Position numbers and translations under genes: made by a program
The notes under the pieces: generated by a model
Databases searched by the model: none
What the model was told of the DNA's origin: nothing
The model's input: only the letters and a program-made list of their open reading frames with translations
Shown: piece after piece, positions 1 through 64,000 of the stretch
Layout of the letters: each line of letters opens with the position of its first letter
Position numbering within the stretch: position 1 is the stretch's first letter
Origin: Thioalkalivibrio sp. ALJT
GTDB lineage: Bacteria > Pseudomonadota > Gammaproteobacteria > Ectothiorhodospirales > Ectothiorhodospiraceae
DNA: 64,000 bases
Direction of reading: 5' to 3'
Assembly (NCBI RefSeq): GCF_000381825.1
Contig: NZ_KB907125.1
Coordinates: 124,001-188,000 of the forward strand

Positions 1-2
1 GG

Positions 3-35
3 CTGCGCAAGACACTGGAAGCGGAGAGTGCATGA
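3..35 (+). CDS. 3' end of an upstream gene (partial)
   Basis: An open frame runs in from before the window and ends at a TGA that overlaps the ATG of the RNA ligase gene (ATGA, 4-bp overlap). Only the last ten residues (LRKTLEAESA) are visible, so the product cannot be identified. The overlap suggests translational coupling with the ligase. That is inference from spacing alone. Confidence 0.55.
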   Translation: MRKTLEAESA

Positions 36-1135
36 TCGACCACGAGACCCTGCAGGACGCCATCACCGCGCACCGGGCCGAGGCCCTGACCTTCGACGGG
101 CTCGAATACGCCCGGCTGCTGGAGCCGGTCAACCACTACCCGCGCGGTTCGGTCGTATTGCCGGATGGCGCAGTGGTGCCGGGCTACCCGTCGATCGGGC
201 GCATCCAGTCACTGGAGGCCGGCCTGCCACGGCAGTTCGAGCAGCCGTTCTGGGCAGAGGAGAAGATCGACGGCTTCAACGTGCGCATCCTGCGCCGGGA
301 TGGCCGAGTCTGCGCCTTCAGTCGGGGCGGCTTTGTGTGCGCCTTCAGCACCGACCGGGTGCCCGATTTCGTGGACCTCGGGGTGTTCGACGCCGAGTCC
401 GACCTGGTGCTGTGCGCGGAGATCGCCGGACCGGATACCCCCTATCTGGAAGGTTCTACGCCGCGCGTCGCACAGGATGTCGGCCTGTTCGTGTTTGACC
501 TGATGCGGCTTGGCCGCCCCGGATTCGTGCCACAGGACGAGAAATTCGCCCTGATGCAGCGCCACCAGCTACCCCCGGCACCCCTGCACGGACGCTTCAC
601 GCCCGCGGACAGCGCAGCCCTCGGGCAGCTGATCCGGCAACTGGATGCGGAAGGGGCCGAGGGGCTGGTACTGAAGACCGCGGACGGCCAGCACCGCGCC
701 AAGTACGTGGCCGGGGGCTCCTGCATCAACGACATCCGCGTGTGCTCCGAGCAGCTGCTGGACCTGCCGCCGGAATACTTCACCAACCGCCTGACCCGCC
801 TGGCGGTGTTCCTCGCGGAGCACCCGCCCAGCGAACGTGCCGCCGTGGAACGGGAACTGGGCGAAGCCCTGCTGTCCGGGCTGGCGACCGCGGTGGACAA
901 GAGCCGGCGCGAGGGGCGCGTCGGCCATACCTACCGCTGCCGCTTCCGCGAGCGCGCGGGGGCACAGCGCTTTATCGACCACATGCAGGCAACCGGCGGG
1001 CGCCACGTGCGCTTCCTGCCGAACACCCCGCGGCAGGAAGAGAGCGGCTACTGGCTGCTGGAGTTCGAGCGCCTGTTCGATCGCATCACCGGCACCCTGG
1101 CCTCGGCCCTGGCGGGTGACCGGCAATACGACTGA
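32..1135 (+). CDS. ATP-dependent RNA ligase, Rnl3 / Pab1020 family
   Basis: A 367-residue nucleotidyltransferase-superfamily ligase, near the usual length for archaeal-type Rnl3 enzymes, which join or circularise RNA through an enzyme-AMP intermediate. Motif I is EEKIDGFNVR, with K78 as the predicted adenylated lysine. Motif III resembles GLFVFDLM (about 151-158), motif IV is EGLVLK (210-215), and motif V contains K224 in RAKYV. The C-terminal ~140 residues match the helical tail expected of the family. The start is fixed by the ATGA overlap with the upstream gene. The convergent neighbour encodes the PIN-domain protein known as the RNA ligase partner, which supports the call. The substrate RNA is unknown. 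A generic DNA ligase is unlikely because no OB-fold or BRCT region is apparent. Confidence 0.85.
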   Translation: MIDHETLQDAITAHRAEALTFDGLEYARLLEPVNHYPRGSVVLPDGAVVPGYPSIGRIQSLEAGLPRQFEQPFWAEEKIDGFNVRILRRDGRVCAFSRGGFVCAFSTDRVPDFVDLGVFDAESDLVLCAEIAGPDTPYLEGSTPRVAQDVGLFVFDLMRLGRPGFVPQDEKFALMQRHQLPPAPLHGRFTPADSAALGQLIRQLDAEGAEGLVLKTADGQHRAKYVAGGSCINDIRVCSEQLLDLPPEYFTNRLTRLAVFLAEHPPSERAAVERELGEALLSGLATAVDKSRREGRVGHTYRCRFRERAGAQRFIDHMQATGGRHVRFLPNTPRQEESGYWLLEFERLFDRITGTLASALAGDRQYD

Positions 1136-1139
1136 GCCC

Positions 1140-1197
1140 TTCGCCTGCAAGCAGGCTCCTGCAAAGCAGGACCTGTAGGAGCCTGCTTGCAGGCGAA
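1140..1197. repeat. REP-like palindrome between convergent genes
   Basis: Two near-identical arms (TTCGCCTGCAAGCAGGCTCC and its reverse complement) surround a short spacer and would form a long hairpin. It lies just after the RNA ligase stop and before the partner gene's stop, so it could terminate both transcripts. The same core (GGAGCCTGCTTGCAGGCGAA) recurs at 52662-52682 and 52964-52984, with a variant at 63186-63209. Confidence 0.8.
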
Positions 1198-1223
1198 CAC
1201 GGGAAAGGCCCCGACTTGCGGCC

Positions 1224-1823
1224 TCAGGCGCTGCCCTGACCGGGGATCCCCGACTCGGAGAGATTCTCCATCACCTGGCGCAGGTAGTCGGCGGTGACCA
1301 GCTTGATGCCCATGCGATTGCCCAGCTTGCGCATGCCCTCGTCGGCGCTGGCCAGCTCGGCATCCAGCTCCATCGCCAGCAGCACGGCATCGACGTCCTC
1401 GCGCGAGTCCACCAGGCCCTTGCGCATCGCCTCACGAAAACGCTCACGCAGCTGCGTGATCAATTCCGGGCGCAGCGAATCGGCCGCCCCCGCCTGGCGG
1501 GTATGCTCCTCGGCGATGCGCAGGCCACGGTCAATGCGGGTGCGCACCTCGTCGATGAACTCGTAGAGGATGTCGCTTGGCAGGGTCAGGGCGAAGCGCC
1601 GCGGCGAGCGCACCCACACCACCGTCTCGAAGTCCGCGGCCAGGGTCTGGAGGTCGCGCATGCCGCGAAACTCGTCATAGACCGAAAGCGGCATGTAGAA
1701 CTCGGCGGGACAGTGCCGAGCCAGGGTGAGAAAGGTCCGCAGGATATCCTCCGGGTCCTCGCCAAACTGTCCGGCCACATGCGGGTTGGTGAAGACGCTG
1801 GTATCGAGCACGAAACGGCGCAT
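1224..1823 (-). CDS. RNA ligase partner protein, PIN domain (MJ_0950 family)
   Basis: A 199-residue protein opening with the PIN-type motif MRRFVLDTSVFTNP (Asp7) and carrying later conserved acidic residues in SREDVDAVLL and VTADYLRQV. This matches the family annotated as RNA ligase partner, MJ_0950 type, which co-occurs with Rnl3 ligases. PIN domains are usually metal-dependent ribonucleases, so a cut-and-join role with the ligase is plausible but not shown here. The ATG was chosen because AGGAGG lies eight bases upstream; longer in-frame extensions lack conservation and run into the divergent HDOD gene's start region. It is convergent with the ligase gene across a REP-like palindrome. Confidence 0.85.
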   Translation of the reverse strand: MRRFVLDTSVFTNPHVAGQFGEDPEDILRTFLTLARHCPAEFYMPLSVYDEFRGMRDLQTLAADFETVVWVRSPRRFALTLPSDILYEFIDEVRTRIDRGLRIAEEHTRQAGAADSLRPELITQLRERFREAMRKGLVDSREDVDAVLLAMELDAELASADEGMRKLGNRMGIKLVTADYLRQVMENLSESGIPGQGSA

Positions 1824-1951
1824 GGATGACCTCCTGTCGACTCGCTTCATCTTCGGCAGGGCCGGCCGGCCCGTCAACCAGCATGGCGCGGACGGGCCAG
1901 CGACGTATGGCATAATCAGCGCCTCTACGCCGCCCCGGACAGGGAACGCCC

Positions 1952-2803
1952 TTGGCCACTCGAACGGAAGTTGAACAGTTTCTGGACCGACTGCGTCAGG
2001 ACCTCGAACGCCAACACATCGAGATCCCGACCCTGCCCGACGTGTCGGTGCAGGCACTGTTCATTACACAGGACGCGTCCAGCTCCATTATCGACCTGGT
2101 CAAACTGGTCTCGCGTGACACCGCACTTGCCGCACGGCTGATCCGGCATGCGAACAGCCCGGCCTATCGCGGGCTGTCGCACTGCTCGACCATTCGTTCG
2201 GCGGTGACGCGCCTGGGCATGGAACGCACACGCCAGACCATCATGGCCCTGTCGATGAAGACGGTCTTTCAGAGCGGCAACGAGACCATCCGCGAGCGCA
2301 TGGAGGCTCTGTGGAACCACAGTCTGGAGGTGGCCATCATCAGCTACCTGCTGGCCCGCCGCCACCCCCATCTGGACCCGGATACCGCGCTGCTTGCGGG
2401 CCTGGTCCACGACATCGGCATGATCCCGATCCTGCGCCGCGCGGAGAAGACACCCGAGATCTACGAGGACCCGCGTGCCCTGCAAGCGGCGGCGGATGCT
2501 GCGCATGTCGCGATCGGCCGCGCGATGCTGAAGAGCTGGAACTTCGAGCCCGAGATCATCCGGGCCGTCAGCGAACACGAAAACCTCGACCGCCAGCCGG
2601 AGAGAGGCGCGCCGGTGAACTACTGCGACATCCTGCAGGCCGCGAACATCGAGAGCCACAACGCCACGCAGCATCGCCTGGCCCACATCGACCGCAGCTC
2701 GGTCGCCTCCATCCGCCGTCTGGCGGCCAAGTCCGACACCACCCGCCTGAACTGGGAAGACGACGCGATCGGCCTGGAACACGTCAACCAGATGATTGAA
2801 TGA
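1952..2803 (+). CDS. HDOD domain signalling protein
   Basis: A 283-residue protein with an HDOD fold, a catalytically degenerate relative of HD phosphohydrolases. It begins with a region rich in charged helices, followed by IPTLPDVSVQALFITQD, a typical HDOD opening, and a later LVHDIGMIPIL segment. HDOD proteins act in signalling and c-di-GMP or phosphorelay networks, mostly as protein-interaction modules. The predicted start is TTG with a weak ribosome site; no ATG fits better because the HDOD core begins soon after. It is divergent from the PIN partner gene. The neighbouring BLUF and GGDEF genes suggest a local signalling cluster, but no direct link is visible. Confidence 0.82.
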   Translation: MATRTEVEQFLDRLRQDLERQHIEIPTLPDVSVQALFITQDASSSIIDLVKLVSRDTALAARLIRHANSPAYRGLSHCSTIRSAVTRLGMERTRQTIMALSMKTVFQSGNETIRERMEALWNHSLEVAIISYLLARRHPHLDPDTALLAGLVHDIGMIPILRRAEKTPEIYEDPRALQAAADAAHVAIGRAMLKSWNFEPEIIRAVSEHENLDRQPERGAPVNYCDILQAANIESHNATQHRLAHIDRSSVASIRRLAAKSDTTRLNWEDDAIGLEHVNQMIE

Positions 2804-2857
2804 ACCCCGCGGGGCTGGGGCGATCTTCTTTCTTATCGTCCCGGAACGGGCGCCCGC

Positions 2858-3139
2858 ATGCCCGCCATTCTCCAGCTGCTCTACGCCTCGCGCATCACCT
2901 TCCGCGAGAACGCCTCCAGCCAGGACATCGAGCCCGAAGTCCGCCGCATCCTGATGCAGTCACGCCAGAACGAACCGCGCAGCGGGGTTGTCGGCGCGCT
3001 CTATTACGGGGATGGCGACTTCTTCCAGTGTCTGGAGGGCGAGCCCGAGGCCGTACGCGACACCCTGGAGCGGATCCTGCGTGACGATCGCCACGAGGAG
3101 GTCCGGATATTGCGCGAGCAACCGCCAGGGAAACACTGA
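2858..3139 (+). CDS. Short BLUF-domain (blue-light flavin) protein, C-terminus shortened
   Basis: Ninety-three residues match the BLUF fold, a FAD-binding blue-light sensor. The N-terminal strand holds the photoactive tyrosine (LLYASRITF, Tyr9), and GDFFQCLEGE supplies the conserved glutamine and the LEG motif. BLUF domains normally extend a further strand and helices after the position where this ORF ends (RILREQPPGKH). The stop codon lies inside a palindromic repeat, so the tail may have been cut by repeat insertion. It sits downstream of the HDOD gene and converges on the GGDEF gene, and BLUF proteins often control c-di-GMP enzymes. Whether this short form still folds and binds flavin is uncertain. 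Confidence 0.75.
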   Translation: MPAILQLLYASRITFRENASSQDIEPEVRRILMQSRQNEPRSGVVGALYYGDGDFFQCLEGEPEAVRDTLERILRDDRHEEVRILREQPPGKH

Positions 3140-3189
3140 TTCATGTACACGCTCGCGCTCGAGTGTGCACATTGATCAGAGTTTCCTTA
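3128..3189. repeat. Palindromic repeat between BLUF and GGDEF genes (MITE-end family)
   Basis: Two diverged arms, GGAAACACTGATTCATGTAC and GGAAACTCTGATCAATGTGC, face each other around CTCGAG. They resemble the terminal inverted repeats of the complete element at 20287-20589. The left arm contains the BLUF stop (TGA) and the right edge contributes the TAA of the convergent GGDEF gene. It could also serve as a bidirectional terminator. Confidence 0.75.
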
Positions 3190-4869
3190 AGACGCGGGCG
3201 CCGGGAACGCCTGCTGGATTTGATCGCGCCCACCCCGCTTGGCCCGGTAGAGCGCCTCGTCGGCGGCGACCAGTAGATTGGTACCATCCTCCTCGGGATA
3301 GTCAGCCGAACACACCATGCCGATCGAGATCGTGCAACCGAAGCGCTCGTCCCGATGGTTGAAATTCAGAGCAGCGAAGTTGCGGCGGATATCCTCGAGC
3401 ACCCGCCGGGCATTCTCCGCGTCGCATTCCGGCAGCACCGCGACAAACTCCTCCCCGCCATAGCGGCCGATGATGTCGGACTGGCGCAGGCGCTGCCGCA
3501 GCAGGGTCGCGGTCGACATAATCACCACATCTCCCACGGCATGCCCGTAAAAATCGTTGACCCTCTTGAAGTGGTCGATGTCGAGCATCGCAAGCGTAAC
3601 GGGTTGCCCGATCCGGCGGGCGCGCAACACCTCCCGACTGGCGGCCTCCTTGATGCTGGCGTGCTTGAGCAGTCCGGTCAGACTGTCCTTGCTGATCCGC
3701 TCCTCCAGCTGGCGTGCGCGCGCGATCCGCGAACGGGCGGCTGCCACCAGTTGCACGTCGGAAATCGGCTTGGTCAGAAAGTCGTCCGCGCCCCGACCCA
3801 TGGCCTCGATCTGGCGCTCGATATCGGTTTCCGCGGACAGATACACAATCGGCAGATGGGTACAGGCCTCGTGCTGGCGGATCACCCCCGCCAGGTCTGT
3901 GCCCGCGTATTCGGGCATGTACAGATCCATCAGAACCAATTCCGGCCGGAACGCGGCGATCGTATCCATGATGTTGCGCGGCGCGTCCAGTACACGGGCT
4001 TCCATCCCGGCCGCGGTCAGTACCAGCCGCATATGCTCGGCGAGGTCGGCGTCGTCGTCCACGATCAGCACTCGCTGCGCAGGTGCATGGCGCTCATCGA
4101 AGATCTGCGAGATGCGGCTCACGAGCCGGGGTACATCCAGCGGTTTCAGGAAATACCCCTGCGCGCCCAGCTGCACCGCGCGCACACGCGACGGAAAGTC
4201 ATCCTTGTCGGAGAGAAAGATCAACGGGCACCCCAGCGCTTTCAACTCGGGGCAGTCCACCAGCCTTGCGGTTGCATTTTCACGGCCTTCGTCCAGCATC
4301 ACGTCGATCAGCAGCAGATCCGGCTGCTCACCCTCCACCGCACGTTTGAGCGCATCAATGCCGTCGAATACCCGAACCTCATAGTTGAAGGACTGGAGCT
4401 GCGGCCCGAGCTGGCCGGCCAGTTCCGCATCGTCTTCGACCAGCCATACTTTCTGGACACTGTCCGCAGTGCGTGGAGCCTCCGGGAGCACACCCGCATC
4501 CGATTGTTCCGAGGGCTCCATCGATTGGGCGGGTACGGTGCAGTAGAGTCCTGCGATCTCGTCCGCCAGCCACTGACGACTCGCAGCATCCAGTGCCAGC
4601 GCCTTCGCTCCAAGCCAGCTGCCGATCCGCTGCTCCAGCACACGCGCGGCGGCACTCAACTCCGCACAGCCGAAACTGCCCCCGCTGCCGGCCAGCTTGT
4701 GCAGACGCTGTTGCAGTTCGTCCAGCACCGCGCGGTCCTGCTCCTTCCCGGCCAACCGGCCCTGCAAAGCACTCAGTGCAGCCAGATCATCCGGCAGTTG
4801 TTGCAGATACCGAGCACGCAGTTGTGCCAGACGGTCCTTCAAGGCCTGCTCGGCACCAGCACTTGTCAT
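3187..4869 (-). CDS. Hpt-REC-REC-GGDEF response regulator / diguanylate cyclase
   Basis: A 560-residue cytoplasmic multidomain regulator. An Hpt domain comes first (HKLAGSGGSFG, phospho-accepting His57). Receiver 1 follows (about 140-255, LVEDD and Asp189), then receiver 2 (about 266-385, VDDD and Asp315, KP at 367-368). A GGDEF domain ends the protein (YGGEEF, catalytic loop at 471-475). An allosteric I-site RQSD lies five residues before GGEEF, so product inhibition by c-di-GMP is expected. Hpt plus two receivers suggests an internal phosphorelay ending in cyclase control. It overlaps the upstream CheY-like gene by 4 bp (ATGA), which marks it as the last gene of the kinase operon. The stop codon lies at the edge of a palindromic repeat. 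Confidence 0.9.
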   Translation of the reverse strand: MTSAGAEQALKDRLAQLRARYLQQLPDDLAALSALQGRLAGKEQDRAVLDELQQRLHKLAGSGGSFGCAELSAAARVLEQRIGSWLGAKALALDAASRQWLADEIAGLYCTVPAQSMEPSEQSDAGVLPEAPRTADSVQKVWLVEDDAELAGQLGPQLQSFNYEVRVFDGIDALKRAVEGEQPDLLLIDVMLDEGRENATARLVDCPELKALGCPLIFLSDKDDFPSRVRAVQLGAQGYFLKPLDVPRLVSRISQIFDERHAPAQRVLIVDDDADLAEHMRLVLTAAGMEARVLDAPRNIMDTIAAFRPELVLMDLYMPEYAGTDLAGVIRQHEACTHLPIVYLSAETDIERQIEAMGRGADDFLTKPISDVQLVAAARSRIARARQLEERISKDSLTGLLKHASIKEAASREVLRARRIGQPVTLAMLDIDHFKRVNDFYGHAVGDVVIMSTATLLRQRLRQSDIIGRYGGEEFVAVLPECDAENARRVLEDIRRNFAALNFNHRDERFGCTISIGMVCSADYPEEDGTNLLVAADEALYRAKRGGRDQIQQAFPAPAS

Positions 4870-5249
4870 GCAACCCCCTGCCAGATCCGCCGTACCTCGT
4901 CGGAAAGCGTCATGGGGTCGAACGGTTTGGCGATCACGTCACGCGCCCCCAGCGACTTGTAGTGTGCGATCTCGGAGGGCTGCACCTTGGCGGTCATGAA
5001 CGCCACCGGCACCTCGGCCAGTGCCGGAATGCCACGCAAGGCCTCCAGGGTCGTTGGGCCATCCATCCCCGGCATCATCACATCCAGCAGGATCAGGTCC
5101 GGCGCAAAGGCCTCGGCATCGCGTACCGCCTCCTCACCCGAGGCGCAGGTCTTCACGGCATAACCACCCACCGTCTCCAGGGCCAGCGCGGCAATTGCCT
5201 GAATATCCGGCTCGTCTTCGACATAGAGAATGCGCTGCAACTCGGACAT
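4866..5249 (-). CDS. CheY-like single-domain response regulator
   Basis: A stand-alone receiver of 127 residues: acidic pocket EDEPD near residue 11, phospho-acceptor Asp56 in LILLDVMMPGMDG, and the switch lysine in IAKPFDPMTL. It lacks an output domain and likely shuttles phosphate between the kinases encoded upstream and the Hpt of the next gene, or acts on another target. It overlaps the GGDEF gene by 4 bp and follows the PBP-type kinase gene by 60 bp. Its partner assignment is inference from gene order. Confidence 0.9.
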   Translation of the reverse strand: MSELQRILYVEDEPDIQAIAALALETVGGYAVKTCASGEEAVRDAEAFAPDLILLDVMMPGMDGPTTLEALRGIPALAEVPVAFMTAKVQPSEIAHYKSLGARDVIAKPFDPMTLSDEVRRIWQGVA

Positions 5250-5309
5250 TTTCGAATCCCCTGGGGTGGACCGCTACAGGTCCGTGGCGTGCCGGCCGTA
5301 GCCGCACCC

Positions 5310-8300
5310 TCATTCTGAACTGGATGGATAACCATCCGTGTCGCGGGCAAGCGGCAACTCGAACCAGAATGTCGCTCCCACACCCTCCACGGAGTCGAAG
5401 CCTATACGCCCGCCCATATGTTCTACCAGTTCCCGGCTAATCGCGAGGCCGAGCCCGGTCCCGCCCTTCGTTCGGCTGTCGGAGCCATCCGCCTGTGCGA
5501 ATTTCCCGAAAATCTGCTCGCGGAAGTTGTCCGGTACACCTGGCCCGTCATCCGCCACACTGACCCGGACGCCTTCAGTCGGTTCATTCAACGCCTGCAC
5601 CGAAACCCGCACGCTGCCCCCCGGGGGCGAGAACTTCACTGCGTTCGACAGAAGATTGGCGAGCACCTGCAACAGGCGCTGGTCATCGACCCGAACCGTA
5701 ACCCCGGGCGCGCCACTCTCGAGCACCAGCTGGACCTGGTGCTGTTCGGCATAACCCCGATAGCTCTCGAGCGCCTGTTCGAGTAGCGGCTCGAGCGGCT
5801 CCGCACGCATATCGAAGTGCAGCTTGCCCGCCGCGATTTTCTCCATATCGAGCAGATCGTTGATCAATAGCGTCAGCCGCTGGCTGTTGCGCTGGGCAAT
5901 CGTGACCATTTCGCCGACCTTCTCCGGCAATGCACCAAGCGCGCCGCTGGCCACCATCCCAAGGGCCCCCGAGATCGACGTCAGTGGCGTACGCAGTTCG
6001 TGGCTCACCGTGGAGACGAACTCGTTCTTCATGCGCTCCACCCGCTTGCGTTCGGTGATATCGCGCACAACCCCCACATAGAGAGGCTCGCCGTGTTGCC
6101 TGACCTCCGATACAGAAACTTCCATCGGGAACACGGTTCCATCCTTGCGGCGCCCCTGCAGTTCCCTGCTGGTGCCAATCACCCGCCGGTTCCCCGTGGC
6201 CTGATAATGACGCAGGTAAAAGTCATGGCTCTCACGATCAGGCCCGGTCATCAACACGCTTACATTGCGACCGGCAACCTCACGGGGCGTATACCCGAAG
6301 ATGCGACTTGCACCCGGATTGAACGACTGGATCAACCCATCGCGATCGATCGTGATGATCCCGTCCACGATGTTATCGATGATCGTCTGCGTGCGAAGCG
6401 CCTGCTCCGCCAGGGCTCGCTCCGCCTCCATACGCTCGGTAACGTCTTCGTTCACGCCAATCGCCCGCACGACAATACCGGCTGCGTCGGTTATCGCCTG
6501 TGCCATGGCGCGAATATGACGTGTCGCCCCATCGCCCCGGAGAATTCGGAACGTGAACTCGCGGGGTGTCCCGGGGCGTTCAAGGATCGTTTCGAGGCTA
6601 GCTTCTGCGTGCTCCACGTCTTCGGGCAGCAAGGCGCGCCTCCAGTCATCGGCATGGTGACCAAAATCGCGGGGTAACACGCCGTAAAGACGGAACATCC
6701 CGGAATCCCAGTCAAGCCGCCCACTGGTCAGGTTCAAATCCCATACACCCAGATGCGCCGCCTCGGTCGCCAGCGTCAACTGCTGGGTGGCATCCCGGAA
6801 GCGCTGCTCGCTCTCGCGCAATTTGCGTTCAGCCTGCTTGCGGTCGGTTATGTCGGTGTAGACGGCAAGCCAGACCTCACCCTGCACCGGGTGGGTGAAG
6901 GTACTGAATGAAGCCATACAGTAGAGTTCGGTGCCATTCTGGTGCCGCTGTCGCAGCTCCCCTTCCCAGGCGCCATGTTGCAGAATGCTGGCGGCGACAT
7001 CCTGCAGCCGACTGGCGCCAGATTCGCGATCAGGCGGGCCGAGCTGCTGCCACGGCGTGTTGACCAGTCCGCCACGCTCGTATCCAAACATCTTCTCGGC
7101 GCCGGCATTGGCATAGATGACGGTCTGGCTGCCCGAATCGATCAGCAACACCCCGCCGTACATCTGCTCGAGCATCCGCGCCTGCAGACGAATGTCGTCC
7201 TCCAGGGTGGCGTGACTGCTGATTTTCTGGTGACGGTAGCGCTCGGGAATCACCGGGGGCTGTAGTTCGAATGCCTGGATGATGTCGAAGACACCCTCGC
7301 GGTTGCATCGCGTCAGATAGCAGTTGACCGCGGCATGCTGGGTCTCCGGGTCCATCACCACGCTGCCCTGTGGCGCCGTCACGCGGACGGTCTTGAGTGC
7401 GTCGACCAGCGCCTCGGAATCGATACTGCCGGCGGCATTGGCTGCGGCGGCAAACGCCTTCACACAGACATAAGCGCCTTCGCTGAAGTTGGTGAGGGTG
7501 CCATTGCCGTGCGGCCAGATGCCATTGACACCTGGCATCTGTGCCAGCCGCTCCATGAAATTACGATTGGCATCGCTGTCCACGCTCATGAAATAGGTGT
7601 TGCTGGAGTACAGGCCCTCACGCACCTGTGGCGGCAGCTTGCTCGCCATCATCTCGTCGTAGTGCCCCATAACCACTGCAATACCCGACTTGAGTCCACG
7701 CTCGGAAAAGCGCGTAAGCAGGTTGATCTGGTCGGCGCCGGCAAAGTACGGCACAAAGACGTCCGGAGCAGCCGCCGCAACAACGTCGAGCAGGCGATCG
7801 ATCTCCTCTACGGCCACGCCGATGTCGCGGTATTCCTCACCCAGTGATTCACCGCCGCACTTCGCCAACGCGTCCCTGGCGGCTGCAATGGAGCCGCGGG
7901 GCCATTCGTAGTTGTTGCCGGCAAAGAAAAACCGCGGGCCGTACTGCTCCCGCATGTAGGGGATCATGCGGTCGATCTGCTGATTGGGCAGGGCGGCGAA
8001 GTGGAAGAAATAGCGGCTATCGATACTGCCTTCGTGGAAGGAAAAATTGAGCTGCGGAACCCGGTTCGGTTCGGCCACGCGATAGGCAACGGCGATACGG
8101 GAGTTGGACAGCAGGTTGCCAATGATGGCGGCGCAGCCATGCTGCTTGACCAGTTTTTCCGCTGCGGCGACCGCGCTCTCCGGCAAACTGCCGTCATCCT
8201 CGACCACAAGCTCCAGTGGCCGGCCCAGCACACCGCCCTGTTCGTTGATCTCGGCACAGGCGATCTCTGCGGCGCGGAGGATCTCCGTTCCGTATATGCT

Positions 8301-8354
8301 GACCAGGCCGGTCAGTGGCGGCATCAGGCCGAGCCTTACGCTCTCCATATTCAC
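5310..8354 (-). CDS. Soluble histidine kinase with N-terminal AmiC/urea-type binding-protein domain and PAS repeats
   Basis: A 1014-residue protein. Residues about 5-375 form a type-1 periplasmic-binding-protein fold of the AmiC/branched-chain amino acid/urea class (GLMPPLTGLVSIYGTE near the start, INEQGGVLGRPLELV). There is no signal peptide or membrane segment, so the sensor appears cytoplasmic, as in AmiC. Three PAS-type regions follow (roughly 385-770, with PAS-associated endings such as YTDITDRKQAE and VRDITERKRVE). HisKA has His785 in SHELRTPL, and the HATPase carries the N box (NLLSNAVKF), DDGPGV and GGTGLGLAIS. It overlaps the upstream kinase gene by 4 bp. A small amide, urea or amino-acid-like cytosolic ligand is plausible but unproven. 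Confidence 0.88.
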   Translation of the reverse strand: MNMESVRLGLMPPLTGLVSIYGTEILRAAEIACAEINEQGGVLGRPLELVVEDDGSLPESAVAAAEKLVKQHGCAAIIGNLLSNSRIAVAYRVAEPNRVPQLNFSFHEGSIDSRYFFHFAALPNQQIDRMIPYMREQYGPRFFFAGNNYEWPRGSIAAARDALAKCGGESLGEEYRDIGVAVEEIDRLLDVVAAAAPDVFVPYFAGADQINLLTRFSERGLKSGIAVVMGHYDEMMASKLPPQVREGLYSSNTYFMSVDSDANRNFMERLAQMPGVNGIWPHGNGTLTNFSEGAYVCVKAFAAAANAAGSIDSEALVDALKTVRVTAPQGSVVMDPETQHAAVNCYLTRCNREGVFDIIQAFELQPPVIPERYRHQKISSHATLEDDIRLQARMLEQMYGGVLLIDSGSQTVIYANAGAEKMFGYERGGLVNTPWQQLGPPDRESGASRLQDVAASILQHGAWEGELRQRHQNGTELYCMASFSTFTHPVQGEVWLAVYTDITDRKQAERKLRESEQRFRDATQQLTLATEAAHLGVWDLNLTSGRLDWDSGMFRLYGVLPRDFGHHADDWRRALLPEDVEHAEASLETILERPGTPREFTFRILRGDGATRHIRAMAQAITDAAGIVVRAIGVNEDVTERMEAERALAEQALRTQTIIDNIVDGIITIDRDGLIQSFNPGASRIFGYTPREVAGRNVSVLMTGPDRESHDFYLRHYQATGNRRVIGTSRELQGRRKDGTVFPMEVSVSEVRQHGEPLYVGVVRDITERKRVERMKNEFVSTVSHELRTPLTSISGALGMVASGALGALPEKVGEMVTIAQRNSQRLTLLINDLLDMEKIAAGKLHFDMRAEPLEPLLEQALESYRGYAEQHQVQLVLESGAPGVTVRVDDQRLLQVLANLLSNAVKFSPPGGSVRVSVQALNEPTEGVRVSVADDGPGVPDNFREQIFGKFAQADGSDSRTKGGTGLGLAISRELVEHMGGRIGFDSVEGVGATFWFELPLARDTDGYPSSSE

Positions 8355-11300
8355 TGGGCACCCCCATGCTTGCCCCGGCCCTGCCCGGTCAGTGGCAGTT
8401 TGAACCAGAAAGTCGCCCCCGCGTCCGGCACGGAGTCGAACCCGACCTCGCCGCCCATGCGCTCCACCAGTTCCCGGGTGATCGCCAGCCCCAGGCCGCT
8501 ACCGCCCTTCTGGCGGGTGTCGGAGGCATCGGCCTGGGAAAACTTCTGGAAGATGCGTTCGCGGAACGCCTCCGGGATCCCGGGTCCGTGATCGATCACC
8601 GAGACGCGCACCCGGGCGCCGTCACGCTCCACCGCCACCCGCACCTCGCCACCCTCCGGCGAGAACTTGGCTGCGTTGGAGAGCAGATTGGCCAGCACCT
8701 GCTGCAGGCGGTCGGCATCCACCTCGACCCGGACCCCGTCGTCCTCCGCATCCAGCATCAGGTGCACCCCGTACGGGTCGGCGTAGCTCTGGTTGCTGCG
8801 CACCGCCTGCTCCAGCAACGGGAACAGCGGCTGCTCTTGCATCTCGAAGCGCATCTTGCCGGCCACCAGCTTTTCCATGTCCAGCAGGTCGTTGATCAGC
8901 AGCCCCAGGCGCTTGCTGTTCTTGTGGGCAATCTCCAGCATCTCCTGCACCCGCTCCGGCAACGCCCCTGCCGCCCCGCCCGTCAGCAGGCCCAGGGCCC
9001 CGGAGATGGACGTGAGCGGCGTGCGCAGCTCGTGGCTGACGGTGGAGATGAACTCGTTTTTCATGCGCTCGATGCGCTTGCGCTCGGAGATATCCTCGAT
9101 AATGGACCAGATCAGTTTGCGACCGGACTTGTCGTGCACGACCATGCCGTTGAGCAGTACGGGATACCGGGTGCCATCCTTGCGGATGTATTCCTTCTCG
9201 TAGGGGCCGTAACGGCCCGTCTGTTCCATGCTCTCCAGTTGCTGCGCTTCCTGCGCTGCGTACTCCCGGGGCGTGACATCCCAGTAGCTGAGTGCAACGA
9301 ACTCCTCGCGGGTATAACCGGTCGGGCGCAACAGGGCCGCGTTGAGATCCACAAACGCCCCGGTCGCGTAATCGTTCAGCGCGATCCCCACCGGTGAGAG
9401 CTCGAACAGCCCCCGCAGGCGGGCCTCGCTGTCCGCGACGGCCAGCTCGGCCTCCTTTTCATCCGTGATATCCCGAATATATCCGTGCCACAGCGTACTG
9501 CCGTCGTCGAGGGGCTCGGGCGAGGCGTGACCCTGCACCCACCCCACGCGACCATCATCCCGCAGGGTGCGATACTCGCAATGCCAGTTGCTCAGTTCCC
9601 GCCGCGACCGTTCGATGGACTGCGCCACCCGATCCCGGTCCTTCGGGTGCAGACGGCGGAACACCGCGCTGGCATCCTCGCGTGCCGCCTCTGCGCTGAT
9701 GCCGTAGATATCCCGGATGCCGGGGCTGCTGTACGGGAAGGCCACGCGGCCGTCCGGCCACTGCCGATACTGATACACCATACCCGGGACCAGTGAGGTC
9801 AGCTTCTTCAACTGCTCGTGCGACTGTTCCCGCTCCAGGCTCGCGGCCACCCAGCGCCCCAACAGACGCACGAACATGCGTTCACCCTCGCTGAACGCGG
9901 CCGGTCTGGGGTGCGCCGACGAAAAGTTCAGGGTGCCAAAGCGCTGTCCCTCAACCTCCAGCACGACACCGATGTAGGCTTCCAGGCCGAAGTCCGCGTA
10001 ACACGGGTGGCCCTGGTGCTCGGACGCGCCCATGTGCTCGATCGTCAACAGGTCGTTGTGTGCAAGGGTCAGCGCACAGTAGGTACGCCCGAGCGCAAAG
10101 CGCTGACCACGCTCAAGGGGGGCACCAGCCGGCGCGACGAACGCCCGCACCGTATAGTCGTCGCCGCGGATCCGGCTGACGATGCCCAGTTCCAGCCCCA
10201 GAAAGTCGGCCCCCGTTTGTAGCGCGCGCTCGAGCTGGTCATCGAGGTCCAGGGCCACCAGGGATGCAATCTCGTTGAGCGCCGCGAACGCGTCCAGCTG
10301 GCGTTGATGCTGTTCACGATGGTCCCGTTCCCGAGTCACATCGAGGATGAAGCCGTCGAGGTAGCGTACTCGACCATCCGGATCACGAATGGCGGAGCCC
10401 CGTTCCTGGGCCCAGCGGATACTGCCGTCACAATGCCGAATACGGTATTCAACGGACCAGTCGTTGCCGGCGCTCAAGGCCTGCTCCACCGCATCCTCGA
10501 GTCGTGCCCGGTCATCCGCGTGGATCACGCTGGCGTAACTGCGCACGGCATTGTCGATGAAGTCGCTGGCAGGATAGCCCGACAGCGGATCCACCTGGTC
10601 GCTCATGTAGAGCATGGTCCAGTCCGAATCCGGCAGGCAGCGATAGGTGATTCCGGGGATATTGTCGACCAGCGAGCGGAACTGTTGCTCGCTCTCGCGG
10701 ATCCGTTCGGCATCCTCGCGTTCCCGGGTCACATCGGACTCGATCGCGATGAACCCCTGCAACATCCCCTGCTCGTCGCGCAATGGAGTGCAGTCGATCC
10801 GCACCCAGTACGGATGGCCGTCGATGTGATAGTTCAACAGATCTTCAACGAATGGTTCGCCGCGCGCCAGCGCCCCACCGATCCGGGCTACCGCCTCCGG
10901 ATCGGTCCCGACACCCTGCAACAGTTCACCCGGCTTGCGGCCAAGCATTGCGTCCAGGGTATAGCCACTCAAGCGGGTAAAGCCGTCGTTGATCCACTCA
11001 ACCCGGCCATCGGCGTTGGTAATGATCACGCCATTGGTCGTCTCGCTCGCCACCCGGGACAGCCGCACCCGCTCCAACTCGCCCGCCCGGTAACGACGAC
11101 GAGTGCGAGCCGCATCCACCAACTGCCCCAGCGTGGCGAGCAGCGGCTGGAGAAACTCCACCAGTTCCGGGTCGTAGCCACCCGGACGGTTGGCGATCCC
11201 CAGCACGGCGATCCGCTCGCCCCCGTGCTCGATGGGTATCCCCAGAAAGGCCTTGAGCGGCGGATGTCCTTCGGGCAAGCCCCCGCTGCGCGGGTCTCCG

Positions 11301-12205
11301 GCGGGGTCATTGGCAATCACCGGCCCCGCGCCGGTCAGGGCCGCGCCGAACAGGGTCTCCAGGTTGTGAAACTCCGACCCCTGGGGTGCGTTGGCCGCGT
11401 AGATGGCGCGGGTCGCGTCATCCCAGGCGATATTGGTGATGGCACTGGTCTTGAGGTAAGGCGAACCTTCAGGCGTGTGCAGTACCTCTCCGATAAAGCC
11501 GTATTCGCTGTGGGTCAGCTCGAGGATATCCGCCAGCAGTCCGTCAAAGACCTGCCCACGGTCCTGATCGGCATCGCGAATGAACGCCGACTGCGCACGG
11601 GTAATCACCTCGCCAAGCTGCCGCAGATCGGTCAGCGCATTGCCAAGCGCCCGTTGCTCGGTGGAATCGATTTCCGCCTCGACCGCATCGGCGAGGTCAC
11701 GCAGGGAGCGTCGCTCGTCCTCGCTCAACTGCCGCGGCCGGCCGTCGATCAGGCAAAGCGTCCCGATCCGGTAACCGTCGGCGGTTGTCAGTGGCGCACC
11801 GGCGTAGAACCGGATCTGCGGCTCCCCGGTCACCAGTGGGTTGTCGGCAAACCGGGCGTCCGCGCGCGCATCGGGAATCTCGAAGATATCGCCCCCGAGA
11901 ATCGTATGCCCGCAAAAGGAGACATCACGCCCGGTCTCCGCCACCTCGAGACCCTGCCGCGACTTGAACCACTGCCGGTCCTCGTCCACCAGCGAAACCA
12001 GCGCGATGGACACCCCGAACATCCGCCGCGCCAGACGCGTCAGTCGGTCGAACCGCTCCTCAGCCGCGGTATCCAGCAGCCCTCGAGTCCGCAGCGCTCG
12101 CAGCCGCTCTTTTTCGTCGCCGGGGCAGGGAGGCGTTTTCAACAGAATTGGACCACGCACGACTCGGGGATACCCGATACTGCCACGTCCGGCTTTCTGC
12201 CCCAA
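8351..12205 (-). CDS. Multi-GAF/PAS soluble histidine kinase
   Basis: A large kinase of up to 1284 residues with no clear membrane segment. The N-terminal GAF domain has the ELDTxxEERFD-type opening (LLDTAAEERFDRLTRLA) and FCGHTI. A second GAF (about 190-365) follows, then two PAS regions, a third GAF (about 640-790) and two further PAS regions. HisKA (His1058 in SHELRTPL) and HATPase (NLLSNAAKF, GGSGLGLAI) end it. The catalytic half is strikingly similar to the kinase encoded next, indicating duplication with sensor replacement. The start is uncertain: the TTG at 12205 lacks a strong ribosome site, and an internal start shortly before PPCPGDEKERL is possible. It lies 24 bp after guaA, which may be read through. 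Confidence 0.87.
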   Translation of the reverse strand: MGQKAGRGSIGYPRVVRGPILLKTPPCPGDEKERLRALRTRGLLDTAAEERFDRLTRLARRMFGVSIALVSLVDEDRQWFKSRQGLEVAETGRDVSFCGHTILGGDIFEIPDARADARFADNPLVTGEPQIRFYAGAPLTTADGYRIGTLCLIDGRPRQLSEDERRSLRDLADAVEAEIDSTEQRALGNALTDLRQLGEVITRAQSAFIRDADQDRGQVFDGLLADILELTHSEYGFIGEVLHTPEGSPYLKTSAITNIAWDDATRAIYAANAPQGSEFHNLETLFGAALTGAGPVIANDPAGDPRSGGLPEGHPPLKAFLGIPIEHGGERIAVLGIANRPGGYDPELVEFLQPLLATLGQLVDAARTRRRYRAGELERVRLSRVASETTNGVIITNADGRVEWINDGFTRLSGYTLDAMLGRKPGELLQGVGTDPEAVARIGGALARGEPFVEDLLNYHIDGHPYWVRIDCTPLRDEQGMLQGFIAIESDVTREREDAERIRESEQQFRSLVDNIPGITYRCLPDSDWTMLYMSDQVDPLSGYPASDFIDNAVRSYASVIHADDRARLEDAVEQALSAGNDWSVEYRIRHCDGSIRWAQERGSAIRDPDGRVRYLDGFILDVTRERDHREQHQRQLDAFAALNEIASLVALDLDDQLERALQTGADFLGLELGIVSRIRGDDYTVRAFVAPAGAPLERGQRFALGRTYCALTLAHNDLLTIEHMGASEHQGHPCYADFGLEAYIGVVLEVEGQRFGTLNFSSAHPRPAAFSEGERMFVRLLGRWVAASLEREQSHEQLKKLTSLVPGMVYQYRQWPDGRVAFPYSSPGIRDIYGISAEAAREDASAVFRRLHPKDRDRVAQSIERSRRELSNWHCEYRTLRDDGRVGWVQGHASPEPLDDGSTLWHGYIRDITDEKEAELAVADSEARLRGLFELSPVGIALNDYATGAFVDLNAALLRPTGYTREEFVALSYWDVTPREYAAQEAQQLESMEQTGRYGPYEKEYIRKDGTRYPVLLNGMVVHDKSGRKLIWSIIEDISERKRIERMKNEFISTVSHELRTPLTSISGALGLLTGGAAGALPERVQEMLEIAHKNSKRLGLLINDLLDMEKLVAGKMRFEMQEQPLFPLLEQAVRSNQSYADPYGVHLMLDAEDDGVRVEVDADRLQQVLANLLSNAAKFSPEGGEVRVAVERDGARVRVSVIDHGPGIPEAFRERIFQKFSQADASDTRQKGGSGLGLAITRELVERMGGEVGFDSVPDAGATFWFKLPLTGQGRGKHGGAQ

Positions 12206-12229
12206 CCAGGGAGACGCCGTCCAGGAGGA

Positions 12230-13807
12230 CTATTCCCACTCGATGGTGGCGGGGGGCTTGCCGGAGATGTCGTAGGTCACGCGCGAGATGCCGGGGATCT
12301 CGTTGATGATCCGGCGCGAGACGTGATCGAGGAAGTCGTATGGCAGGTGCGCCCAGCGCGCGGTCATGAAGTCGATGGTCTCCACCGCGCGCAGCGCGAC
12401 CACGTAGTCGTAGCGCCGGCCGTCGCCCATCACCCCGACCGACTTCACCGGCAGGAACACCGCAAACGCCTGCGAGGTCTTGTCGTACAGATCCGCCTTG
12501 CGCAGCTCCTCGATGAAGATCGCATCGGCCCGGCGCAGCAGATCGGCGTATTCCTTTTTCACGGCGCCGAGGATGCGCACGCCCAGACCCGGCCCCGGGA
12601 ACGGGTGGCGGTAGACCATCTCGGTGGGCAGGCCCAGCTCCACGCCGATCTTGCGCACCTCGTCCTTGAACAGCTCGCGCAGCGGCTCGACCAGACCGAG
12701 TTTCATGTTCTCCGGCAGGCCGCCCACGTTGTGGTGCGACTTGATCACATGCGCCTTGCCGGTCTTGGAGTCGGCCGACTCGATCACGTCCGGGTAGATC
12801 GTGCCCTGGGCCAGCCACTGCACGTTGTTCAGCTTCGCGGCCTCCTCGTCGAACACGTCGATGAACAGCCCGCCGATGACCTTGCGCTTGGCCTCCGGGT
12901 CCGCGATGCCGGCCAGCGCGCTCATGAAGCGGTCCTCGGCATCCACGCGGATCACGTTCACGCCCATGTGGCGGGCGAAGGTGGCCATCACCTGGTCACC
13001 CTCGCCCTCGCGCAGCAGCCCGGTGTCCACGAACACGCAGGTGAGCTGGTCGCCGATCGCCTTGTGCAGCAGCGCCCCGACCACCGAGGAATCCACCCCG
13101 CCGGACAGGCCCAGCACCACGTGGTCGTCCCCGACCTGCTCGCGCACCCGCGCAGCCATGTCGTCGATGATGTTGTCGGCGGTCCACAGCGCCTCGCAGC
13201 CACAGATCTCGTGCAGGAAGCGTTCGATGATGCGCTGGCCCTGGGTCGTGTGCGTGACCTCGGGGTGGAACTGCACGCCGTAGAAGCCGCGCTCCGGGTC
13301 GGCCATGCCGGCGATCGGCGCGGAATCGGTGGAGGCCATCAGGCGAAAGCCCTGCGGCAGCTCGGTCACGTGGTCGCCATGCGACATCCACACGTCCAGA
13401 AGGCCGTAACCCTCCGGTGTGGTGTGATCCTCGATGTCACGCAACAGCGGGGTGTGGCCGCGGGCGCGCACCTGGGCATAGCCGAATTCGCGGCGCTCGG
13501 ACGGTTCGACCCGGCCGCCCAACTGCGCGGCCATGGTCTGCATGCCGTAGCAGATCCCCAGCACCGGCACGCCCAGCTCGAACACGGTGTCCTCGGCGCG
13601 CGGCGGCTGGTCGATATTCACCGACTCCGGGCCGCCGGACAGGATGATGCCGGTGGGATTGAACGCGCGGATGTCCGCCGCCGGCATATCCCAGGCATGC
13701 ACCTCGGAGTAGACCCCGGCCTCGCGCACGCGGCGGGCGATCAGCTGGGTGTACTGGGAGCCGAAGTCCAGCACCAGAATGCGGTGGGCGTGAAGATCCT
13801 GGGTCAT
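12230..13807 (-). CDS. guaA: GMP synthase (glutamine-hydrolysing)
   Basis: A 525-residue enzyme that aminates XMP to GMP using glutamine and ATP, the last step of guanine nucleotide synthesis. The N-terminal class I glutamine amidotransferase shows [18 protein letters not shown] and the nucleophile motif GICYGMQ, with the later His/Glu in QFHPEVTHT. The ATP-pyrophosphatase domain has the P-loop LSGGVDSSV, and the C-terminal dimerisation domain ends in PPATIEWE, the standard terminus. It lies 63 bp downstream of guaB, the usual guaBA order. Confidence 0.98.
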
Positions 13808-13870
13808 GAGGTCATCCGGTTTCCCGGCCGGGGCAGGCCGGGGTGCTTACGGGGACTGGGCGAGGCCCGG

Positions 13871-15493
<1,623 letters not shown>

Positions 15494-15522
15494 TCACCCG
15501 CAACCCCGTCAGTCGAGAACCC

Positions 15523-16293
15523 ATGCCCGAGCGCGCGCCCCAGGCCGGCATCACTCGCCGGCGCATGCTGGCCCTGATGCTGATACCCCCCCTCGGTCTC
15601 GTCTCCGGCAGTGCCCGGGCGGAATGGTGGCGTTCCGGTCATGACATGTTTCGTGCACTGCTCGCACGCCCCCCGAGACTCTCGGGGCTGTCCACTGCGG
15701 AACTGATCGAGGCGGTACACGAGGCCCTGGTGATCGCCACCCATTCGGCCTCCGAGGCGCTCAGCCGACGCAACGGCTTCTACGGCAACCCGGATGTGCG
15801 GATCCCGCTGCCCGAGGTACTGGCCACCACCCGTCGCTCCCTCGGTCGCCTGGGCATGGAGGCGCCGCTGAGCACCCTGGAGCTGCGCATCAACCATGCC
15901 GCCGAGGGCGCCGTGCGGCATGCACGCGGGCCCCTCATCCGGGCCATCTTCGAGCTGGACCTGGAGCACGCCCGCGACCTCCTGCTCGGTGACAAGGACG
16001 CCGCCACCCGACATCTGGAGCAGGCGATGCGTCCACAGCTGACCGAGGCCATGCGGGAACCGGTCACTGCCAGCCTGGATGCGGTCGAAGCCCTGAGCTC
16101 GTACCGCACTCTGGAATCGCAGATGCGTGATATCCCCTTCCTCGCCAACGTCCGCCTGGACCTGGTCGGACATGTGCTGGAGCACACCATGAACGGTCTG
16201 TTCCACGCGATGGCCGAAGAGGAAGCGCGCCTGCGGGTCGACCCCATCGGCCGCGGCACGGATGTCTTCCAGCGCGTCTTTTCCCGACTCTGA
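15523..16293 (+). CDS. Exported DUF4197-family protein
   Basis: A 256-residue protein with a cleavable signal: ITRRRMLALML resembles a twin-arginine motif and ARAEWW gives a plausible cleavage site near residue 33. The mature part is mostly helical and matches DUF4197, an uncharacterised proteobacterial family (recognisable stretches include NGFYGNPDVRIPLPE). It is divergent from guaBA and lies 7 bp upstream of the xseA start, but no functional link is known. Confidence 0.75.
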   Translation: MPERAPQAGITRRRMLALMLIPPLGLVSGSARAEWWRSGHDMFRALLARPPRLSGLSTAELIEAVHEALVIATHSASEALSRRNGFYGNPDVRIPLPEVLATTRRSLGRLGMEAPLSTLELRINHAAEGAVRHARGPLIRAIFELDLEHARDLLLGDKDAATRHLEQAMRPQLTEAMREPVTASLDAVEALSSYRTLESQMRDIPFLANVRLDLVGHVLEHTMNGLFHAMAEEEARLRVDPIGRGTDVFQRVFSRL

Positions 16294-16300
16294 GGAGCGC

Positions 16301-17710
16301 ATGAACAACGCCCCGGTCTTTTCCGTTACCGAACTCAACCAGTGCGCCGACGGCCTGCTGCGCGACGGCCTCGGCCGCCTGCGCGTGGAGGGTGAAATCT
16401 CCAACCTGCGCCAGTACGCCTCCGGCCACCAGTACTTCTCGCTGAAAGATGCGGACAGCTCGGTCAGCTGCGTACTGTTTCGTGGCAACGCCCGCAACGC
16501 CGCGCGCTTTGCCAATGGCGACGCCGTACAAATCCAGGGTCGCGCCGGGGTCTACGCGGCGCGTGGCCAGTTCCAGGTCATCGTCGAGGCCCTGCAACCG
16601 GCGGGCGAAGGCCAGCTCCTGGCGGCCTTCCAGCGCCTGAAGGCAAAGCTCGCCGCCGAGGGCCTGTTCGAGCCCGAGAGGAAACGCCCCCTTCCCGCCT
16701 GGACCCACCGTCTCGGCGTGATCACCTCCAACCAGGGCGATGTGCGACACGATATCGAACGCACCCTGGCACGGCGCTTCCCGCTGCTGTTGCCCTTCAC
16801 CCTCTACCCCACTGCAGTGCAAGGCGCACAGGCCGCCGGCCAGATCGTCGCGGCGCTGGAGCAGGCTGTCCGCGAGGGCCGTGTGGACGTCATCATCCTG
16901 GCCCGCGGCGGCGGTTCACTGGAGGATCTGCAGGCCTTCAACGAGGAGAGCGTCGCACGCGCGATCGCCGCCTGCCCCATCCCGGTCGTCACCGGCGTAG
17001 GGCACGAGACCGACACCACCATCGCCGACTTCGTCGCCGATCTGCGCGCCTCCACACCAACGGCCGCAGCGGAGGCCGTCAGCCCGGATGCCGCCACCCT
17101 GCGCCACCAGCTGGCGCGCGCCCGCGAACGCCTCGCCGGCCTGCTCGGCCAGCGCATTGACCGGCTGCAGCAGGCCCTCGCGGCACTGCACGCGCGCCTG
17201 GAACGGCGCCATCCGCGCCAGCTGCTGGAGCGCGACGCCCAGCGTCTGGACGATCAGCGCGAGCGCCTGACTCGCGCCTGGTCACGCATAGAGGAACGCG
17301 CCCGGTCGCGACTGCAGCACATCCAGCTCCGGCTCGCCGGCGCCGCGCCCGGCAATCGCCTCGCCGCGGCCCGCATGCGTCTCGATCACCTGCACCAGCG
17401 CCTGACACGGGTGCGCCCCGACCACGACATCGCCCGGCAACGTGAGGACCTGGCGCGGCTGCGACGGCAACTGGAGGACACCACCCGGCAGGCAGTGGCC
17501 AGCCGCCAGCGCCAGCTGGATGCCAGCGCCCGCCAGTTGCGTTCACTGGACCCGGAGGCGGTACTGGAACGCGGCTATGCGATCCTGCAAACCCCCGAGG
17601 GCGACGTCCTGCGCCGCGCCGACCAGACCGCCCCCGGCCAGCACCTGCGCGCGCGCCTGGCGCGCGGCCACCTGGATCTGGACGTCACCGGCACTCACGC
17701 CGACGATTGA
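16301..17710 (+). CDS. xseA: Exodeoxyribonuclease VII large subunit
   Basis: A 469-residue catalytic subunit of the ssDNA-degrading exonuclease VII. It has the N-terminal OB fold (FSVTELNQCADGLL..., VEGEISNLRQYASGHQYFSLKD) and the central nuclease domain with GVITSNQGDVRHDIERTL, LARGGGSLEDLQAFNEE and GVGHETDTTIADFVADLRA. A long C-terminal coiled coil follows, with the conserved tail LERGYAIL. The ATG is preceded by TGAGGAGCGC, a good ribosome site overlapping the end of the DUF4197 gene. The small subunit gene xseB is not in the window. Confidence 0.97.
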   Translation: MNNAPVFSVTELNQCADGLLRDGLGRLRVEGEISNLRQYASGHQYFSLKDADSSVSCVLFRGNARNAARFANGDAVQIQGRAGVYAARGQFQVIVEALQPAGEGQLLAAFQRLKAKLAAEGLFEPERKRPLPAWTHRLGVITSNQGDVRHDIERTLARRFPLLLPFTLYPTAVQGAQAAGQIVAALEQAVREGRVDVIILARGGGSLEDLQAFNEESVARAIAACPIPVVTGVGHETDTTIADFVADLRASTPTAAAEAVSPDAATLRHQLARARERLAGLLGQRIDRLQQALAALHARLERRHPRQLLERDAQRLDDQRERLTRAWSRIEERARSRLQHIQLRLAGAAPGNRLAAARMRLDHLHQRLTRVRPDHDIARQREDLARLRRQLEDTTRQAVASRQRQLDASARQLRSLDPEAVLERGYAILQTPEGDVLRRADQTAPGQHLRARLARGHLDLDVTGTHADD

Positions 17711-18014
17711 AGCCCGCGGCCTCCTGGTCTTGAACCACAAAGGGTGCAGAGAAAATCGCGCGCAACAGGAAGACGGAGAGCGCGCGAAGGGGTCAGGAGG
17801 GACGGCCCAGGGTCGGCCGCTACAAGGCCAGCCCCGCCGGAGCGCAGCGGAGAGCCGGGACTTCCTGCGTCACGCACACCCCACCATCATGCCGCCTCCA
17901 CCGCCGAGAACCCGGATACCTGTTCAGCCCCCCCCAACGCCGCAGGGGCGTGCTTGCACGCTCCTGCAGCCGTGGTATCGAAGGCCCACGCAGGACAGCG
18001 GTACCCGGCGTTGA
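17711..18014. other. Gene-free stretch between xseA and proB
   Basis: About 300 bp between the convergent xseA and proB genes. I see no coding potential or convincing terminator. It contains CGCAGCGGAGAGCCGGGA, an intergenic phrase that resembles CGCAGCGAAGAGCCGGGA at 52530-52550. Confidence 0.5.
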
Positions 18015-20589
<2,575 letters not shown>

Positions 20590-20598
20590 CCGGCCGGC

Positions 20599-20859
20599 TT
20601 ACTGCTGCGGCTGGACGCTCACGAAACGACGGTTGTGCTTGCCACCCACCTTGAAGACGACCTGGCCGTCCACCTTGGCGAACAGCGTGTGGTCCTTGCC
20701 ACAACCCACGCCCTCGCCGGGATGATACTGCGTCCCGCGCTGACGAACGAGGATGTTGCCAGCGCGCACGACCTGACCGCCAAAGCGCTTCACGCCCAGG
20801 CGTTTGCTTTCGGAATCGCGCCCGTTGCGGGTACTCCCGCCTGCCTTCTTATGTGCCAT
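20599..20859 (-). CDS. rpmA: 50S ribosomal protein bL27
   Basis: An 86-residue ribosomal protein with the canonical start [20 protein letters not shown] and the internal [19 protein letters not shown]. The N-terminal tail reaches the peptidyl-transferase centre. It follows rplU by 29 bp, and a MITE-like element begins 10 bp past its stop. Confidence 0.98.
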
Positions 20860-20888
20860 GGTTCAGCTCTCCTGAATGCCTGCGCCGA

Positions 20889-21200
20889 TCAGCCGGCGAT
20901 GCCGGTGATGCGCACGGTGGTGTAGTGCTGGCGGTGCCCCATCTGCTTCTGGGAATGCTTGCGCCGCCGGAATTTCATGATGTGGACCTTCTTGGCACGG
21001 CCATGGTCTTCGACCTTGGCGGTGACCTTGCCACCGTCCACCAGCGGGGCCCCGACGCGGACATCGTCACCCGCACCGACCATCAGCACCTGGTCGAATT
21101 CGACCTCGGAACCGGCCTCGGCCTCGAGCTTTTCGATGCGAATCACGTCGCCTTCGGCGACGCGGTACTGTTTACCACCTGTTGCGATGATCGCGTACAT
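20889..21200 (-). CDS. rplU: 50S ribosomal protein bL21
   Basis: A 103-residue ribosomal protein beginning [18 protein letters not shown], with the conserved [18 protein letters not shown] segment that contacts 23S rRNA and the C-terminal VRITGI. The start at 21200 is the family start; the upstream in-frame extension overlaps the promoter. First gene of the rplU-rpmA unit. Confidence 0.98.
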
Positions 21201-21273
21201 TTCCCTGGGACTCCGTTGCGATACCTTGTGTGGACCAGCCGGAACTGAAAGCCGGTCTCGCGAAAGGGCGAAA

Positions 21274-21302
21274 ATGCTAGCAGCGGTTCTCGCCCGGGTC
21301 AA
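21274..21302 (-). promoter_or_regulatory. Predicted sigma70 promoter of rplU-rpmA
   Basis: On the minus strand TTGACC and TAGCAT are separated by 17 bp, about 75 bp upstream of the rplU start. It is back-to-back with the ispB promoter. Confidence 0.75.
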
Positions 21303-21368
21303 TGCTCGGGCAATCGGGCGCATGGCATCCATGCGCGCCCCGCCAACCCTCCGGCACGCACCACGAAC

Positions 21369-21397
21369 TTGTACATTGACCCGCCTTTCCCTAGCAT
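21369..21397 (+). promoter_or_regulatory. Predicted sigma70 promoter of ispB
   Basis: TTGTAC and TAGCAT are separated by 17 bp, ending 46 bp before the ispB ATG. The divergent rplU promoter has the same -10 hexamer. Confidence 0.65.
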
Positions 21398-21442
21398 TCG
21401 TTCGCTCTCACGACCACCTAACGAGCGCGCTAGCCAACCCCC

Positions 21443-22411
21443 ATGCCCATTGACGCGATCCGAGAACTGACGGCCGACGACATGCAGGCCGTCGACCAGT
21501 GCATCCGCGAACGCCTCAGTTCGCCGGTCGTGCTGATCAACCAGCTCGGTCACTACATTATTCACTCGGGCGGCAAGCGCCTGCGGCCCCTGCTGGTCAC
21601 CCTGTCGGCCCGGGCCTGTCAGGTTGAGGGCCGCGACCCCATCACCCTGGCCGCAGTGGTCGAGTTCATCCATACCGCCACCCTGCTGCACGACGACGTG
21701 GTCGATGCCTCCGAACTGCGGCGCGGAAACGAGACCGCCAACCACATATTCGGCAACGAGGCCGCGGTGCTGGTGGGCGACTTCCTCTATTCGCGCGCGT
21801 TCGAGATGATGGTCGAGGTCGGCTCGATGCGGGTCATGGAGATCCTCTCGCACGCGACCAACGTGATCGCGGAGGGCGAGGTGATGCAGCTGATGAACTG
21901 TCATGATGCCGACGTCGACGAGGCCCGCTACATGCATGTGATCCAGTCCAAGACGGCCAAGTTGTTCGAGGCCGCCTGCCAGCTGGGCGCCATCCTCGGG
22001 CAACGCTCGATGCGGGAGGAAGAGGCGCTGGCCCGCTACGGCATGCACCTGGGCACCGCGTTTCAGCTGATCGACGACGTGCTCGACTATTCATCCAGCG
22101 ACGACGTTACCGGCAAGCGCATGGGCGACGATCTCGCCGAAGGCAAGCCCACCCTGCCGCTGATCCACGCCCGGCGCGTCGGCAACCCGGACCAGCAGGA
22201 GACAGTCCGCCAGGCGATCGAAAACGGCGGCCGCGAGCAGGTGGACGCGGTGCTGCAGGTCGTACACGCCACCGACGGCCTTGCTTACACCCGCGCCCGC
22301 GCCGAGACCGAGACCGCCGCCGCCATCGAGGCCATCGATCACCTGCCCGACTCTCCCCAGCGCCAGGCACTGATCGATCTCGCGCGCTTCGCGGTCGGGC
22401 GCGATCACTGA
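21443..22411 (+). CDS. ispB: Octaprenyl/polyprenyl diphosphate synthase
   Basis: A 322-residue trans-prenyltransferase that extends farnesyl diphosphate to the side chain of ubiquinone. The first aspartate-rich motif is LLHDDVVDASELRRG (DDVVD at 84-88) and the second is LIDDVLDY. GGKRLRP near residue 43 binds isopentenyl diphosphate. The location divergent from rplU-rpmA is the conserved gammaproteobacterial context for ispB. Exact chain length cannot be read from sequence alone. Confidence 0.95.
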   Translation: MPIDAIRELTADDMQAVDQCIRERLSSPVVLINQLGHYIIHSGGKRLRPLLVTLSARACQVEGRDPITLAAVVEFIHTATLLHDDVVDASELRRGNETANHIFGNEAAVLVGDFLYSRAFEMMVEVGSMRVMEILSHATNVIAEGEVMQLMNCHDADVDEARYMHVIQSKTAKLFEAACQLGAILGQRSMREEEALARYGMHLGTAFQLIDDVLDYSSSDDVTGKRMGDDLAEGKPTLPLIHARRVGNPDQQETVRQAIENGGREQVDAVLQVVHATDGLAYTRARAETETAAAIEAIDHLPDSPQRQALIDLARFAVGRDH

Positions 22412-22470
22412 CTGGATCGGCTCGTGGCCCGGCCCTCGCAACATGCCGACAGGTTTTACGCCCGGGGGCA

Positions 22471-22499
22471 TGGACATGCCGGCAATGGCCCGGCATAAT
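22471..22499 (+). promoter_or_regulatory. Predicted promoter of tRNA-Pro
   Basis: TGGACA and CATAAT, each one mismatch from consensus, are 17 bp apart and end 13 bp before the mature tRNA 5' end, so transcription should start just upstream of the tRNA. Confidence 0.7.
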
Positions 22500-22512
22500 A
22501 GCGGGCTCGGTT

Positions 22513-22589
22513 CGGAGTGTAGCTCAGCTTGGTAGAGCACTGCCTTCGGGAGGCAGGGGTCGAAGGTTCGAATCCTTTCACTCCGACCA
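22513..22589 (+). tRNA. tRNA-Pro (anticodon CGG)
   Basis: A 77-nt cloverleaf beginning CGGAGTGTAGCTCAGC and ending CACTCCGACCA, with CCA encoded. The acceptor arms pair (CGGAGTG/CACTCCG). The anticodon stem CTGCC/GGCAG encloses the loop TTCGGGA, giving CGG at positions 34-36. The T loop is TTCGAAT. It decodes CCG, a frequent proline codon in this GC-rich sequence. No integration remnant is visible at its 3' end. Confidence 0.95.
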
Positions 22590-22694
22590 ACCTTCTTCTT
22601 TGACCCTGGAAGTTTCGGCCCACGGCCCCGCAAACGGCACCGTCGGCCCGAAACCCGCCAGTCTCGATCACACCCAGGTCCTGCGGACACGTCC

Positions 22695-23345
22695 ATGACC
22701 GCCATAGCCCCTGCCGCTCGCGGCTCGCTCTATATCGTCTCCGCCCCCTCCGGAGCCGGCAAGACCAGCCTGGTCACGGCCCTGCTGGAGTCGGTGAATT
22801 CCGTAGAAGTCTCGGTCTCGCATACGACGCGCAAACCGCGCGCCAGCGAGGTAGACGGTCAGCACTACCACTTCGTCTCCGCCGAGACCTTCCTGGGCAT
22901 GATCGAGGACGGCCAGTTACTGGAACACGCCAAGGTGTTCGACAACTTCTACGGCACGGCCCATGCCAGCGTGGATGCACGCCTGGATGCCGGGGTCGAC
23001 GTGATCCTGGAAATCGACTGGCAGGGCGCGCGTCAGGTGCGCGCCGCCGTTCCGGATGCCCACTCGATCTTCATCCTGCCGCCCTCGCGGGACGAACTGG
23101 AACGCCGACTGCGGGGGCGCGGCCAGGATGAGGAAGCCGTAATCCAGCGGCGCCTGCGCGACGCAGAATCCGACTGCACGCATTTCCGCGAATACGACTA
23201 CACCGTCGTCAACGCCGACTTTGACCAGGCCGTGCGCGACCTGGCCTGCATCTTCCGCAGCAACCGTCTGCGCACCGTGGAGCAGGAGCACCGATCCGCA
23301 TCCACCCTGGGCAACCTGTTGGCGCTGGAACCGGGGTCGGCGTAA
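22695..23345 (+). CDS. gmk: Guanylate kinase
   Basis: A 216-residue enzyme phosphorylating GMP to GDP. It has the P-loop SAPSGAGKTSL near residue 15, the GMP-binding VSHTTRKPRASEVDGQHYHF, LEIDWQGARQVR and the lid-region RLRGRGQDEE. It begins the gmk-rpoZ-spoT order typical of gammaproteobacteria and complements guaBA elsewhere in the window. Confidence 0.97.
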   Translation: MTAIAPAARGSLYIVSAPSGAGKTSLVTALLESVNSVEVSVSHTTRKPRASEVDGQHYHFVSAETFLGMIEDGQLLEHAKVFDNFYGTAHASVDARLDAGVDVILEIDWQGARQVRAAVPDAHSIFILPPSRDELERRLRGRGQDEEAVIQRRLRDAESDCTHFREYDYTVVNADFDQAVRDLACIFRSNRLRTVEQEHRSASTLGNLLALEPGSA

Positions 23346-23382
23346 CATCAACAGCTCAAGAATTTACTGACCGGAGTATCCG

Positions 23383-23658
23383 ATGGCACGCGTCACCGTC
23401 GAGGACTGCCTCGAAAACGTCGAAAACCGCTTCCAGCTGGTGCTGATGGCCGCCCGCCGGGCCCGTCACATCGCCCACGGCAAGGAACCGCGCGTACCCG
23501 AGGACAATGACAAGCCCACGGTGATCGCCCTGCGCGAAATCGCCGCCGGCGCGGTCGGTGTCGAAGTGTTCGATGAGCACGACGAGCGTCCCCAGAACCA
23601 GATGCTGGATTTCAGCACCATCCGCCATCTGGAACAGCTCGAAGCCGACGAACGCTAG
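23383..23658 (+). CDS. rpoZ: RNA polymerase omega subunit
   Basis: A 91-residue subunit with the family start [20 protein letters not shown], followed by [14 protein letters not shown] and the [13 protein letters not shown] helix. It stabilises the beta' subunit and contributes to ppGpp binding on the polymerase. It lies 37 bp after gmk and 13 bp before spoT, so ppGpp synthesis and its receptor subunit are co-located. Confidence 0.97.
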
Positions 23659-23671
23659 GGGTTCTCGTTTC

Positions 23672-25843
23672 ATGGCCGCTGGGCAGCCAGCCGCGCCCGG
23701 GGCCGCCTCCTCGGCAGCGGGCACCTCGACCCGTTTTCTGATCAGCGATCTGTGCTCGGAGCTCGAGGCCTATCTCGAGCCCAACGAGGTCGAGGAAGTC
23801 TATCGCGCCTACCTCCTGGGCGCGGAGTCCCACGAAGGGCAGACCCGCAAGACCGGCGAACCCTACATCTATCACCCCCTGGCCGTGGCCCGCACCATGG
23901 CCGAGATGCGGATGGATCACCAGGCGATCTGTGCTGCCATCCTGCATGACGTGATGGAGGACACCGCCACCAGCAAGGACCGCATCCACGCCGAGTTCGG
24001 CGAGGAGGTGGCCGAACTGGTGGACGGCGTCTCCAAGCTCACCCACCTGCAGTTCCAGTCCAAGGCCGAGGCGCAGGCGGAGAACTTCCGCAAGATGATG
24101 CTGGCGATCACCCGCGATATCCGGGTGATCCTGATCAAGCTGGCCGACCGTCTGCACAACATGCGCACTCTGGGCGTGATGCGCCCGGACAAGCGCCGCC
24201 GCATCGCCAAGGAAACCCTGGAGATCTACGCGCCGATCGCCCAGCGCCTGGGGATGAACGCGATCCGCCGCGAGCTGGAGCAGCTCGGCTTTTCCGCCAA
24301 GCACCCCTGGCGCGCCGCGGTCCTGGAGCAGGCCGTGCAACGGGCCGGCGGCAACCGGCGCGAACCAATGAAGAACATCGAGCAGGCCATCTGCTCGCGC
24401 ATGGAGGCGGCCGGGATCATCGGTCGCATCTCCGGGCGCGAAAAGAGCCTGTACAGCATCTACCGCAAGATGCGCGAAAAGCACCACTCGTTCGAGGACG
24501 TGTTCGATGTCTTCGCCATCCGCATCATCGTCGACGATGTCGACACCTGCTATCGCTCGCTGGGGGTGGTGCACAACCTGTACAAGCCGGTCCCGGGGCG
24601 CTTCAAGGACTACATCGCGATCCCCAAGTCCAACGGCTACCAGTCGCTGCACACCATCCTGTTCGGTCCCCAGGGCATCCCGATCGAGATCCAGATCCGC
24701 TCCACCGAAATGGATCGCGTGGCCGAAAGCGGCATCGCCGCCCACTGGCAGTACAAGGCCGGGGGCGAATCCACCCGCACGGCACAGAGCCGCGCACGCG
24801 AATGGCTGCAGGATGTCCTCGAGATCCAGAAGAGCGTAGGCAACTCCATCGAGTTCCTGGAGAACGTGAAGGTCGACCTGTTCCCGGACGAGGTCTACAC
24901 CTTCACGCCCGGTGGCGACATCCTGGTGCTGCCACGCGACGCCACTCCGGTCGACTTTGCCTATGCCGTGCACTCGGATGTCGGCAACCGCTGCGTGGCG
25001 GCCAAGATCGACCGCCAGCTGGCACCGTTGTCCACGCGCCTGCAAAGCGGGCAGACAGTCGAGATCGTCACCGCCTCTGGCGCGCGCCCCAACCCGGCAT
25101 GGCTGTCCTTTGTGGTCACCGGCAAGGCGCGTACCGGCATCCGCCACTGCCTGAAGTCGATGCAGTCGGAGGAGGCCCGCACCCTGGGCGAACGCCTGCT
25201 GGACAAGGCCCTGGAATCCCTGGGCGCCCGCCTGTCCCAGATCTCCCCTGCCCGTCTGGACCAGATGCTGGACGCGATGCAACTGGAAGACCTCGACGCC
25301 CTGCTGATTGACATCGGTCTGGGCAACCGCATGGCCTCCCTGGTGGCGCGGCAAATGGTCGGCACGGAGGGCCCCGAAGCCACGGCGGCGACAACGACGA
25401 CCCTGGCGGTCAAGGGCACCGAGGGGCTGGTGCTGAGTTACGCCCGCTGCTGCCACCCGATCCCGGGCGACCCGATCATTGGCCAGCTCAGTGCCGGACG
25501 CGGGCTGGTGGTCCATCGCGAGAGCTGCCGCAACGTCCTGCACGACAGTCGCGAGCGCGCCGACCGCACGATCGCTCTCGAGTGGTCGCACGAACCGCAA
25601 CTGCAGTTCACGGCGGCCGTGCGCACGCGTACCGCCAACCGTCGCGGGGCCCTGGCGGACATGGCCGCGGTCATCGCTGATCACGGCTCCAACATCGAAC
25701 ATATCTCCTTCAACGAGCAGGACGGCCACTCCACGGCCATGACCTTCCTGCTGACGGTGCGCGACCGCCAGCACCTGGCCCAGATCATGCGCGGCCTGCG
25801 CCGCCTGAGCGACGTCCTGCGCATCTCGCGTCAGCGCGGCTGA
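23672..25843 (+). CDS. spoT: Bifunctional (p)ppGpp synthetase/hydrolase SpoT
   Basis: A 723-residue stringent-response enzyme. The HD hydrolase is intact (AAILHDVMEDT, residues 88-98). The synthetase domain has the SpoT-type RFKDYIAIPKSNGYQSLHT motif rather than the RelA form. A TGS domain (about 400-460, VYTFTPGGDILVLPRDATPVDFAYAVH) and a C-terminal ACT domain follow, with the HPIPGDPIIG helix between them. The ATG at 23672 was chosen because the upstream in-frame extension lies inside rpoZ. Both activities are predicted. Confidence 0.96.
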   Translation: MAAGQPAAPGAASSAAGTSTRFLISDLCSELEAYLEPNEVEEVYRAYLLGAESHEGQTRKTGEPYIYHPLAVARTMAEMRMDHQAICAAILHDVMEDTATSKDRIHAEFGEEVAELVDGVSKLTHLQFQSKAEAQAENFRKMMLAITRDIRVILIKLADRLHNMRTLGVMRPDKRRRIAKETLEIYAPIAQRLGMNAIRRELEQLGFSAKHPWRAAVLEQAVQRAGGNRREPMKNIEQAICSRMEAAGIIGRISGREKSLYSIYRKMREKHHSFEDVFDVFAIRIIVDDVDTCYRSLGVVHNLYKPVPGRFKDYIAIPKSNGYQSLHTILFGPQGIPIEIQIRSTEMDRVAESGIAAHWQYKAGGESTRTAQSRAREWLQDVLEIQKSVGNSIEFLENVKVDLFPDEVYTFTPGGDILVLPRDATPVDFAYAVHSDVGNRCVAAKIDRQLAPLSTRLQSGQTVEIVTASGARPNPAWLSFVVTGKARTGIRHCLKSMQSEEARTLGERLLDKALESLGARLSQISPARLDQMLDAMQLEDLDALLIDIGLGNRMASLVARQMVGTEGPEATAATTTTLAVKGTEGLVLSYARCCHPIPGDPIIGQLSAGRGLVVHRESCRNVLHDSRERADRTIALEWSHEPQLQFTAAVRTRTANRRGALADMAAVIADHGSNIEHISFNEQDGHSTAMTFLLTVRDRQHLAQIMRGLRRLSDVLRISRQRG

Positions 25844-25879
25844 CGCGTCTGCCCAACCCCCAGAAACCGGGAGCGCCTG

Positions 25880-26542
25880 ATGTCCAATCGTTCCATCGGC
25901 CTCGATGGGCCGCTGTACCACTACCTCCTGGAGCACTCGCTGCGCGAGCCGGACGTGCTCGCCGATCTGCGTGCCGAGACCGCGAAGCTGCCCGAGGCCA
26001 ACATGCAGATCGCGCCCGAACAGGGCCAGTTCATGGCACTGCTGGCGCGGCTCATGGGGGCCAGGCGTTACCTGGAGATTGGCACCTTCACCGGCTACAG
26101 TGCACTGGCCGTCGCGCTGGCCCTGCCCGAAGACGGCGAGGTCGTCACCCTGGACAACAGCGCGCAATGGACCGCCACGGCCCGGCGCTACTGGGAACGC
26201 GCCGGAGTCAGCGGCCGCATCCGGCTCGAGCCGGGGGCGGCGCGCGACTCGCTACAGGCCCTGGAGCAGCGCGGCGAGACCGGCCGCTTCGACCTGGCCT
26301 TCATCGACGCCGACAAGACCGGCTACCCCGACTACTTCGAACACTGCCTGCGACTGGTCCGCGCCGGCGGCCTGATCCTGGTCGACAATACCCTGTGGCA
26401 TGGCACCGTCGCCGACCCGGACGACGAGCGCGAGGACACCCGCGCGATCCGCGCCTTCAACAATGCCCTGCACCACGACGAACGCATCGACCTCTCGCTG
26501 GCCCCCATCGGCGACGGCCTGACCCTCGCCCGGCGCCGCTGA
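25880..26542 (+). CDS. Class I SAM-dependent O-methyltransferase (caffeoyl-CoA OMT-like)
   Basis: A 220-residue methyltransferase. The SAM-binding motif I is YLEIGTFTGYSALAVALALP, followed by the acidic loop VVTLDNS. FDLAFIDADKTGYPDYFEH and GGLILVDNTLWHGTVADP are typical of the O-methyltransferase family 3 metal-dependent group. A GGGAGCGCC ribosome site precedes the ATG. It lies 36 bp after spoT and could be co-transcribed. The substrate is unknown. Confidence 0.88.
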   Translation: MSNRSIGLDGPLYHYLLEHSLREPDVLADLRAETAKLPEANMQIAPEQGQFMALLARLMGARRYLEIGTFTGYSALAVALALPEDGEVVTLDNSAQWTATARRYWERAGVSGRIRLEPGAARDSLQALEQRGETGRFDLAFIDADKTGYPDYFEHCLRLVRAGGLILVDNTLWHGTVADPDDEREDTRAIRAFNNALHHDERIDLSLAPIGDGLTLARRR

Positions 26543-26722
26543 GCCGGCCACAAGTCCCGCGGGGGTCGACCAGGGGTCAAGGGTGGTCTTCGGAAGACGG
26601 GAAGATGGCACCGGGGCGCCCGGGAACTTCAACATCTCGCTCGAACCGATCTTCTTTCGTTCTCCCGGCCTGCCCGTGAACCGCATTCGCGGCACAAAGA
26701 TCACCACGGGCACCGCGAGACG

Positions 26723-27148
26723 TTACAAGCAAAGGCCGCTTTCGCCGAGGCCGCGGCGGCAGATGGCACGACGCTCGATCGCAACGACCACCCACCCCGC
26801 TTCCGTCGCGTCCAGCTCCAGGCGAAATTCATAGGCGCTCACGGCATCATCGCGCAGCCCGGTCAGTCGCAGCTCCGCTCGTTCCGGGCGCGGCTGATCA
26901 ATCACCAGCCCGGAGTAGTCCACCGCCAGCCCTGAGGCCCACCGGGTAGATGCGAGCCACCCCAGCACCGCGGCACCGGGCGTTGCCGCGGGCGCAAGCG
27001 TCGGCACCGCCTGCGATGCGAAAGCCGTGGGCGCCGGCTCCCGGTCCGCCGGCACATCCGCCGCCTCCGGCGCTCCGGACTGCACGGCACAGCCCGCCAG
27101 CAACACCATGAGCATCCCCCACTGCAACACCACCCCGCATCGAGCCAT
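26723..27148 (-). CDS. Putative small lipoprotein
   Basis: A 141-residue protein with a hydrophobic N-terminus ending in the lipobox LLAGC (VVLQWGMLMVLLAGCAVQSG), so the mature protein is probably membrane-anchored. The remaining region has a Pro/Ala-rich linker and a folded C-terminus with ELRLTGLRDDAVSAYEFRLEL, ending in two cysteines (RAICRRGLGESGLCL). I do not recognise the family. The start is taken at the ATG giving a standard-length lipoprotein signal; a longer reading would bury the signal. Confidence 0.5.
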   Translation of the reverse strand: MARCGVVLQWGMLMVLLAGCAVQSGAPEAADVPADREPAPTAFASQAVPTLAPAATPGAAVLGWLASTRWASGLAVDYSGLVIDQPRPERAELRLTGLRDDAVSAYEFRLELDATEAGWVVVAIERRAICRRGLGESGLCL

Positions 27149-27433
27149 CACGTGCCATACCTCGCAAAAACCGTATTGCAACGAACATAGCCCGAACATT
27201 TCGTGAATTGCACGCGCCCTCGCGGGTCTCCTGGCCACAGAGGGATTCACCTCGGCCAGCCGCATGGACGGCTGTGGCGCCACTGCGGCAAACAACCCCC
27301 CGTGCGCCCCGTATGCTGCACGATCCTTACGCACACGAATGCAGGATTCGGGATCGCGAAGCCCGAAACCTACTACCATGCTCAAAACCCATGTATCGGC
27401 CTGTCGCCGACCGACGCCACGGAGAACCTCATC

Positions 27434-27973
27434 ATGAACGCGTTCACGCTACGTCCCTTCCTGCTGACCGGACTTTGTACCCTCCTGCTGGCCGCCAGTC
27501 CCCTGCACGGCGGCGCTGTCTACGCCCCGGCAGCCAAGGACCCCACCGCCGCGGAGATGGAAGAACTGCGCAAATCCTGGGCCGAGACCCGCGAAGAGCT
27601 CGAACAGGAAGGTCAGGATGGCGACACGGAAACCGGCTCGCGTACGCGCGAGACCCTGGACGCAATGGACCAGAAACTGGGCCACTTGCGCGAGCAAATC
27701 CGCGAAGGCTGGGACGACCTGAGCGAGGGCACCCGCGCACGGCGCGAACGCGCCTACGACGGCCTGGTGGAAGAACGCGACCGCCTGGCCGAATGGTCCG
27801 GCGATATGCGCTCACGTTCCTCGGAAGCCTGGGGTGGTGTTCGTGAGGGGGCCCGGGAGGCCTGGGGCGGCGTGCGCGATGGCTCGCGCAAGGCCTGGGA
27901 TTCGGTGCGGGACGCCTTCCGCGATGATGACGCATCCGCCGACACGGACCGCCCGGCGCAGGACCCGGAGTAA
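27434..27973 (+). CDS. Exported helical-repeat protein of unknown function
   Basis: A 179-residue protein with a Sec signal peptide (MNAFTLRPFLLTGLCTLLLA, cleavage near GGA-VYA). The mature part is highly charged and helical. Near the C-terminus are short tandem repeats, AWGGVREGARE, AWGGVRDGSRK and AWDSVRDAFRD, an 11-residue amphipathic period reminiscent of LEA or apolipoprotein-like helices. GGAGAACCTC precedes the ATG. Its stop codon overlaps the next start (TAATG), so it is translationally coupled to a cytochrome c lipoprotein. Function is unknown; a periplasmic chaperone, spacer or membrane-stress role is conceivable. Confidence 0.65.
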   Translation: MNAFTLRPFLLTGLCTLLLAASPLHGGAVYAPAAKDPTAAEMEELRKSWAETREELEQEGQDGDTETGSRTRETLDAMDQKLGHLREQIREGWDDLSEGTRARRERAYDGLVEERDRLAEWSGDMRSRSSEAWGGVREGAREAWGGVRDGSRKAWDSVRDAFRDDDASADTDRPAQDPE

Positions 27974-28488
27974 TGGCGGGTTACCCCCGGAGCTACTTCA
28001 AGTTCGCGGCAGCATTGTCACTGGCGCTGACCGCTGCCGGACTCACCGGCTGCGACGGCCTCGTAGGCACCGGGACACCCGAGCACCACCAGCGCACAAC
28101 CGAACCGGAGATCCTGCAGCGCGGCGAACGCCTGTATCAGCTGCATTGTGCCGCCTGCCACGGAGACCAGCGCGAGGGCGCCGAGAACTGGCGTCAGCGG
28201 AACCCCGACGGCACCTTCCCTCCCCCGCCGCTGGACGGCAGCGCCCACACCTGGCATCACCCCTACTGGCAGCTCAGCGACATGATCCGCTACGGCGCCG
28301 AGGCCCGTGGCGGGACCATGCCGAGCTTCGAAGACACCCTGTCCGAGGGTGATACGGAGGCCATCATTGCCTGGCTGCAATCGCACTGGCCGGACGCGAT
28401 CTTCGAGGCCTGGGTACGCTACGACCGCAACCACCCGACCCGGGAGGACTGGGAACGGGACATGGGCGAACCCTGGGTGACGCACTAG
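27973..28488 (+). CDS. Cytochrome c family lipoprotein
   Basis: A 171-residue monohaem c-type cytochrome. The signal ends in a lipobox (SLALTAAGLTGCDG), which would anchor it to a membrane. The haem site is LHCAACHGDQREG, and GGTMPSFEDTLS supplies the likely distal methionine ligand. The ORF overlaps the stop of the helical-repeat gene by 1 bp, an unusual coupling. It is likely a periplasmic electron carrier. Its partner is not visible, although the HiPIP is encoded 3 kb away. Confidence 0.85.
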   Translation: MAGYPRSYFKFAAALSLALTAAGLTGCDGLVGTGTPEHHQRTTEPEILQRGERLYQLHCAACHGDQREGAENWRQRNPDGTFPPPPLDGSAHTWHHPYWQLSDMIRYGAEARGGTMPSFEDTLSEGDTEAIIAWLQSHWPDAIFEAWVRYDRNHPTREDWERDMGEPWVTH

Positions 28489-28510
28489 GGGCTCACGGAT
28501 CGCTATCGGC

Positions 28511-31261
28511 CTAAACGGCCTGCGGCGCCACCCCTCGGCGCCGCGCCAGCACCTGGCGCACGACCAGCTTCTCCAGCTCCACAATCACGAACACCGCCAG
28601 TCCGAAGGTCAGGATGCGGCCCCAGTCCTCCAGCCCGATGGCCGTAGTCCCGAACAGCGCGTGCATCACCGGTAGATAGGTGAACGCCAGCTGCAGCAGT
28701 ACCAGCACCCCGATCGCCAGCCACATCGCCCGCGAGCGAAACAGCTCGCCGCCCGGCAGCACCGGCTGATGAATCAGGCGCAGGTTCAACAGGTAGAAGG
28801 CCTGCCCTGCGACCAGGGTATTGATCGCAACCGTGCGCGCGACCTCGTCGGCCACACCGGCCACGGTCTCCATGTAGACAAAATGCCCGAACGTACCGGC
28901 CCATAGCAGCAGCGCCACGAACGGGATCCTCCAGAGCAGGAAGCCGGACAGCAGCGGGGTATCCGGGGCCCGTGGTGGCCGCTGCATCACCCCCGGTTCG
29001 GCCTTCTCGAAGGCCAGCGCCATCGCCAGGGTCACGGAGGTCACCATGTTCACCCACAGCACCTGCACCGGCGTCAGCGGCAACGCCAGCCCCATCAGGA
29101 TCGCCATCATGATGGTCAGCGACTGCCCGGCGTTGGTCGGCAGCATGTGCAGGATGGCCTTGCGGATATTGTCGTAGACGGTGCGCCCCTCCTCCACCGC
29201 GTGCGCAATGGAAGCGAAGTTGTCATCGGCCAGTACCATTTCCGACGCCTCCTTCGCGGCCTCCGTACCCTTGCCGCCCATGGCCACACCGACATCCGCG
29301 CGCTTCAGCGCCGGGGCATCGTTCACCCCGTCGCCGGTCATCGCCACGATGCGCCCGCCCTGTTGCAGGGCCTGCACCAGCCTCAGCTTGTGTTCCGGCG
29401 ACGTCCGCGCGAAGACATCCGTTTGCTCCGTCACCCGCGCCAGGGAACCCGCGTCCAGGGCATCCAGCTCATGACCGGTGCGGGCCTCGGCGTCGCGGCC
29501 CAGACCGAGTTGCTCGCCGATGGCCCGCGCAGTCGCCAGGTGATCACCGGTGATCATCTTCACTTCGATCCCCGCCGCACGACAGCGGGTCACCGCACGG
29601 ATCGCCTCGTCGCGCGGCGGATCAATAATCCCGAGCAATGCAAGCAGGGTAAAACCGCCGGCCTCGACATCATCAAAGCGCAGCTCGCAATGATCGGATT
29701 CGGTGTCACGCACGGCCACGGCCAGCAGGCGCTGACCGCGGGCCGCCACGGCCTCCATGGCGGCGTGCCAGCGCTCGCCATCCAGCGCCTCGCGGGTCTC
29801 GCCATCCACCTGCTGCTCGCTGCAAAGTTCCAGCACGCGCTCGGGCGCGCCCTTCAGCAGGATCCGCGCATGGCCCTCGTGGTCGTGATGCAGTGTCGCC
29901 ATGTAGCGATGATCCGACTCGAACGGGATCACGTCGGTGCGCGGCAGGCGTTCGCCTTCCAGGCGCGGATCCATCCCGGCCTTGCACGCCAGGGTGATCA
30001 GCGCACCTTCGGTGGGGTCCCCCTCCATGACCCAGTCGTCGCCCTTCTGGTAGAGCCGGGCGTCATTGCACAGGAGCCCCGTCCGCAGCACTTCGCGCAG
30101 CAGCGGGTCCTCGTCCGGGTCGATATCCCGCTCGCCCTCGGAGAACTGGCCCTGCGGCGCATAGCCCACGCCACTGACCAGAATCTCGCGGGTCGCCGTG
30201 CACACGGTCTGCGCCGTCATCTCGTTCCGGGTGAGCGTACCGGTCTTGTCGGAGCAGATAGCCGACACCGAACCCAGGGTCTCCACCGCCGGCAAGCGGC
30301 GAATGATCGCATTGCGCCGTGCCATCTTCTGGACCCCGATGGCCAGCGCGATCGTCATGATTGCGGGGAGCCCCTCGGGGATCGTGGACACCGCCAGGCT
30401 CGCGGCTGCGAGGAACATCTCGTCCAGCGGATAACTCCGCACCCAGTACCCGAAGGCAAAGGTCGCCGCCGCGATCACCACGATCACGCCCGCCAGCCAG
30501 TGGCCGAACTGTGCCATCTGGCGGACCAGGGGTGTCTCCAGCCCCTCAACCTCGCCGAGCATGGTGGAGATGCGTCCGATCTCGGTATGCTCGCCAGTGG
30601 CCACGACGACGCCCGCACCACGACCAAAGGCCACCAGCGTCCCGGAGAAGCCCATGCTGCAGCGATCCCCGAGGTCGGCCCCCTGTTCCACCGGAGCGGT
30701 GCGCTTTTCCACTGCCACCGATTCGCCGGTCAGGACCGCCTCTTCCAGGCGCAGGTTCTTGGTCTCGAACAGGCGCAGATCGGCCGGCACCCGATCACCG
30801 GCCTGCAAGTGCACAATATCGCCGGGTACCAGTTGATCGGCCGCAATCTCGCGGCGTTCACCGCCGCGCGTCACGACCGCGCGCGGCGAAAGCATCTTGC
30901 GGATCGCGTCCAGTGCCTTCTCCGCCTTGCCCTCCTGCACAAAGCCGATCAGCGTGTTGATCAGCACGACCGCCAGGATGACGCCGGTATCCACCCAGTG
31001 CTCAAGCAGGGCCGTGCCCACGGCCGCCACCAGCAGGATGTAGATCAGGACATTGTGAAAATGCCGCAGAAAACGGCGCAGAACACTGGCGCGCTCGGGC
31101 GGGGTCAACTGGTTGGGGCCGTAGCGCTTCAGCCGCGCCTCGGCCTCATCCAAGGCAAGCCCGTCGCGCGCGACGCCCCAATGCGACAGGGCCTCCTCGG
31201 CACTCTGGCTGTGCCAGGACGGGGCTGCAGACGGGTCCACGGGTTCCGGGGCATCAGACAT
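28511..31261 (-). CDS. Cation-transporting P-type ATPase (P2 type)
   Basis: A 916-residue membrane pump with the N-terminal cation ATPase domain, the phosphorylation motif SDKTGTLTRNEMT, the conserved PEGLPAIMTIALAIG in TM4, TGDHLATARAIGEQLG and TGDGVNDAPALKRADVGVAMG in the P domain. About ten membrane helices are expected. There is no N-terminal CxxC metal-binding domain, so a CPx heavy-metal pump is unlikely; the family fits Ca2+ or mixed monovalent-cation P2 pumps. The transported ion cannot be fixed by sequence alone. It converges on the cytochrome gene with a 22-bp gap. Confidence 0.92.
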   Translation of the reverse strand: MSDAPEPVDPSAAPSWHSQSAEEALSHWGVARDGLALDEAEARLKRYGPNQLTPPERASVLRRFLRHFHNVLIYILLVAAVGTALLEHWVDTGVILAVVLINTLIGFVQEGKAEKALDAIRKMLSPRAVVTRGGERREIAADQLVPGDIVHLQAGDRVPADLRLFETKNLRLEEAVLTGESVAVEKRTAPVEQGADLGDRCSMGFSGTLVAFGRGAGVVVATGEHTEIGRISTMLGEVEGLETPLVRQMAQFGHWLAGVIVVIAAATFAFGYWVRSYPLDEMFLAAASLAVSTIPEGLPAIMTIALAIGVQKMARRNAIIRRLPAVETLGSVSAICSDKTGTLTRNEMTAQTVCTATREILVSGVGYAPQGQFSEGERDIDPDEDPLLREVLRTGLLCNDARLYQKGDDWVMEGDPTEGALITLACKAGMDPRLEGERLPRTDVIPFESDHRYMATLHHDHEGHARILLKGAPERVLELCSEQQVDGETREALDGERWHAAMEAVAARGQRLLAVAVRDTESDHCELRFDDVEAGGFTLLALLGIIDPPRDEAIRAVTRCRAAGIEVKMITGDHLATARAIGEQLGLGRDAEARTGHELDALDAGSLARVTEQTDVFARTSPEHKLRLVQALQQGGRIVAMTGDGVNDAPALKRADVGVAMGGKGTEAAKEASEMVLADDNFASIAHAVEEGRTVYDNIRKAILHMLPTNAGQSLTIMMAILMGLALPLTPVQVLWVNMVTSVTLAMALAFEKAEPGVMQRPPRAPDTPLLSGFLLWRIPFVALLLWAGTFGHFVYMETVAGVADEVARTVAINTLVAGQAFYLLNLRLIHQPVLPGGELFRSRAMWLAIGVLVLLQLAFTYLPVMHALFGTTAIGLEDWGRILTFGLAVFVIVELEKLVVRQVLARRRGVAPQAV

Positions 31262-31566
31262 CGGCGCAGGTCGGGGCTGCTACGGGGCTTTTATCGTCGC
31301 CTGCCCGCCGCAGGGCCACAAGCCCCGCGGCCGAATAGCCCCACACGGTGCTGACGCCGGTCTCATGCCTGACTGCCGAACGAGACCCGGTGCCGGCCAG
31401 CCCCGCCGCGAACACAGCCCCGGTCATCCATTCACCACAAATGAGTGTCTTCTCAACGGAACCCACAGCGAGTTGAGCCCTCGAACGGGGTGATCCCGCC
31501 TGTAGCGGGTGACCAAGCAGGGAGAAAACGCCAACAATCCTTAACTTCCCAGCAAACGGAGGACCC
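31262..31566. other. Intergenic region between P-type ATPase and HiPIP starts
   Basis: About 305 bp carrying the divergent regulatory space of the ATPase and HiPIP genes. A GGAGG ribosome site lies just before the HiPIP ATG. I cannot define a confident promoter, and I see no other feature. Confidence 0.4.
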
Positions 31567-31881
31567 ATGTCCAATACGCCGAATGCCAATCGTCGCAAGT
31601 TCCTGCGCCAGGCCTCTGCCGCCGTGGCGGCCATCCCGGTCGTCAGTCTGGTCGGAATGCCTGCAGCCAGCGCCGCGGAGCAGGCCGAGGATGGTCACGC
31701 CCATCATTACGTCAATGATGCGGCCGACTCCGACCACCCGGATTATGCCGCAGGCGAGAAGTGCAAGAACTGCGCCTTCTGGGGCGGCGGTGACGCCCAG
31801 TGGGGCCAGTGCTTCCACGCCGAGTTCCAGGGCGTTCAGGTGAACGCCGACGGCTGGTGCGACGCATACGTCGGATCCTGA
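31567..31881 (+). CDS. hip: High-potential iron-sulfur protein (HiPIP)
   Basis: A 104-residue periplasmic [4Fe-4S] electron carrier with a twin-arginine signal (ANRRKFLRQASAAV) cleaved after ASA near residue 37. The mature domain has the four ligating cysteines C66, C69, C82 and C98 (CKNC, GQC, GWC). HiPIPs donate electrons to reaction centres or terminal oxidases in purple sulfur and related halo-alkaliphilic bacteria, which is consistent with the inferred lineage. The gene stands alone and is followed by a strong hairpin. Confidence 0.95.
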   Translation: MSNTPNANRRKFLRQASAAVAAIPVVSLVGMPAASAAEQAEDGHAHHYVNDAADSDHPDYAAGEKCKNCAFWGGGDAQWGQCFHAEFQGVQVNADGWCDAYVGS

Positions 31882-31893
31882 TACCGTCGTAAC

Positions 31894-31920
31894 CGTCCGG
31901 CCCGGCCCCGGGCCGGACGC
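31894..31920 (+). terminator. GC-rich hairpin after HiPIP
   Basis: A perfect stem GTCCGGCCCGG/CCGGGCCGGAC lies 13-39 bp past the HiPIP stop. No U tract follows, so termination efficiency is uncertain, but its position suits a terminator or mRNA-stabilising hairpin. Confidence 0.55.
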
Positions 31921-31925
31921 CTCAC

Positions 31926-32254
31926 GGAAATCCCGGATGAAAGTGCACACTCGCAGCGGAGACCCGGGTCTTCCGAAACCTGGCGCGGTGCGCCGCCGGT
32001 AGCGGTTCTACCCGCCCGTTTCTGATGGATTCGGGGCGCAACGCAGGCTCGGGCCATATTCATTCAGAATCGGGGGGGCACCAACCCCACAAGCAATGAA
32101 AGCAGGGGCTCGGCCGCCCATTTTTGAGCAACAACGGGCGTGGGAACGGCGTTGCGGCTCCTTTGTGCAGAATGACTGCACGGCCGTCACCGCGCATTAA
32201 ACGCACGCAAAAGCGACTCGATCGCGGACGCGCGATTCAATCAGCGTCTCCCGA
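31926..32254. mobile_element. Second MITE-like copy, inverted and partly diverged
   Basis: Read in reverse, this ~330-bp stretch follows the element at 20287-20589 almost throughout, including GATTGAATCGC at one end and the long shared block GGGGTTGGTGCCCCCCCGAT. The other end has diverged to a GTGTGCAC-type arm similar to 3128-3189. Relative to the first copy it carries an extra 24-bp palindrome-like module at 32116-32139. Confidence 0.8.
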
Positions 32255-32307
32255 GGAGTCGGGACACCAATCCCTCAACCGGTTGCAAGCGGAGGTCCAG
32301 CCGCCCG

Positions 32308-33036
32308 TCAGGCGGTAATCGACAGACACGCGTCACGGCCAACCTCCGGTGCCTCGAAACGGAAACTCACCGCCGCCGGAGCCACCCGAAACACACCGCG
32401 GGCCCGACTCCATCCGTGTTCGCGCACTCGCGCATCAACCTGCTGGAATAACGCCTGCAGCGCCCGCGCGGTTGCGGCTCGATTGGCGTAGTCCAGGCCG
32501 TGCCGTTCCCAGGCCTCGCGTGCACCCGGGGCCAGCCGCCAGCCGGCCGTCACGAACCCCGCAAGCCACAATGCACGCAGGACGCCATCGCCCCATTGTT
32601 CACGCAGCCGGACCATGCCCACACGCGCATTCGGGGCTGCCTCTACCGCTGTTACCAGGGACGCAGGCAAAAGCTTGCGCCAGTCGTCACTCTCGAAGGC
32701 GCCCGGCAGCAGGTCCTCATCGATGATTTGCACGAAGTCCGGCACTGGATCGGAGCCGGTGCGCTCAGCCAGCTGAATCAGTGCCCCTGCCTCGTCGACG
32801 TAGCCGGACAGCGCGAAACCACAGAGGTGGTGGTCCACGATATCGTGCACAAATACCGAGGTCGGGATGCGATCACCGGTAAACGGGGTTGCCGCGATCA
32901 CATCCACGCCACGCCCGGGCAGATCCAGCTTCCAGCCCCTCACGCCAAAGCCATCTTCCCAGGAGTCCGCATACTCCACCGGAATGGATACACCCTGGGC
33001 CTCGATGGTTGCGTCGCGCGCGAGCGTTCGGGGCAT
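32308..33036 (-). CDS. Unrecognised protein divergent from a TetR regulator
   Basis: A 242-residue soluble protein with no signal or membrane segment. Visible features include FVHDIVDHHLCGFAL near residue 65, an acidic DFVQIIDEDLLPGAFESDD stretch and an Arg/Ala-rich helical C-terminus. I do not recognise the family. The start at 33036 is preferred over an earlier ATG at 33060 because GGGAG lies seven bases upstream. It shares a 64-bp intergenic region containing a palindromic operator with the TetR gene, so it is a likely target of that regulator. Confidence 0.6.
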   Translation of the reverse strand: MPRTLARDATIEAQGVSIPVEYADSWEDGFGVRGWKLDLPGRGVDVIAATPFTGDRIPTSVFVHDIVDHHLCGFALSGYVDEAGALIQLAERTGSDPVPDFVQIIDEDLLPGAFESDDWRKLLPASLVTAVEAAPNARVGMVRLREQWGDGVLRALWLAGFVTAGWRLAPGAREAWERHGLDYANRAATARALQALFQQVDARVREHGWSRARGVFRVAPAAVSFRFEAPEVGRDACLSITA

Positions 33037-33064
33037 GGTCGCACTCCCGTGCCATGGCATGTTC

Positions 33065-33093
33065 TTGCAGTTTACCGACCGGTCAACTAATTT
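33065..33093 (+). promoter_or_regulatory. Promoter with embedded palindromic operator for the TetR gene
   Basis: TTGCAG, a 17-bp spacer and TAATTT form a promoter whose spacer holds ACCGACCGGT at 33074-33083, an inverted ACCG/CGGT motif like many TetR operators. The TetR ATG lies 7 bp after the -10 with no Shine-Dalgarno sequence, so the message may be leaderless. Confidence 0.6.
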
Positions 33094-33100
33094 CAAACCC

Positions 33101-33742
33101 ATGAAGACAAAGAACACCAGTAACCACCGCTCCGACAGCCACCAGGGCCTGCTGAACGCCGCGCGCGAACTGATCGTCGGACGCAGCTACAGCGCCGTCG
33201 GGATCGCCGAGATCTGTCAACACGCGGGGGTTCGTAAGGGCAGCCTGTATCACTTCTTCCCCGGCAAGGAGGCACTCGCCCTGGCGATGCTGGATGCCCT
33301 GTACGCGGACTTCGAGCAAGAGGTGCTGATTCCGAGCCTGTCCGGCGGCAACGGCCTGCAGGCCCGAATCGATGCATTCATCCAGGCGATCCATGCCTTC
33401 GAAGCACGCATGCAGGCCGAATCCGGGCGAGTGCCCGGTTGCCCCTTCGGCAATCTGGCCGTGGAGATGGGCACCGTCAATCCCACCCTGCGCCAGGCCA
33501 TTCGGGGGCATCTGGACGCCATCACCAGCCATTTCCGTTCTGTCCTGGACGAAGCCGTGCGTAACGGCGAACTGCCCGCCGGCACCGACACTGACGCACT
33601 GGCCGAACAGTGGCTGGCACTGATGGAAGGCATCCTCGTAATGGCCAAGGCCGACCAGGACCCGGCGACGGTCCTGCGTCTGGGTCCCGCGCTTGGCGTA
33701 CTCCTGACTCCATCACGCCCGGAGGTACCTCATGAGCCATGA
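33101..33742 (+). CDS. TetR/AcrR family regulator
   Basis: A 213-residue regulator. The N-terminal helix-turn-helix is recognisable (ELIVGRSYSAVGIAEICQHAGVRKGSLYHFF, residues about 23-53). The ligand domain contains GCPFGNLAVEMG, whose cysteine recalls redox- or electrophile-sensing family members such as NemR. The start is set by the HTH spacing and by the promoter that ends 7 bp upstream. It overlaps the AhpD-like gene by 11 bp, so regulator and enzyme are coupled. Autoregulation through the adjacent operator is likely. Confidence 0.9.
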   Translation: MKTKNTSNHRSDSHQGLLNAARELIVGRSYSAVGIAEICQHAGVRKGSLYHFFPGKEALALAMLDALYADFEQEVLIPSLSGGNGLQARIDAFIQAIHAFEARMQAESGRVPGCPFGNLAVEMGTVNPTLRQAIRGHLDAITSHFRSVLDEAVRNGELPAGTDTDALAEQWLALMEGILVMAKADQDPATVLRLGPALGVLLTPSRPEVPHEP

Positions 33743-34292
33743 ACATTTCCCCCTGCACGACGCCAGCAGCGCCCCGGGGGCACAACGCGCCTTCGACCGG
33801 GCCGAACAGACCTTCGGCATGGTCCCCAATCTGATCCGCAAGATGGCCAGCGCCCCGACTCTGGCCGAGGCCTACCTGGCGCTCAACGACCTGCTGCAGA
33901 AGACGTCGCTGAGCCCCACCGAACAGGGCGTCCTGCTGCTGACCGTCAGCCGTTACCACGAATGCGACTACTGCATGGCTGCCCACAGCATGGCCGGCCG
34001 CATGACCGGCGTACCCGACGACGTGATCGCCGCGCTGCGCGAGGACCGCGTGATCGAGGACCCCAAACTGGAGGCCCTGCGCCAATTCGCCCGCGCCATG
34101 CTCGAGCAGCGCGGCTGGGTCGACGAACCCACCCAGCAGGCCTTCCTGGACGCCGGCCATACCCCCGGACAGATGCTGGAGGTAATCCTCGCGATCGGCC
34201 TTAAAACGCTGTCCAACTACACCAACCACATCGCCGGCACCCCGGTCGACGAACCGATGGCCGGCGAGCACTGGAGTGCACCGAACACATAA
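33732..34292 (+). CDS. AhpD-like / carboxymuconolactone decarboxylase-family protein
   Basis: A 186-residue all-helical protein with the AhpD redox motif ECDYCMAAHS (Glu77, Cys78, Cys81, His85), expected to reduce peroxides or act as a thiol-disulfide partner. The N-terminus resembles peroxidase-related members (AEQTFGMVPNLIRKMASAP). It overlaps the TetR gene by 11 bp and has its own ribosome-site purines (GGAGGTACCTC) upstream. Redox detoxification controlled by a cysteine-bearing TetR is a reasonable model. Confidence 0.85.
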   Translation: MSHEHFPLHDASSAPGAQRAFDRAEQTFGMVPNLIRKMASAPTLAEAYLALNDLLQKTSLSPTEQGVLLLTVSRYHECDYCMAAHSMAGRMTGVPDDVIAALREDRVIEDPKLEALRQFARAMLEQRGWVDEPTQQAFLDAGHTPGQMLEVILAIGLKTLSNYTNHIAGTPVDEPMAGEHWSAPNT

Positions 34293-34375
34293 GGGCCCTG
34301 CGGATACGCAACGGCAAACCGCCCTACGCAAACCGCGCCCTTCAATACCCGTTACGACGGGAGGAGACCATCACG

Positions 34376-34846
34376 ATGAGTGATCACAAGAAAATGGCCA
34401 TTATTGCCACCAAGGGCAGCCTGGACTGGGGCTATCCCCCGTTCATCCTGGCCTCCACCGCGGCGGCACTGGGCTATGACTGCGAGGTATTCTTCACCTT
34501 TTATGGCCTTCAATTGCTGCGCAAGAAGCTGGACCTGCAGGTGACGTCGCTGGGCAATCCGGGTATGCCGATGCCGATGCCCATGCCGGTGATGCTGCAG
34601 ACCCTGCCGGGCATGCAGAAGATGATGACCGTGATGATGAAGAAGAAGATGGCGGCGAAGGGGGTGTCCGACCTGGCCGACCTGCGCGAACTGTGCCAGG
34701 AGGCGGAGGTGCGCCTGATTGCCTGCCAGATGACGGTGGACCTGTTCGACATGGATACCACCGAGTTTATTGACGGGATCGACTACGCGGGGGCTGCCGC
34801 GTTCTTCGAGTTCGCCGGCGAATCTGACATCTGCCTGTTTATCTGA
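34376..34846 (+). CDS. DsrE2-type DsrE/DsrF/DrsH-like sulfur-relay protein
   Basis: A 156-residue protein of the DsrE2 group, which handles cytoplasmic persulfide sulfur alongside TusA and rhodanese in sulfur oxidisers. The N-terminal strand MAIIATKGSLDWGYPPFILA, the Met/Lys-rich hydrophobic middle (GMPMPMPMPVMLQTLPGMQK) and the conserved cysteine in RLIACQMTVDLF match the family. GGGAGGAGACC provides a strong ribosome site. It is not beside tusA or a rhodanese gene here, which is less usual. It converges on mltF. Confidence 0.88.
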   Translation: MSDHKKMAIIATKGSLDWGYPPFILASTAAALGYDCEVFFTFYGLQLLRKKLDLQVTSLGNPGMPMPMPMPVMLQTLPGMQKMMTVMMKKKMAAKGVSDLADLRELCQEAEVRLIACQMTVDLFDMDTTEFIDGIDYAGAAAFFEFAGESDICLFI

Positions 34847-35065
34847 GGCGTCCCTCCCGGGCGTCGCAAAGGGGATCGAGACAGCACCCCTGCCCCCGCG
34901 AGCCGAAATTCGGACGTCTGCTCGCGGGAACCGCCCCGGCACGCGCCGCAACAACCGGCTGCCGATCCAGCCCGGATGTACGCGCCTGAATGACGGCTCG
35001 GCTGGCACCAGACTGACACCGGGCACTGGATGCACGAATCGCTGGCAACGGCCGCCGGCCCGGGA

Positions 35066-36538
35066 TCAGTCGCGCCTGAGCACGATCCGGTCGGACGGGG
35101 TTTCATCCTCGGCAACGAAGGCCGGGCGGATCACATCGCGGTAGTTGCGGATGCGCTTCACGAAGTACACCGGCTGATAACCCCGCGCGTAACCAAAGCG
35201 CAGATCCTTGTGGTAGCGCTCTTCGGTCAACAGCGGCAGCGTCTCGCGCATGTCCACCCAGCGGTCCGGGTCACGCCCCAGCTCGCGTGCCAGCCGGCGC
35301 GCGTCCAGCAGGTGACCACGGCCAATATTGTAGGCCGCCAGCGCCAGGTAGGTGCGGTCGGGTTCCTCAATATCATCGGGCAACAGGGCGTGCTGACGCT
35401 GCAAATAGCGTGCGCCGCCTTCAATGCTCTGGGCCGGGTCGAGCCGGTTCACCCCCAGAGACTCGGCGGTGCGCTGCGTCAGCATCATCATGCCGCGCAC
35501 GCCGGTGGGACTGCGCGCTTCCGGATCCCAGTGCGACTCCTGATAGGCAAGCGCCGCCAGCAGGTCGGCCGGCAGATTGGTGCGTTCGGCCGCCTTTTCA
35601 AAGTACGGCTGGAATTGCGGCAGCCGGTCCTCGATGCGCCGGTTCAGGGCGCGCAGATCGACGAAGTCGAACTGGTCAATGTAGGCGTAATAGCGCTCGT
35701 CAACGAGGGCGCGCAGCTCCTGCCCCGCGTCGCTCTGCATCCAGTCACGGGCCCGTTCTGCCAGCGCATCCTGGCCCGACTGCACATACCAGCCAAGCGC
35801 CCGCGGTGCCGACAGATCAAAGGCGATCTCCAAGTGCGGAAAGGATCGTCGGTTGTACTGCACGATGTGCGAGTCCGCGACCGTACACTCGACCTCCTGC
35901 CGTGCCACACGGGCCAGCAGCCGTTCGGTGCCGATCGCCTCCTCCCGGAACTCGGGAACATGGGACTGTAACGCCTGCAGGGTCTCGGTATAGCTGCTCT
36001 CTGCGGAAACCACGAGCTCAACATCGCCCAGGTCCTCCACCGCACGCGGCACGCCATCGAAATCACGGTGGCACACCACCTGCTCGGTGACTTCCATGTA
36101 ATCCGGCCCGCGCCGGAAGCGCCGATCGCGGGAGTCGAGATGGGTCAGTCCGGCAGCCGCCATGTGTGCCGCGCCGTCTTCGAGCACCTCCAGCACCTCG
36201 GATACGGAGTCCGCAAACACCCATTCCACCTCCCAGTCCTGAGCCCGCGCAAAGCCCTCAACCAGATCGTGTTCGGTACCAGCGGTCTCCAGATGTTGAT
36301 CGTAATACCAGCTGGTGGGGGCATTGCGTGTGACCACACGCAGGGTGCCGGACGCCTCAATCGCCGCCAGGGCGGCCTCCGCCGCGGCACGGCTGGTCGT
36401 CTCCGACTGTCCTTCTCCGGGGCTGCAACCCGCTAACAACACCAGCCAGGCAGCGGGCAGCCAGGGCCGTATACCCCGGTACCGGGTCAACAACGAGCAC
36501 TCCCCGGGCGGACGAAGGCACGAGCGGACAGTGGTCAT
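35066..36538 (-). CDS. mltF: Membrane-bound lytic murein transglycosylase F
   Basis: A 490-residue lipoprotein (LVLLAGCSP, Cys38) combining a solute-binding-protein regulatory domain (about 65-290) with a C-terminal SLT lytic transglycosylase domain. The catalytic glutamate is Glu334 in AYQESHW, with GVRGMMMLTQRTAESLGV and YLALAAYNIGRGHL as the following motifs. It cleaves peptidoglycan strands at the outer-membrane face. The ORF runs about 30 residues before the hydrophobic signal stretch, so a later start is possible. Confidence 0.93.
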   Translation of the reverse strand: MTTVRSCLRPPGECSLLTRYRGIRPWLPAAWLVLLAGCSPGEGQSETTSRAAAEAALAAIEASGTLRVVTRNAPTSWYYDQHLETAGTEHDLVEGFARAQDWEVEWVFADSVSEVLEVLEDGAAHMAAAGLTHLDSRDRRFRRGPDYMEVTEQVVCHRDFDGVPRAVEDLGDVELVVSAESSYTETLQALQSHVPEFREEAIGTERLLARVARQEVECTVADSHIVQYNRRSFPHLEIAFDLSAPRALGWYVQSGQDALAERARDWMQSDAGQELRALVDERYYAYIDQFDFVDLRALNRRIEDRLPQFQPYFEKAAERTNLPADLLAALAYQESHWDPEARSPTGVRGMMMLTQRTAESLGVNRLDPAQSIEGGARYLQRQHALLPDDIEEPDRTYLALAAYNIGRGHLLDARRLARELGRDPDRWVDMRETLPLLTEERYHKDLRFGYARGYQPVYFVKRIRNYRDVIRPAFVAEDETPSDRIVLRRD

Positions 36539-36774
36539 GGCGGCTTCCCTGCTGTTATGCGGTTACGCTGGTCGCGAACATGACGTGATGACGGCTTTGT
36601 TAAAGCCCATTAAACCCCTTCGTGGGACCCGGGTAGTACGAAATGGTTCTCGAAAGAGGTGCAGTACCAGCGGTCACGTGCGGCCAGCCGGCACCGTGCG
36701 CACCCGGCGGAGTTCAACCAACGCGACCCGCCCCGCGGACTCCAAACCACACATCCAGCAAGGAGCGCAACAAC

Positions 36775-37026
36775 ATGACTGTCGAATCCATCCTCGGTTT
36801 GCTACTGATTGGCGGCATCGCCGGCTGGCTAGCGGGATTACTGGTTCATGGCATGGGCCAGGGCATCCTGCTCAACATCGTGGTCGGGGTGATCGGCGCC
36901 TTTCTTGGCGGCGCCCTGTTTGCCCAACTGGGCGTCCCGGTCGGCGGACTGGTCGGGAATCTGGCGGCCGCCACCGTGGGCGCCGTGCTCCTGCTCGGCC
37001 TGCTTCGCCTGATCCACAAGGCCTGA
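36775..37026 (+). CDS. GlsB/YeaQ/YmgE-family small membrane protein
   Basis: Eighty-three residues with three hydrophobic segments and the glycine-rich pattern GGIAGWLAGLLVHGMGQGILLNIVVG of the transglycosylase-associated (PF04226) family, inner-membrane proteins induced by stress. AAGGAG precedes the ATG at 36775. It is followed after 4 bp by another small membrane gene, forming a pair. The biochemical role of the family is unknown. Confidence 0.88.
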   Translation: MTVESILGLLLIGGIAGWLAGLLVHGMGQGILLNIVVGVIGAFLGGALFAQLGVPVGGLVGNLAAATVGAVLLLGLLRLIHKA

Positions 37027-37030
37027 AGCC

Positions 37031-37219
37031 ATGCTGCAGATCCTCGGCATCATCCTGCTGGTAGGCGGCCTGATCAGCGCCCTGGTGGGCGTGCAAGATG
37101 CCTTTGGCCTGCGCGAACGTGCCGCGCGCCTGATCCTGGGTCGCTTTACCCGCCGTACCCTGGGCATGCTGGTCGGCGGCGTCCTGGCCGCGCTGATCGG
37201 CCTGCTCCTGGTGGTCTGA
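37031..37219 (+). CDS. Small two-TM membrane protein
   Basis: A 62-residue protein with two predicted membrane helices (ILGIILLVGGLISALVG and GMLVGGVLAALIGLLLVV) separated by a basic loop. I do not assign a family with confidence; it resembles small DUF-type proteins found next to YeaQ-like genes. The 4-bp gap to that gene indicates one transcript. Confidence 0.65.
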   Translation: MLQILGIILLVGGLISALVGVQDAFGLRERAARLILGRFTRRTLGMLVGGVLAALIGLLLVV

Positions 37220-37584
37220 CCGTAAAGCGTGGCGCGCCTGGCATCATCCATCCGGAATCGGTAGTGTCCGTCGCCGGGTACACCGTACCGGGGGACCCGA
37301 GATTCATGGATAAACGCGCACTGATGAGTCCCGGCTTGCGGGCACCCGGTGCGGCTTGCGGCGGGTGGCAGTTATGCCCGCCGGTTCCGGATGCATTCGG
37401 GGCACAACGCGGACCCGGGCCACCGGGACCATAAGATGATTGCATGAAGCGGCCCGGCCGCCTTTACGGCCCCCTCGTGCAGCCTGAGGCCACGGGCAGG
37501 CACCGCATATCAATGCACCCGGAGCCGCCTGCGCATCCACGAATCCGTATTTCCCGAAAACAAGACCAATCAAGGGGAGACCGC
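37220..37584. other. Gap containing a degenerate MITE-like remnant
   Basis: Between the small membrane gene and the porin. The part at about 37305-37440 aligns loosely with the right half of the element at 31926-32254 (shared GGATTCGGGGC-like and CCCGGGCCA-like blocks) but has lost clear terminal repeats. The rest is the porin leader with its ribosome site GGGGAG. Confidence 0.5.
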
Positions 37585-38883
37585 ATGACCATGATGCCTT
37601 CGCACCGTCTGGCGCTTGCCGCCGCCGTCAGCACCGCACTCTTCGCTGCACCCACGACCCTGCTGGCCGCGGGCTTTTACCTGCAGGAACAGGGGGTCTC
37701 CGGTCTCGGCCGCGCCTATGCCGGAGAGGCCGCCATCGCCTCCGATGCCAGCACCATCTACTTCAACCCGGCCGGCATGACCCGCCTGGAACGCAACGAG
37801 GTGCAGGCGGGCGTGTATCTGCTGGTGCCCAGGGCCGAGGTCCGGCGCAGCAACTCCACCATCAACGGGGCCCCGTACGAGGGCCGCGACGGCAACAACC
37901 CCTACGACCCCACTCCGATCCCCAACCTGTACTGGGCGGAGCAGTACTCCGAACGCGTCTGGCTGGGCTTTGGCCTCAGCGCACCCTTCGGCCTGAAGAA
38001 TGAATACAACGATGACTTCTTCGCCCGCTACGACTCACTGGAATCCGACCTGCAGGTGCTGAACCTGCAGCCCAGCATCGCCTTCGACCTGACCGACCGC
38101 ATCTCCATCGGCGGCGGTCTCGACCTGCAATACGCCGACGCGACCCTGCGCAGCGCCATCCCCGGCGGCTTCCCGCCCACGCCCGCCAGCGATGGCGAGT
38201 TCAAACTCGAGGGCGACAACTGGGATATCGGCTTCAACATCGGGATGCTGTTCGATCTCGGCGATGACACCCGCCTCGGCATCCATTACCGCGACGGCAT
38301 CACCCACACCCTGAGCGGCACGGCGACCATCACCGAGCCCGCGGGCGGGCCTGTCTCCGTGCTGCCCGGGCAGGCCGACCTGAAGCTCCCCGATATCGCC
38401 TCCATCGGCATCCGCCACCGCTTCAATGACCGCTGGACCGGCCTGGCCCAGTACACCTGGTTCAACTGGTCCAACTTCGACGAGATCCGCATCCAGCTGC
38501 CGCAGGGCAACGAACAGGTACTGGAACAGAACTACCGCAACAGCCATGCCCTGGCCCTCGGGGCCGAGTACGAACTGGACCCGCGCTGGACCCTGCGCGG
38601 CGGCCTCCAGTTTGATCAGACCCCGACCCGGACTGACGGCCGCAGCACCCGCACCCCGGATGGTGACCGTATCTGGTTCTCCCTGGGCGCCACTTACGCC
38701 CGCAGCGATCAATTCAGCTTCGATCTGGGTTACAGCTACATCCACATCGGCAGCGAGGACCTGGACGTCACCCGGGGCTTCGATTCCAACCAGGATGGCC
38801 AGGCCGATACCCTTGTGAACATGCAGGGCACCACTTCCGGCGACGTGCACGTGCTGGGGGCCGCTCTGCGCTACCACTTTTAG
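37585..38883 (+). CDS. FadL/OmpP1-family outer membrane porin
   Basis: A 432-residue outer-membrane beta barrel for hydrophobic substrates. The signal peptide (MTMMPSHRLALAAAVSTALF) is cleaved before AGFYLQEQ, and the N-terminal hatch contains SDASTIYFNPAGMTRLE, the family's NPAG motif. The barrel ends on a terminal phenylalanine (ALRYHF), the usual outer-membrane assembly signal. The ATG at 37585 follows GGGGAGACCGC. The TAG stop is also the first three bases of a MITE-end fragment. Confidence 0.93.
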   Translation: MTMMPSHRLALAAAVSTALFAAPTTLLAAGFYLQEQGVSGLGRAYAGEAAIASDASTIYFNPAGMTRLERNEVQAGVYLLVPRAEVRRSNSTINGAPYEGRDGNNPYDPTPIPNLYWAEQYSERVWLGFGLSAPFGLKNEYNDDFFARYDSLESDLQVLNLQPSIAFDLTDRISIGGGLDLQYADATLRSAIPGGFPPTPASDGEFKLEGDNWDIGFNIGMLFDLGDDTRLGIHYRDGITHTLSGTATITEPAGGPVSVLPGQADLKLPDIASIGIRHRFNDRWTGLAQYTWFNWSNFDEIRIQLPQGNEQVLEQNYRNSHALALGAEYELDPRWTLRGGLQFDQTPTRTDGRSTRTPDGDRIWFSLGATYARSDQFSFDLGYSYIHIGSEDLDVTRGFDSNQDGQADTLVNMQGTTSGDVHVLGAALRYHF

Positions 38884-38905
38884 GGAGACGCTGAGTTAAT
38901 CCGCC
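38881..38905. repeat. MITE-end fragment at the porin stop
   Basis: TAGGGAGACGCTGAGTTAAT matches the outer end of the terminal repeat at 20287-20319 with one change. Its TAG is the porin stop codon. The interior of the element is absent. Confidence 0.7.
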
Positions 38906-38929
38906 GCCGTTCCCCCACGGCCCTGGCTC

Positions 38930-39886
38930 TCAACCCTCCAGATCAACCCCGCAGGCCGCCGCCAGCGCGCGGCGGTCGGCGGCACTCAGATCGCGCCGAC
39001 CGGCGTTGGCCTCCCCCAGTAGTGCATGCATCACGGCCGCCGGGTCATTCACGTGGTCGATACCCAGGGCATGCCCCAGCTCATGCGCCAGTGTCAGCCG
39101 CAGCGCGTCCGGGTCGCTGGCCCTGAACACGGTGATGGAGCGAGCCACACCCTGCTGTTGATAGACCGCCATATCGAAGTGACCGGTCTCGCCCACCTCG
39201 CGATTCAACGCCGCAACCCGGTCGTTGAATGCGGTGATCTCTTGTTCCAGCTCACGGATGTCGCGGTTGAGTCCGTCACGCCGGTGTTCCAGCGTGCGGC
39301 GACGCTGTTCCAGATCGGCGCGCGCGGCGTCCAGGGTCTGTCGCTGACGCTGCAGCCGCTCGCGATTGCCGGCGCTCGGTTCCATACGCCCGGCATTCCA
39401 GGCGGCCACCGCCTGCTCGTGCTCACGCTGGCGCGCCCGAACCCCTTCCAGTTGGCGCTGGTAGCCCGCGGCATCCGCCGCCAGGGCCGAATGGCGCTGG
39501 TCCAGGGCCTCCTCACGCGCAGCGATCTGCTGCTGCAGCCGGTCCAGTTCCGCCCGCAGCCGATCCCGCCGCTCGGCGGAGGCCTGGCGCTCGTCGAACA
39601 CCAGCCGCACCGGCATGCCCTGCCCTTCGCGCTGGCGGAAAAGTGTCGCGGGCGTCTCCCCATCCCACATGCGAACAGCCGCATCCAGGGCCGCCTGCAC
39701 CGCATCGCGCTCCAGGCCGAAGCGCGTATCAACAGCCTCCAGGTGCAGGGTCACGGGGATCTCGCAGCGAGAGGCAGGTGACGACCCTTGCCCCGCCGAA
39801 CCGCCCGATAACGCCCCCTCCTGCCACAGCACACCGCCCATCGCGAGCACCCCGAGCCCCCCTGCCAGCCATAACGGTACCGCCAT
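38930..39886 (-). CDS. Matrixin-like zinc metalloprotease with long coiled coil
   Basis: A 318-residue exported protein. An N-terminal hydrophobic segment (LWLAGGLGVLAMGGVLW) is followed by a short beta region (PVTLHLEAVDTRFGLE), then about 130 residues of Arg/Gln/Glu-rich coiled coil. The C-terminal catalytic domain has the complete metzincin motif HELGHALGIDH at 268-278 and the Met-turn AVMHALL. The coiled-coil insertion between the strand region and the zinc site is atypical. The ATG follows GGAGG. Anchored protease is the likely state; target unknown. Confidence 0.82.
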   Translation of the reverse strand: MAVPLWLAGGLGVLAMGGVLWQEGALSGGSAGQGSSPASRCEIPVTLHLEAVDTRFGLERDAVQAALDAAVRMWDGETPATLFRQREGQGMPVRLVFDERQASAERRDRLRAELDRLQQQIAAREEALDQRHSALAADAAGYQRQLEGVRARQREHEQAVAAWNAGRMEPSAGNRERLQRQRQTLDAARADLEQRRRTLEHRRDGLNRDIRELEQEITAFNDRVAALNREVGETGHFDMAVYQQQGVARSITVFRASDPDALRLTLAHELGHALGIDHVNDPAAVMHALLGEANAGRRDLSAADRRALAAACGVDLEG

Positions 39887-40065
39887 GCCGTATCCTCCAG
39901 GTTCGCCCCTCACGCCAGGGGAGCACGGATGAATGTACACGCTCGCGACAAGCGCCCACACCCGACGGGCTCCTGCCAGGCGGCCGCCGTCCGCGCCCCC
40001 ATTTGCCCCGCCCCTCCGGGACAGGCACCATTGGCGGACATCCTTATGACTTCCCGGAGACTGCC

Positions 40066-40491
40066 ATGCTGCGCCTGCTTCTCGCCGCCCTCCCGCTTGT
40101 TGCCCTGCCACTGGCCGCCCAGGCCGAGACCCCGAACCTCCAGCCCGGTCTCTGGGAAAACCATACCACCATGACCATGGAAGGCATGGGCAACATGCCC
40201 GACCAGACCGAGACCACCACCGAGTGCATCACCCAGGAAGAAATCGACATGGGTGAAAACATCATCGAGGCACCGGAGGGCTGCACCCTGGACCAGATGG
40301 ACATGAGCGCCGAACGCATGGACTACACCATGAGCTGCCCCGGCCCGCAGGGCAACCAGATGCAGATGCACGGCAACATGCGTTTCCTGGGTGGCCGCGC
40401 CGAGGGTGAAATGACCAGTGAAATGGACACCCCGATGGGAACGGTCAACGTACGCGTCGAAATGCGCGGTGAGCGCGTTGGCGACTGCTGA
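40066..40491 (+). CDS. Exported DUF3617-family protein
   Basis: A 141-residue periplasmic protein with signal MLRLLLAALPLVALPLAAQA. The mature part begins with PNLQPGLWENHTTMTMEG, the LxPGLWE opening typical of DUF3617, and contains cysteines spaced as in that family (TECIT, EGCTLD, MSCPG, GDC). It is Met-rich. The function of the family is unknown. The ATG has GGAG upstream. Confidence 0.8.
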   Translation: MLRLLLAALPLVALPLAAQAETPNLQPGLWENHTTMTMEGMGNMPDQTETTTECITQEEIDMGENIIEAPEGCTLDQMDMSAERMDYTMSCPGPQGNQMQMHGNMRFLGGRAEGEMTSEMDTPMGTVNVRVEMRGERVGDC

Positions 40492-40681
40492 ACTGCGCTT
40501 TCGCCACGCGCTCGTATCGGCGCCAGAAAGATGAGAAGACTGGAAGACAGATCTATGGGCGGGCCGGGTCAGGCTGTGGCCCACCCTCCCGTTCCTTCCG
40601 GACTTCCCGTCTTCCTGCAGACCCGTTCTTTTATGCGTCAGTGGTTGCCGTAAGGCCGTAAAAGGCCTGGCCAGGCGCCTT

Positions 40682-41281
40682 TCATGGGCAGCGCCAGAGG
40701 AGGATCTGGTTATTGGCGGGCAGGTCGATCACGGACTCGGATTCGAGGCCGGCGGCCGCCGCGAGGGCATCCAGATCAGCGCGGTCGCGCACCCCCATAC
40801 CCGGGTCCTGGGCGCGCAGCATCTGATCGAAACGGGCGTTGGACGCGGCGGTATGGGCCCCGTCATGGGCAAACGGACCGTACAACGCAAAGCGGCCACC
40901 CGGCGCCAGTACCCGCCCGACGCCCGCAAACAGGGCCTCTACCGCCGGCCAGTGCATAATATGCACGGTGTTGGCACTGTAGGCGTACTCGAAGCGGCCT
41001 TCCGGCCAGACATCCCGCAACACATCCAGCGCCCTGGGCGGGTGCAGGTTGGACCGTGCCGCATCCCGCCGCCAGGCCTCCACCCCGGGCAGGTTTTCCG
41101 CCACATCACTGGGGTACCAGTCCAGATGCGGCAGCGACGCGGCAAAATGCACCGCGTGCTGTCCGGTCCCGGCCCCGATCTCCAGCACCCGGCCGGGGGC
41201 ACGAAAACGTTCCCTCAGCACGGTCAGGATGGGGTCACGGTTCTGTTCGGCGGCAGGCGCAAAGGGCTTTTCGGACGGCAT
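40682..41281 (-). CDS. DUF938 SAM-dependent methyltransferase
   Basis: A 199-residue protein starting KPFAPAAEQNRDPILTVLRE, the signature of the DUF938 group, with SAM motif I VLEIGAGTGQHAVHFAASLP and ANTVHIMHW downstream. The start at 41281 removes an upstream in-frame extension that overlaps the divergent BFN gene. Substrate unknown. Confidence 0.9.
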   Translation of the reverse strand: MPSEKPFAPAAEQNRDPILTVLRERFRAPGRVLEIGAGTGQHAVHFAASLPHLDWYPSDVAENLPGVEAWRRDAARSNLHPPRALDVLRDVWPEGRFEYAYSANTVHIMHWPAVEALFAGVGRVLAPGGRFALYGPFAHDGAHTAASNARFDQMLRAQDPGMGVRDRADLDALAAAAGLESESVIDLPANNQILLWRCP

Positions 41282-41374
41282 CGCGACACAATCCTCGGCA
41301 AGGTAACGGGGGTATTCTGGACGCCCTGAAGCGGGGCTGCCATGATCGAGTGACACTTCTGCCCGGCCGCCGCA

Positions 41375-42220
41375 ATGATGTCCCGCCACCGGTTCCTGCT
41401 TCCCGTCCTGCTCCTGCTCCTGTCCGTCGCCGGCGACGCCCTGGCGCGCGAGATGGCAACGGATCCGGATCGCCTGCTGCCGGTAGAACTGGCAACGGTC
41501 GGTGTGGACGCCAGCAGCGGCACCCCGATCGCACTGCTGCGTAACCCGGAATCCGACGAGGTCGTCCCCATCGTCATCGGGACCGACCAGGCCCGCGCCA
41601 TCCTGCTGGCGATGCATGAAGTCCCGCTGTCGCGGCCGCAGACCCACGACCTCATCATAGACCTGCTGGAACGCCTGGATGCCCGTCTGGAGCGGGTGAT
41701 CGTCGATGGCCTCGAAAACGGTACCTACCTCGGCTGGCTGGAAGTCCGGGTAGCGGGCGAGACCGAGCCCCGGCGCATCGACACCCGTCCCAGCGACGGC
41801 CTGGCGCTGGCAGTGCGCAGCGGTGCAGCCATTCATGTGGCCCCAGAGATCCTCGAGGCCGAAGTCCCGTTCGACTACACCCCGCCGGGCCAAGACGAGG
41901 TCGTAACTGCTCTCGGGATTACCGTCGTGGAGGCCCGCGAGGACCTGCGCGAGGCCCTGCAACTGCCGGATGCCCCGGGCGTCCTGGTCAGCCGCGCCCG
42001 CGGGCGGGCAGCGGCTTCCGGCCTGAGGAACGGGGCCCTGATCCTGGAAGTGAATGGCCAGAGCCCGACCACGCCGATGGATTTCCTCACGGCGGTATCC
42101 GCCACAGCCGACGCAGACGAGGTCCATATCCGCTACTGGCTGGATGGCGAGACGCACACGCTCACCCTGCCCACCGATGTCCCCGAATTCGAGGAATCCG
42201 ACGACGCCCTTGCCGTCTGA
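41375..42220 (+). CDS. Exported bifunctional-nuclease-like (BFN/DUF151) protein with PDZ domain
   Basis: A 281-residue protein with signal peptide MMSRHRFLLPVLLLLLSVAG. Residues about 30-160 match the bifunctional nuclease DUF151 domain: PIVIGTDQARAILL, RPQTHDLIIDLLERL, IDTRPSDGLALAVRSGA. Residues about 190-265 form a PDZ-like module (GVLVSRARGRAAASGLRNGA). BFN domains are usually cytoplasmic; an exported BFN fused to PDZ suggests a periplasmic role, perhaps protein interaction or a protease adaptor rather than nuclease. Divergent from DUF938. Confidence 0.82.
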   Translation: MMSRHRFLLPVLLLLLSVAGDALAREMATDPDRLLPVELATVGVDASSGTPIALLRNPESDEVVPIVIGTDQARAILLAMHEVPLSRPQTHDLIIDLLERLDARLERVIVDGLENGTYLGWLEVRVAGETEPRRIDTRPSDGLALAVRSGAAIHVAPEILEAEVPFDYTPPGQDEVVTALGITVVEAREDLREALQLPDAPGVLVSRARGRAAASGLRNGALILEVNGQSPTTPMDFLTAVSATADADEVHIRYWLDGETHTLTLPTDVPEFEESDDALAV

Positions 42221-42256
42221 ACCTCCCGCCTGTGCCGTCGGGACCGCGCGACGGGT

Positions 42257-43930
42257 TCAGTCGTCGCGCGGCAGGCGGGGGCGCAACCATTCGAGGGTGG
42301 CGTTCGTGGCCGGGTCATGCGTCGCGGACCCGGCCCCAGCCTCGGCACTCAGGTCAGCGAGTACCTGGCCCGCAAGCTGCTTGCCCAGCTCTACCCCCCA
42401 CTGATCAAAGGCATTGATGCCCCAGAGGCTCGCGAGCACGTAGATCTTGTGCTCGAACAGCGCAATCAGGGCTCCGAGCGTGGCCGGGTCCAGGCGTTCG
42501 AGCAATATCAGGGTACTGGGGCGATTCCCGGGGAAGCTGCGGTGTGCGGCCAGGGCGTCGATCACCGCAGGCGGTTGCCCGGCCGCCGCCATCTCCGCAC
42601 GCACCTCGGACGGTGTCCGCCCCAGCGCCAGTGCCTCGGCCTGGGCCACCAGGTTGGCAATCAGCAACGGGTGTTGCGCGGGCAGGTCGTGCTCCGGCCG
42701 GGCGACGCCGATGAACTCGGCCGGGATGAAACGCGTGCCCTGGTGCAGAAGCTGGAAAAAGGCGTGCTGGCCATCGGTACCGACCGCGCCCCAGACCACT
42801 GCCCCGGTCGTAGCCGCAACCGGCTGACCATCCAGGTCCACCCGTTTGCCCAGGCTCTCCATCTCCGCCTGTTGCAGGTAGGGCGGCAGCAGTGCCAGGC
42901 GTTCGTCATAGGGCAGCACGGCGCGAGACTGCGCACCCAGCAGGTTCTGGTTCCACAGATCCACCAGCGCCATGCGCACCGCCGCGTTCTGCGCGATCGG
43001 GGTACGGCGAACATGCTCATCCAGCGCGTGGGCGCCGCCAAGGAAGGCGCGAAAACCGTCCATGCCCAGCAGCAGCGCCACCGGCAGCCCGATCACGGAC
43101 CACACCGAATAGCGCCCGCCGACCCAGTCCCAGAAACCGAACATGTTGTCCGGGTCGATCCCGAACTCGACCACGCGTTCGCGCGCGGTGGACACCGCCA
43201 CAAAGTGCTGCGCCACGGCCTGCGCATCCGGCGCATGACGCAGCAGCCAGGCCCGCGCCGCGCGCGCGTTGGTCAGGGTCTCGAGGGTGCCGAAGGTCTT
43301 CGAGGCAATGATAAACAGCGTGGTCTCGGGATCGGCCTCGCGCAGCACCGCTGACAGCGCCGCCCCATCGACATTGGAGACGAAGTCCACCACCAGCGGC
43401 CTGCCCTCGGCAGTCGCCTGCGCATGCGGCGCGAGTGCCCGACAGACCATGCGTGGCCCGAGATCGGAACCACCGATCCCGATGTTGACCACGCGCCGGA
43501 TCGCGCGTCCGCTGTAACCACGGTGGCGACCGTCATGCACCTGCTGCACGAAGGCCTCCATGCGGTCCAGCTCGGCATGCACCCGGGGCACCACATCCTC
43601 CCCGTCGACCGGGCACTGCGCAGCACGCGGCAGGCGCAGTGCCGTGTGCAGCGCGGCCCGCCCCTCGGTGGTATTGACCCGTTCGCCCGCGAACAGGGCC
43701 TGCAGGGCCTCGGGGACCGCGCATTCAGCGGCATGCGTATACAGGGTGTCCCAGGCCGGGCCGTCCAGACGCTGGCGGGACCAGTCCAGACGCAGCCCCG
43801 CCACTTCCTGCACATCACGCCGGATCCGGTCCGCATCGCGCGCGAACAGTTCACGCAGGGTCTCCTGCTCCAGCCGCCGTGCCTCGGCCTGCAAGGCCCC
43901 GTCGACCGCCGCGTACGCTCCCGCCTTCAT
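42257..43930 (-). CDS. pgi: Glucose-6-phosphate isomerase
   Basis: A 557-residue enzyme interconverting glucose-6-phosphate and fructose-6-phosphate. It has NIGIGGSDLGPRM, the family signature MFGFWDWVGGRYSVWS, HQGTRFIPAEF and the C-terminal EHKIYVLASLWGINAFDQWGVELGK. The start at 43930 (MKAGAYAAVDG) is preceded by GGAGGG; longer readings cross a repeat fragment. It is divergent from glgA, linking gluconeogenic flux to glycogen synthesis. Confidence 0.97.
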   Translation of the reverse strand: MKAGAYAAVDGALQAEARRLEQETLRELFARDADRIRRDVQEVAGLRLDWSRQRLDGPAWDTLYTHAAECAVPEALQALFAGERVNTTEGRAALHTALRLPRAAQCPVDGEDVVPRVHAELDRMEAFVQQVHDGRHRGYSGRAIRRVVNIGIGGSDLGPRMVCRALAPHAQATAEGRPLVVDFVSNVDGAALSAVLREADPETTLFIIASKTFGTLETLTNARAARAWLLRHAPDAQAVAQHFVAVSTARERVVEFGIDPDNMFGFWDWVGGRYSVWSVIGLPVALLLGMDGFRAFLGGAHALDEHVRRTPIAQNAAVRMALVDLWNQNLLGAQSRAVLPYDERLALLPPYLQQAEMESLGKRVDLDGQPVAATTGAVVWGAVGTDGQHAFFQLLHQGTRFIPAEFIGVARPEHDLPAQHPLLIANLVAQAEALALGRTPSEVRAEMAAAGQPPAVIDALAAHRSFPGNRPSTLILLERLDPATLGALIALFEHKIYVLASLWGINAFDQWGVELGKQLAGQVLADLSAEAGAGSATHDPATNATLEWLRPRLPRDD

Positions 43931-43942
43931 CCTGACCCTCCA

Positions 43943-43975
43943 TAAAGAAACCCTGATTGATTCACACGCTCGCGC
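43943..43975. repeat. MITE-end fragment upstream of pgi
   Basis: AAAGAAACCCTGATTGATTC followed by ACACGCTCGCG resembles the terminal repeat family. It lies in the pgi 5' leader about 13 bp before the ATG. Confidence 0.6.
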
Positions 43976-44083
43976 CGGACCATAACTGCTGCATACCGGG
44001 TCCCAGAGTGCCGCCACCGCTGCTGGGTTACAATCCTTGCGAGTCCAGCCGGCATGGCCGGTTCCGTCACCGGGGATTTTTGC

Positions 44084-45571
44084 ATGCGCATCCTGTTCGC
44101 CAGCAGCGAGGCCTATGGCCTGACCAAGACCGGCGGCCTCGCCGACGTCAGTGCCAGCCTGCCGGTCGCCCTGCGCCGGCGGCGGCAGGACGTGCGCCTC
44201 GTCCTCCCCGGGTATCCCGAGGCCTGTCAGAAGCTGGTGAATCCGACCCCGCGGCCCGGGCCGGACGACGCCCCCTGGCAAATCCTGGAAGGCTACCTGC
44301 CCGGCAGCCGCTTGCCGGTGTACCTGATCGACTGGCCGGAATACTTCCAGCGTGCGGGCAACCCCTACAGCGCCAGCAACGGCATGGACTGGCCGGACAA
44401 CGCCCAGCGCTTTGCCGGGTTCGCACACGCCATCGTGGCCCTGGCACGCAACCAGGCCGGTCTCGACTGGACCCCGGAGCTGGTGCACCTGAACGACTGG
44501 CAGACCGGCCTGGTGCCACTGCTGCTGGATCCGGAACGCACCGGGGTCGAACGCCCGCGCACCCTGTTCACGATCCATAACCTGGCCTATCAGGGCCTGT
44601 TCCCTGCGACCACACTGCAGGAACTGCAACTGCCCGCTCAGCTATGGCACCCCGACGGCCTCGAGTTTCATCAGCAGCTGTCCTTCATGAAGGCGGCCCT
44701 GGTATTCGCCGATGCCATCACCACCGTGTCGCCGACCTACGCCCGGGAAATCCAGCAGGCCGAACACGGCATGGGCCTGGACGGCGTGCTGCGGTCGCGC
44801 AGCGCGGACCTGCACGGCATCCTCAACGGTGTCGACTATCGCGACTGGGACCCGGCGCGCGACCGGCATATCGCGGCGCGCTACAGTGCCGATGATCTGA
44901 CCGGCAAGGCCGCCAACAAGGCCGCGCTGCAGACCCGACTGGGCCTGGACCCGGCCCCGGACATCCCGCTCCTGGGACATGTCGGGCGCATGGTCGAACA
45001 AAAGGGCGTCGATCTACTGCACGCCGCCTGTACCCCCCTGCTGGAGGCCGGGCGCATCCAGCTCGCCCTGGTCGGTTCCGGACAGAAGGATCTGGAACAC
45101 GCAACCGGCGCCCTGGCACGTGCCTATCCGGGCCGGGTCGGCGTGCACATCGGCTACGACGAACCACTGGCCCACCAGATCGAGGCCGGCGCCGACCTGT
45201 TCCTGATGCCGTCACGCTTCGAGCCCTGCGGCCTGAATCAGATGTACAGCCTGCGTTACGGCACCCCGCCCGTGGTGCACGCGACCGGGGGCCTGGCGGA
45301 CACCGTCGTGGATGCCACGCCCGAGCACCTGGCCGCCGGCAGCGCCACCGGCTTCAGCTTCACCCCGGACAGCGTGGCCGCCCTCGGCAGCGCGCTGGAG
45401 CGCGCACTCGCGCTCTACACAGATCGTGCAGACGGCACCTGGGAGCAGCTACTGCGAACCGGCATGGCCCGCGATTTCGGCTGGAGCGCAAGCGCAGATG
45501 CCTACCTTGAGCTGTACCGCCAATGGGTGCCGTCCCGGCGTCAGCGTGCAAAGGCCTCATCTGCGTTATAA
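44084..45571 (+). CDS. glgA: Glycogen synthase (ADP-glucose)
   Basis: A 495-residue GT5 transferase extending alpha-1,4-glucan from ADP-glucose. KTGGLADVSASLP near residue 15 is the ADP-glucose-binding motif. HDDWQ-type sequence appears as HLNDWQTGLVP, and the C-terminal half has SRFEPCGLNQMYSLRYGTPPVV. The ATG at 44084 (MRILFASSEAYGL) is the family start. Its stop codon overlaps the predicted -10 of ppc. Confidence 0.96.
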   Translation: MRILFASSEAYGLTKTGGLADVSASLPVALRRRRQDVRLVLPGYPEACQKLVNPTPRPGPDDAPWQILEGYLPGSRLPVYLIDWPEYFQRAGNPYSASNGMDWPDNAQRFAGFAHAIVALARNQAGLDWTPELVHLNDWQTGLVPLLLDPERTGVERPRTLFTIHNLAYQGLFPATTLQELQLPAQLWHPDGLEFHQQLSFMKAALVFADAITTVSPTYAREIQQAEHGMGLDGVLRSRSADLHGILNGVDYRDWDPARDRHIAARYSADDLTGKAANKAALQTRLGLDPAPDIPLLGHVGRMVEQKGVDLLHAACTPLLEAGRIQLALVGSGQKDLEHATGALARAYPGRVGVHIGYDEPLAHQIEAGADLFLMPSRFEPCGLNQMYSLRYGTPPVVHATGGLADTVVDATPEHLAAGSATGFSFTPDSVAALGSALERALALYTDRADGTWEQLLRTGMARDFGWSASADAYLELYRQWVPSRRQRAKASSAL

Positions 45572-45572
45572 T
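45567..45572 (+). promoter_or_regulatory. Candidate -10 element of ppc
   Basis: A perfect TATAAT sits over the glgA stop codon, about 84 bp upstream of the ppc ATG. A matching -35 at 16-18 bp is weak (GTGCAA-like), so an activator or readthrough may be needed. Confidence 0.45.
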
Positions 45573-45655
45573 ACCGCGCTTTTCGCGACTTCCCGATTCT
45601 CCCAACCGGCACGCCCAGGCCGCGGCACGCGTCGTCCTGCGCGCACAGGCCCGAT

Positions 45656-48496
45656 ATGACTCGAAGCGATCAACACGACCGATTCCTCCCGAAAGACAAG
45701 GAACTGCGCGCCCGCGTACGCCTGTTCGGGGAACTCCTGGGCAACGTGATCCACAAGCTGGAAGGCCAGCTCGTGTTCGACGCGGTGGAAAAGCTGCGTC
45801 GCGGCTTTGTCAGCCTGCGCAAGAACGAGGACCCGGAGCTGCGCCATCAGCTGATGGCGGATATCACGCACTTCGACGTATCCCTCACCGAACGCGTCAT
45901 TCGCGCCTTCAGCATCTACTTCAGCCTGGTCAATATCGCCGAGGAAGATCTGTTCTACCGCTGGCGGCGCGCCCAGGTCTCCAGTGGCGAACCCCTGTGG
46001 ACCGGCTCTTTCGACCAGACCCTGCGGGAACTGCATGACGAAGGCGTGACCGCCGCGGAGCTGGAGCATCTGCTGAGCGAGATGCACTACCAGCCGGTCT
46101 TCACCGCGCACCCGACCGAGGCCCGCCGCCGAACGACGATGGAGAACCAGCGCCGGCTCTTCGAGACTGCCGACCGCCTGAATCAGCCAGGACTGGGCGA
46201 GGAGGAGCGGCGCCTGATCACCGAGGAGCTGGAGACCCAGATCCAGATCCTCTGGCGCACCAACGAGGTGCGGGTAAGAAAGCCGCAGGTACAGGACGAG
46301 ATCAAATACGGCCTGTTTTATTTCGAAGAAAGCCTGTTCGAGGCCATCCCGCAGTCCTACCGCTTCCTGGAGAAGGCCATACGCCGCATCTACGGCGTCA
46401 ACCCCGATGGCAGCCTGCCGGTGCGGATACCGGCCTTCCTGCATTTCGGTTCCTGGATCGGTGGCGACCGCGACGGCAACCCGAACGTAACCCCGGAGGT
46501 CACCGAACTGGCCTGCCGCCTGGCGATGGAACAGGTACTGCGCGAGTACATCAAGCGCGTAAATCACCTGCGCAACGTGCTCACCCATTCGGCCTTCATG
46601 TGCCAGCCGTCACAGGCCTTCCTCGACAGTCTGGAGACCGACAGCACCATCGCCAATGCAGTCTTCCAGGGGGCATCCAATCGCTTCGAGAGCGAACCCT
46701 ATCGGCGCAAGCTTTACATCATGCGCTACCGCCTGACCGAGACCCTGGACACCGTGGTCCGACGGGTGCGCGGTGAGGCCGCCGTGCTGCCCACCAACAG
46801 CGCCTACGCCGATGCCGAGACCTTCCTGCAGGATCTCAAGCTGATCCGCGACTCGCTGATCAGCCACGGCGACCGCAATATCGCCAGCGGCGCGCTGACC
46901 GACCTGATCCGCCTGGTCGAGACCTTCGGCTTCCACCTGCACCATCTGGACGTGCGTCAGGAATCCACCGTCCACAGTGACGCCATCACCGAACTGATGG
47001 GACAGCTGGCACCGGACACGGACTACGCCGCACTGGACGAGCCCGCCCGCCAGCAGGCGCTGAGCGACCTGGTCGCGGCAGACAGCCTGCCGGCACTGGA
47101 CCGGGAAGCCCTGGGCGAAAGCACCCGCGAGACGCTGCGCGTGTTCGACGTCATCCGGGGCATGCGCCGCGAGGTCGGTCCGAACGGCATCGGCACCTAC
47201 GTCATCTCCATGACCCATGCCGCCTCGCATGTTCTCGAGGTGTTGCTGCTGGGGCGCCTGGCGGGCCTGGCCGGAACGGATGAGGACGGCAAGCCCTTCT
47301 GCCATCTGCGCATCTCCCCGCTGTTCGAGACCATCGAGGACCTGCTGCATGTCGAGGACGTGTTGCAGGGCCTGCTGTCCAACCCCGTGTACGCGCGTCT
47401 GCTGGCCGCTTCCGGCAACGTCCAGGACGTAATGCTCGGCTACTCCGATTCCTGCAAGGACGGCGGCATCCTCGCCTCCTCCTGGAACCTCTACGAGGCG
47501 CAGAAGAAGATCGTCGGCATCACCGATCACTTCGGCGTACGCTGCCAGCTGTTCCACGGTCGCGGCGGCACCGTCGGCCGCGGCGGCGGCCCGACCCACG
47601 ACTCCATCCTCGCCCAGCCGCCCGCCACCGTGCAGGGTCGGATCAAGTTCACCGAACAGGGCGAAGTCCTGTCGTACAAGTACTCCAACGTCGAAACCGC
47701 GGTGTACGAACTGGGCATGGGCGCCACCGGCGTGATGCTCGCCTCGCGCAGTCTGATCCGGCCACCGCGACAGGACCGCGACGACTACCGCGCAACCATG
47801 CAGGAACTCGCGCAAGGCGGCGAGAACGCCTACCGCGGTCTGATCGACCAGACCCAGGGCGTACTCGACTACTTCTACGAGATCACCCCGGTGCAGGAGA
47901 TCGGTTTCCTGAACATCGGCTCGCGCCCCTCGCACCGCCGCAAGACCGACCGCTCCAAGAGCTCGATCCGCGCGATCCCCTGGGTATTCGGCTGGGCCCA
48001 GGCCCGTCACACCCTGCCCGCCTGGTACGGCATCGGTTCCACCCTGGAACAATGGCGGGGCGACGACCCCGAACGCCTGGCCCAGCTGCAGCAGATGTAC
48101 CAGGAGTGGCCGTTCTTCCGTTCATTGCTGTCCAACTGCCAGATGGCCCTGACCAAGGCCGACATGCGCACCGCCGCGGAATACGCCCGCCTGTGCAGTG
48201 ATCCGGAGCTTGCCGAACGCATCTACACGCTGGTGCGCGAGGAACACAGCCGCACCGTAAACGAAGTACTGCGGGTGGCCCAGCTCGACGCCCTGATGGA
48301 CGAAACCCCCCTGCTGGCTCGCTCCCTGCAGCGGCGCAACCCGTACCTGGACCCGCTCAACAACATCCAGATCCACCTGCTGCGCGAGTCCCGCCAGTTC
48401 GATGCCCAAGCGGATGACGACGCCGACAACCCCTGGCTGTCGCCGCTGCTGCGCTCGATCAACGCCATTGCCGCGGGCATGCGCAACACCGGCTGA
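45656..48496 (+). CDS. ppc: Phosphoenolpyruvate carboxylase
   Basis: A 946-residue anaplerotic enzyme making oxaloacetate from PEP and bicarbonate. The catalytic His152 lies in VFTAHPTEARRRT, and MLGYSDSCKDGG plus FHGRGGTVGRGGGP are the remaining active-site motifs. The protein ends RSINAIAAGMRNTG, the expected NTG terminus. In an autotroph it would replenish the TCA cycle. A hairpin follows the gene. Confidence 0.97.
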   Translation: MTRSDQHDRFLPKDKELRARVRLFGELLGNVIHKLEGQLVFDAVEKLRRGFVSLRKNEDPELRHQLMADITHFDVSLTERVIRAFSIYFSLVNIAEEDLFYRWRRAQVSSGEPLWTGSFDQTLRELHDEGVTAAELEHLLSEMHYQPVFTAHPTEARRRTTMENQRRLFETADRLNQPGLGEEERRLITEELETQIQILWRTNEVRVRKPQVQDEIKYGLFYFEESLFEAIPQSYRFLEKAIRRIYGVNPDGSLPVRIPAFLHFGSWIGGDRDGNPNVTPEVTELACRLAMEQVLREYIKRVNHLRNVLTHSAFMCQPSQAFLDSLETDSTIANAVFQGASNRFESEPYRRKLYIMRYRLTETLDTVVRRVRGEAAVLPTNSAYADAETFLQDLKLIRDSLISHGDRNIASGALTDLIRLVETFGFHLHHLDVRQESTVHSDAITELMGQLAPDTDYAALDEPARQQALSDLVAADSLPALDREALGESTRETLRVFDVIRGMRREVGPNGIGTYVISMTHAASHVLEVLLLGRLAGLAGTDEDGKPFCHLRISPLFETIEDLLHVEDVLQGLLSNPVYARLLAASGNVQDVMLGYSDSCKDGGILASSWNLYEAQKKIVGITDHFGVRCQLFHGRGGTVGRGGGPTHDSILAQPPATVQGRIKFTEQGEVLSYKYSNVETAVYELGMGATGVMLASRSLIRPPRQDRDDYRATMQELAQGGENAYRGLIDQTQGVLDYFYEITPVQEIGFLNIGSRPSHRRKTDRSKSSIRAIPWVFGWAQARHTLPAWYGIGSTLEQWRGDDPERLAQLQQMYQEWPFFRSLLSNCQMALTKADMRTAAEYARLCSDPELAERIYTLVREEHSRTVNEVLRVAQLDALMDETPLLARSLQRRNPYLDPLNNIQIHLLRESRQFDAQADDDADNPWLSPLLRSINAIAAGMRNTG

Positions 48497-48509
48497 CACG
48501 CACTGTTCC

Positions 48510-48537
48510 GCCGCGCCCCGCCACCTCGGGGCGCGGC
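48510..48537 (+). terminator. GC-rich hairpin after ppc
   Basis: GCCGCGCCCCG and CGGGGCGCGGC form a stem with a 6-nt loop 13 bp past the ppc stop. No T run follows. A partial MITE-end (AATGTGCACATTGATC) abuts it. Confidence 0.5.
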
Positions 48538-48573
48538 GCGAATGTGCACATTGATCCGTGTTCGCCGGGGGCC

Positions 48574-48631
48574 TGTCGGGTTTGGGCGATCATCACGGGC
48601 GTGGGGCAGCAGATCCGTCCCGAACCCGACA
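48574..48631. repeat. Inverted repeat ahead of the PP0621 gene
   Basis: TGTCGGGTTTGGG and CCCGAACCCGACA face each other across a ~30-bp spacer, with further partial pairing inward. The half motif TGTCGGATTT recurs near 52066. It could be a transcription-factor site or a hairpin terminator. Confidence 0.55.
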
Positions 48632-48649
48632 AACTGCTAGAATCGCGCC

Positions 48650-48931
48650 ATGCGCCTGCTGCTGCTCATCGTCGCCATCGTTGCCGTATTTCTCGCGGTG
48701 CGCACCCTGGTACGCTCCAGCGGCAACCGCCGGCAGGTCACCCGTGATGCCCGCCCCGAGCGCCTGAAAGAAGGCGGCGCGGTAATCCGCTGTGCCTACT
48801 GCGGCGTGCATGTACCGGAGGCCGAGGCCTACCGCGACCGGGACCGCATGTACTGCTCCCGCCAGCACGCCGAGGTGGATCGCAACCGCGCGCACGGCGA
48901 GACCCAGGACCGGGAAGACGCCGATGACTGA
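48650..48931 (+). CDS. PP0621-family small zinc-finger-like membrane protein
   Basis: A 93-residue protein with an N-terminal membrane helix (LLLLIVAIVAVFLAV) and a C-terminal treble-clef-like cysteine set (RCAYCGVHVPEAEA and MYCSRQH), the arrangement of the PP0621 family. It probably binds zinc on the cytoplasmic side. It lies just ahead of pilS-pilR, a conserved location for this family, and may be co-transcribed. Confidence 0.85.
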   Translation: MRLLLLIVAIVAVFLAVRTLVRSSGNRRQVTRDARPERLKEGGAVIRCAYCGVHVPEAEAYRDRDRMYCSRQHAEVDRNRAHGETQDREDADD

Positions 48932-49052
48932 ACAGGCGGGCAACCGCGGCGCGGTTGCGTGTGAGTCTCAACATGCCTCTGCGTTCCGCTGAGCCCATCG
49001 GTCATCCCTTCTCCCCGGTCCCTTACCCACCAGGGGCCGGAACAGGTTGAAC

Positions 49053-50665
49053 ATGCCGCTCAACACCGACACCCGGCGCTCCGCGTGGCTGTTCGCGCTC
49101 TACCGGGTGTTTGTCGCAGTGGTCCTGCTGGTCCTCGGCCTGTTCCCGGATACACCTCTGGGGCTGCAGGTGCCGGCACCACAGCTCTACGCAGTCCTCG
49201 CCACCGGGTATCTCGCCTTTGCCCTGGTCGCGGCCGCGTTCGCCTGGCGCTGTACCCGCAACCCCGAGACTACCAGTCTCAGCCGCTTCGCCCTGATCGG
49301 CGGCGCCGGGGACGGCATCGGCCTGATTGCGCTGATGGTGGTCTCCGGAGGGGTCGGGGCCGGGATCGGCCTGCTCCTGGTGCCCGCCCTGGTCGCGGCC
49401 GTCCTGCTCTCAAGCGCACGCTTCGCCCTGAGCCTGGCGGCCATCGCCAGTCTGGCACTTCTACTGGCCGAACTGTTCAGCATCCTGGTGCTGCACAGCG
49501 ACGAAGGCGCGATCACCCAGGCCGGCCTGCTGGGTGCCGCCCTGTTCGTCGCCGGTCTGCTGGCGCGCCAGTTCACCCGCCACGCGGATGAAACCCAGGC
49601 AAAGGTGGAACGGCAGGGCGTGGACCTGGCCAACCTGGCCGAACTCAATGCCCAGATCATCTCGCGCATGAGCGCCGGGGTGATTGCGGTCGACCCGGAG
49701 GGCTACATCCGCTCCATCAACGAAGCCGCCCGGCGCCTGCTGCCCCCGCGCCCGGGCCGTCATCTGTCGACCCTGTCACCCGCGGTGGCGCGCGCCCTTG
49801 GCCACTGGAAGCGTAGCGGCATGCCTGCCACCAGCCAGCATCTGGCGGGTGATCGTAGCCAGCCGGCACTGCGCATCCGCATGACCCCCCTGGGCGACCA
49901 GAGCACGCTGCTGATCCTCGAAGATGCCGCCGAACTCCAGCGTCAGGCCCAGGCCAACAAGCTCCAGGCGCTGGGGCGTCTGACCGCCAGCATCGCCCAC
50001 GAGATCCGCAACCCGCTGGGCGCCATCAGCCATAGCGCGCAACTGCTCGCGGAATCCCCGGATCTGCAACCCCACGATCAGCGCCTGCTCGCTATCATCA
50101 ACAACCAGAGCAAACGGGTGAACGATCTGATCTCCAACGTCCTCAGCCTGTCGCGGCGCGAGGTCGGCCAGCGCGAACGCATGAATCTGCAGGAGACCCT
50201 GGACCGCTTTGCGGAGGAGTTCTGCGGCGCCCTGCAGCTGCCGCGGGACAGCCTGCACGTCCGCGTCGAGCCGGTGGACTCCACGATCCAGTTCGACCGC
50301 TCGCAACTCAATCAGATCCTGTGGAACCTGTGCACCAACGCCCGCATCCACGGCGGCCACGATGCGCCCGACAGCCCACCCATCGTGCTGCGCGGCGGGG
50401 CCGGCCAGGTTGCCCGTGTGGTGAGCCTGGATGTGATCGACGCCGGTCCGGGCATTTCCCCGGAACAGGAGAAGGACCTGTTCGAGCCGTTCGTCTCCAC
50501 GCGCGCCGGCGGCACCGGACTGGGCCTGTACATCTCGCGCATGCTGTGCGAAAACAACGGGGCCTCACTGGAATACGTCCACACACCCATCGGGGGCTGT
50601 TTCCGCATCCTGTTCGCCCCCCTGGACACGGACGACCCGCCGCCGCAGGACGAGGAAGCAGGCGC

Positions 50666-50669
<4 letters not shown>
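49053..50669 (+). CDS. pilS: PilS-type sensor histidine kinase
   Basis: A 538-residue inner-membrane kinase with about six membrane helices in the first 175 residues, a PAS region (AGVIAVDPEGYIRSINEAAR), HisKA (IAHEIRNPLGAISHSA, His316) and HATPase (NQILWNLCTNA, GGTGLGLYISR). In pseudomonads PilS controls PilR and thus type IV pilin transcription. The ATG at 49053 is chosen over TTG at 49047 because AGG lies six bases upstream. It overlaps pilR by 4 bp. No pilA is in the window. Confidence 0.88.
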
Positions 50670-52060
<1,391 letters not shown>

Positions 52061-52118
52061 GAGCCTGTCGGATTTACGAGAACCTGCTTCGAGCGCTCCC
52101 TTCCATGACCCTCACTAC

Positions 52119-52181
52119 GCGCCTTGTTCGCACGCAAAAGTGACTCGAGCGCGGACGTGCGATTCAATCAGCGTCTCCCTA
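52119..52181. repeat. MITE left-end fragment
   Basis: This 63-bp stretch is nearly identical to the reverse complement of 20287-20350 (GCGCCTTGTTCGCACGCAAA, then the terminal repeat). Its outer TA/TAG overlaps the stop codon of the small membrane gene at 52179-52400. Confidence 0.75.
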
Positions 52182-52400
52182 AAGCAAATCGGCCCACTCG
52201 GTCAGAACGAACCAGATCACATAGCCACCGTAGAGAATCAGAAAGATGATGCTGAGGACCGTGATCGGCCGAAACCCCTTCACTCGTACCTCGTAGGAGA
52301 TGTCCTCGCCGCGCGCACGCCGACGCCGCACCTCCAGCCAGCGCGACACCCGCCACCAGACAAACAGCAGGATCAGGACAACGGTCAGAAACTTCAGCAT
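52179..52400 (-). CDS. Small two-TM membrane protein
   Basis: A 73-residue protein with two hydrophobic helices (FLTVVLILLFVWW and VLSIIFLILYGGYVIWFVL) separated by a very basic loop (RRRRARGED). I do not recognise the family. The stop codon TAG is formed by the outer end of a MITE fragment, so the C-terminus may have been set by that insertion. Upstream GAGGC is 12 bases from the ATG, a weak ribosome site. Confidence 0.55.
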   Translation of the reverse strand: MLKFLTVVLILLFVWWRVSRWLEVRRRRARGEDISYEVRVKGFRPITVLSIIFLILYGGYVIWFVLTEWADLL

Positions 52401-52638
52401 CGGGGTTCATTGCCTCGCACGGGCTTCAGGGAAACACTGAACGCGACCCTACCCGAGAATGCCCACCGCCGCATCGCCTTCCCCTGCCTCCCCGGTATCA
52501 CCTGCCCCCATTGTCATCCCGACCACAGCGCAGCGAAGAGCCGGGATCTACGCGACCATGCACCACCCAATGCCCGAGAGACCCCGAATAACCGCCCCAC
52601 GGCTTCCGGCATAACCACACAGAAGCTGATGCAAGGCA

Positions 52639-53242
52639 TCCGGTGTTGTCCGAGCACCTGAAGGAGCCTGCTTGCAGGCGAAGCCCCTGCCAGACCCGAC
52701 CCTGCCTACCCGTGCCGCTTGGTATGTCGCGTGGCCGGCGCATTCCAAGGGTCCTCCGGCCAGGGGTGCTTTGGATAGCGCCCCTTCAGCTCGCGGCGCA
52801 CCTCCGGATAGCCGTTCTCCCAGAAGCTGGCGAGATCCTGGGTCACCTGCACCGGGCGCCGCGCCGGCGACAGCAGGTGCAGCACCAGCGCCACGCGGCC
52901 GCCCCCCACTCGGGGCGTCTCGCCCAGGCCGAACAACTCCTCCGGTGTTGTCCGAGCACCTGAAGGAGCCTGCTTGCAGGCGAAGCCCCTGCCAGACCCG
53001 ACCCTGCCTACCCGTGCCGCTTGGTATGTCGCGTGGCCGGCGCATTCCAAGGGTCCTCCGGCCAGGGGTGCTTTGGATAGCGCCCCTTCAGCTCGCGGCG
53101 CACCTCCGGATAGCCGTTCTCCCAGAAGCTGGCGAGATCCTGGGTCACCTGCACCGGGCGCCGCGCCGGCGACAGCAGGTGCAGCACCAGCGCCACGCGG
53201 CCGCCCCCCACTCGGGGCGTCTCGCCCAGGCCGAACAACTCC
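52639..53242. repeat. Exact 302-bp tandem duplication covering the hrpB 3' end
   Basis: Two direct copies (52639-52940 and 52941-53242) appear identical by eye. Each contains a REP-like GGAGCCTGCTTGCAGGCGAA, the hrpB stop and the last ~78 codons of hrpB. The unit is not a multiple of three. A true recent duplication or an assembly join are both possible. The flanking 52401-52638 stretch holds no gene. Confidence 0.85.
52706..52940 (-). pseudogene. Duplicated 3' fragment of hrpB
   Basis: The outer copy of the duplication repeats the HrpB C-terminal coding region from about GLGETPRVGGGRVALVLHLL to ATRHTKRHG and its stop. It lacks a start, ribosome site and upstream helicase domains. It is joined to the intact hrpB end by a frame-breaking junction at 52940/52941. 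Confidence 0.8.
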
Positions 53243-55521
53243 TGCAGCTTCGCCGCCAGCACCGGCGGGTCCTGCGTGTAATCGATGCGGTGGGCCGAGC
53301 CGGAGGGGACCTCGATGCGCGCTGGTGCCTCCCGGTCCAGTTGCTGCTGGTGGTCCCAGTCCAGCCGCGCGCGCAGGACCGCCGCCAGATCCAGCCGCTC
53401 CAGGTCCCGGCGCCGCGTGATCCCGGCCAGATACGGCCCCAGCCAGTCCTCGAGGGTCATCAGCAGCGCGGCGTCGCGCAGATCCGGAAAGCCCGCCGCG
53501 GGCAGGGTCTCGTGCAGCAGCTGAATGCGCGCGCGCAGTTGGGTCGCCGCGTCATCCCACGGCAACAACGCAAGGCCCTCGCGGCGCAGCCGCTCGCACC
53601 AGCGCGGGATAGTGGCCGCGGGGTCGTCCAGCGCGACCATCTGCCGTTCCACCACCAGCGTGCCGATCCGCCGGATCCGCGCGTTCTCCAGCCGTGCACC
53701 GTCCTCCACCCAGTCGCAGCGCGTCTCGCGGTGAAAGAGCTCCGGGGCCTCCTGCTCCAGTGCGGCCAGATCCAGCGCCACCGCACAGCGGATGCGGGCC
53801 TCGCGGTCGGCGTCCGTGCAGTCCACCGCGACCAGGTACTCGGCATGCGCCAGACGCTCGCGCTCCGGCAGCCACGCGCCACGACCATTCCCCATCACGA
53901 AGCGCCCGGCCGCCTCGCCACGGCGGCGTGCGATGCGCTCCGGCCATGCCAGCGCCGCCAGCACGCCCAGCGCCGTGCTTTCGTCCAGCACCGCATCCGT
54001 GCCAGCGGGGCGATCCCCGACGCGTGCCAGCGCCTGCTCCAGACGGTGCAACCCGGATTGCCAGGCCCGCCCACCCGAGCGCCGCGCGCGCTCCAGCCGC
54101 GCGCCCAGCTCCAGCGGGGCCTCCGGCCCGGCCACGCCCGGTTCTTCCACCGCCACCGCCAGTTCGCAGGCCAGGCGCGCAAGCCCCCGCTCCCGACCCC
54201 GCAACAGCATATGCGCCAGACGCGGGTGGGTCGGCAGGCGCAGCAGGGCTCGGCCGTGCCCGGTCATCCGACCGGCGGCATCCACCGCGCCCAGCTCCGC
54301 GAGTACCGCCTGCGCGGAGGCCAGCCCCTGCGCGGGCGGCGGCTCCAGCCAGTCCAGCTCGGCCACCGCCTCGCCCCAACCGGCCAGTTCCAGGGCCAGC
54401 GGCAAAAGGTCCACCTGCTGCATCCCCGGCGTCGCGTAGTCCGGGCGCGCGACCTCGTCCGCCCGCGACCACAGGCGGATCGCCACGCCGGGCTCGGTGC
54501 GACCGGCGCGCCCGGCCCGCTGCTCGGCGGCGGCCTTCGAGGCCGGCAGCGTCACCAGGCGCGAGAGCCCGGTCGCGGCATCGAACCGCGGCTCGCGGGA
54601 GAGCCCCGCGTCGATCACCACGCGCACCCCCTCGATGGTCAGGCTGGTCTCGGCGATGTCGGTGGCCAGAACCACCTTGCGCTCACCCGCCGGCGCCGGG
54701 CGTACGGCCCGGGCCTGCTCCTGTGCCGACAGCCGCCCGAACAGCGGCGCGATATGCGCGGGGCCGAAAGGCGTGTCCACCCCCTCGCCCAGGCGCGCGG
54801 CCACCTCGCGGATCTCGCGTTCGCCGGGCAGGAAGACCAGAACCGACCCCGTCTCCGTCGCCAGCGCGTCGCGCACCGCCTGCGCCACACCGTCGGCCAG
54901 CGGTACATCCTTCGCCGTTGGGGCATAACGCACCTCGACCGGAAACTGCCGCCCGCGCGCCCGCAACACCGGCACGGCATCCGCCCCCGAGCCGGCCAGC
55001 AGCCGGGCCACGGCCTCGTCGTCGAGGGTCGCCGACATCACCACGATGCGCAGCTCCGGGCGTAGCAGCCGACGCACCTGCAACGCAAAGGCCAGCGCCA
55101 GTTCGGCCTCGGGCCGGCGCAGATGGAATTCGTCGAACACCACAGTCCCGACCCCTTCCAGCAGCGGGTCGCCCTGGATGCGCCGCAGGAACAGGCCATC
55201 GGTGACCAGCTCCACCCGGGTGCCGTCCGAGACCTTCTGCTCGTCGCGCACGCGGTAGCCAATAGTCTGCCCGGCCACTTCGCCGAGCTGTCCCGCCATG
55301 TAGGTCGCCGCCATGCGCGCGGCCAGTCGGCGTGGCTGCAGCACGATCACACGCTCCTCGGGGCTGGACGCGGCCAGATGCAGCGGGACGCGCGTGGTCT
55401 TGCCGGCACCTGGCTCGGCCACCAGCACGGCCGCACCGCGCGTCTGCAACGCGGCATCCAGCGGGATCAGGAGATCTTCCAGCGCCCGGGCCTGCGGCGC
55501 CTCGCGCAGATTTCTACTCAT
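53008..55521 (-). CDS. hrpB: ATP-dependent RNA helicase-like protein HrpB
   Basis: An 837-residue DEAH-box-type helicase. Walker A is AEPGAGKTTRVP, the DExH motif is VVFDEFHLRRPE, SAT motif VVMSATLDDEAV, and the C-terminal helicase part has QRAGRAGRTEPGVAIRLW. The HrpB-specific C-terminal region ends in the duplicated segment, but the complete frame is preserved. The start lies 9 bp after the HlyD-type gene's stop, suggesting co-transcription. Confidence 0.94.
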   Translation of the reverse strand: MSRNLREAPQARALEDLLIPLDAALQTRGAAVLVAEPGAGKTTRVPLHLAASSPEERVIVLQPRRLAARMAATYMAGQLGEVAGQTIGYRVRDEQKVSDGTRVELVTDGLFLRRIQGDPLLEGVGTVVFDEFHLRRPEAELALAFALQVRRLLRPELRIVVMSATLDDEAVARLLAGSGADAVPVLRARGRQFPVEVRYAPTAKDVPLADGVAQAVRDALATETGSVLVFLPGEREIREVAARLGEGVDTPFGPAHIAPLFGRLSAQEQARAVRPAPAGERKVVLATDIAETSLTIEGVRVVIDAGLSREPRFDAATGLSRLVTLPASKAAAEQRAGRAGRTEPGVAIRLWSRADEVARPDYATPGMQQVDLLPLALELAGWGEAVAELDWLEPPPAQGLASAQAVLAELGAVDAAGRMTGHGRALLRLPTHPRLAHMLLRGRERGLARLACELAVAVEEPGVAGPEAPLELGARLERARRSGGRAWQSGLHRLEQALARVGDRPAGTDAVLDESTALGVLAALAWPERIARRRGEAAGRFVMGNGRGAWLPERERLAHAEYLVAVDCTDADREARIRCAVALDLAALEQEAPELFHRETRCDWVEDGARLENARIRRIGTLVVERQMVALDDPAATIPRWCERLRREGLALLPWDDAATQLRARIQLLHETLPAAGFPDLRDAALLMTLEDWLGPYLAGITRRRDLERLDLAAVLRARLDWDHQQQLDREAPARIEVPSGSAHRIDYTQDPPVLAAKLQELFGLGETPRVGGGRVALVLHLLSPARRPVQVTQDLASFWENGYPEVRRELKGRYPKHPWPEDPWNAPATRHTKRHG

Positions 55522-55530
55522 CGACTGCGG

Positions 55531-56724
55531 TCAGTTCGCGACCACGCGCGTACCGGCCTGCACCCGGTCCCCCGGGCGGGTGACCACACGCTCGCCCGCC
55601 TCCAGGCCCTCGAGGATCTGCGTGGCAAAGCCCGAGCGACGTCCCACCTCGACCCGGCGCGGCTCGGCACGGCCGTCCTCGACCACGAACACCGACCACT
55701 CGCCGCGATCCCGGAACAGCGCACTGGTCGGGACCTGCAGCACATCGTCCCCCTCCCACAGCAGGAACTCGGCCTCCACGCGGTAGCCCACGGCCAGTCC
55801 GGCCATGCGTGCCTCCACCGCGTCGAGATCGACAATCACCGGCACGCGCTGTTCATCCACACCCAGCGCAGACACCCTGGTAAAGCCGAACGGCTGCACC
55901 CGGCGCACGCTGCCCTCCAGTTCGGCATCGCGGCCCCAGTCGGTCAGGCGCACCCGCATGCCCGGCACCACGCGCACCGCATCCATCGACAACAGGTCCA
56001 CCTGCACCTCAAGGTCGTCCAGATCGCCCACGACCAGCACCGGCTCGCCAGCCCCGATCGTCCCCTCGCAGCAGCGATGGCGCTCCAGCACCACCCCCGC
56101 GGCCGGCGAACGCACGGACAGGGTCTCGGCCTCGGACTCCGGCATCTGCCCGCTGGCGATCTCCAGCACAATCCTGGCCGCCTCGATCTCGCTGCGCGCG
56201 ACCTCCACCGCCGACTCGCCGGCGCGCACCGCCGAGCGCGCCCGATCACGCGCGGTCTCCATACGCTCCACCTCGGTGGCCGAGACCGCCCCGCGTTCGA
56301 ACAACTCCTGATGCCGGCGATACTCGGACTCGGCGAAGCGGGTCTCGGCCCGCAGGTTCTCGAGGTTCGCCTCGGCGCTCTGCAGGCGCGAACGCGCGGC
56401 CGCCAGGTTCTCGCGCGCCTGCTCGCGCGAGCGCACATCCAGCGCCGGGGCCGGCAGGGGCTCCATGCGGAACAGCGTGTCGCCGAGTTCAACCCCATCG
56501 CCTTCTTCCAGTCGGACACGATGCAGGAAGCCGGCGATCGGCGCCGACACGGTGAAGCTGTCGCGCAGCCGCGTGCGGCCTTCCTCGCGCACGGTCTCCT
56601 CGAACGGGCCGGCCTCGACCGGGGTCAGCGATACCGGTACCGGCTGCGGGCGCAGTGCCCACACCAGTACGGCCACCCCCGCCAGCACGACAAGCCCAAC
56701 CGTGATTCGCTTTTTCATCGCCAT
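55531..56724 (-). CDS. HlyD/RND-type periplasmic adaptor subunit
   Basis: A 397-residue membrane-fusion protein: an N-terminal anchor (ITVGLVVLAGVAVLVWAL), a barrel-sandwich half (APIAGFLHRVRLEEGDGVELGD), an alpha hairpin coiled coil (about 105-200), the second half-motif (VRSPAAGVVLERHRCCEGTIGAGEPVLVVGDL) and a beta-barrel C-terminus. It would bridge an inner-membrane exporter to the outer membrane. The ABC permease and ATPase encoded just upstream are the likely partners, but a 755-bp inverted repeat now separates them. Confidence 0.88.
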   Translation of the reverse strand: MAMKKRITVGLVVLAGVAVLVWALRPQPVPVSLTPVEAGPFEETVREEGRTRLRDSFTVSAPIAGFLHRVRLEEGDGVELGDTLFRMEPLPAPALDVRSREQARENLAAARSRLQSAEANLENLRAETRFAESEYRRHQELFERGAVSATEVERMETARDRARSAVRAGESAVEVARSEIEAARIVLEIASGQMPESEAETLSVRSPAAGVVLERHRCCEGTIGAGEPVLVVGDLDDLEVQVDLLSMDAVRVVPGMRVRLTDWGRDAELEGSVRRVQPFGFTRVSALGVDEQRVPVIVDLDAVEARMAGLAVGYRVEAEFLLWEGDDVLQVPTSALFRDRGEWSVFVVEDGRAEPRRVEVGRRSGFATQILEGLEAGERVVTRPGDRVQAGTRVVAN

Positions 56725-56844
56725 AGCGTCAGTCTCGCAAATCCCGCCATCCGGCGCTCCCCCTCATCGCCCGGCACGCCGGGGCTCATATCTGCAAGTT
56801 GCAACCTTGGTTATCACCCGAACGGCGCCTGGCAGCCAGCCGCT

Positions 56845-57600
56845 GTGAGGCTGGTCCTGGCTCGGCCTCGGGTGTTTACGGTGCCTTCGGTCCGCATACT
56901 GCCTGGCGCTGACTCGCCAGCGCGCCCCGAGGCACTTTCTTGCTTGCCCAAGAAAGTGCCCAAAGAAGGGCACCCGGATTCCGCCCGGGAACCTTGCTCC
57001 AGGGCTCTCGGGCCGGCGGCGCTGAACTCGCTACGCTGCGCTTCGCTCAAACATCCAGCGCCTTCTCCCGGCCCGAGAACCCTTCCGCAAGGGGCTCCAT
57101 ACGGGGGAGGAAGGTCAAAACAGAAGGCATCCCAACGCCACGACACAACAACGGCCCTGCCGCCCGAAAGCCCCCGGCGCCCGCCCGCGGGCGCGGCACG
57201 CTATGGCCACAGGCCGAGCGTGCCCAAGATGTTGGAAAACCCAGCCGCCAACCAATAGCACGAAGGTCGGGACCGCCGTTGTATTGACCTGCCTCCCCGT
57301 TGTCGTCGCGCCGAGTGGAGAGGGTTTTCGCGGGATCAGAGGCGCTGGATGTCTGAGCGGAGCCGAAGGCGTAGCGAGTTCAGCGCCGCCCGCGAAAAGC
57401 CTCGGAGCGAGGGAAACCCCGGCCCGCGCAGCGGGCCGGGGTCGCGGCAGTCGGGCGTGTTTCTTGGGTACTTCTTTGCACGAGCAAAGAAGCCCGTTTT
57501 TGATCAACAACGGGCGCGGCGCGCTGGCGAGTCAGCGCCGGGCAGGTCGCGGACCGAAGGCACGTAAACACCGGAGGACGAACCAAGGCCAGCCACAAAG
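56845..57600. repeat. Large imperfect inverted repeat (~755 bp)
   Basis: The outer sequences pair (GAGGCTGGTCCTGG... near 56848 with the reverse of ...AACCAAGGCCAGCCAC near 57595), as do internal blocks: GGTGTTTACG, CGCTGACTCGCCAGCGCGCC, GGCGGCGCTGAACTCGCTAC and ACATCCAGCGCC. Arms of about 285 and 335 bp flank a ~130-bp centre. Short reading frames inside are not convincing. It fills the gap between the ABC permease and adaptor genes. Confidence 0.8.
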
Positions 57601-57619
57601 AGGCGCGCAATACCCACAG

Positions 57620-59980
57620 CTACTCCGCCGCCTTCAGGGCCTGTACGCGGTCGAGCTGCTGCAGGCGCCGCCAGGCAAGGAAGCCGGTCAGACTGGCCGC
57701 GACCAGGATGCCGAGCGCAGCGAACCCGTAGGCCTGCGGCGTAATCACCAGCGGCACCCGGAACAGGTCCATCGCAAAGGCCTGGTTCAGCAGCCATGCG
57801 AAGCCCGTGCCGGTCAGCCAGGCGACCGGGATCGCCGCGAGGGTGAGCACCGCGATCTCGCCGAGCAGGATCCAGCTGACCTGGCCGCGCGAGTAGCCCA
57901 GCACCTCCAATGTCGCCAGGTCGCGGGCGCGCTCCGCATAGGTGATGCGCGCGTTGTTGTAGGTCACGGCAAAGGCAATGGACACGGCCAACGCGACGAA
58001 CACCATCGCGAACACGATCACGGTCTCACGGATGTAATCGCGGATATGGCGCTCGGCCTCCGCGATCAGGCCGACGCTGGCGACCCGCGGGCGGTCGGAC
58101 AGGCTGCGGAACAGCGCATCTTCCTCTGCGCGGTCGGTCAACAGCCAGGCGCCGGAGACGGCCGGGCCCTCCCCGATCAGGCGGTTCAGCGCCGGTCGGT
58201 ACATATAGGCACCGACCCCGATGGGTTCTTCCACCACGCCGGCCAGCGGCACCGTGACCGTGCGGCGGCGTCCCTCCAGGATCTCTACCTCCACCGGGTC
58301 GCCCACACGCAGCCCGAGCTGCTCGGCCAGGTAGTCGGTCAGCAGGATGCCTTCGTCCGGCAATCGGCCGCGTCCGCCGCCCATCGGCAACTGCCGCAGG
58401 CGCGGTTCGGCATCCAGCCCCAGCAGGCGCACGCGTTCCTCCCGGTTCACGCCGACCAGCCGCACCGGCACCGCGCGGAAGGTCTCCACCGCCAGCACGC
58501 CCGGCTCGTGGCGCAGCTCGCCGGCGGCGCGCGCGGGTACCGGGTCGGTGAACTGCAGGTCGATGTCCATCTGCAGCACCTGCCCGTACTGGGTGTCCAG
58601 CATCTGGCTGACCGCGTTCAGCTGATAGGCGCCCATCAGCAGCAGCCCGCCGGACAGGCCGATGCCGATCACCGACAGTACGGACTTGAGGCGGTGGCGG
58701 GTGAGGTTGCGCAGGATGATCCGGGTCGGCTGATCGAACGCGGCCCAGGCCGACGAGCGCTCCAGCCAGCCACGGTGAAAGCGCTCCGGGGCCGGCGGGC
58801 GCATGGCCTCGGCCGGTTGCATGCGCACCGCCTGCCAGACCGCGCGGAAGGTGCCGAGCATGGCCGCGCCCATGGCCACCCCCACCGCCAGCACCATCAC
58901 CCAGCCCTGCAGGCGAAAGCTCATCTCCGGGAAGCGGAAGTATTCGGCGTAGATGCCGGCCAGGCCCTGCGCGGCCCAGGCCCCGAACGCGAGCCCCAGT
59001 GCACAGCCCACCAGCACGATGCCGCCGGTCAGCAGGGCGTAGTGCCCGGCGATCGCGCCGTTGCCGTAGCCGAAGGCCTTGAGCACGGCGATCGGCTCGC
59101 GCTGGGAACGGATAATGCGACCGACGACGACGTTCAGCAGAAAGGCCGCGACGGCCAGGAAGATGGTCGGGAGGATCGCCGCCTGCGCCCGCAGCTGGGT
59201 CAGCTCCTCGGACAGAAAGCGATGCGAGAACTGGTCATCGCGGCCATAGGCCCCCATGCCGCCGTAGCGCGCCAGTTCCCGGTCCATTGCCTCGATCACG
59301 GGGGCCGGGTCCGCACCCGCCTCCAGGCTCACGGCCACCGAGTTGAATGCCCCCTCCATCCCGTAGGCGGCAGCCAGCGCGCGGCGGTTCATCCACAGGA
59401 TGCCGTAGCGCTCGTAGTCCGGCAGCAGATCGGTAGGGCTGATCTGATAGACAAACTCCGGCGACAGCGCGATGCCGCTGATCTGCAGATCGGTCAGGCG
59501 CCCGTCGATGATCGCGCGCAGGGAATCGCCGGCCCGCAGCTCGTGGGCCTCGGCAAAGGCCTCGCTGACGACCGCCTCGCGCTCGCGGCCGGCCTCCGGC
59601 AGCCGCCCCTCGCGCAGGTAGAGCCGGTTCAGCAGCGGCTCACCCCCGTCGGGTATGGAGAGCACGGTGCCACGGATCGGCTCGTCAAAATCGGCGACCT
59701 CCAGGCGCACCGGGGCCTGCACCCGGGTCTCGATCTGGTTGATCCCCGGCATCTCGCGGAAGCGCTCCACGGCGCTCTCCGGCGCGCGCTTGATCTCCGC
59801 GAACACGTCGGCGAACTGGTATTCCGAGTAGAAGCGGTCCTTGGTGATGGTCAGGGCATCAAGGCTCGTCACGGCGATCACCAGCGTCATCACGCCGCTG
59901 GCGATGACCAGCGCGATCGCGGCGGCTTGCCCTTTCAGGTGGCCGAGATCACGCAGGATCTTGCGGTTCAGCGCGCGCAT
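57620..59980 (-). CDS. ABC transporter permease, FtsX/DevC-like, double-module
   Basis: A 786-residue membrane protein with an N-terminal helix, a large periplasmic domain and three helices, then a second such set, the layout of duplicated FtsX permeases. FtsX-type motifs appear in both halves ([19 protein letters not shown] and [19 protein letters not shown]). It follows the ATPase gene by 15 bp. With the downstream HlyD adaptor it would form a DevBCA- or MacAB-like exporter of lipids, peptides or small molecules. Substrate unknown. Confidence 0.9.
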
Positions 59981-59995
59981 GGTCGGCCGCGGGCG

Positions 59996-60745
59996 CTACC
60001 AGTGCAACTCGGCCGGGGACTGGCGCGCGGCGTTCTCGTGGATCTCGCTCACGCGTCCGTCGCTCAGGTGGATCACCCGATCCGCCATCTCGCCGATCAC
60101 CGCGTTGTGGGTGATGATCGCCACCGTCGTGTCCAGACGCTCGTTGATGTGCTGCAGCACCTCCAGCACGCGGATGCCGGTCTTCGAATCCAGCGCACCG
60201 GTCGGCTCGTCGCACAGCAGCACCGCCGGCTGCTTGGCGATCGCGCGGGCGATGGCCACGCGCTGCTGCTCGCCGCCGGAGAGCTGCGAGGGGAAGTGGT
60301 CCATGCGGTCCTCCAGCCCGACCAGCGCCAGCGCCTCCTCCGGTGGCATCGGATCGTGCGAGATCTCGGTGACGATCGCCACGTTCTCGCGCGCGGTCAG
60401 GCTGGCGATCAGGTTGTAGAACTGGAACACGAAACCGACATGGTCGCGGCGAAAGGCCGTCAGCGTGCGCTCGGAGGCCTGCGCCAGATCCTGGTCGCGG
60501 TAGCGCACCTCGCCCTCGGTCGCGGTGTCCAGCCCGCCCATAATGTTCAAGAGCGTCGACTTGCCGGAGCCCGAAGCCCCCAGCATCACCACCAGCTCGC
60601 CGGTGTAGAGCTCCAGGTCCACCCCGCGCAGGGCGTGGATGGTCACCTCGCCCATGCGGTAGACCTTGGTCACCCCCGCCGCGCGAAAGATCACCTCCCG
60701 CGCGGCCGCACCGGCGTCCGGGGCTCGAGCCACGGCTGGGCTCAT
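59996..60745 (-). CDS. ABC transporter ATP-binding protein (MacB/DevA/LolD-like)
   Basis: A 249-residue ATPase with Walker [14 protein letters not shown]-loop FVFQFYNLI, signature [14 protein letters not shown], Walker [13 protein letters not shown] and the H-loop ITHN. The start at 60745 ([12 protein letters not shown]) overlaps the small upstream gene by 4 bp, so translation is coupled. It energises the FtsX-like permease encoded next. Confidence 0.95.
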
Positions 60746-60915
60746 GCCATCGGAGTGAGCGGGCCGGCCAGCAGGACCGGACGCTCGCCGGACGGGGCCG
60801 CCCCGGTATCCGGCGTACCGGGCAGGATGCCGCCGTCCCCGTCCAGGCTCATGGACCACAGACTCAGCAGCAACAGCAGAATGATCAGGATCGGGATCAG
60901 GATGCGTGGTTTCAT
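60742..60915 (-). CDS. Small single-TM protein heading the ABC operon
   Basis: A 57-residue protein with a strongly hydrophobic helix ([19 protein letters not shown]) and a Gly/Pro-rich tail ([16 protein letters not shown]). It overlaps the ATPase start by 4 bp (ATGA). It has no recognised family. The overlap and operon position suggest a small accessory or leader protein of the exporter; it is short enough that a non-coding reading remains possible. Confidence 0.6.
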
Positions 60916-61157
60916 CGGACAGGCCCTCGCTCGCAGCAATACCTCAATGCTGCCACAAAGCCCCCGGCACGGCGCCGCCAGGAGCAGTGCCACACGCCCG
61001 ACCGGGCCAGCGTCTGGGTTACGTCCGGAGATTGCCGCGTCGCCTTCGGCTCCTCGCAATGACGGATCGCAATGACCGGGGCACGAACGGCGTCGCTCGG
61101 GCCGCCGGCGCCACCCGTGGCGGTCGCGACCGGCGCTTCGTCCCGATGCAGCACTGA

Positions 61158-61163
61158 TATACT
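61158..61163 (+). promoter_or_regulatory. Candidate -10 of the MntA-HepT operon
   Basis: TATACT lies 7 bp before the mntA ATG. No Shine-Dalgarno is visible in the remaining bases, so the transcript could be leaderless. The -35 (near CTTCGT) is weak. Confidence 0.4.
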
Positions 61164-61170
61164 TGGCCAT

Positions 61171-61470
61171 ATGCGCCTGTCCCCGGAACAGCAAACCGTC
61201 ATCCGTCAGGAAGTGGCCCGTGCATTCGGCCCGGACGCCCGGGTCTGCCTTTTCGGGTCCCGCACGGACGACTCGGCGCGGGGAGGTGACATCGACCTGT
61301 ACGTCGAGGCCGAGGGCACGCCAGACGAACTTCTGGAGAGCGAACTGAAGCTGCATGCCGCCCTGCAGCGGCGGCTTGGCGAACGCCGCGTGGACCTCGT
61401 CATCCATCGGCGCGGTACTCCCGCGCGGCCCATCGACACTCACGCCCGACGCACCGGACTCCCGCTGTGA
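61171..61470 (+). CDS. mntA: MntA-type nucleotidyltransferase antitoxin
   Basis: A 99-residue minimal nucleotidyltransferase with the catalytic motif FGSRTDDSARGGDIDLYV (Gly29, Ser30, Asp40, Asp42). MntA antitoxins inactivate HepT by AMPylating a tyrosine. The gene overlaps the HEPN gene by 4 bp, the conserved order for this toxin-antitoxin pair. The start at 61171 gives the usual length; a longer in-frame extension crosses the -10 element. Confidence 0.88.
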   Translation: MRLSPEQQTVIRQEVARAFGPDARVCLFGSRTDDSARGGDIDLYVEAEGTPDELLESELKLHAALQRRLGERRVDLVIHRRGTPARPIDTHARRTGLPL

Positions 61471-61970
61471 CCACCGATTCGCATGCACGCCTGGCCCGGC
61501 TGCTGAACCTGGTCGATCGCGAAGACGAACATCTTCTGGGGGTACGGGAACGGCTCCTCGCGGGTGATTGTTCGGTTTCCCCCGACCGTGTGCGAGGCAT
61601 CCTTGCTGCCGACAGCGGCATCGACCGGCTCGAATCCTTCGGTGCCAAGTTCGGGCGGATGCAGGACACGATCATGGACAAGCTGGTCCCGGCCTTTCTC
61701 ACCTGTGCGGGCGAGAAACCGGGACCAGCCATCGACAATCTGGCACGCCTGGAAAAGCTGGGGCTCATCGAACAGGCCGATGACTGGCTGCAGATGCGCC
61801 ATCTGCGCAACCGGCTGGTCCACGAATACATCGAGAACCCCGATGACCTGGCCCCGGCCCTGCAACGCGCCTGTCATTTCACCGACCGAATGCACACCGA
61901 TTACCAGCGCCTTCGGGGCTATGCCCGGGACCGCCTGGCGGTCGAGGTCCCCGGCAACACGGGAAACTGA
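61467..61970 (+). CDS. hepT: HepT-type HEPN ribonuclease toxin
   Basis: A 167-residue all-helical HEPN protein carrying the RX4HXY motif RNRLVHEY (Arg114, His119, Tyr121), the RNase active site and the tyrosine targeted by MntA. Some members of this group are annotated as nucleotidyltransferase substrate-binding proteins (HI0074-like). It starts at GTG within the MntA stop (GTGA), so expression is coupled. Activity as a toxin is inference from family and motif. Confidence 0.85.
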   Translation: MTTDSHARLARLLNLVDREDEHLLGVRERLLAGDCSVSPDRVRGILAADSGIDRLESFGAKFGRMQDTIMDKLVPAFLTCAGEKPGPAIDNLARLEKLGLIEQADDWLQMRHLRNRLVHEYIENPDDLAPALQRACHFTDRMHTDYQRLRGYARDRLAVEVPGNTGN

Positions 61971-62159
61971 AGCCCCCGCGGGTACGGGAGCGAGGGTCAC
62001 GCGCCCCCGATTTGTTGTTTTGCGCCCAAATATTTACCCTGTGCGCACCGTCCGGTCTGCCGCAGACGCGCCGAGCATCCCGCAATCGCGCGCCGCAGAG
62101 CCGTTTTGGCACCCCGAATGGTGCCACGCCAACCGTTTTCAACAACGCAAGGAGTCAAT

Positions 62160-63092
62160 ATGTCCGCTTTGATCTGTGGGTCCATGGCCTACGACACCAT
62201 CATGGTGTTCCCCGACCGCTTCAAGAACCACATCCTCCCGGACAAGGTGCACATGCTGAATGTGTCCTTCCTGGTCCCGGACATGCGGCGCGAGTTCGGC
62301 GGCTGCGCCGGCAACATCGCCTACAACATGAAGCTGCTGGGTGCGGACCCGACGATCATGGCCACCGTCGGCGGCGACTTCGCCCCCTATGCCGACTGGA
62401 TGGACAAGCACGGCATCTCGCGCACGTTCGTCAAGGAGCTGCCGGACACCTACACCGGCCAGGCCTTCATCACCACCGACCAGGACGACAACCAGATCAC
62501 CGCCTTCCACCCGGGCGCGATGGGCTTCTCGCACCAGCAGAAGGTCACCGACGCCGACGGCATCAAGGTCGGCATCGTCTCCCCGGACGGCCGTGACGGC
62601 ATGATCGAGCACGCCCAGCAGTTTGCCGACGCCGGCATCCCGTTCATGTTCGACCCGGGCCAGGGTCTGCCGATGTTCGACGGCGACGACCTGAAGCGCT
62701 TCATGGAGAACGCCACCTACGCCGCGTTCAACGACTACGAGGCGCAGCTGACGGCCGATCGCACCGGCATGAGCCTGGAGCAGCTGGCGGAGATGGTCGA
62801 CGCGATGATCGTCACCCGCGGTGGCGAGGGCTCCGACATCTACACCGGCGGCAAGAAGATCACCATCCCGTCGGTCGAGCCGGCCGCGATCAAGGACCCG
62901 ACCGGCTGTGGCGACTCCTACCGCGCCGGCATCCTGTTCGGCCTGGAAAAGGGCTATGACTGGGAAACCACCGGCCGCATCGCCTCGCTGATCGGCTCAA
63001 TCAAGATCGCCCACTCCGGCACCCAGAACCACCACTTCACGCCGGAAGCGTTCGCCGACCAGTTCGAAAAGGCCTTCGGCTACCGCTACTAA
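62160..63092 (+). CDS. PfkB-family kinase, adenosine-kinase-like
   Basis: A 310-residue ribokinase-fold enzyme. The N-terminal substrate region MSALICGSMAYDTIMVFPDR and GGCAGNIAYNMKLLGA are family hallmarks, and the C-terminal catalytic motif is DPTGCGDSYRAGILFGL (Asp as base). The length and N-terminal form fit bacterial adenosine-kinase-like PfkB proteins, though another nucleoside or sugar is possible. AAGGAG precedes the ATG. A terminator follows. Confidence 0.88.
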   Translation: MSALICGSMAYDTIMVFPDRFKNHILPDKVHMLNVSFLVPDMRREFGGCAGNIAYNMKLLGADPTIMATVGGDFAPYADWMDKHGISRTFVKELPDTYTGQAFITTDQDDNQITAFHPGAMGFSHQQKVTDADGIKVGIVSPDGRDGMIEHAQQFADAGIPFMFDPGQGLPMFDGDDLKRFMENATYAAFNDYEAQLTADRTGMSLEQLAEMVDAMIVTRGGEGSDIYTGGKKITIPSVEPAAIKDPTGCGDSYRAGILFGLEKGYDWETTGRIASLIGSIKIAHSGTQNHHFTPEAFADQFEKAFGYRY

Positions 63093-63131
63093 GCGACCTC
63101 ACGCCGCCCCGGGCACCCCGCCCGGGAACGC

Positions 63132-63171
63132 AAAAGGCCCGGACCGAGGAAACTCGGGCCGGGCCTTTTTG
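63132..63171 (+). terminator. Intrinsic terminator after the PfkB gene
   Basis: AAAAGGCCCGG and CCGGGCCTTTTT pair around a smaller CCGAG/CTCGG stem with a GAAA-type loop, followed by a T run, about 40 bp past the stop. It may act in both directions. Confidence 0.85.
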
Positions 63172-63185
63172 TGGGTGGCAGGGGC

Positions 63186-63209
63186 TTCGCCGCCAAGGCG
63201 GCTCCTACA
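63186..63209. repeat. REP-like half unit
   Basis: TTCGCCGCCAAGGCGGCTCC followed by TACA is a variant of the REP-like palindromes at 1140-1197 and in the hrpB duplication, sharing the GGAGCC...GGCGAA ends. It sits between convergent genes. Confidence 0.7.
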
Positions 63210-63227
63210 AGCAATGCCCCCAGGAAA

Positions 63228-63704
63228 TCAGTCGCGCTGGTAGCTACCCACCAGCCGGTTCATGCCGATCACGTGGGGTTCGGCGTGTTCCAGGAACTGC
63301 CAGAGCGTGAGCCCCGCGGGGAGCTGCAGGTCGCGGTCCAGCGCCAGCAGCCAGAAGAAGTAGTGGTGCCTGCCGTGGCCCTCGGGCGGCATCGGCCCAC
63401 CATAGCCGGTACGGCCGAAATCCGTCTGCCCGCTGCTCCCCAGGTCAGTGGCCTCCGCCAGCCCATCCAGATCGGGCGACAGGTTATACAACACCCAGTG
63501 GACAAAGCCGTAGGTACCCGGCTGCACCAGCGGCGCATCCGGGTCGTGGCAGATCACCGCCAGCGACCGGGTACCCGCAGGCACACCACGCCACTGCAAT
63601 GCCGGCGAGGTGTCCTCGCCTTCTCCCGTATGCCGCTTCGGGATCGGCTGCCCTGGACCAAACGCGGAACTGGACAGCTGCATATCGGACAACGCAAAAC
63701 CCAT
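63228..63704 (-). CDS. YbhB/YbcL-type PEBP (Raf-kinase-inhibitor-like) protein
   Basis: A 158-residue phosphatidylethanolamine-binding-protein family member. SPALQWRGVPAGTRSLAVICHDPDAP and FVHWVLYNLSPD are the conserved ligand-pocket segments, with GYGGPMPPEGHGRHHYFF further on. No signal peptide, so cytoplasmic. The ATG at 63704 follows AGGAGGTGGGTT, an ideal ribosome site; a longer reading would bypass it. Biological role in bacteria is unclear. Confidence 0.92.
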   Translation of the reverse strand: MGFALSDMQLSSSAFGPGQPIPKRHTGEGEDTSPALQWRGVPAGTRSLAVICHDPDAPLVQPGTYGFVHWVLYNLSPDLDGLAEATDLGSSGQTDFGRTGYGGPMPPEGHGRHHYFFWLLALDRDLQLPAGLTLWQFLEHAEPHVIGMNRLVGSYQRD

Positions 63705-63802
63705 AACCCACCTCCTGACAATGCCTGGCAACACCGTAACCCGCTCGCCGAGATCCAGCCAAACCGGTTGCGGGTATCGCGGCGCAGGTGGATCATCGAA
63801 CC

Positions 63803-64000
63803 ATGTTCAATACCCTCAAACAATGGCTGCGCCGCGAGGAACCGCTGGCGCGCGACGCCCGCGCGATCGATCGGGGCCGTTCCGGGATCGAGACAGTCCT
63901 GGGGCTGCCGCATCGGCTGTCCGTACCCCTGCTGCGGCGCCACTTCGGTGATGCCGCCGTACCCTCCGACCCGGCCTTTCGCGAGACCGGCCAGAACGGC
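63803..64000 (+). CDS. 5' part of an unrecognised gene (runs off the window)
   Basis: An open frame of 66 codons with no stop begins MFNTLKQWLRREEPLARDAR and is rich in Arg and Asp. It is divergent from the PEBP gene. No strong ribosome site is visible, and too little is present to identify a family. Confidence 0.5.
   Translation, partial: MFNTLKQWLRREEPLARDARAIDRGRSGIETVLGLPHRLSVPLLRRHFGDAAVPSDPAFRETGQNG

Follow-up and report, generated by a model that had tools for sequence, protein, structure and literature searches.

The linkage between HARP, a protein-only RNase P, and the RNA ligase Rnl3 was published in 2025 by Seshadri and Gopalan in mBio (PMC12153264). These authors found Rnl3 in 665 of 751 HARP genomes, with 127 of 164 bacterial pairs lying within 5 kb, and named Thioalkalivibrio among the HARP genera. 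Both proteins were found predominantly in extremophiles, and the main text of that study describes the orientation of the pair as 'typically bidirectional' and counts 10 co-linear cases, of which a single one is bacterial. HARP was assigned to the VapC-like group of PIN proteins. Knockouts of harp in two archaea and of the ligase in Thermococcus grew normally under the conditions tested, and the ideas offered for the pair were parallel selection, a toxin-antitoxin function, C/D box RNA maturation and 5'-adenylation.

Both enzymes have also been characterised separately. According to the available part of PMC9014305, archaeal Rnl joins a 5'-phosphate to a 3'-hydroxyl and favours RNAs whose terminal stem brings the ends together. 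Such RNAs are circularised both in vivo and in vitro, C/D box sRNA circles are lost upon knockout of the Thermococcus enzyme, and the archaeal MthRnl is also reported there as a producer of 2',3'-cyclic phosphate ends. Palaeococcus Rnl3 is relayed in PMC12153264 as strong in adenylation and weak in ligation. On the HARP side, several proteins cleave pre-tRNA to some extent (available part of PMC10941002), and the Hydrogenobacter protein Hth1307 cuts CCA-bearing pre-tRNA tenfold more slowly (available part of PMC10652100). Cleavage of pre-tRNA was also shown for Hhal2243 of Halorhodospira halophila in the part of PMC8266387 at hand; this activity conflicts with a 2023 study, relayed by PMC12153264, in which the HARPs of H. 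halophila and Thioalkalivibrio nitratireducens failed on pre-tRNA.

The ligase and HARP genes of the Thioalkalivibrio locus

The window analysed here is a stretch of 64,000 nucleotides from Thioalkalivibrio sp. ALJT (contig NZ_KB907125.1, positions 124,001 to 188,000). An open reading frame on its forward strand (positions 32-1135, 367 aa) encodes a predicted Pab1020-type, ATP-dependent RNA ligase of the Rnl3 family. An earlier note on this DNA, which had read a ligase from K78, an EGLVLK motif and K224, had proposed searching both proteins of the pair against family models. Both scored above the cut-offs, and the ligase assignment was borne out. The profile TIGR01209 ('RNA ligase') matched with 273.9 bits (cut-off 136.9), and the Pfam models RNA_ligase (PF09414) and Lig_C, the Pab1020 C-terminal region (PF18330), were both above cut-off, so that the nucleotidyltransferase motifs and the Pab1020-type C-terminal domain that mark Rnl3 members are present together. 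K78, the EGLVLK motif at 210-215 (E210, G211, V213 and K215) and K224 were unchanged across 15 aligned ligases. The closest solved ligase by sequence was PDB 3qwu (E=1.4e-88, residues 1-367), which we take to be an Aquifex protein, while the Pab1020 structure itself, PDB 2vug, matched residues 20-362 (E=1.2e-63). No healing domain was found in this reading frame by the Pfam search.

The facing gene lies on the reverse strand (positions 1224-1823) and encodes a protein of 199 aa. It matched TIGR03875, 'RNA ligase partner protein', with 216.4 bits (cut-off 95.3), NF003344 with 303.8 bits (cut-off 241) and the PIN_5 model PF08745 with 205.1 bits (cut-off 27). All seven significant PDB matches were entries named 'RNA-free ribonuclease P', the best being 7og5 (E=2.7e-78, residues 2-190), presumably the structure of H. 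halophila Hhal2243. These family and structure matches identify the PIN-fold partner as a predicted HARP, that is, a protein-only RNase P. The earlier note had correctly placed it in the RNA ligase partner family and had missed this identity. Residues D7, D139, D143, D161, R126 and R130 were unchanged in 17 aligned HARPs of the same class. In Aquifex Aq880 the catalytic aspartates are D7, D138, D142 and D161 and the spike-helix arginines R125 and R129 (available part of PMC8266387); the window protein has all six, as matched by position and conservation with Aq880 itself left unaligned.

The two genes converge, their stop codons being separated by 88 bases. The earlier note had described this convergence as occurring across a REP-like palindrome. 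An inverted repeat does occupy positions 1140-1197, with 24-base arms (1140-1163 and 1174-1197) that are 96% complementary and a 10-base spacer, but it is incidental. Two further copies of its core lie inside the window, and across the 2.66-Mb genome the family gives 78 matches, with both strands of a single palindrome counted in many cases. The repeat is missing from most relatives' gaps between the two genes, and in other Thioalkalivibrio loci the gaps measure 13-28 bases and hold no REP. The palindrome was therefore rejected as a functional part of the pair.

Upstream of the ligase, the window opens with the 3' end (positions 1-35, forward strand) of a gene for a Na/Pi-cotransporter (PF02690), which occupies positions 10353-12035 of the stretch C5:112001-128000. 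Its stop codon overlaps the ligase start (ATGA), and a gene for a beta-CASP RNA nuclease (PF10996) precedes it. Co-transcription of the ligase with these two genes is probable in this strain.

Co-occurrence and arrangement of the pair

The distribution of the two genes was followed in three samples, which overlap in genomes so that their counts are not additive. In the sample of the order (47 genomes), HARP was found in 29 genomes and the ligase in 30, every one of them in Thioalkalivibrio, a genus represented by 30 genomes that all carry the ligase and, with one exception, HARP. The sole discordant genome is 66% complete and has its ligase at a contig end. Twenty-seven of the 29 pairs are adjacent and tail to tail, the other two (G012 and G022) being split over different contigs. 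In the sample of the class (369 genomes), HARP was present in 17 genomes and the ligase above cut-off in 15, all 15 of which also have HARP (hypergeometric P=7e-25, phylogeny ignored). Three sub-cut-off ligase matches (G082, G316 and G398, the last a C-terminal fragment) were left uncounted. Both genes occurred together in each of the 13 HARP-bearing families; twelve of the 15 pairs are adjacent tail to tail and three lie on separate contigs.

The third sample consists of 80 listed loci out of 115 confirmed HARP relatives and is skewed to bacteria close to the query. Of the 80 genomes, 74 hold the ligase, a few of them as a fragment above cut-off. It lies in the fetched stretch around HARP in 53 bacterial loci (in L114 as a fragment at a contig end); in the 27 others, 21 genomes hold a ligase elsewhere, some of them as fragments, and six show none. 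These six genomes of 80 count against a two-enzyme module. HARP and Rnl3 nevertheless co-occur beyond chance. The co-occurrence check in gammaproteobacteria that the earlier note had suggested thus came out in its favour, and its description of the pair as mainly archaeal agrees with the 573 archaeal and 178 bacterial HARPs counted in PMC12153264. The pairing that it proposed is non-random; what it did not recognise is that the linkage was already in print in that same paper.

In all 53 linked loci of the list, the ligase is on the opposite strand and on the 3' side of HARP. None is co-directional, and the two genes therefore do not form a single operon. The genes overlap by 4-54 bases in 24 loci and are separated by 0-100 bases in 24, by 100-300 bases in three and by more than 300 bases in two. 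By comparison, 128 of 710 pairs of other neighbours in the same stretches were convergent, as judged by crude ORF calling. Since 83 of these 128 control pairs overlap as well, a figure swamped by the spurious ORFs of GC-rich DNA, convergent overlap was dropped as a special signal and only the orientation is constant. Nor is tail-to-tail order a universal rule, because one of the 10 co-linear cases of PMC12153264 is bacterial. Among five haloarchaeal plasmids carrying HARP, two (L146 and L147) have the ligase head to head with it, the annotated starts lying 98 and 121 bases apart, while the ligase was not found on the other three plasmids. At least two arrangements of the pair therefore exist.

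No other gene was as widely common to the HARP loci as the ligase. In an all-against-all clustering of the neighbours, 52 of the 80 listed loci contributed a ligase (the 53rd being the fragment), and no other cluster reached more than 21 loci. The cluster of 21 merges histidine kinases with sigma-54 activators. The activators flank the pair in 16 listed loci, in two lineages and on opposite sides: beside the HARP 5' end in eight Aquificaceae loci and beyond the ligase 5' end in eight Thioalkalivibrio loci. Activators of the two lineages, one of each having been run against Pfam, are 47% identical over 306 aa, which is ordinary for proteins of this kind. We do not claim sigma-54 regulation of the pair, because a scan for -24/-12 sites up to 300 bases upstream of HARP and of the ligase gave nothing consistent. 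The remaining clusters occur in at most nine of the listed loci, and the few small ones that cross lineages, such as an ABC transporter in six and MnmE in five, vary in distance and strand. The beta-CASP nuclease, found in three of the 80 listed loci (L069, L072 and L100), and the Na/Pi-cotransporter, found in two (L069 and L070), were rejected as members of a module. A tRNA or tmRNA gene was present in 14 of the 80 fetched stretches listed, which does not amount to a general pattern.

RNase P background and readings of the pair

The genome that holds the window has a type A rnpB (330.5 bits) and an rnpA (95.6 bits), and HARP is therefore not its sole RNase P. RtcB was not found in this genome by a search that was positive in nine of 14 control genomes. 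Among its 42 tRNA genes, 37 were readable and all 37 encode the 3' CCA. Because of these encoded CCA ends, and because rnpB and rnpA are present, HARP looks poorly suited here as a general pre-tRNA enzyme. It may still have a role on tRNA: several HARPs cleave pre-tRNA and, as far as the available parts of the published work go, the CCA effect was measured on a single HARP. We searched 77 of the 80 listed HARP genomes for type A rnpB only and with strict filters, and found it in 36 of 45 genomes outside Aquificota and in none of 32 within; the Aquificota count includes L132, which carries an Acidobacteria label but has a HARP that falls among theirs. Outside Aquificota, each of the nine genomes without a match is metagenome-assembled, which makes incompleteness the likely cause. 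The ligase is absent from five of 32 Aquificota and from one of 48 others in the list (Fisher P=0.035, uncorrected for kinship). The ligase thus goes with HARP with or without a detectable ribozyme RNase P, although hosts that have HARP alone can perhaps do without it somewhat more easily.

Our preferred reading, to which we give a probability of roughly 0.4, is that the pair would form a two-enzyme RNA-processing module in which HARP cuts and Rnl3 circularises or reseals a special subset of RNAs, bulk pre-tRNA not being included. HARP, which by homology is a PIN nuclease that assembles into dodecamers, would cut a tRNA-like or terminal-stem RNA once at its base, in a metal-dependent reaction, and so create a 5'-monophosphate. 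Rnl3 would then join this phosphate to a 3'-hydroxyl held nearby by the terminal stem, yielding a circle or a resealed RNA, and in the window genome the RNA-based RNase P would handle the housekeeping work on tRNA while the pair serves the special RNAs. By homology HARP is a metal-dependent hydrolase that cuts on the 5' side at the foot of an acceptor-like stem, and hydrolases of this kind leave a 5'-phosphate. The predicted HARP products therefore fit Rnl3 both chemically and geometrically, since a cut at a stem base would give the 5'-phosphate and Rnl favours terminal stems. The activity of the two proteins, the hand-over between them, its substrate and its physiological role are all predictions from sequence and genome comparison. 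The two intact active sites, the co-retention of the genes and their constant tail-to-tail order in the linked listed loci argue for such a module. In its favour, too, are the agreement of HARP and ligase distances given below, the retention of both genes in unlinked genomes and with or without a type A rnpB, the rnpB, rnpA and encoded CCA ends of the window genome together with its lack of an RtcB match, and the circularisation of terminal-stem RNAs by archaeal Rnl. The cut-and-reseal or RNA-circularising module suggested by the earlier note fits this chemistry. Bacteria are not known to have C/D box sRNAs; the archaeal model is therefore not directly transferable and the bacterial substrate would have to differ. 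Also against the module stands the relayed account of Palaeococcus Rnl3, which adenylates strongly and ligates weakly (PMC12153264).

The earlier note had suggested sequencing RNAs with 2',3'-cyclic phosphate ends. As the ends that Rnl seals are a 5'-phosphate and a 3'-hydroxyl, this is not the most direct readout of the ligase; it is still not pointless, since MthRnl is reported to form such ends (available part of PMC9014305).

A doubtful though serious alternative is parallel selection with no hand-over, HARP acting as a back-up RNase P and Rnl3 in RNA repair, under heat, salt and alkali that damage RNA and RNA-based enzymes (PMC12153264). The predominance of both proteins in extremophiles (PMC12153264) and the cleavage of pre-tRNA by several HARPs (available part of PMC10941002) would both be expected from it. 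It would also agree with the failure to find type A rnpB in any of the 32 Aquificota searched. Against it stands the fixed tail-to-tail adjacency of 53 of the 80 listed loci, in which no other neighbour is as widely common. Alkaline hydrolysis of RNA, moreover, produces ends with a 2',3'-cyclic phosphate or a 5'-OH. An Rnl that lacks a healing domain should not be able to seal such ends, and Pfam shows no such domain in this ligase. The 37 of 37 readable tRNA genes that encode CCA likewise speak against a back-up RNase P in the window genome.

The pair might also be inherited neutrally, as a compact cassette that spreads or persists without functional coupling; this we consider unlikely. One tail-to-tail origin suffices for every bacterial locus seen, the arrangement needing a single change on the tree, and the distances between HARPs correlate with those between ligases (the 52 linked pairs give a Mantel r of 0.92, the 20 unlinked ones 0.90 and the 20 linked ones left after setting aside Thioalkalivibrio and Aquificota 0.78, with none of 2000 permutations reaching the observed value in any of the three sets). 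This congruence is also expected from shared host descent, which counts against reading it as coupling. Linkage itself, on the other hand, requires at least 10 changes on the HARP tree and at least 10 on the ligase tree, and both genes were kept in 21 of the 27 listed genomes in which they are not adjacent. These are quick trees of 74 rows (72 bacterial and two haloarchaeal, the ligase fragment of L114 having been dropped and L109, a fragment without a locus, left out) with many weak branches: support is below 80 for 31 of the 70 inner branches when HARP is the marker and for 22 of the 71 when the ligase is. The second, head-to-head arrangement of the two haloarchaeal plasmids is a further argument against a single inherited cassette.

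Primary 5' ends of transcripts are triphosphates, which are not ligase substrates unless trimmed first; this speaks against a 5'-adenylation cycle. In that cycle, as proposed in PMC12153264, Rnl3 would adenylate pre-tRNA 5' ends under stress to give them a protective cap, and HARP would later cut off the capped leader. The cycle requires no new substrate and would make use of the strong adenylation and weak ligation relayed for the Palaeococcus enzyme (PMC12153264), but it fits poorly with the CCA-encoding tRNAs found here, given the CCA effect on the Hydrogenobacter HARP (available part of PMC10652100), and we judge it quite improbable.

A toxin-antitoxin or cut-and-repair defence, in which some trigger would make HARP attack tRNA and Rnl3 would mend the damage, would suit a two-gene unit whose nuclease belongs to the VapC-like PIN group (PMC12153264) but is very unlikely, as PADLOC gave no match, neither pattern scans of viral contigs nor a search of phage records revealed a relative, plasmid matches were limited to the five haloarchaeal plasmids (0.43-0.99 Mb), HARP is carried by all but one of the 30 Thioalkalivibrio genomes, unlike mobile defence genes, and the archaeal harp and Thermococcus ligase knockouts grow normally under the tested conditions (PMC12153264). 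With nothing in viral contigs or phages and with plasmids that are only haloarchaeal, a mobile or viral origin of the pair was rejected as well.

The RNA-processing module that we prefer can be extended into a dedicated bacterial pathway for circular RNA, a bolder proposal that we regard as rather doubtful. HARP would be the 5'-end maker of small terminal-stem RNAs (tRNA-like, SRP/4.5S-like or other) whose circles Rnl3 would close, the two mRNAs of the tail-to-tail and often overlapping genes would be mutually antisense and tune the ratio of cutting to joining, and where the ribozyme is kept HARP would mainly not serve as an RNase P.

Relation to described systems

The H. halophila HARP (Hhal2243, 7og5) has the same catalytic aspartates and spike-helix arginines as the window protein. 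The ligase shares its domains, including the Pab1020 C-terminal region, and its motifs with the Rnl3 enzymes Pab1020 (2vug), MthRnl and TkoRnl; it differs from them in being bacterial, whereas their hosts are archaeal and their circular product is C/D box sRNA, a class of RNA that bacteria are not expected to make. PDB 3qwu, although deposited as 'DNA ligase', matches the window ligase over its full length and, if indeed from Aquifex, comes from a host group in which type A rnpB was not detectable (0 of 32 Aquificota), in contrast to the window genome. The link of a second, protein-only RNase P to an RNA-circularising ligase, in bacteria of which some keep the ribozyme beside it, is a strong clue to why such a second enzyme is retained. 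As the window genome has both types of RNase P and no RtcB match, circular or religated RNAs that depend on the ligase could be assigned there with little background.

The pair described by Seshadri and Gopalan comprises the same two families, in the same genus and with the same co-occurrence as the window pair, and the core idea is therefore already known. The bacterial arrangement is better defined here, by the tail-to-tail order of 53 of 53 linked loci among those listed, by the head-to-head order on two haloarchaeal plasmids and by the presence of both genes when unlinked. Whereas PMC12153264 centres on archaeal C/D box RNA, the present comparison centres on bacterial tail-to-tail loci, on co-retention of unlinked genes and on the CCA, rnpB and RtcB status of the window genome.

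The junction of HARP and ligase

A REP palindrome (window 1140-1197) separates the gene for the protein-only RNase P (HARP) from that for the Rnl3 RNA ligase. Its family has 78 matches in the genome, many of which are both strands of one palindrome, with further copies in the window at 52662-52678 and 52964-52980. Among Thioalkalivibrio relatives the junction comes in stages: free of palindromes, with gaps of 13-28 bases; with one short palindrome (ALE14, ALE31, ALJ7); or with a long one (AKL19, ALJ16 and the window).

Neighbouring genes

Upstream of the window, in stretch L004 of the same genome, genes for a beta-CASP RNA nuclease (8931-10331) and a Na/Pi-cotransporter (10353-12035) stand in tandem with the ligase gene, whose start is overlapped by the cotransporter stop. 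Among the 80 bacterial HARP loci listed, these neighbours recur only in L069, L070, L072 and L100, the last with the beta-CASP gene alone. On the other side, divergent from HARP, lie genes for an HDOD-domain protein (1952-2803) and then a short protein (2858-3139) with a BLUF domain, a blue-light FAD sensor.

In all four Methylothermaceae loci among the 80, a tRNA-Gly (CCC) gene was observed 5' of HARP on the same strand, about 0.3-1.7 kb away (L098, 5566-5639; L099, 1195-1268; L111, 9078-9151; L137, 560-633). It may be a local substrate, or else reflect plain synteny.

Locus L132 (RFFP01000017.1), labelled Acidobacteria, is probably a mislabelled or mixed bin, since both its HARP and its ligase fall within the Aquificota clade in their respective trees and a type A search of its genome did not find rnpB.

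Sigma-54 activators

Among the 80 loci, two lineages that are not related to each other have a sigma-54 activator immediately beside the pair: on the HARP side in Aquificaceae (L126, 8569-9960, minus strand, and seven more loci) and on the ligase side in Thioalkalivibrio (L081, 5532-6896, plus strand, and seven more). Scanning up to 300 bases upstream of HARP and ligase did not reveal a consistent -24/-12 sigma-54 promoter. The arrangement is reminiscent of RtcR, the sigma-54 activator of the rtcBA RNA-repair operon, at that operon in E. coli.
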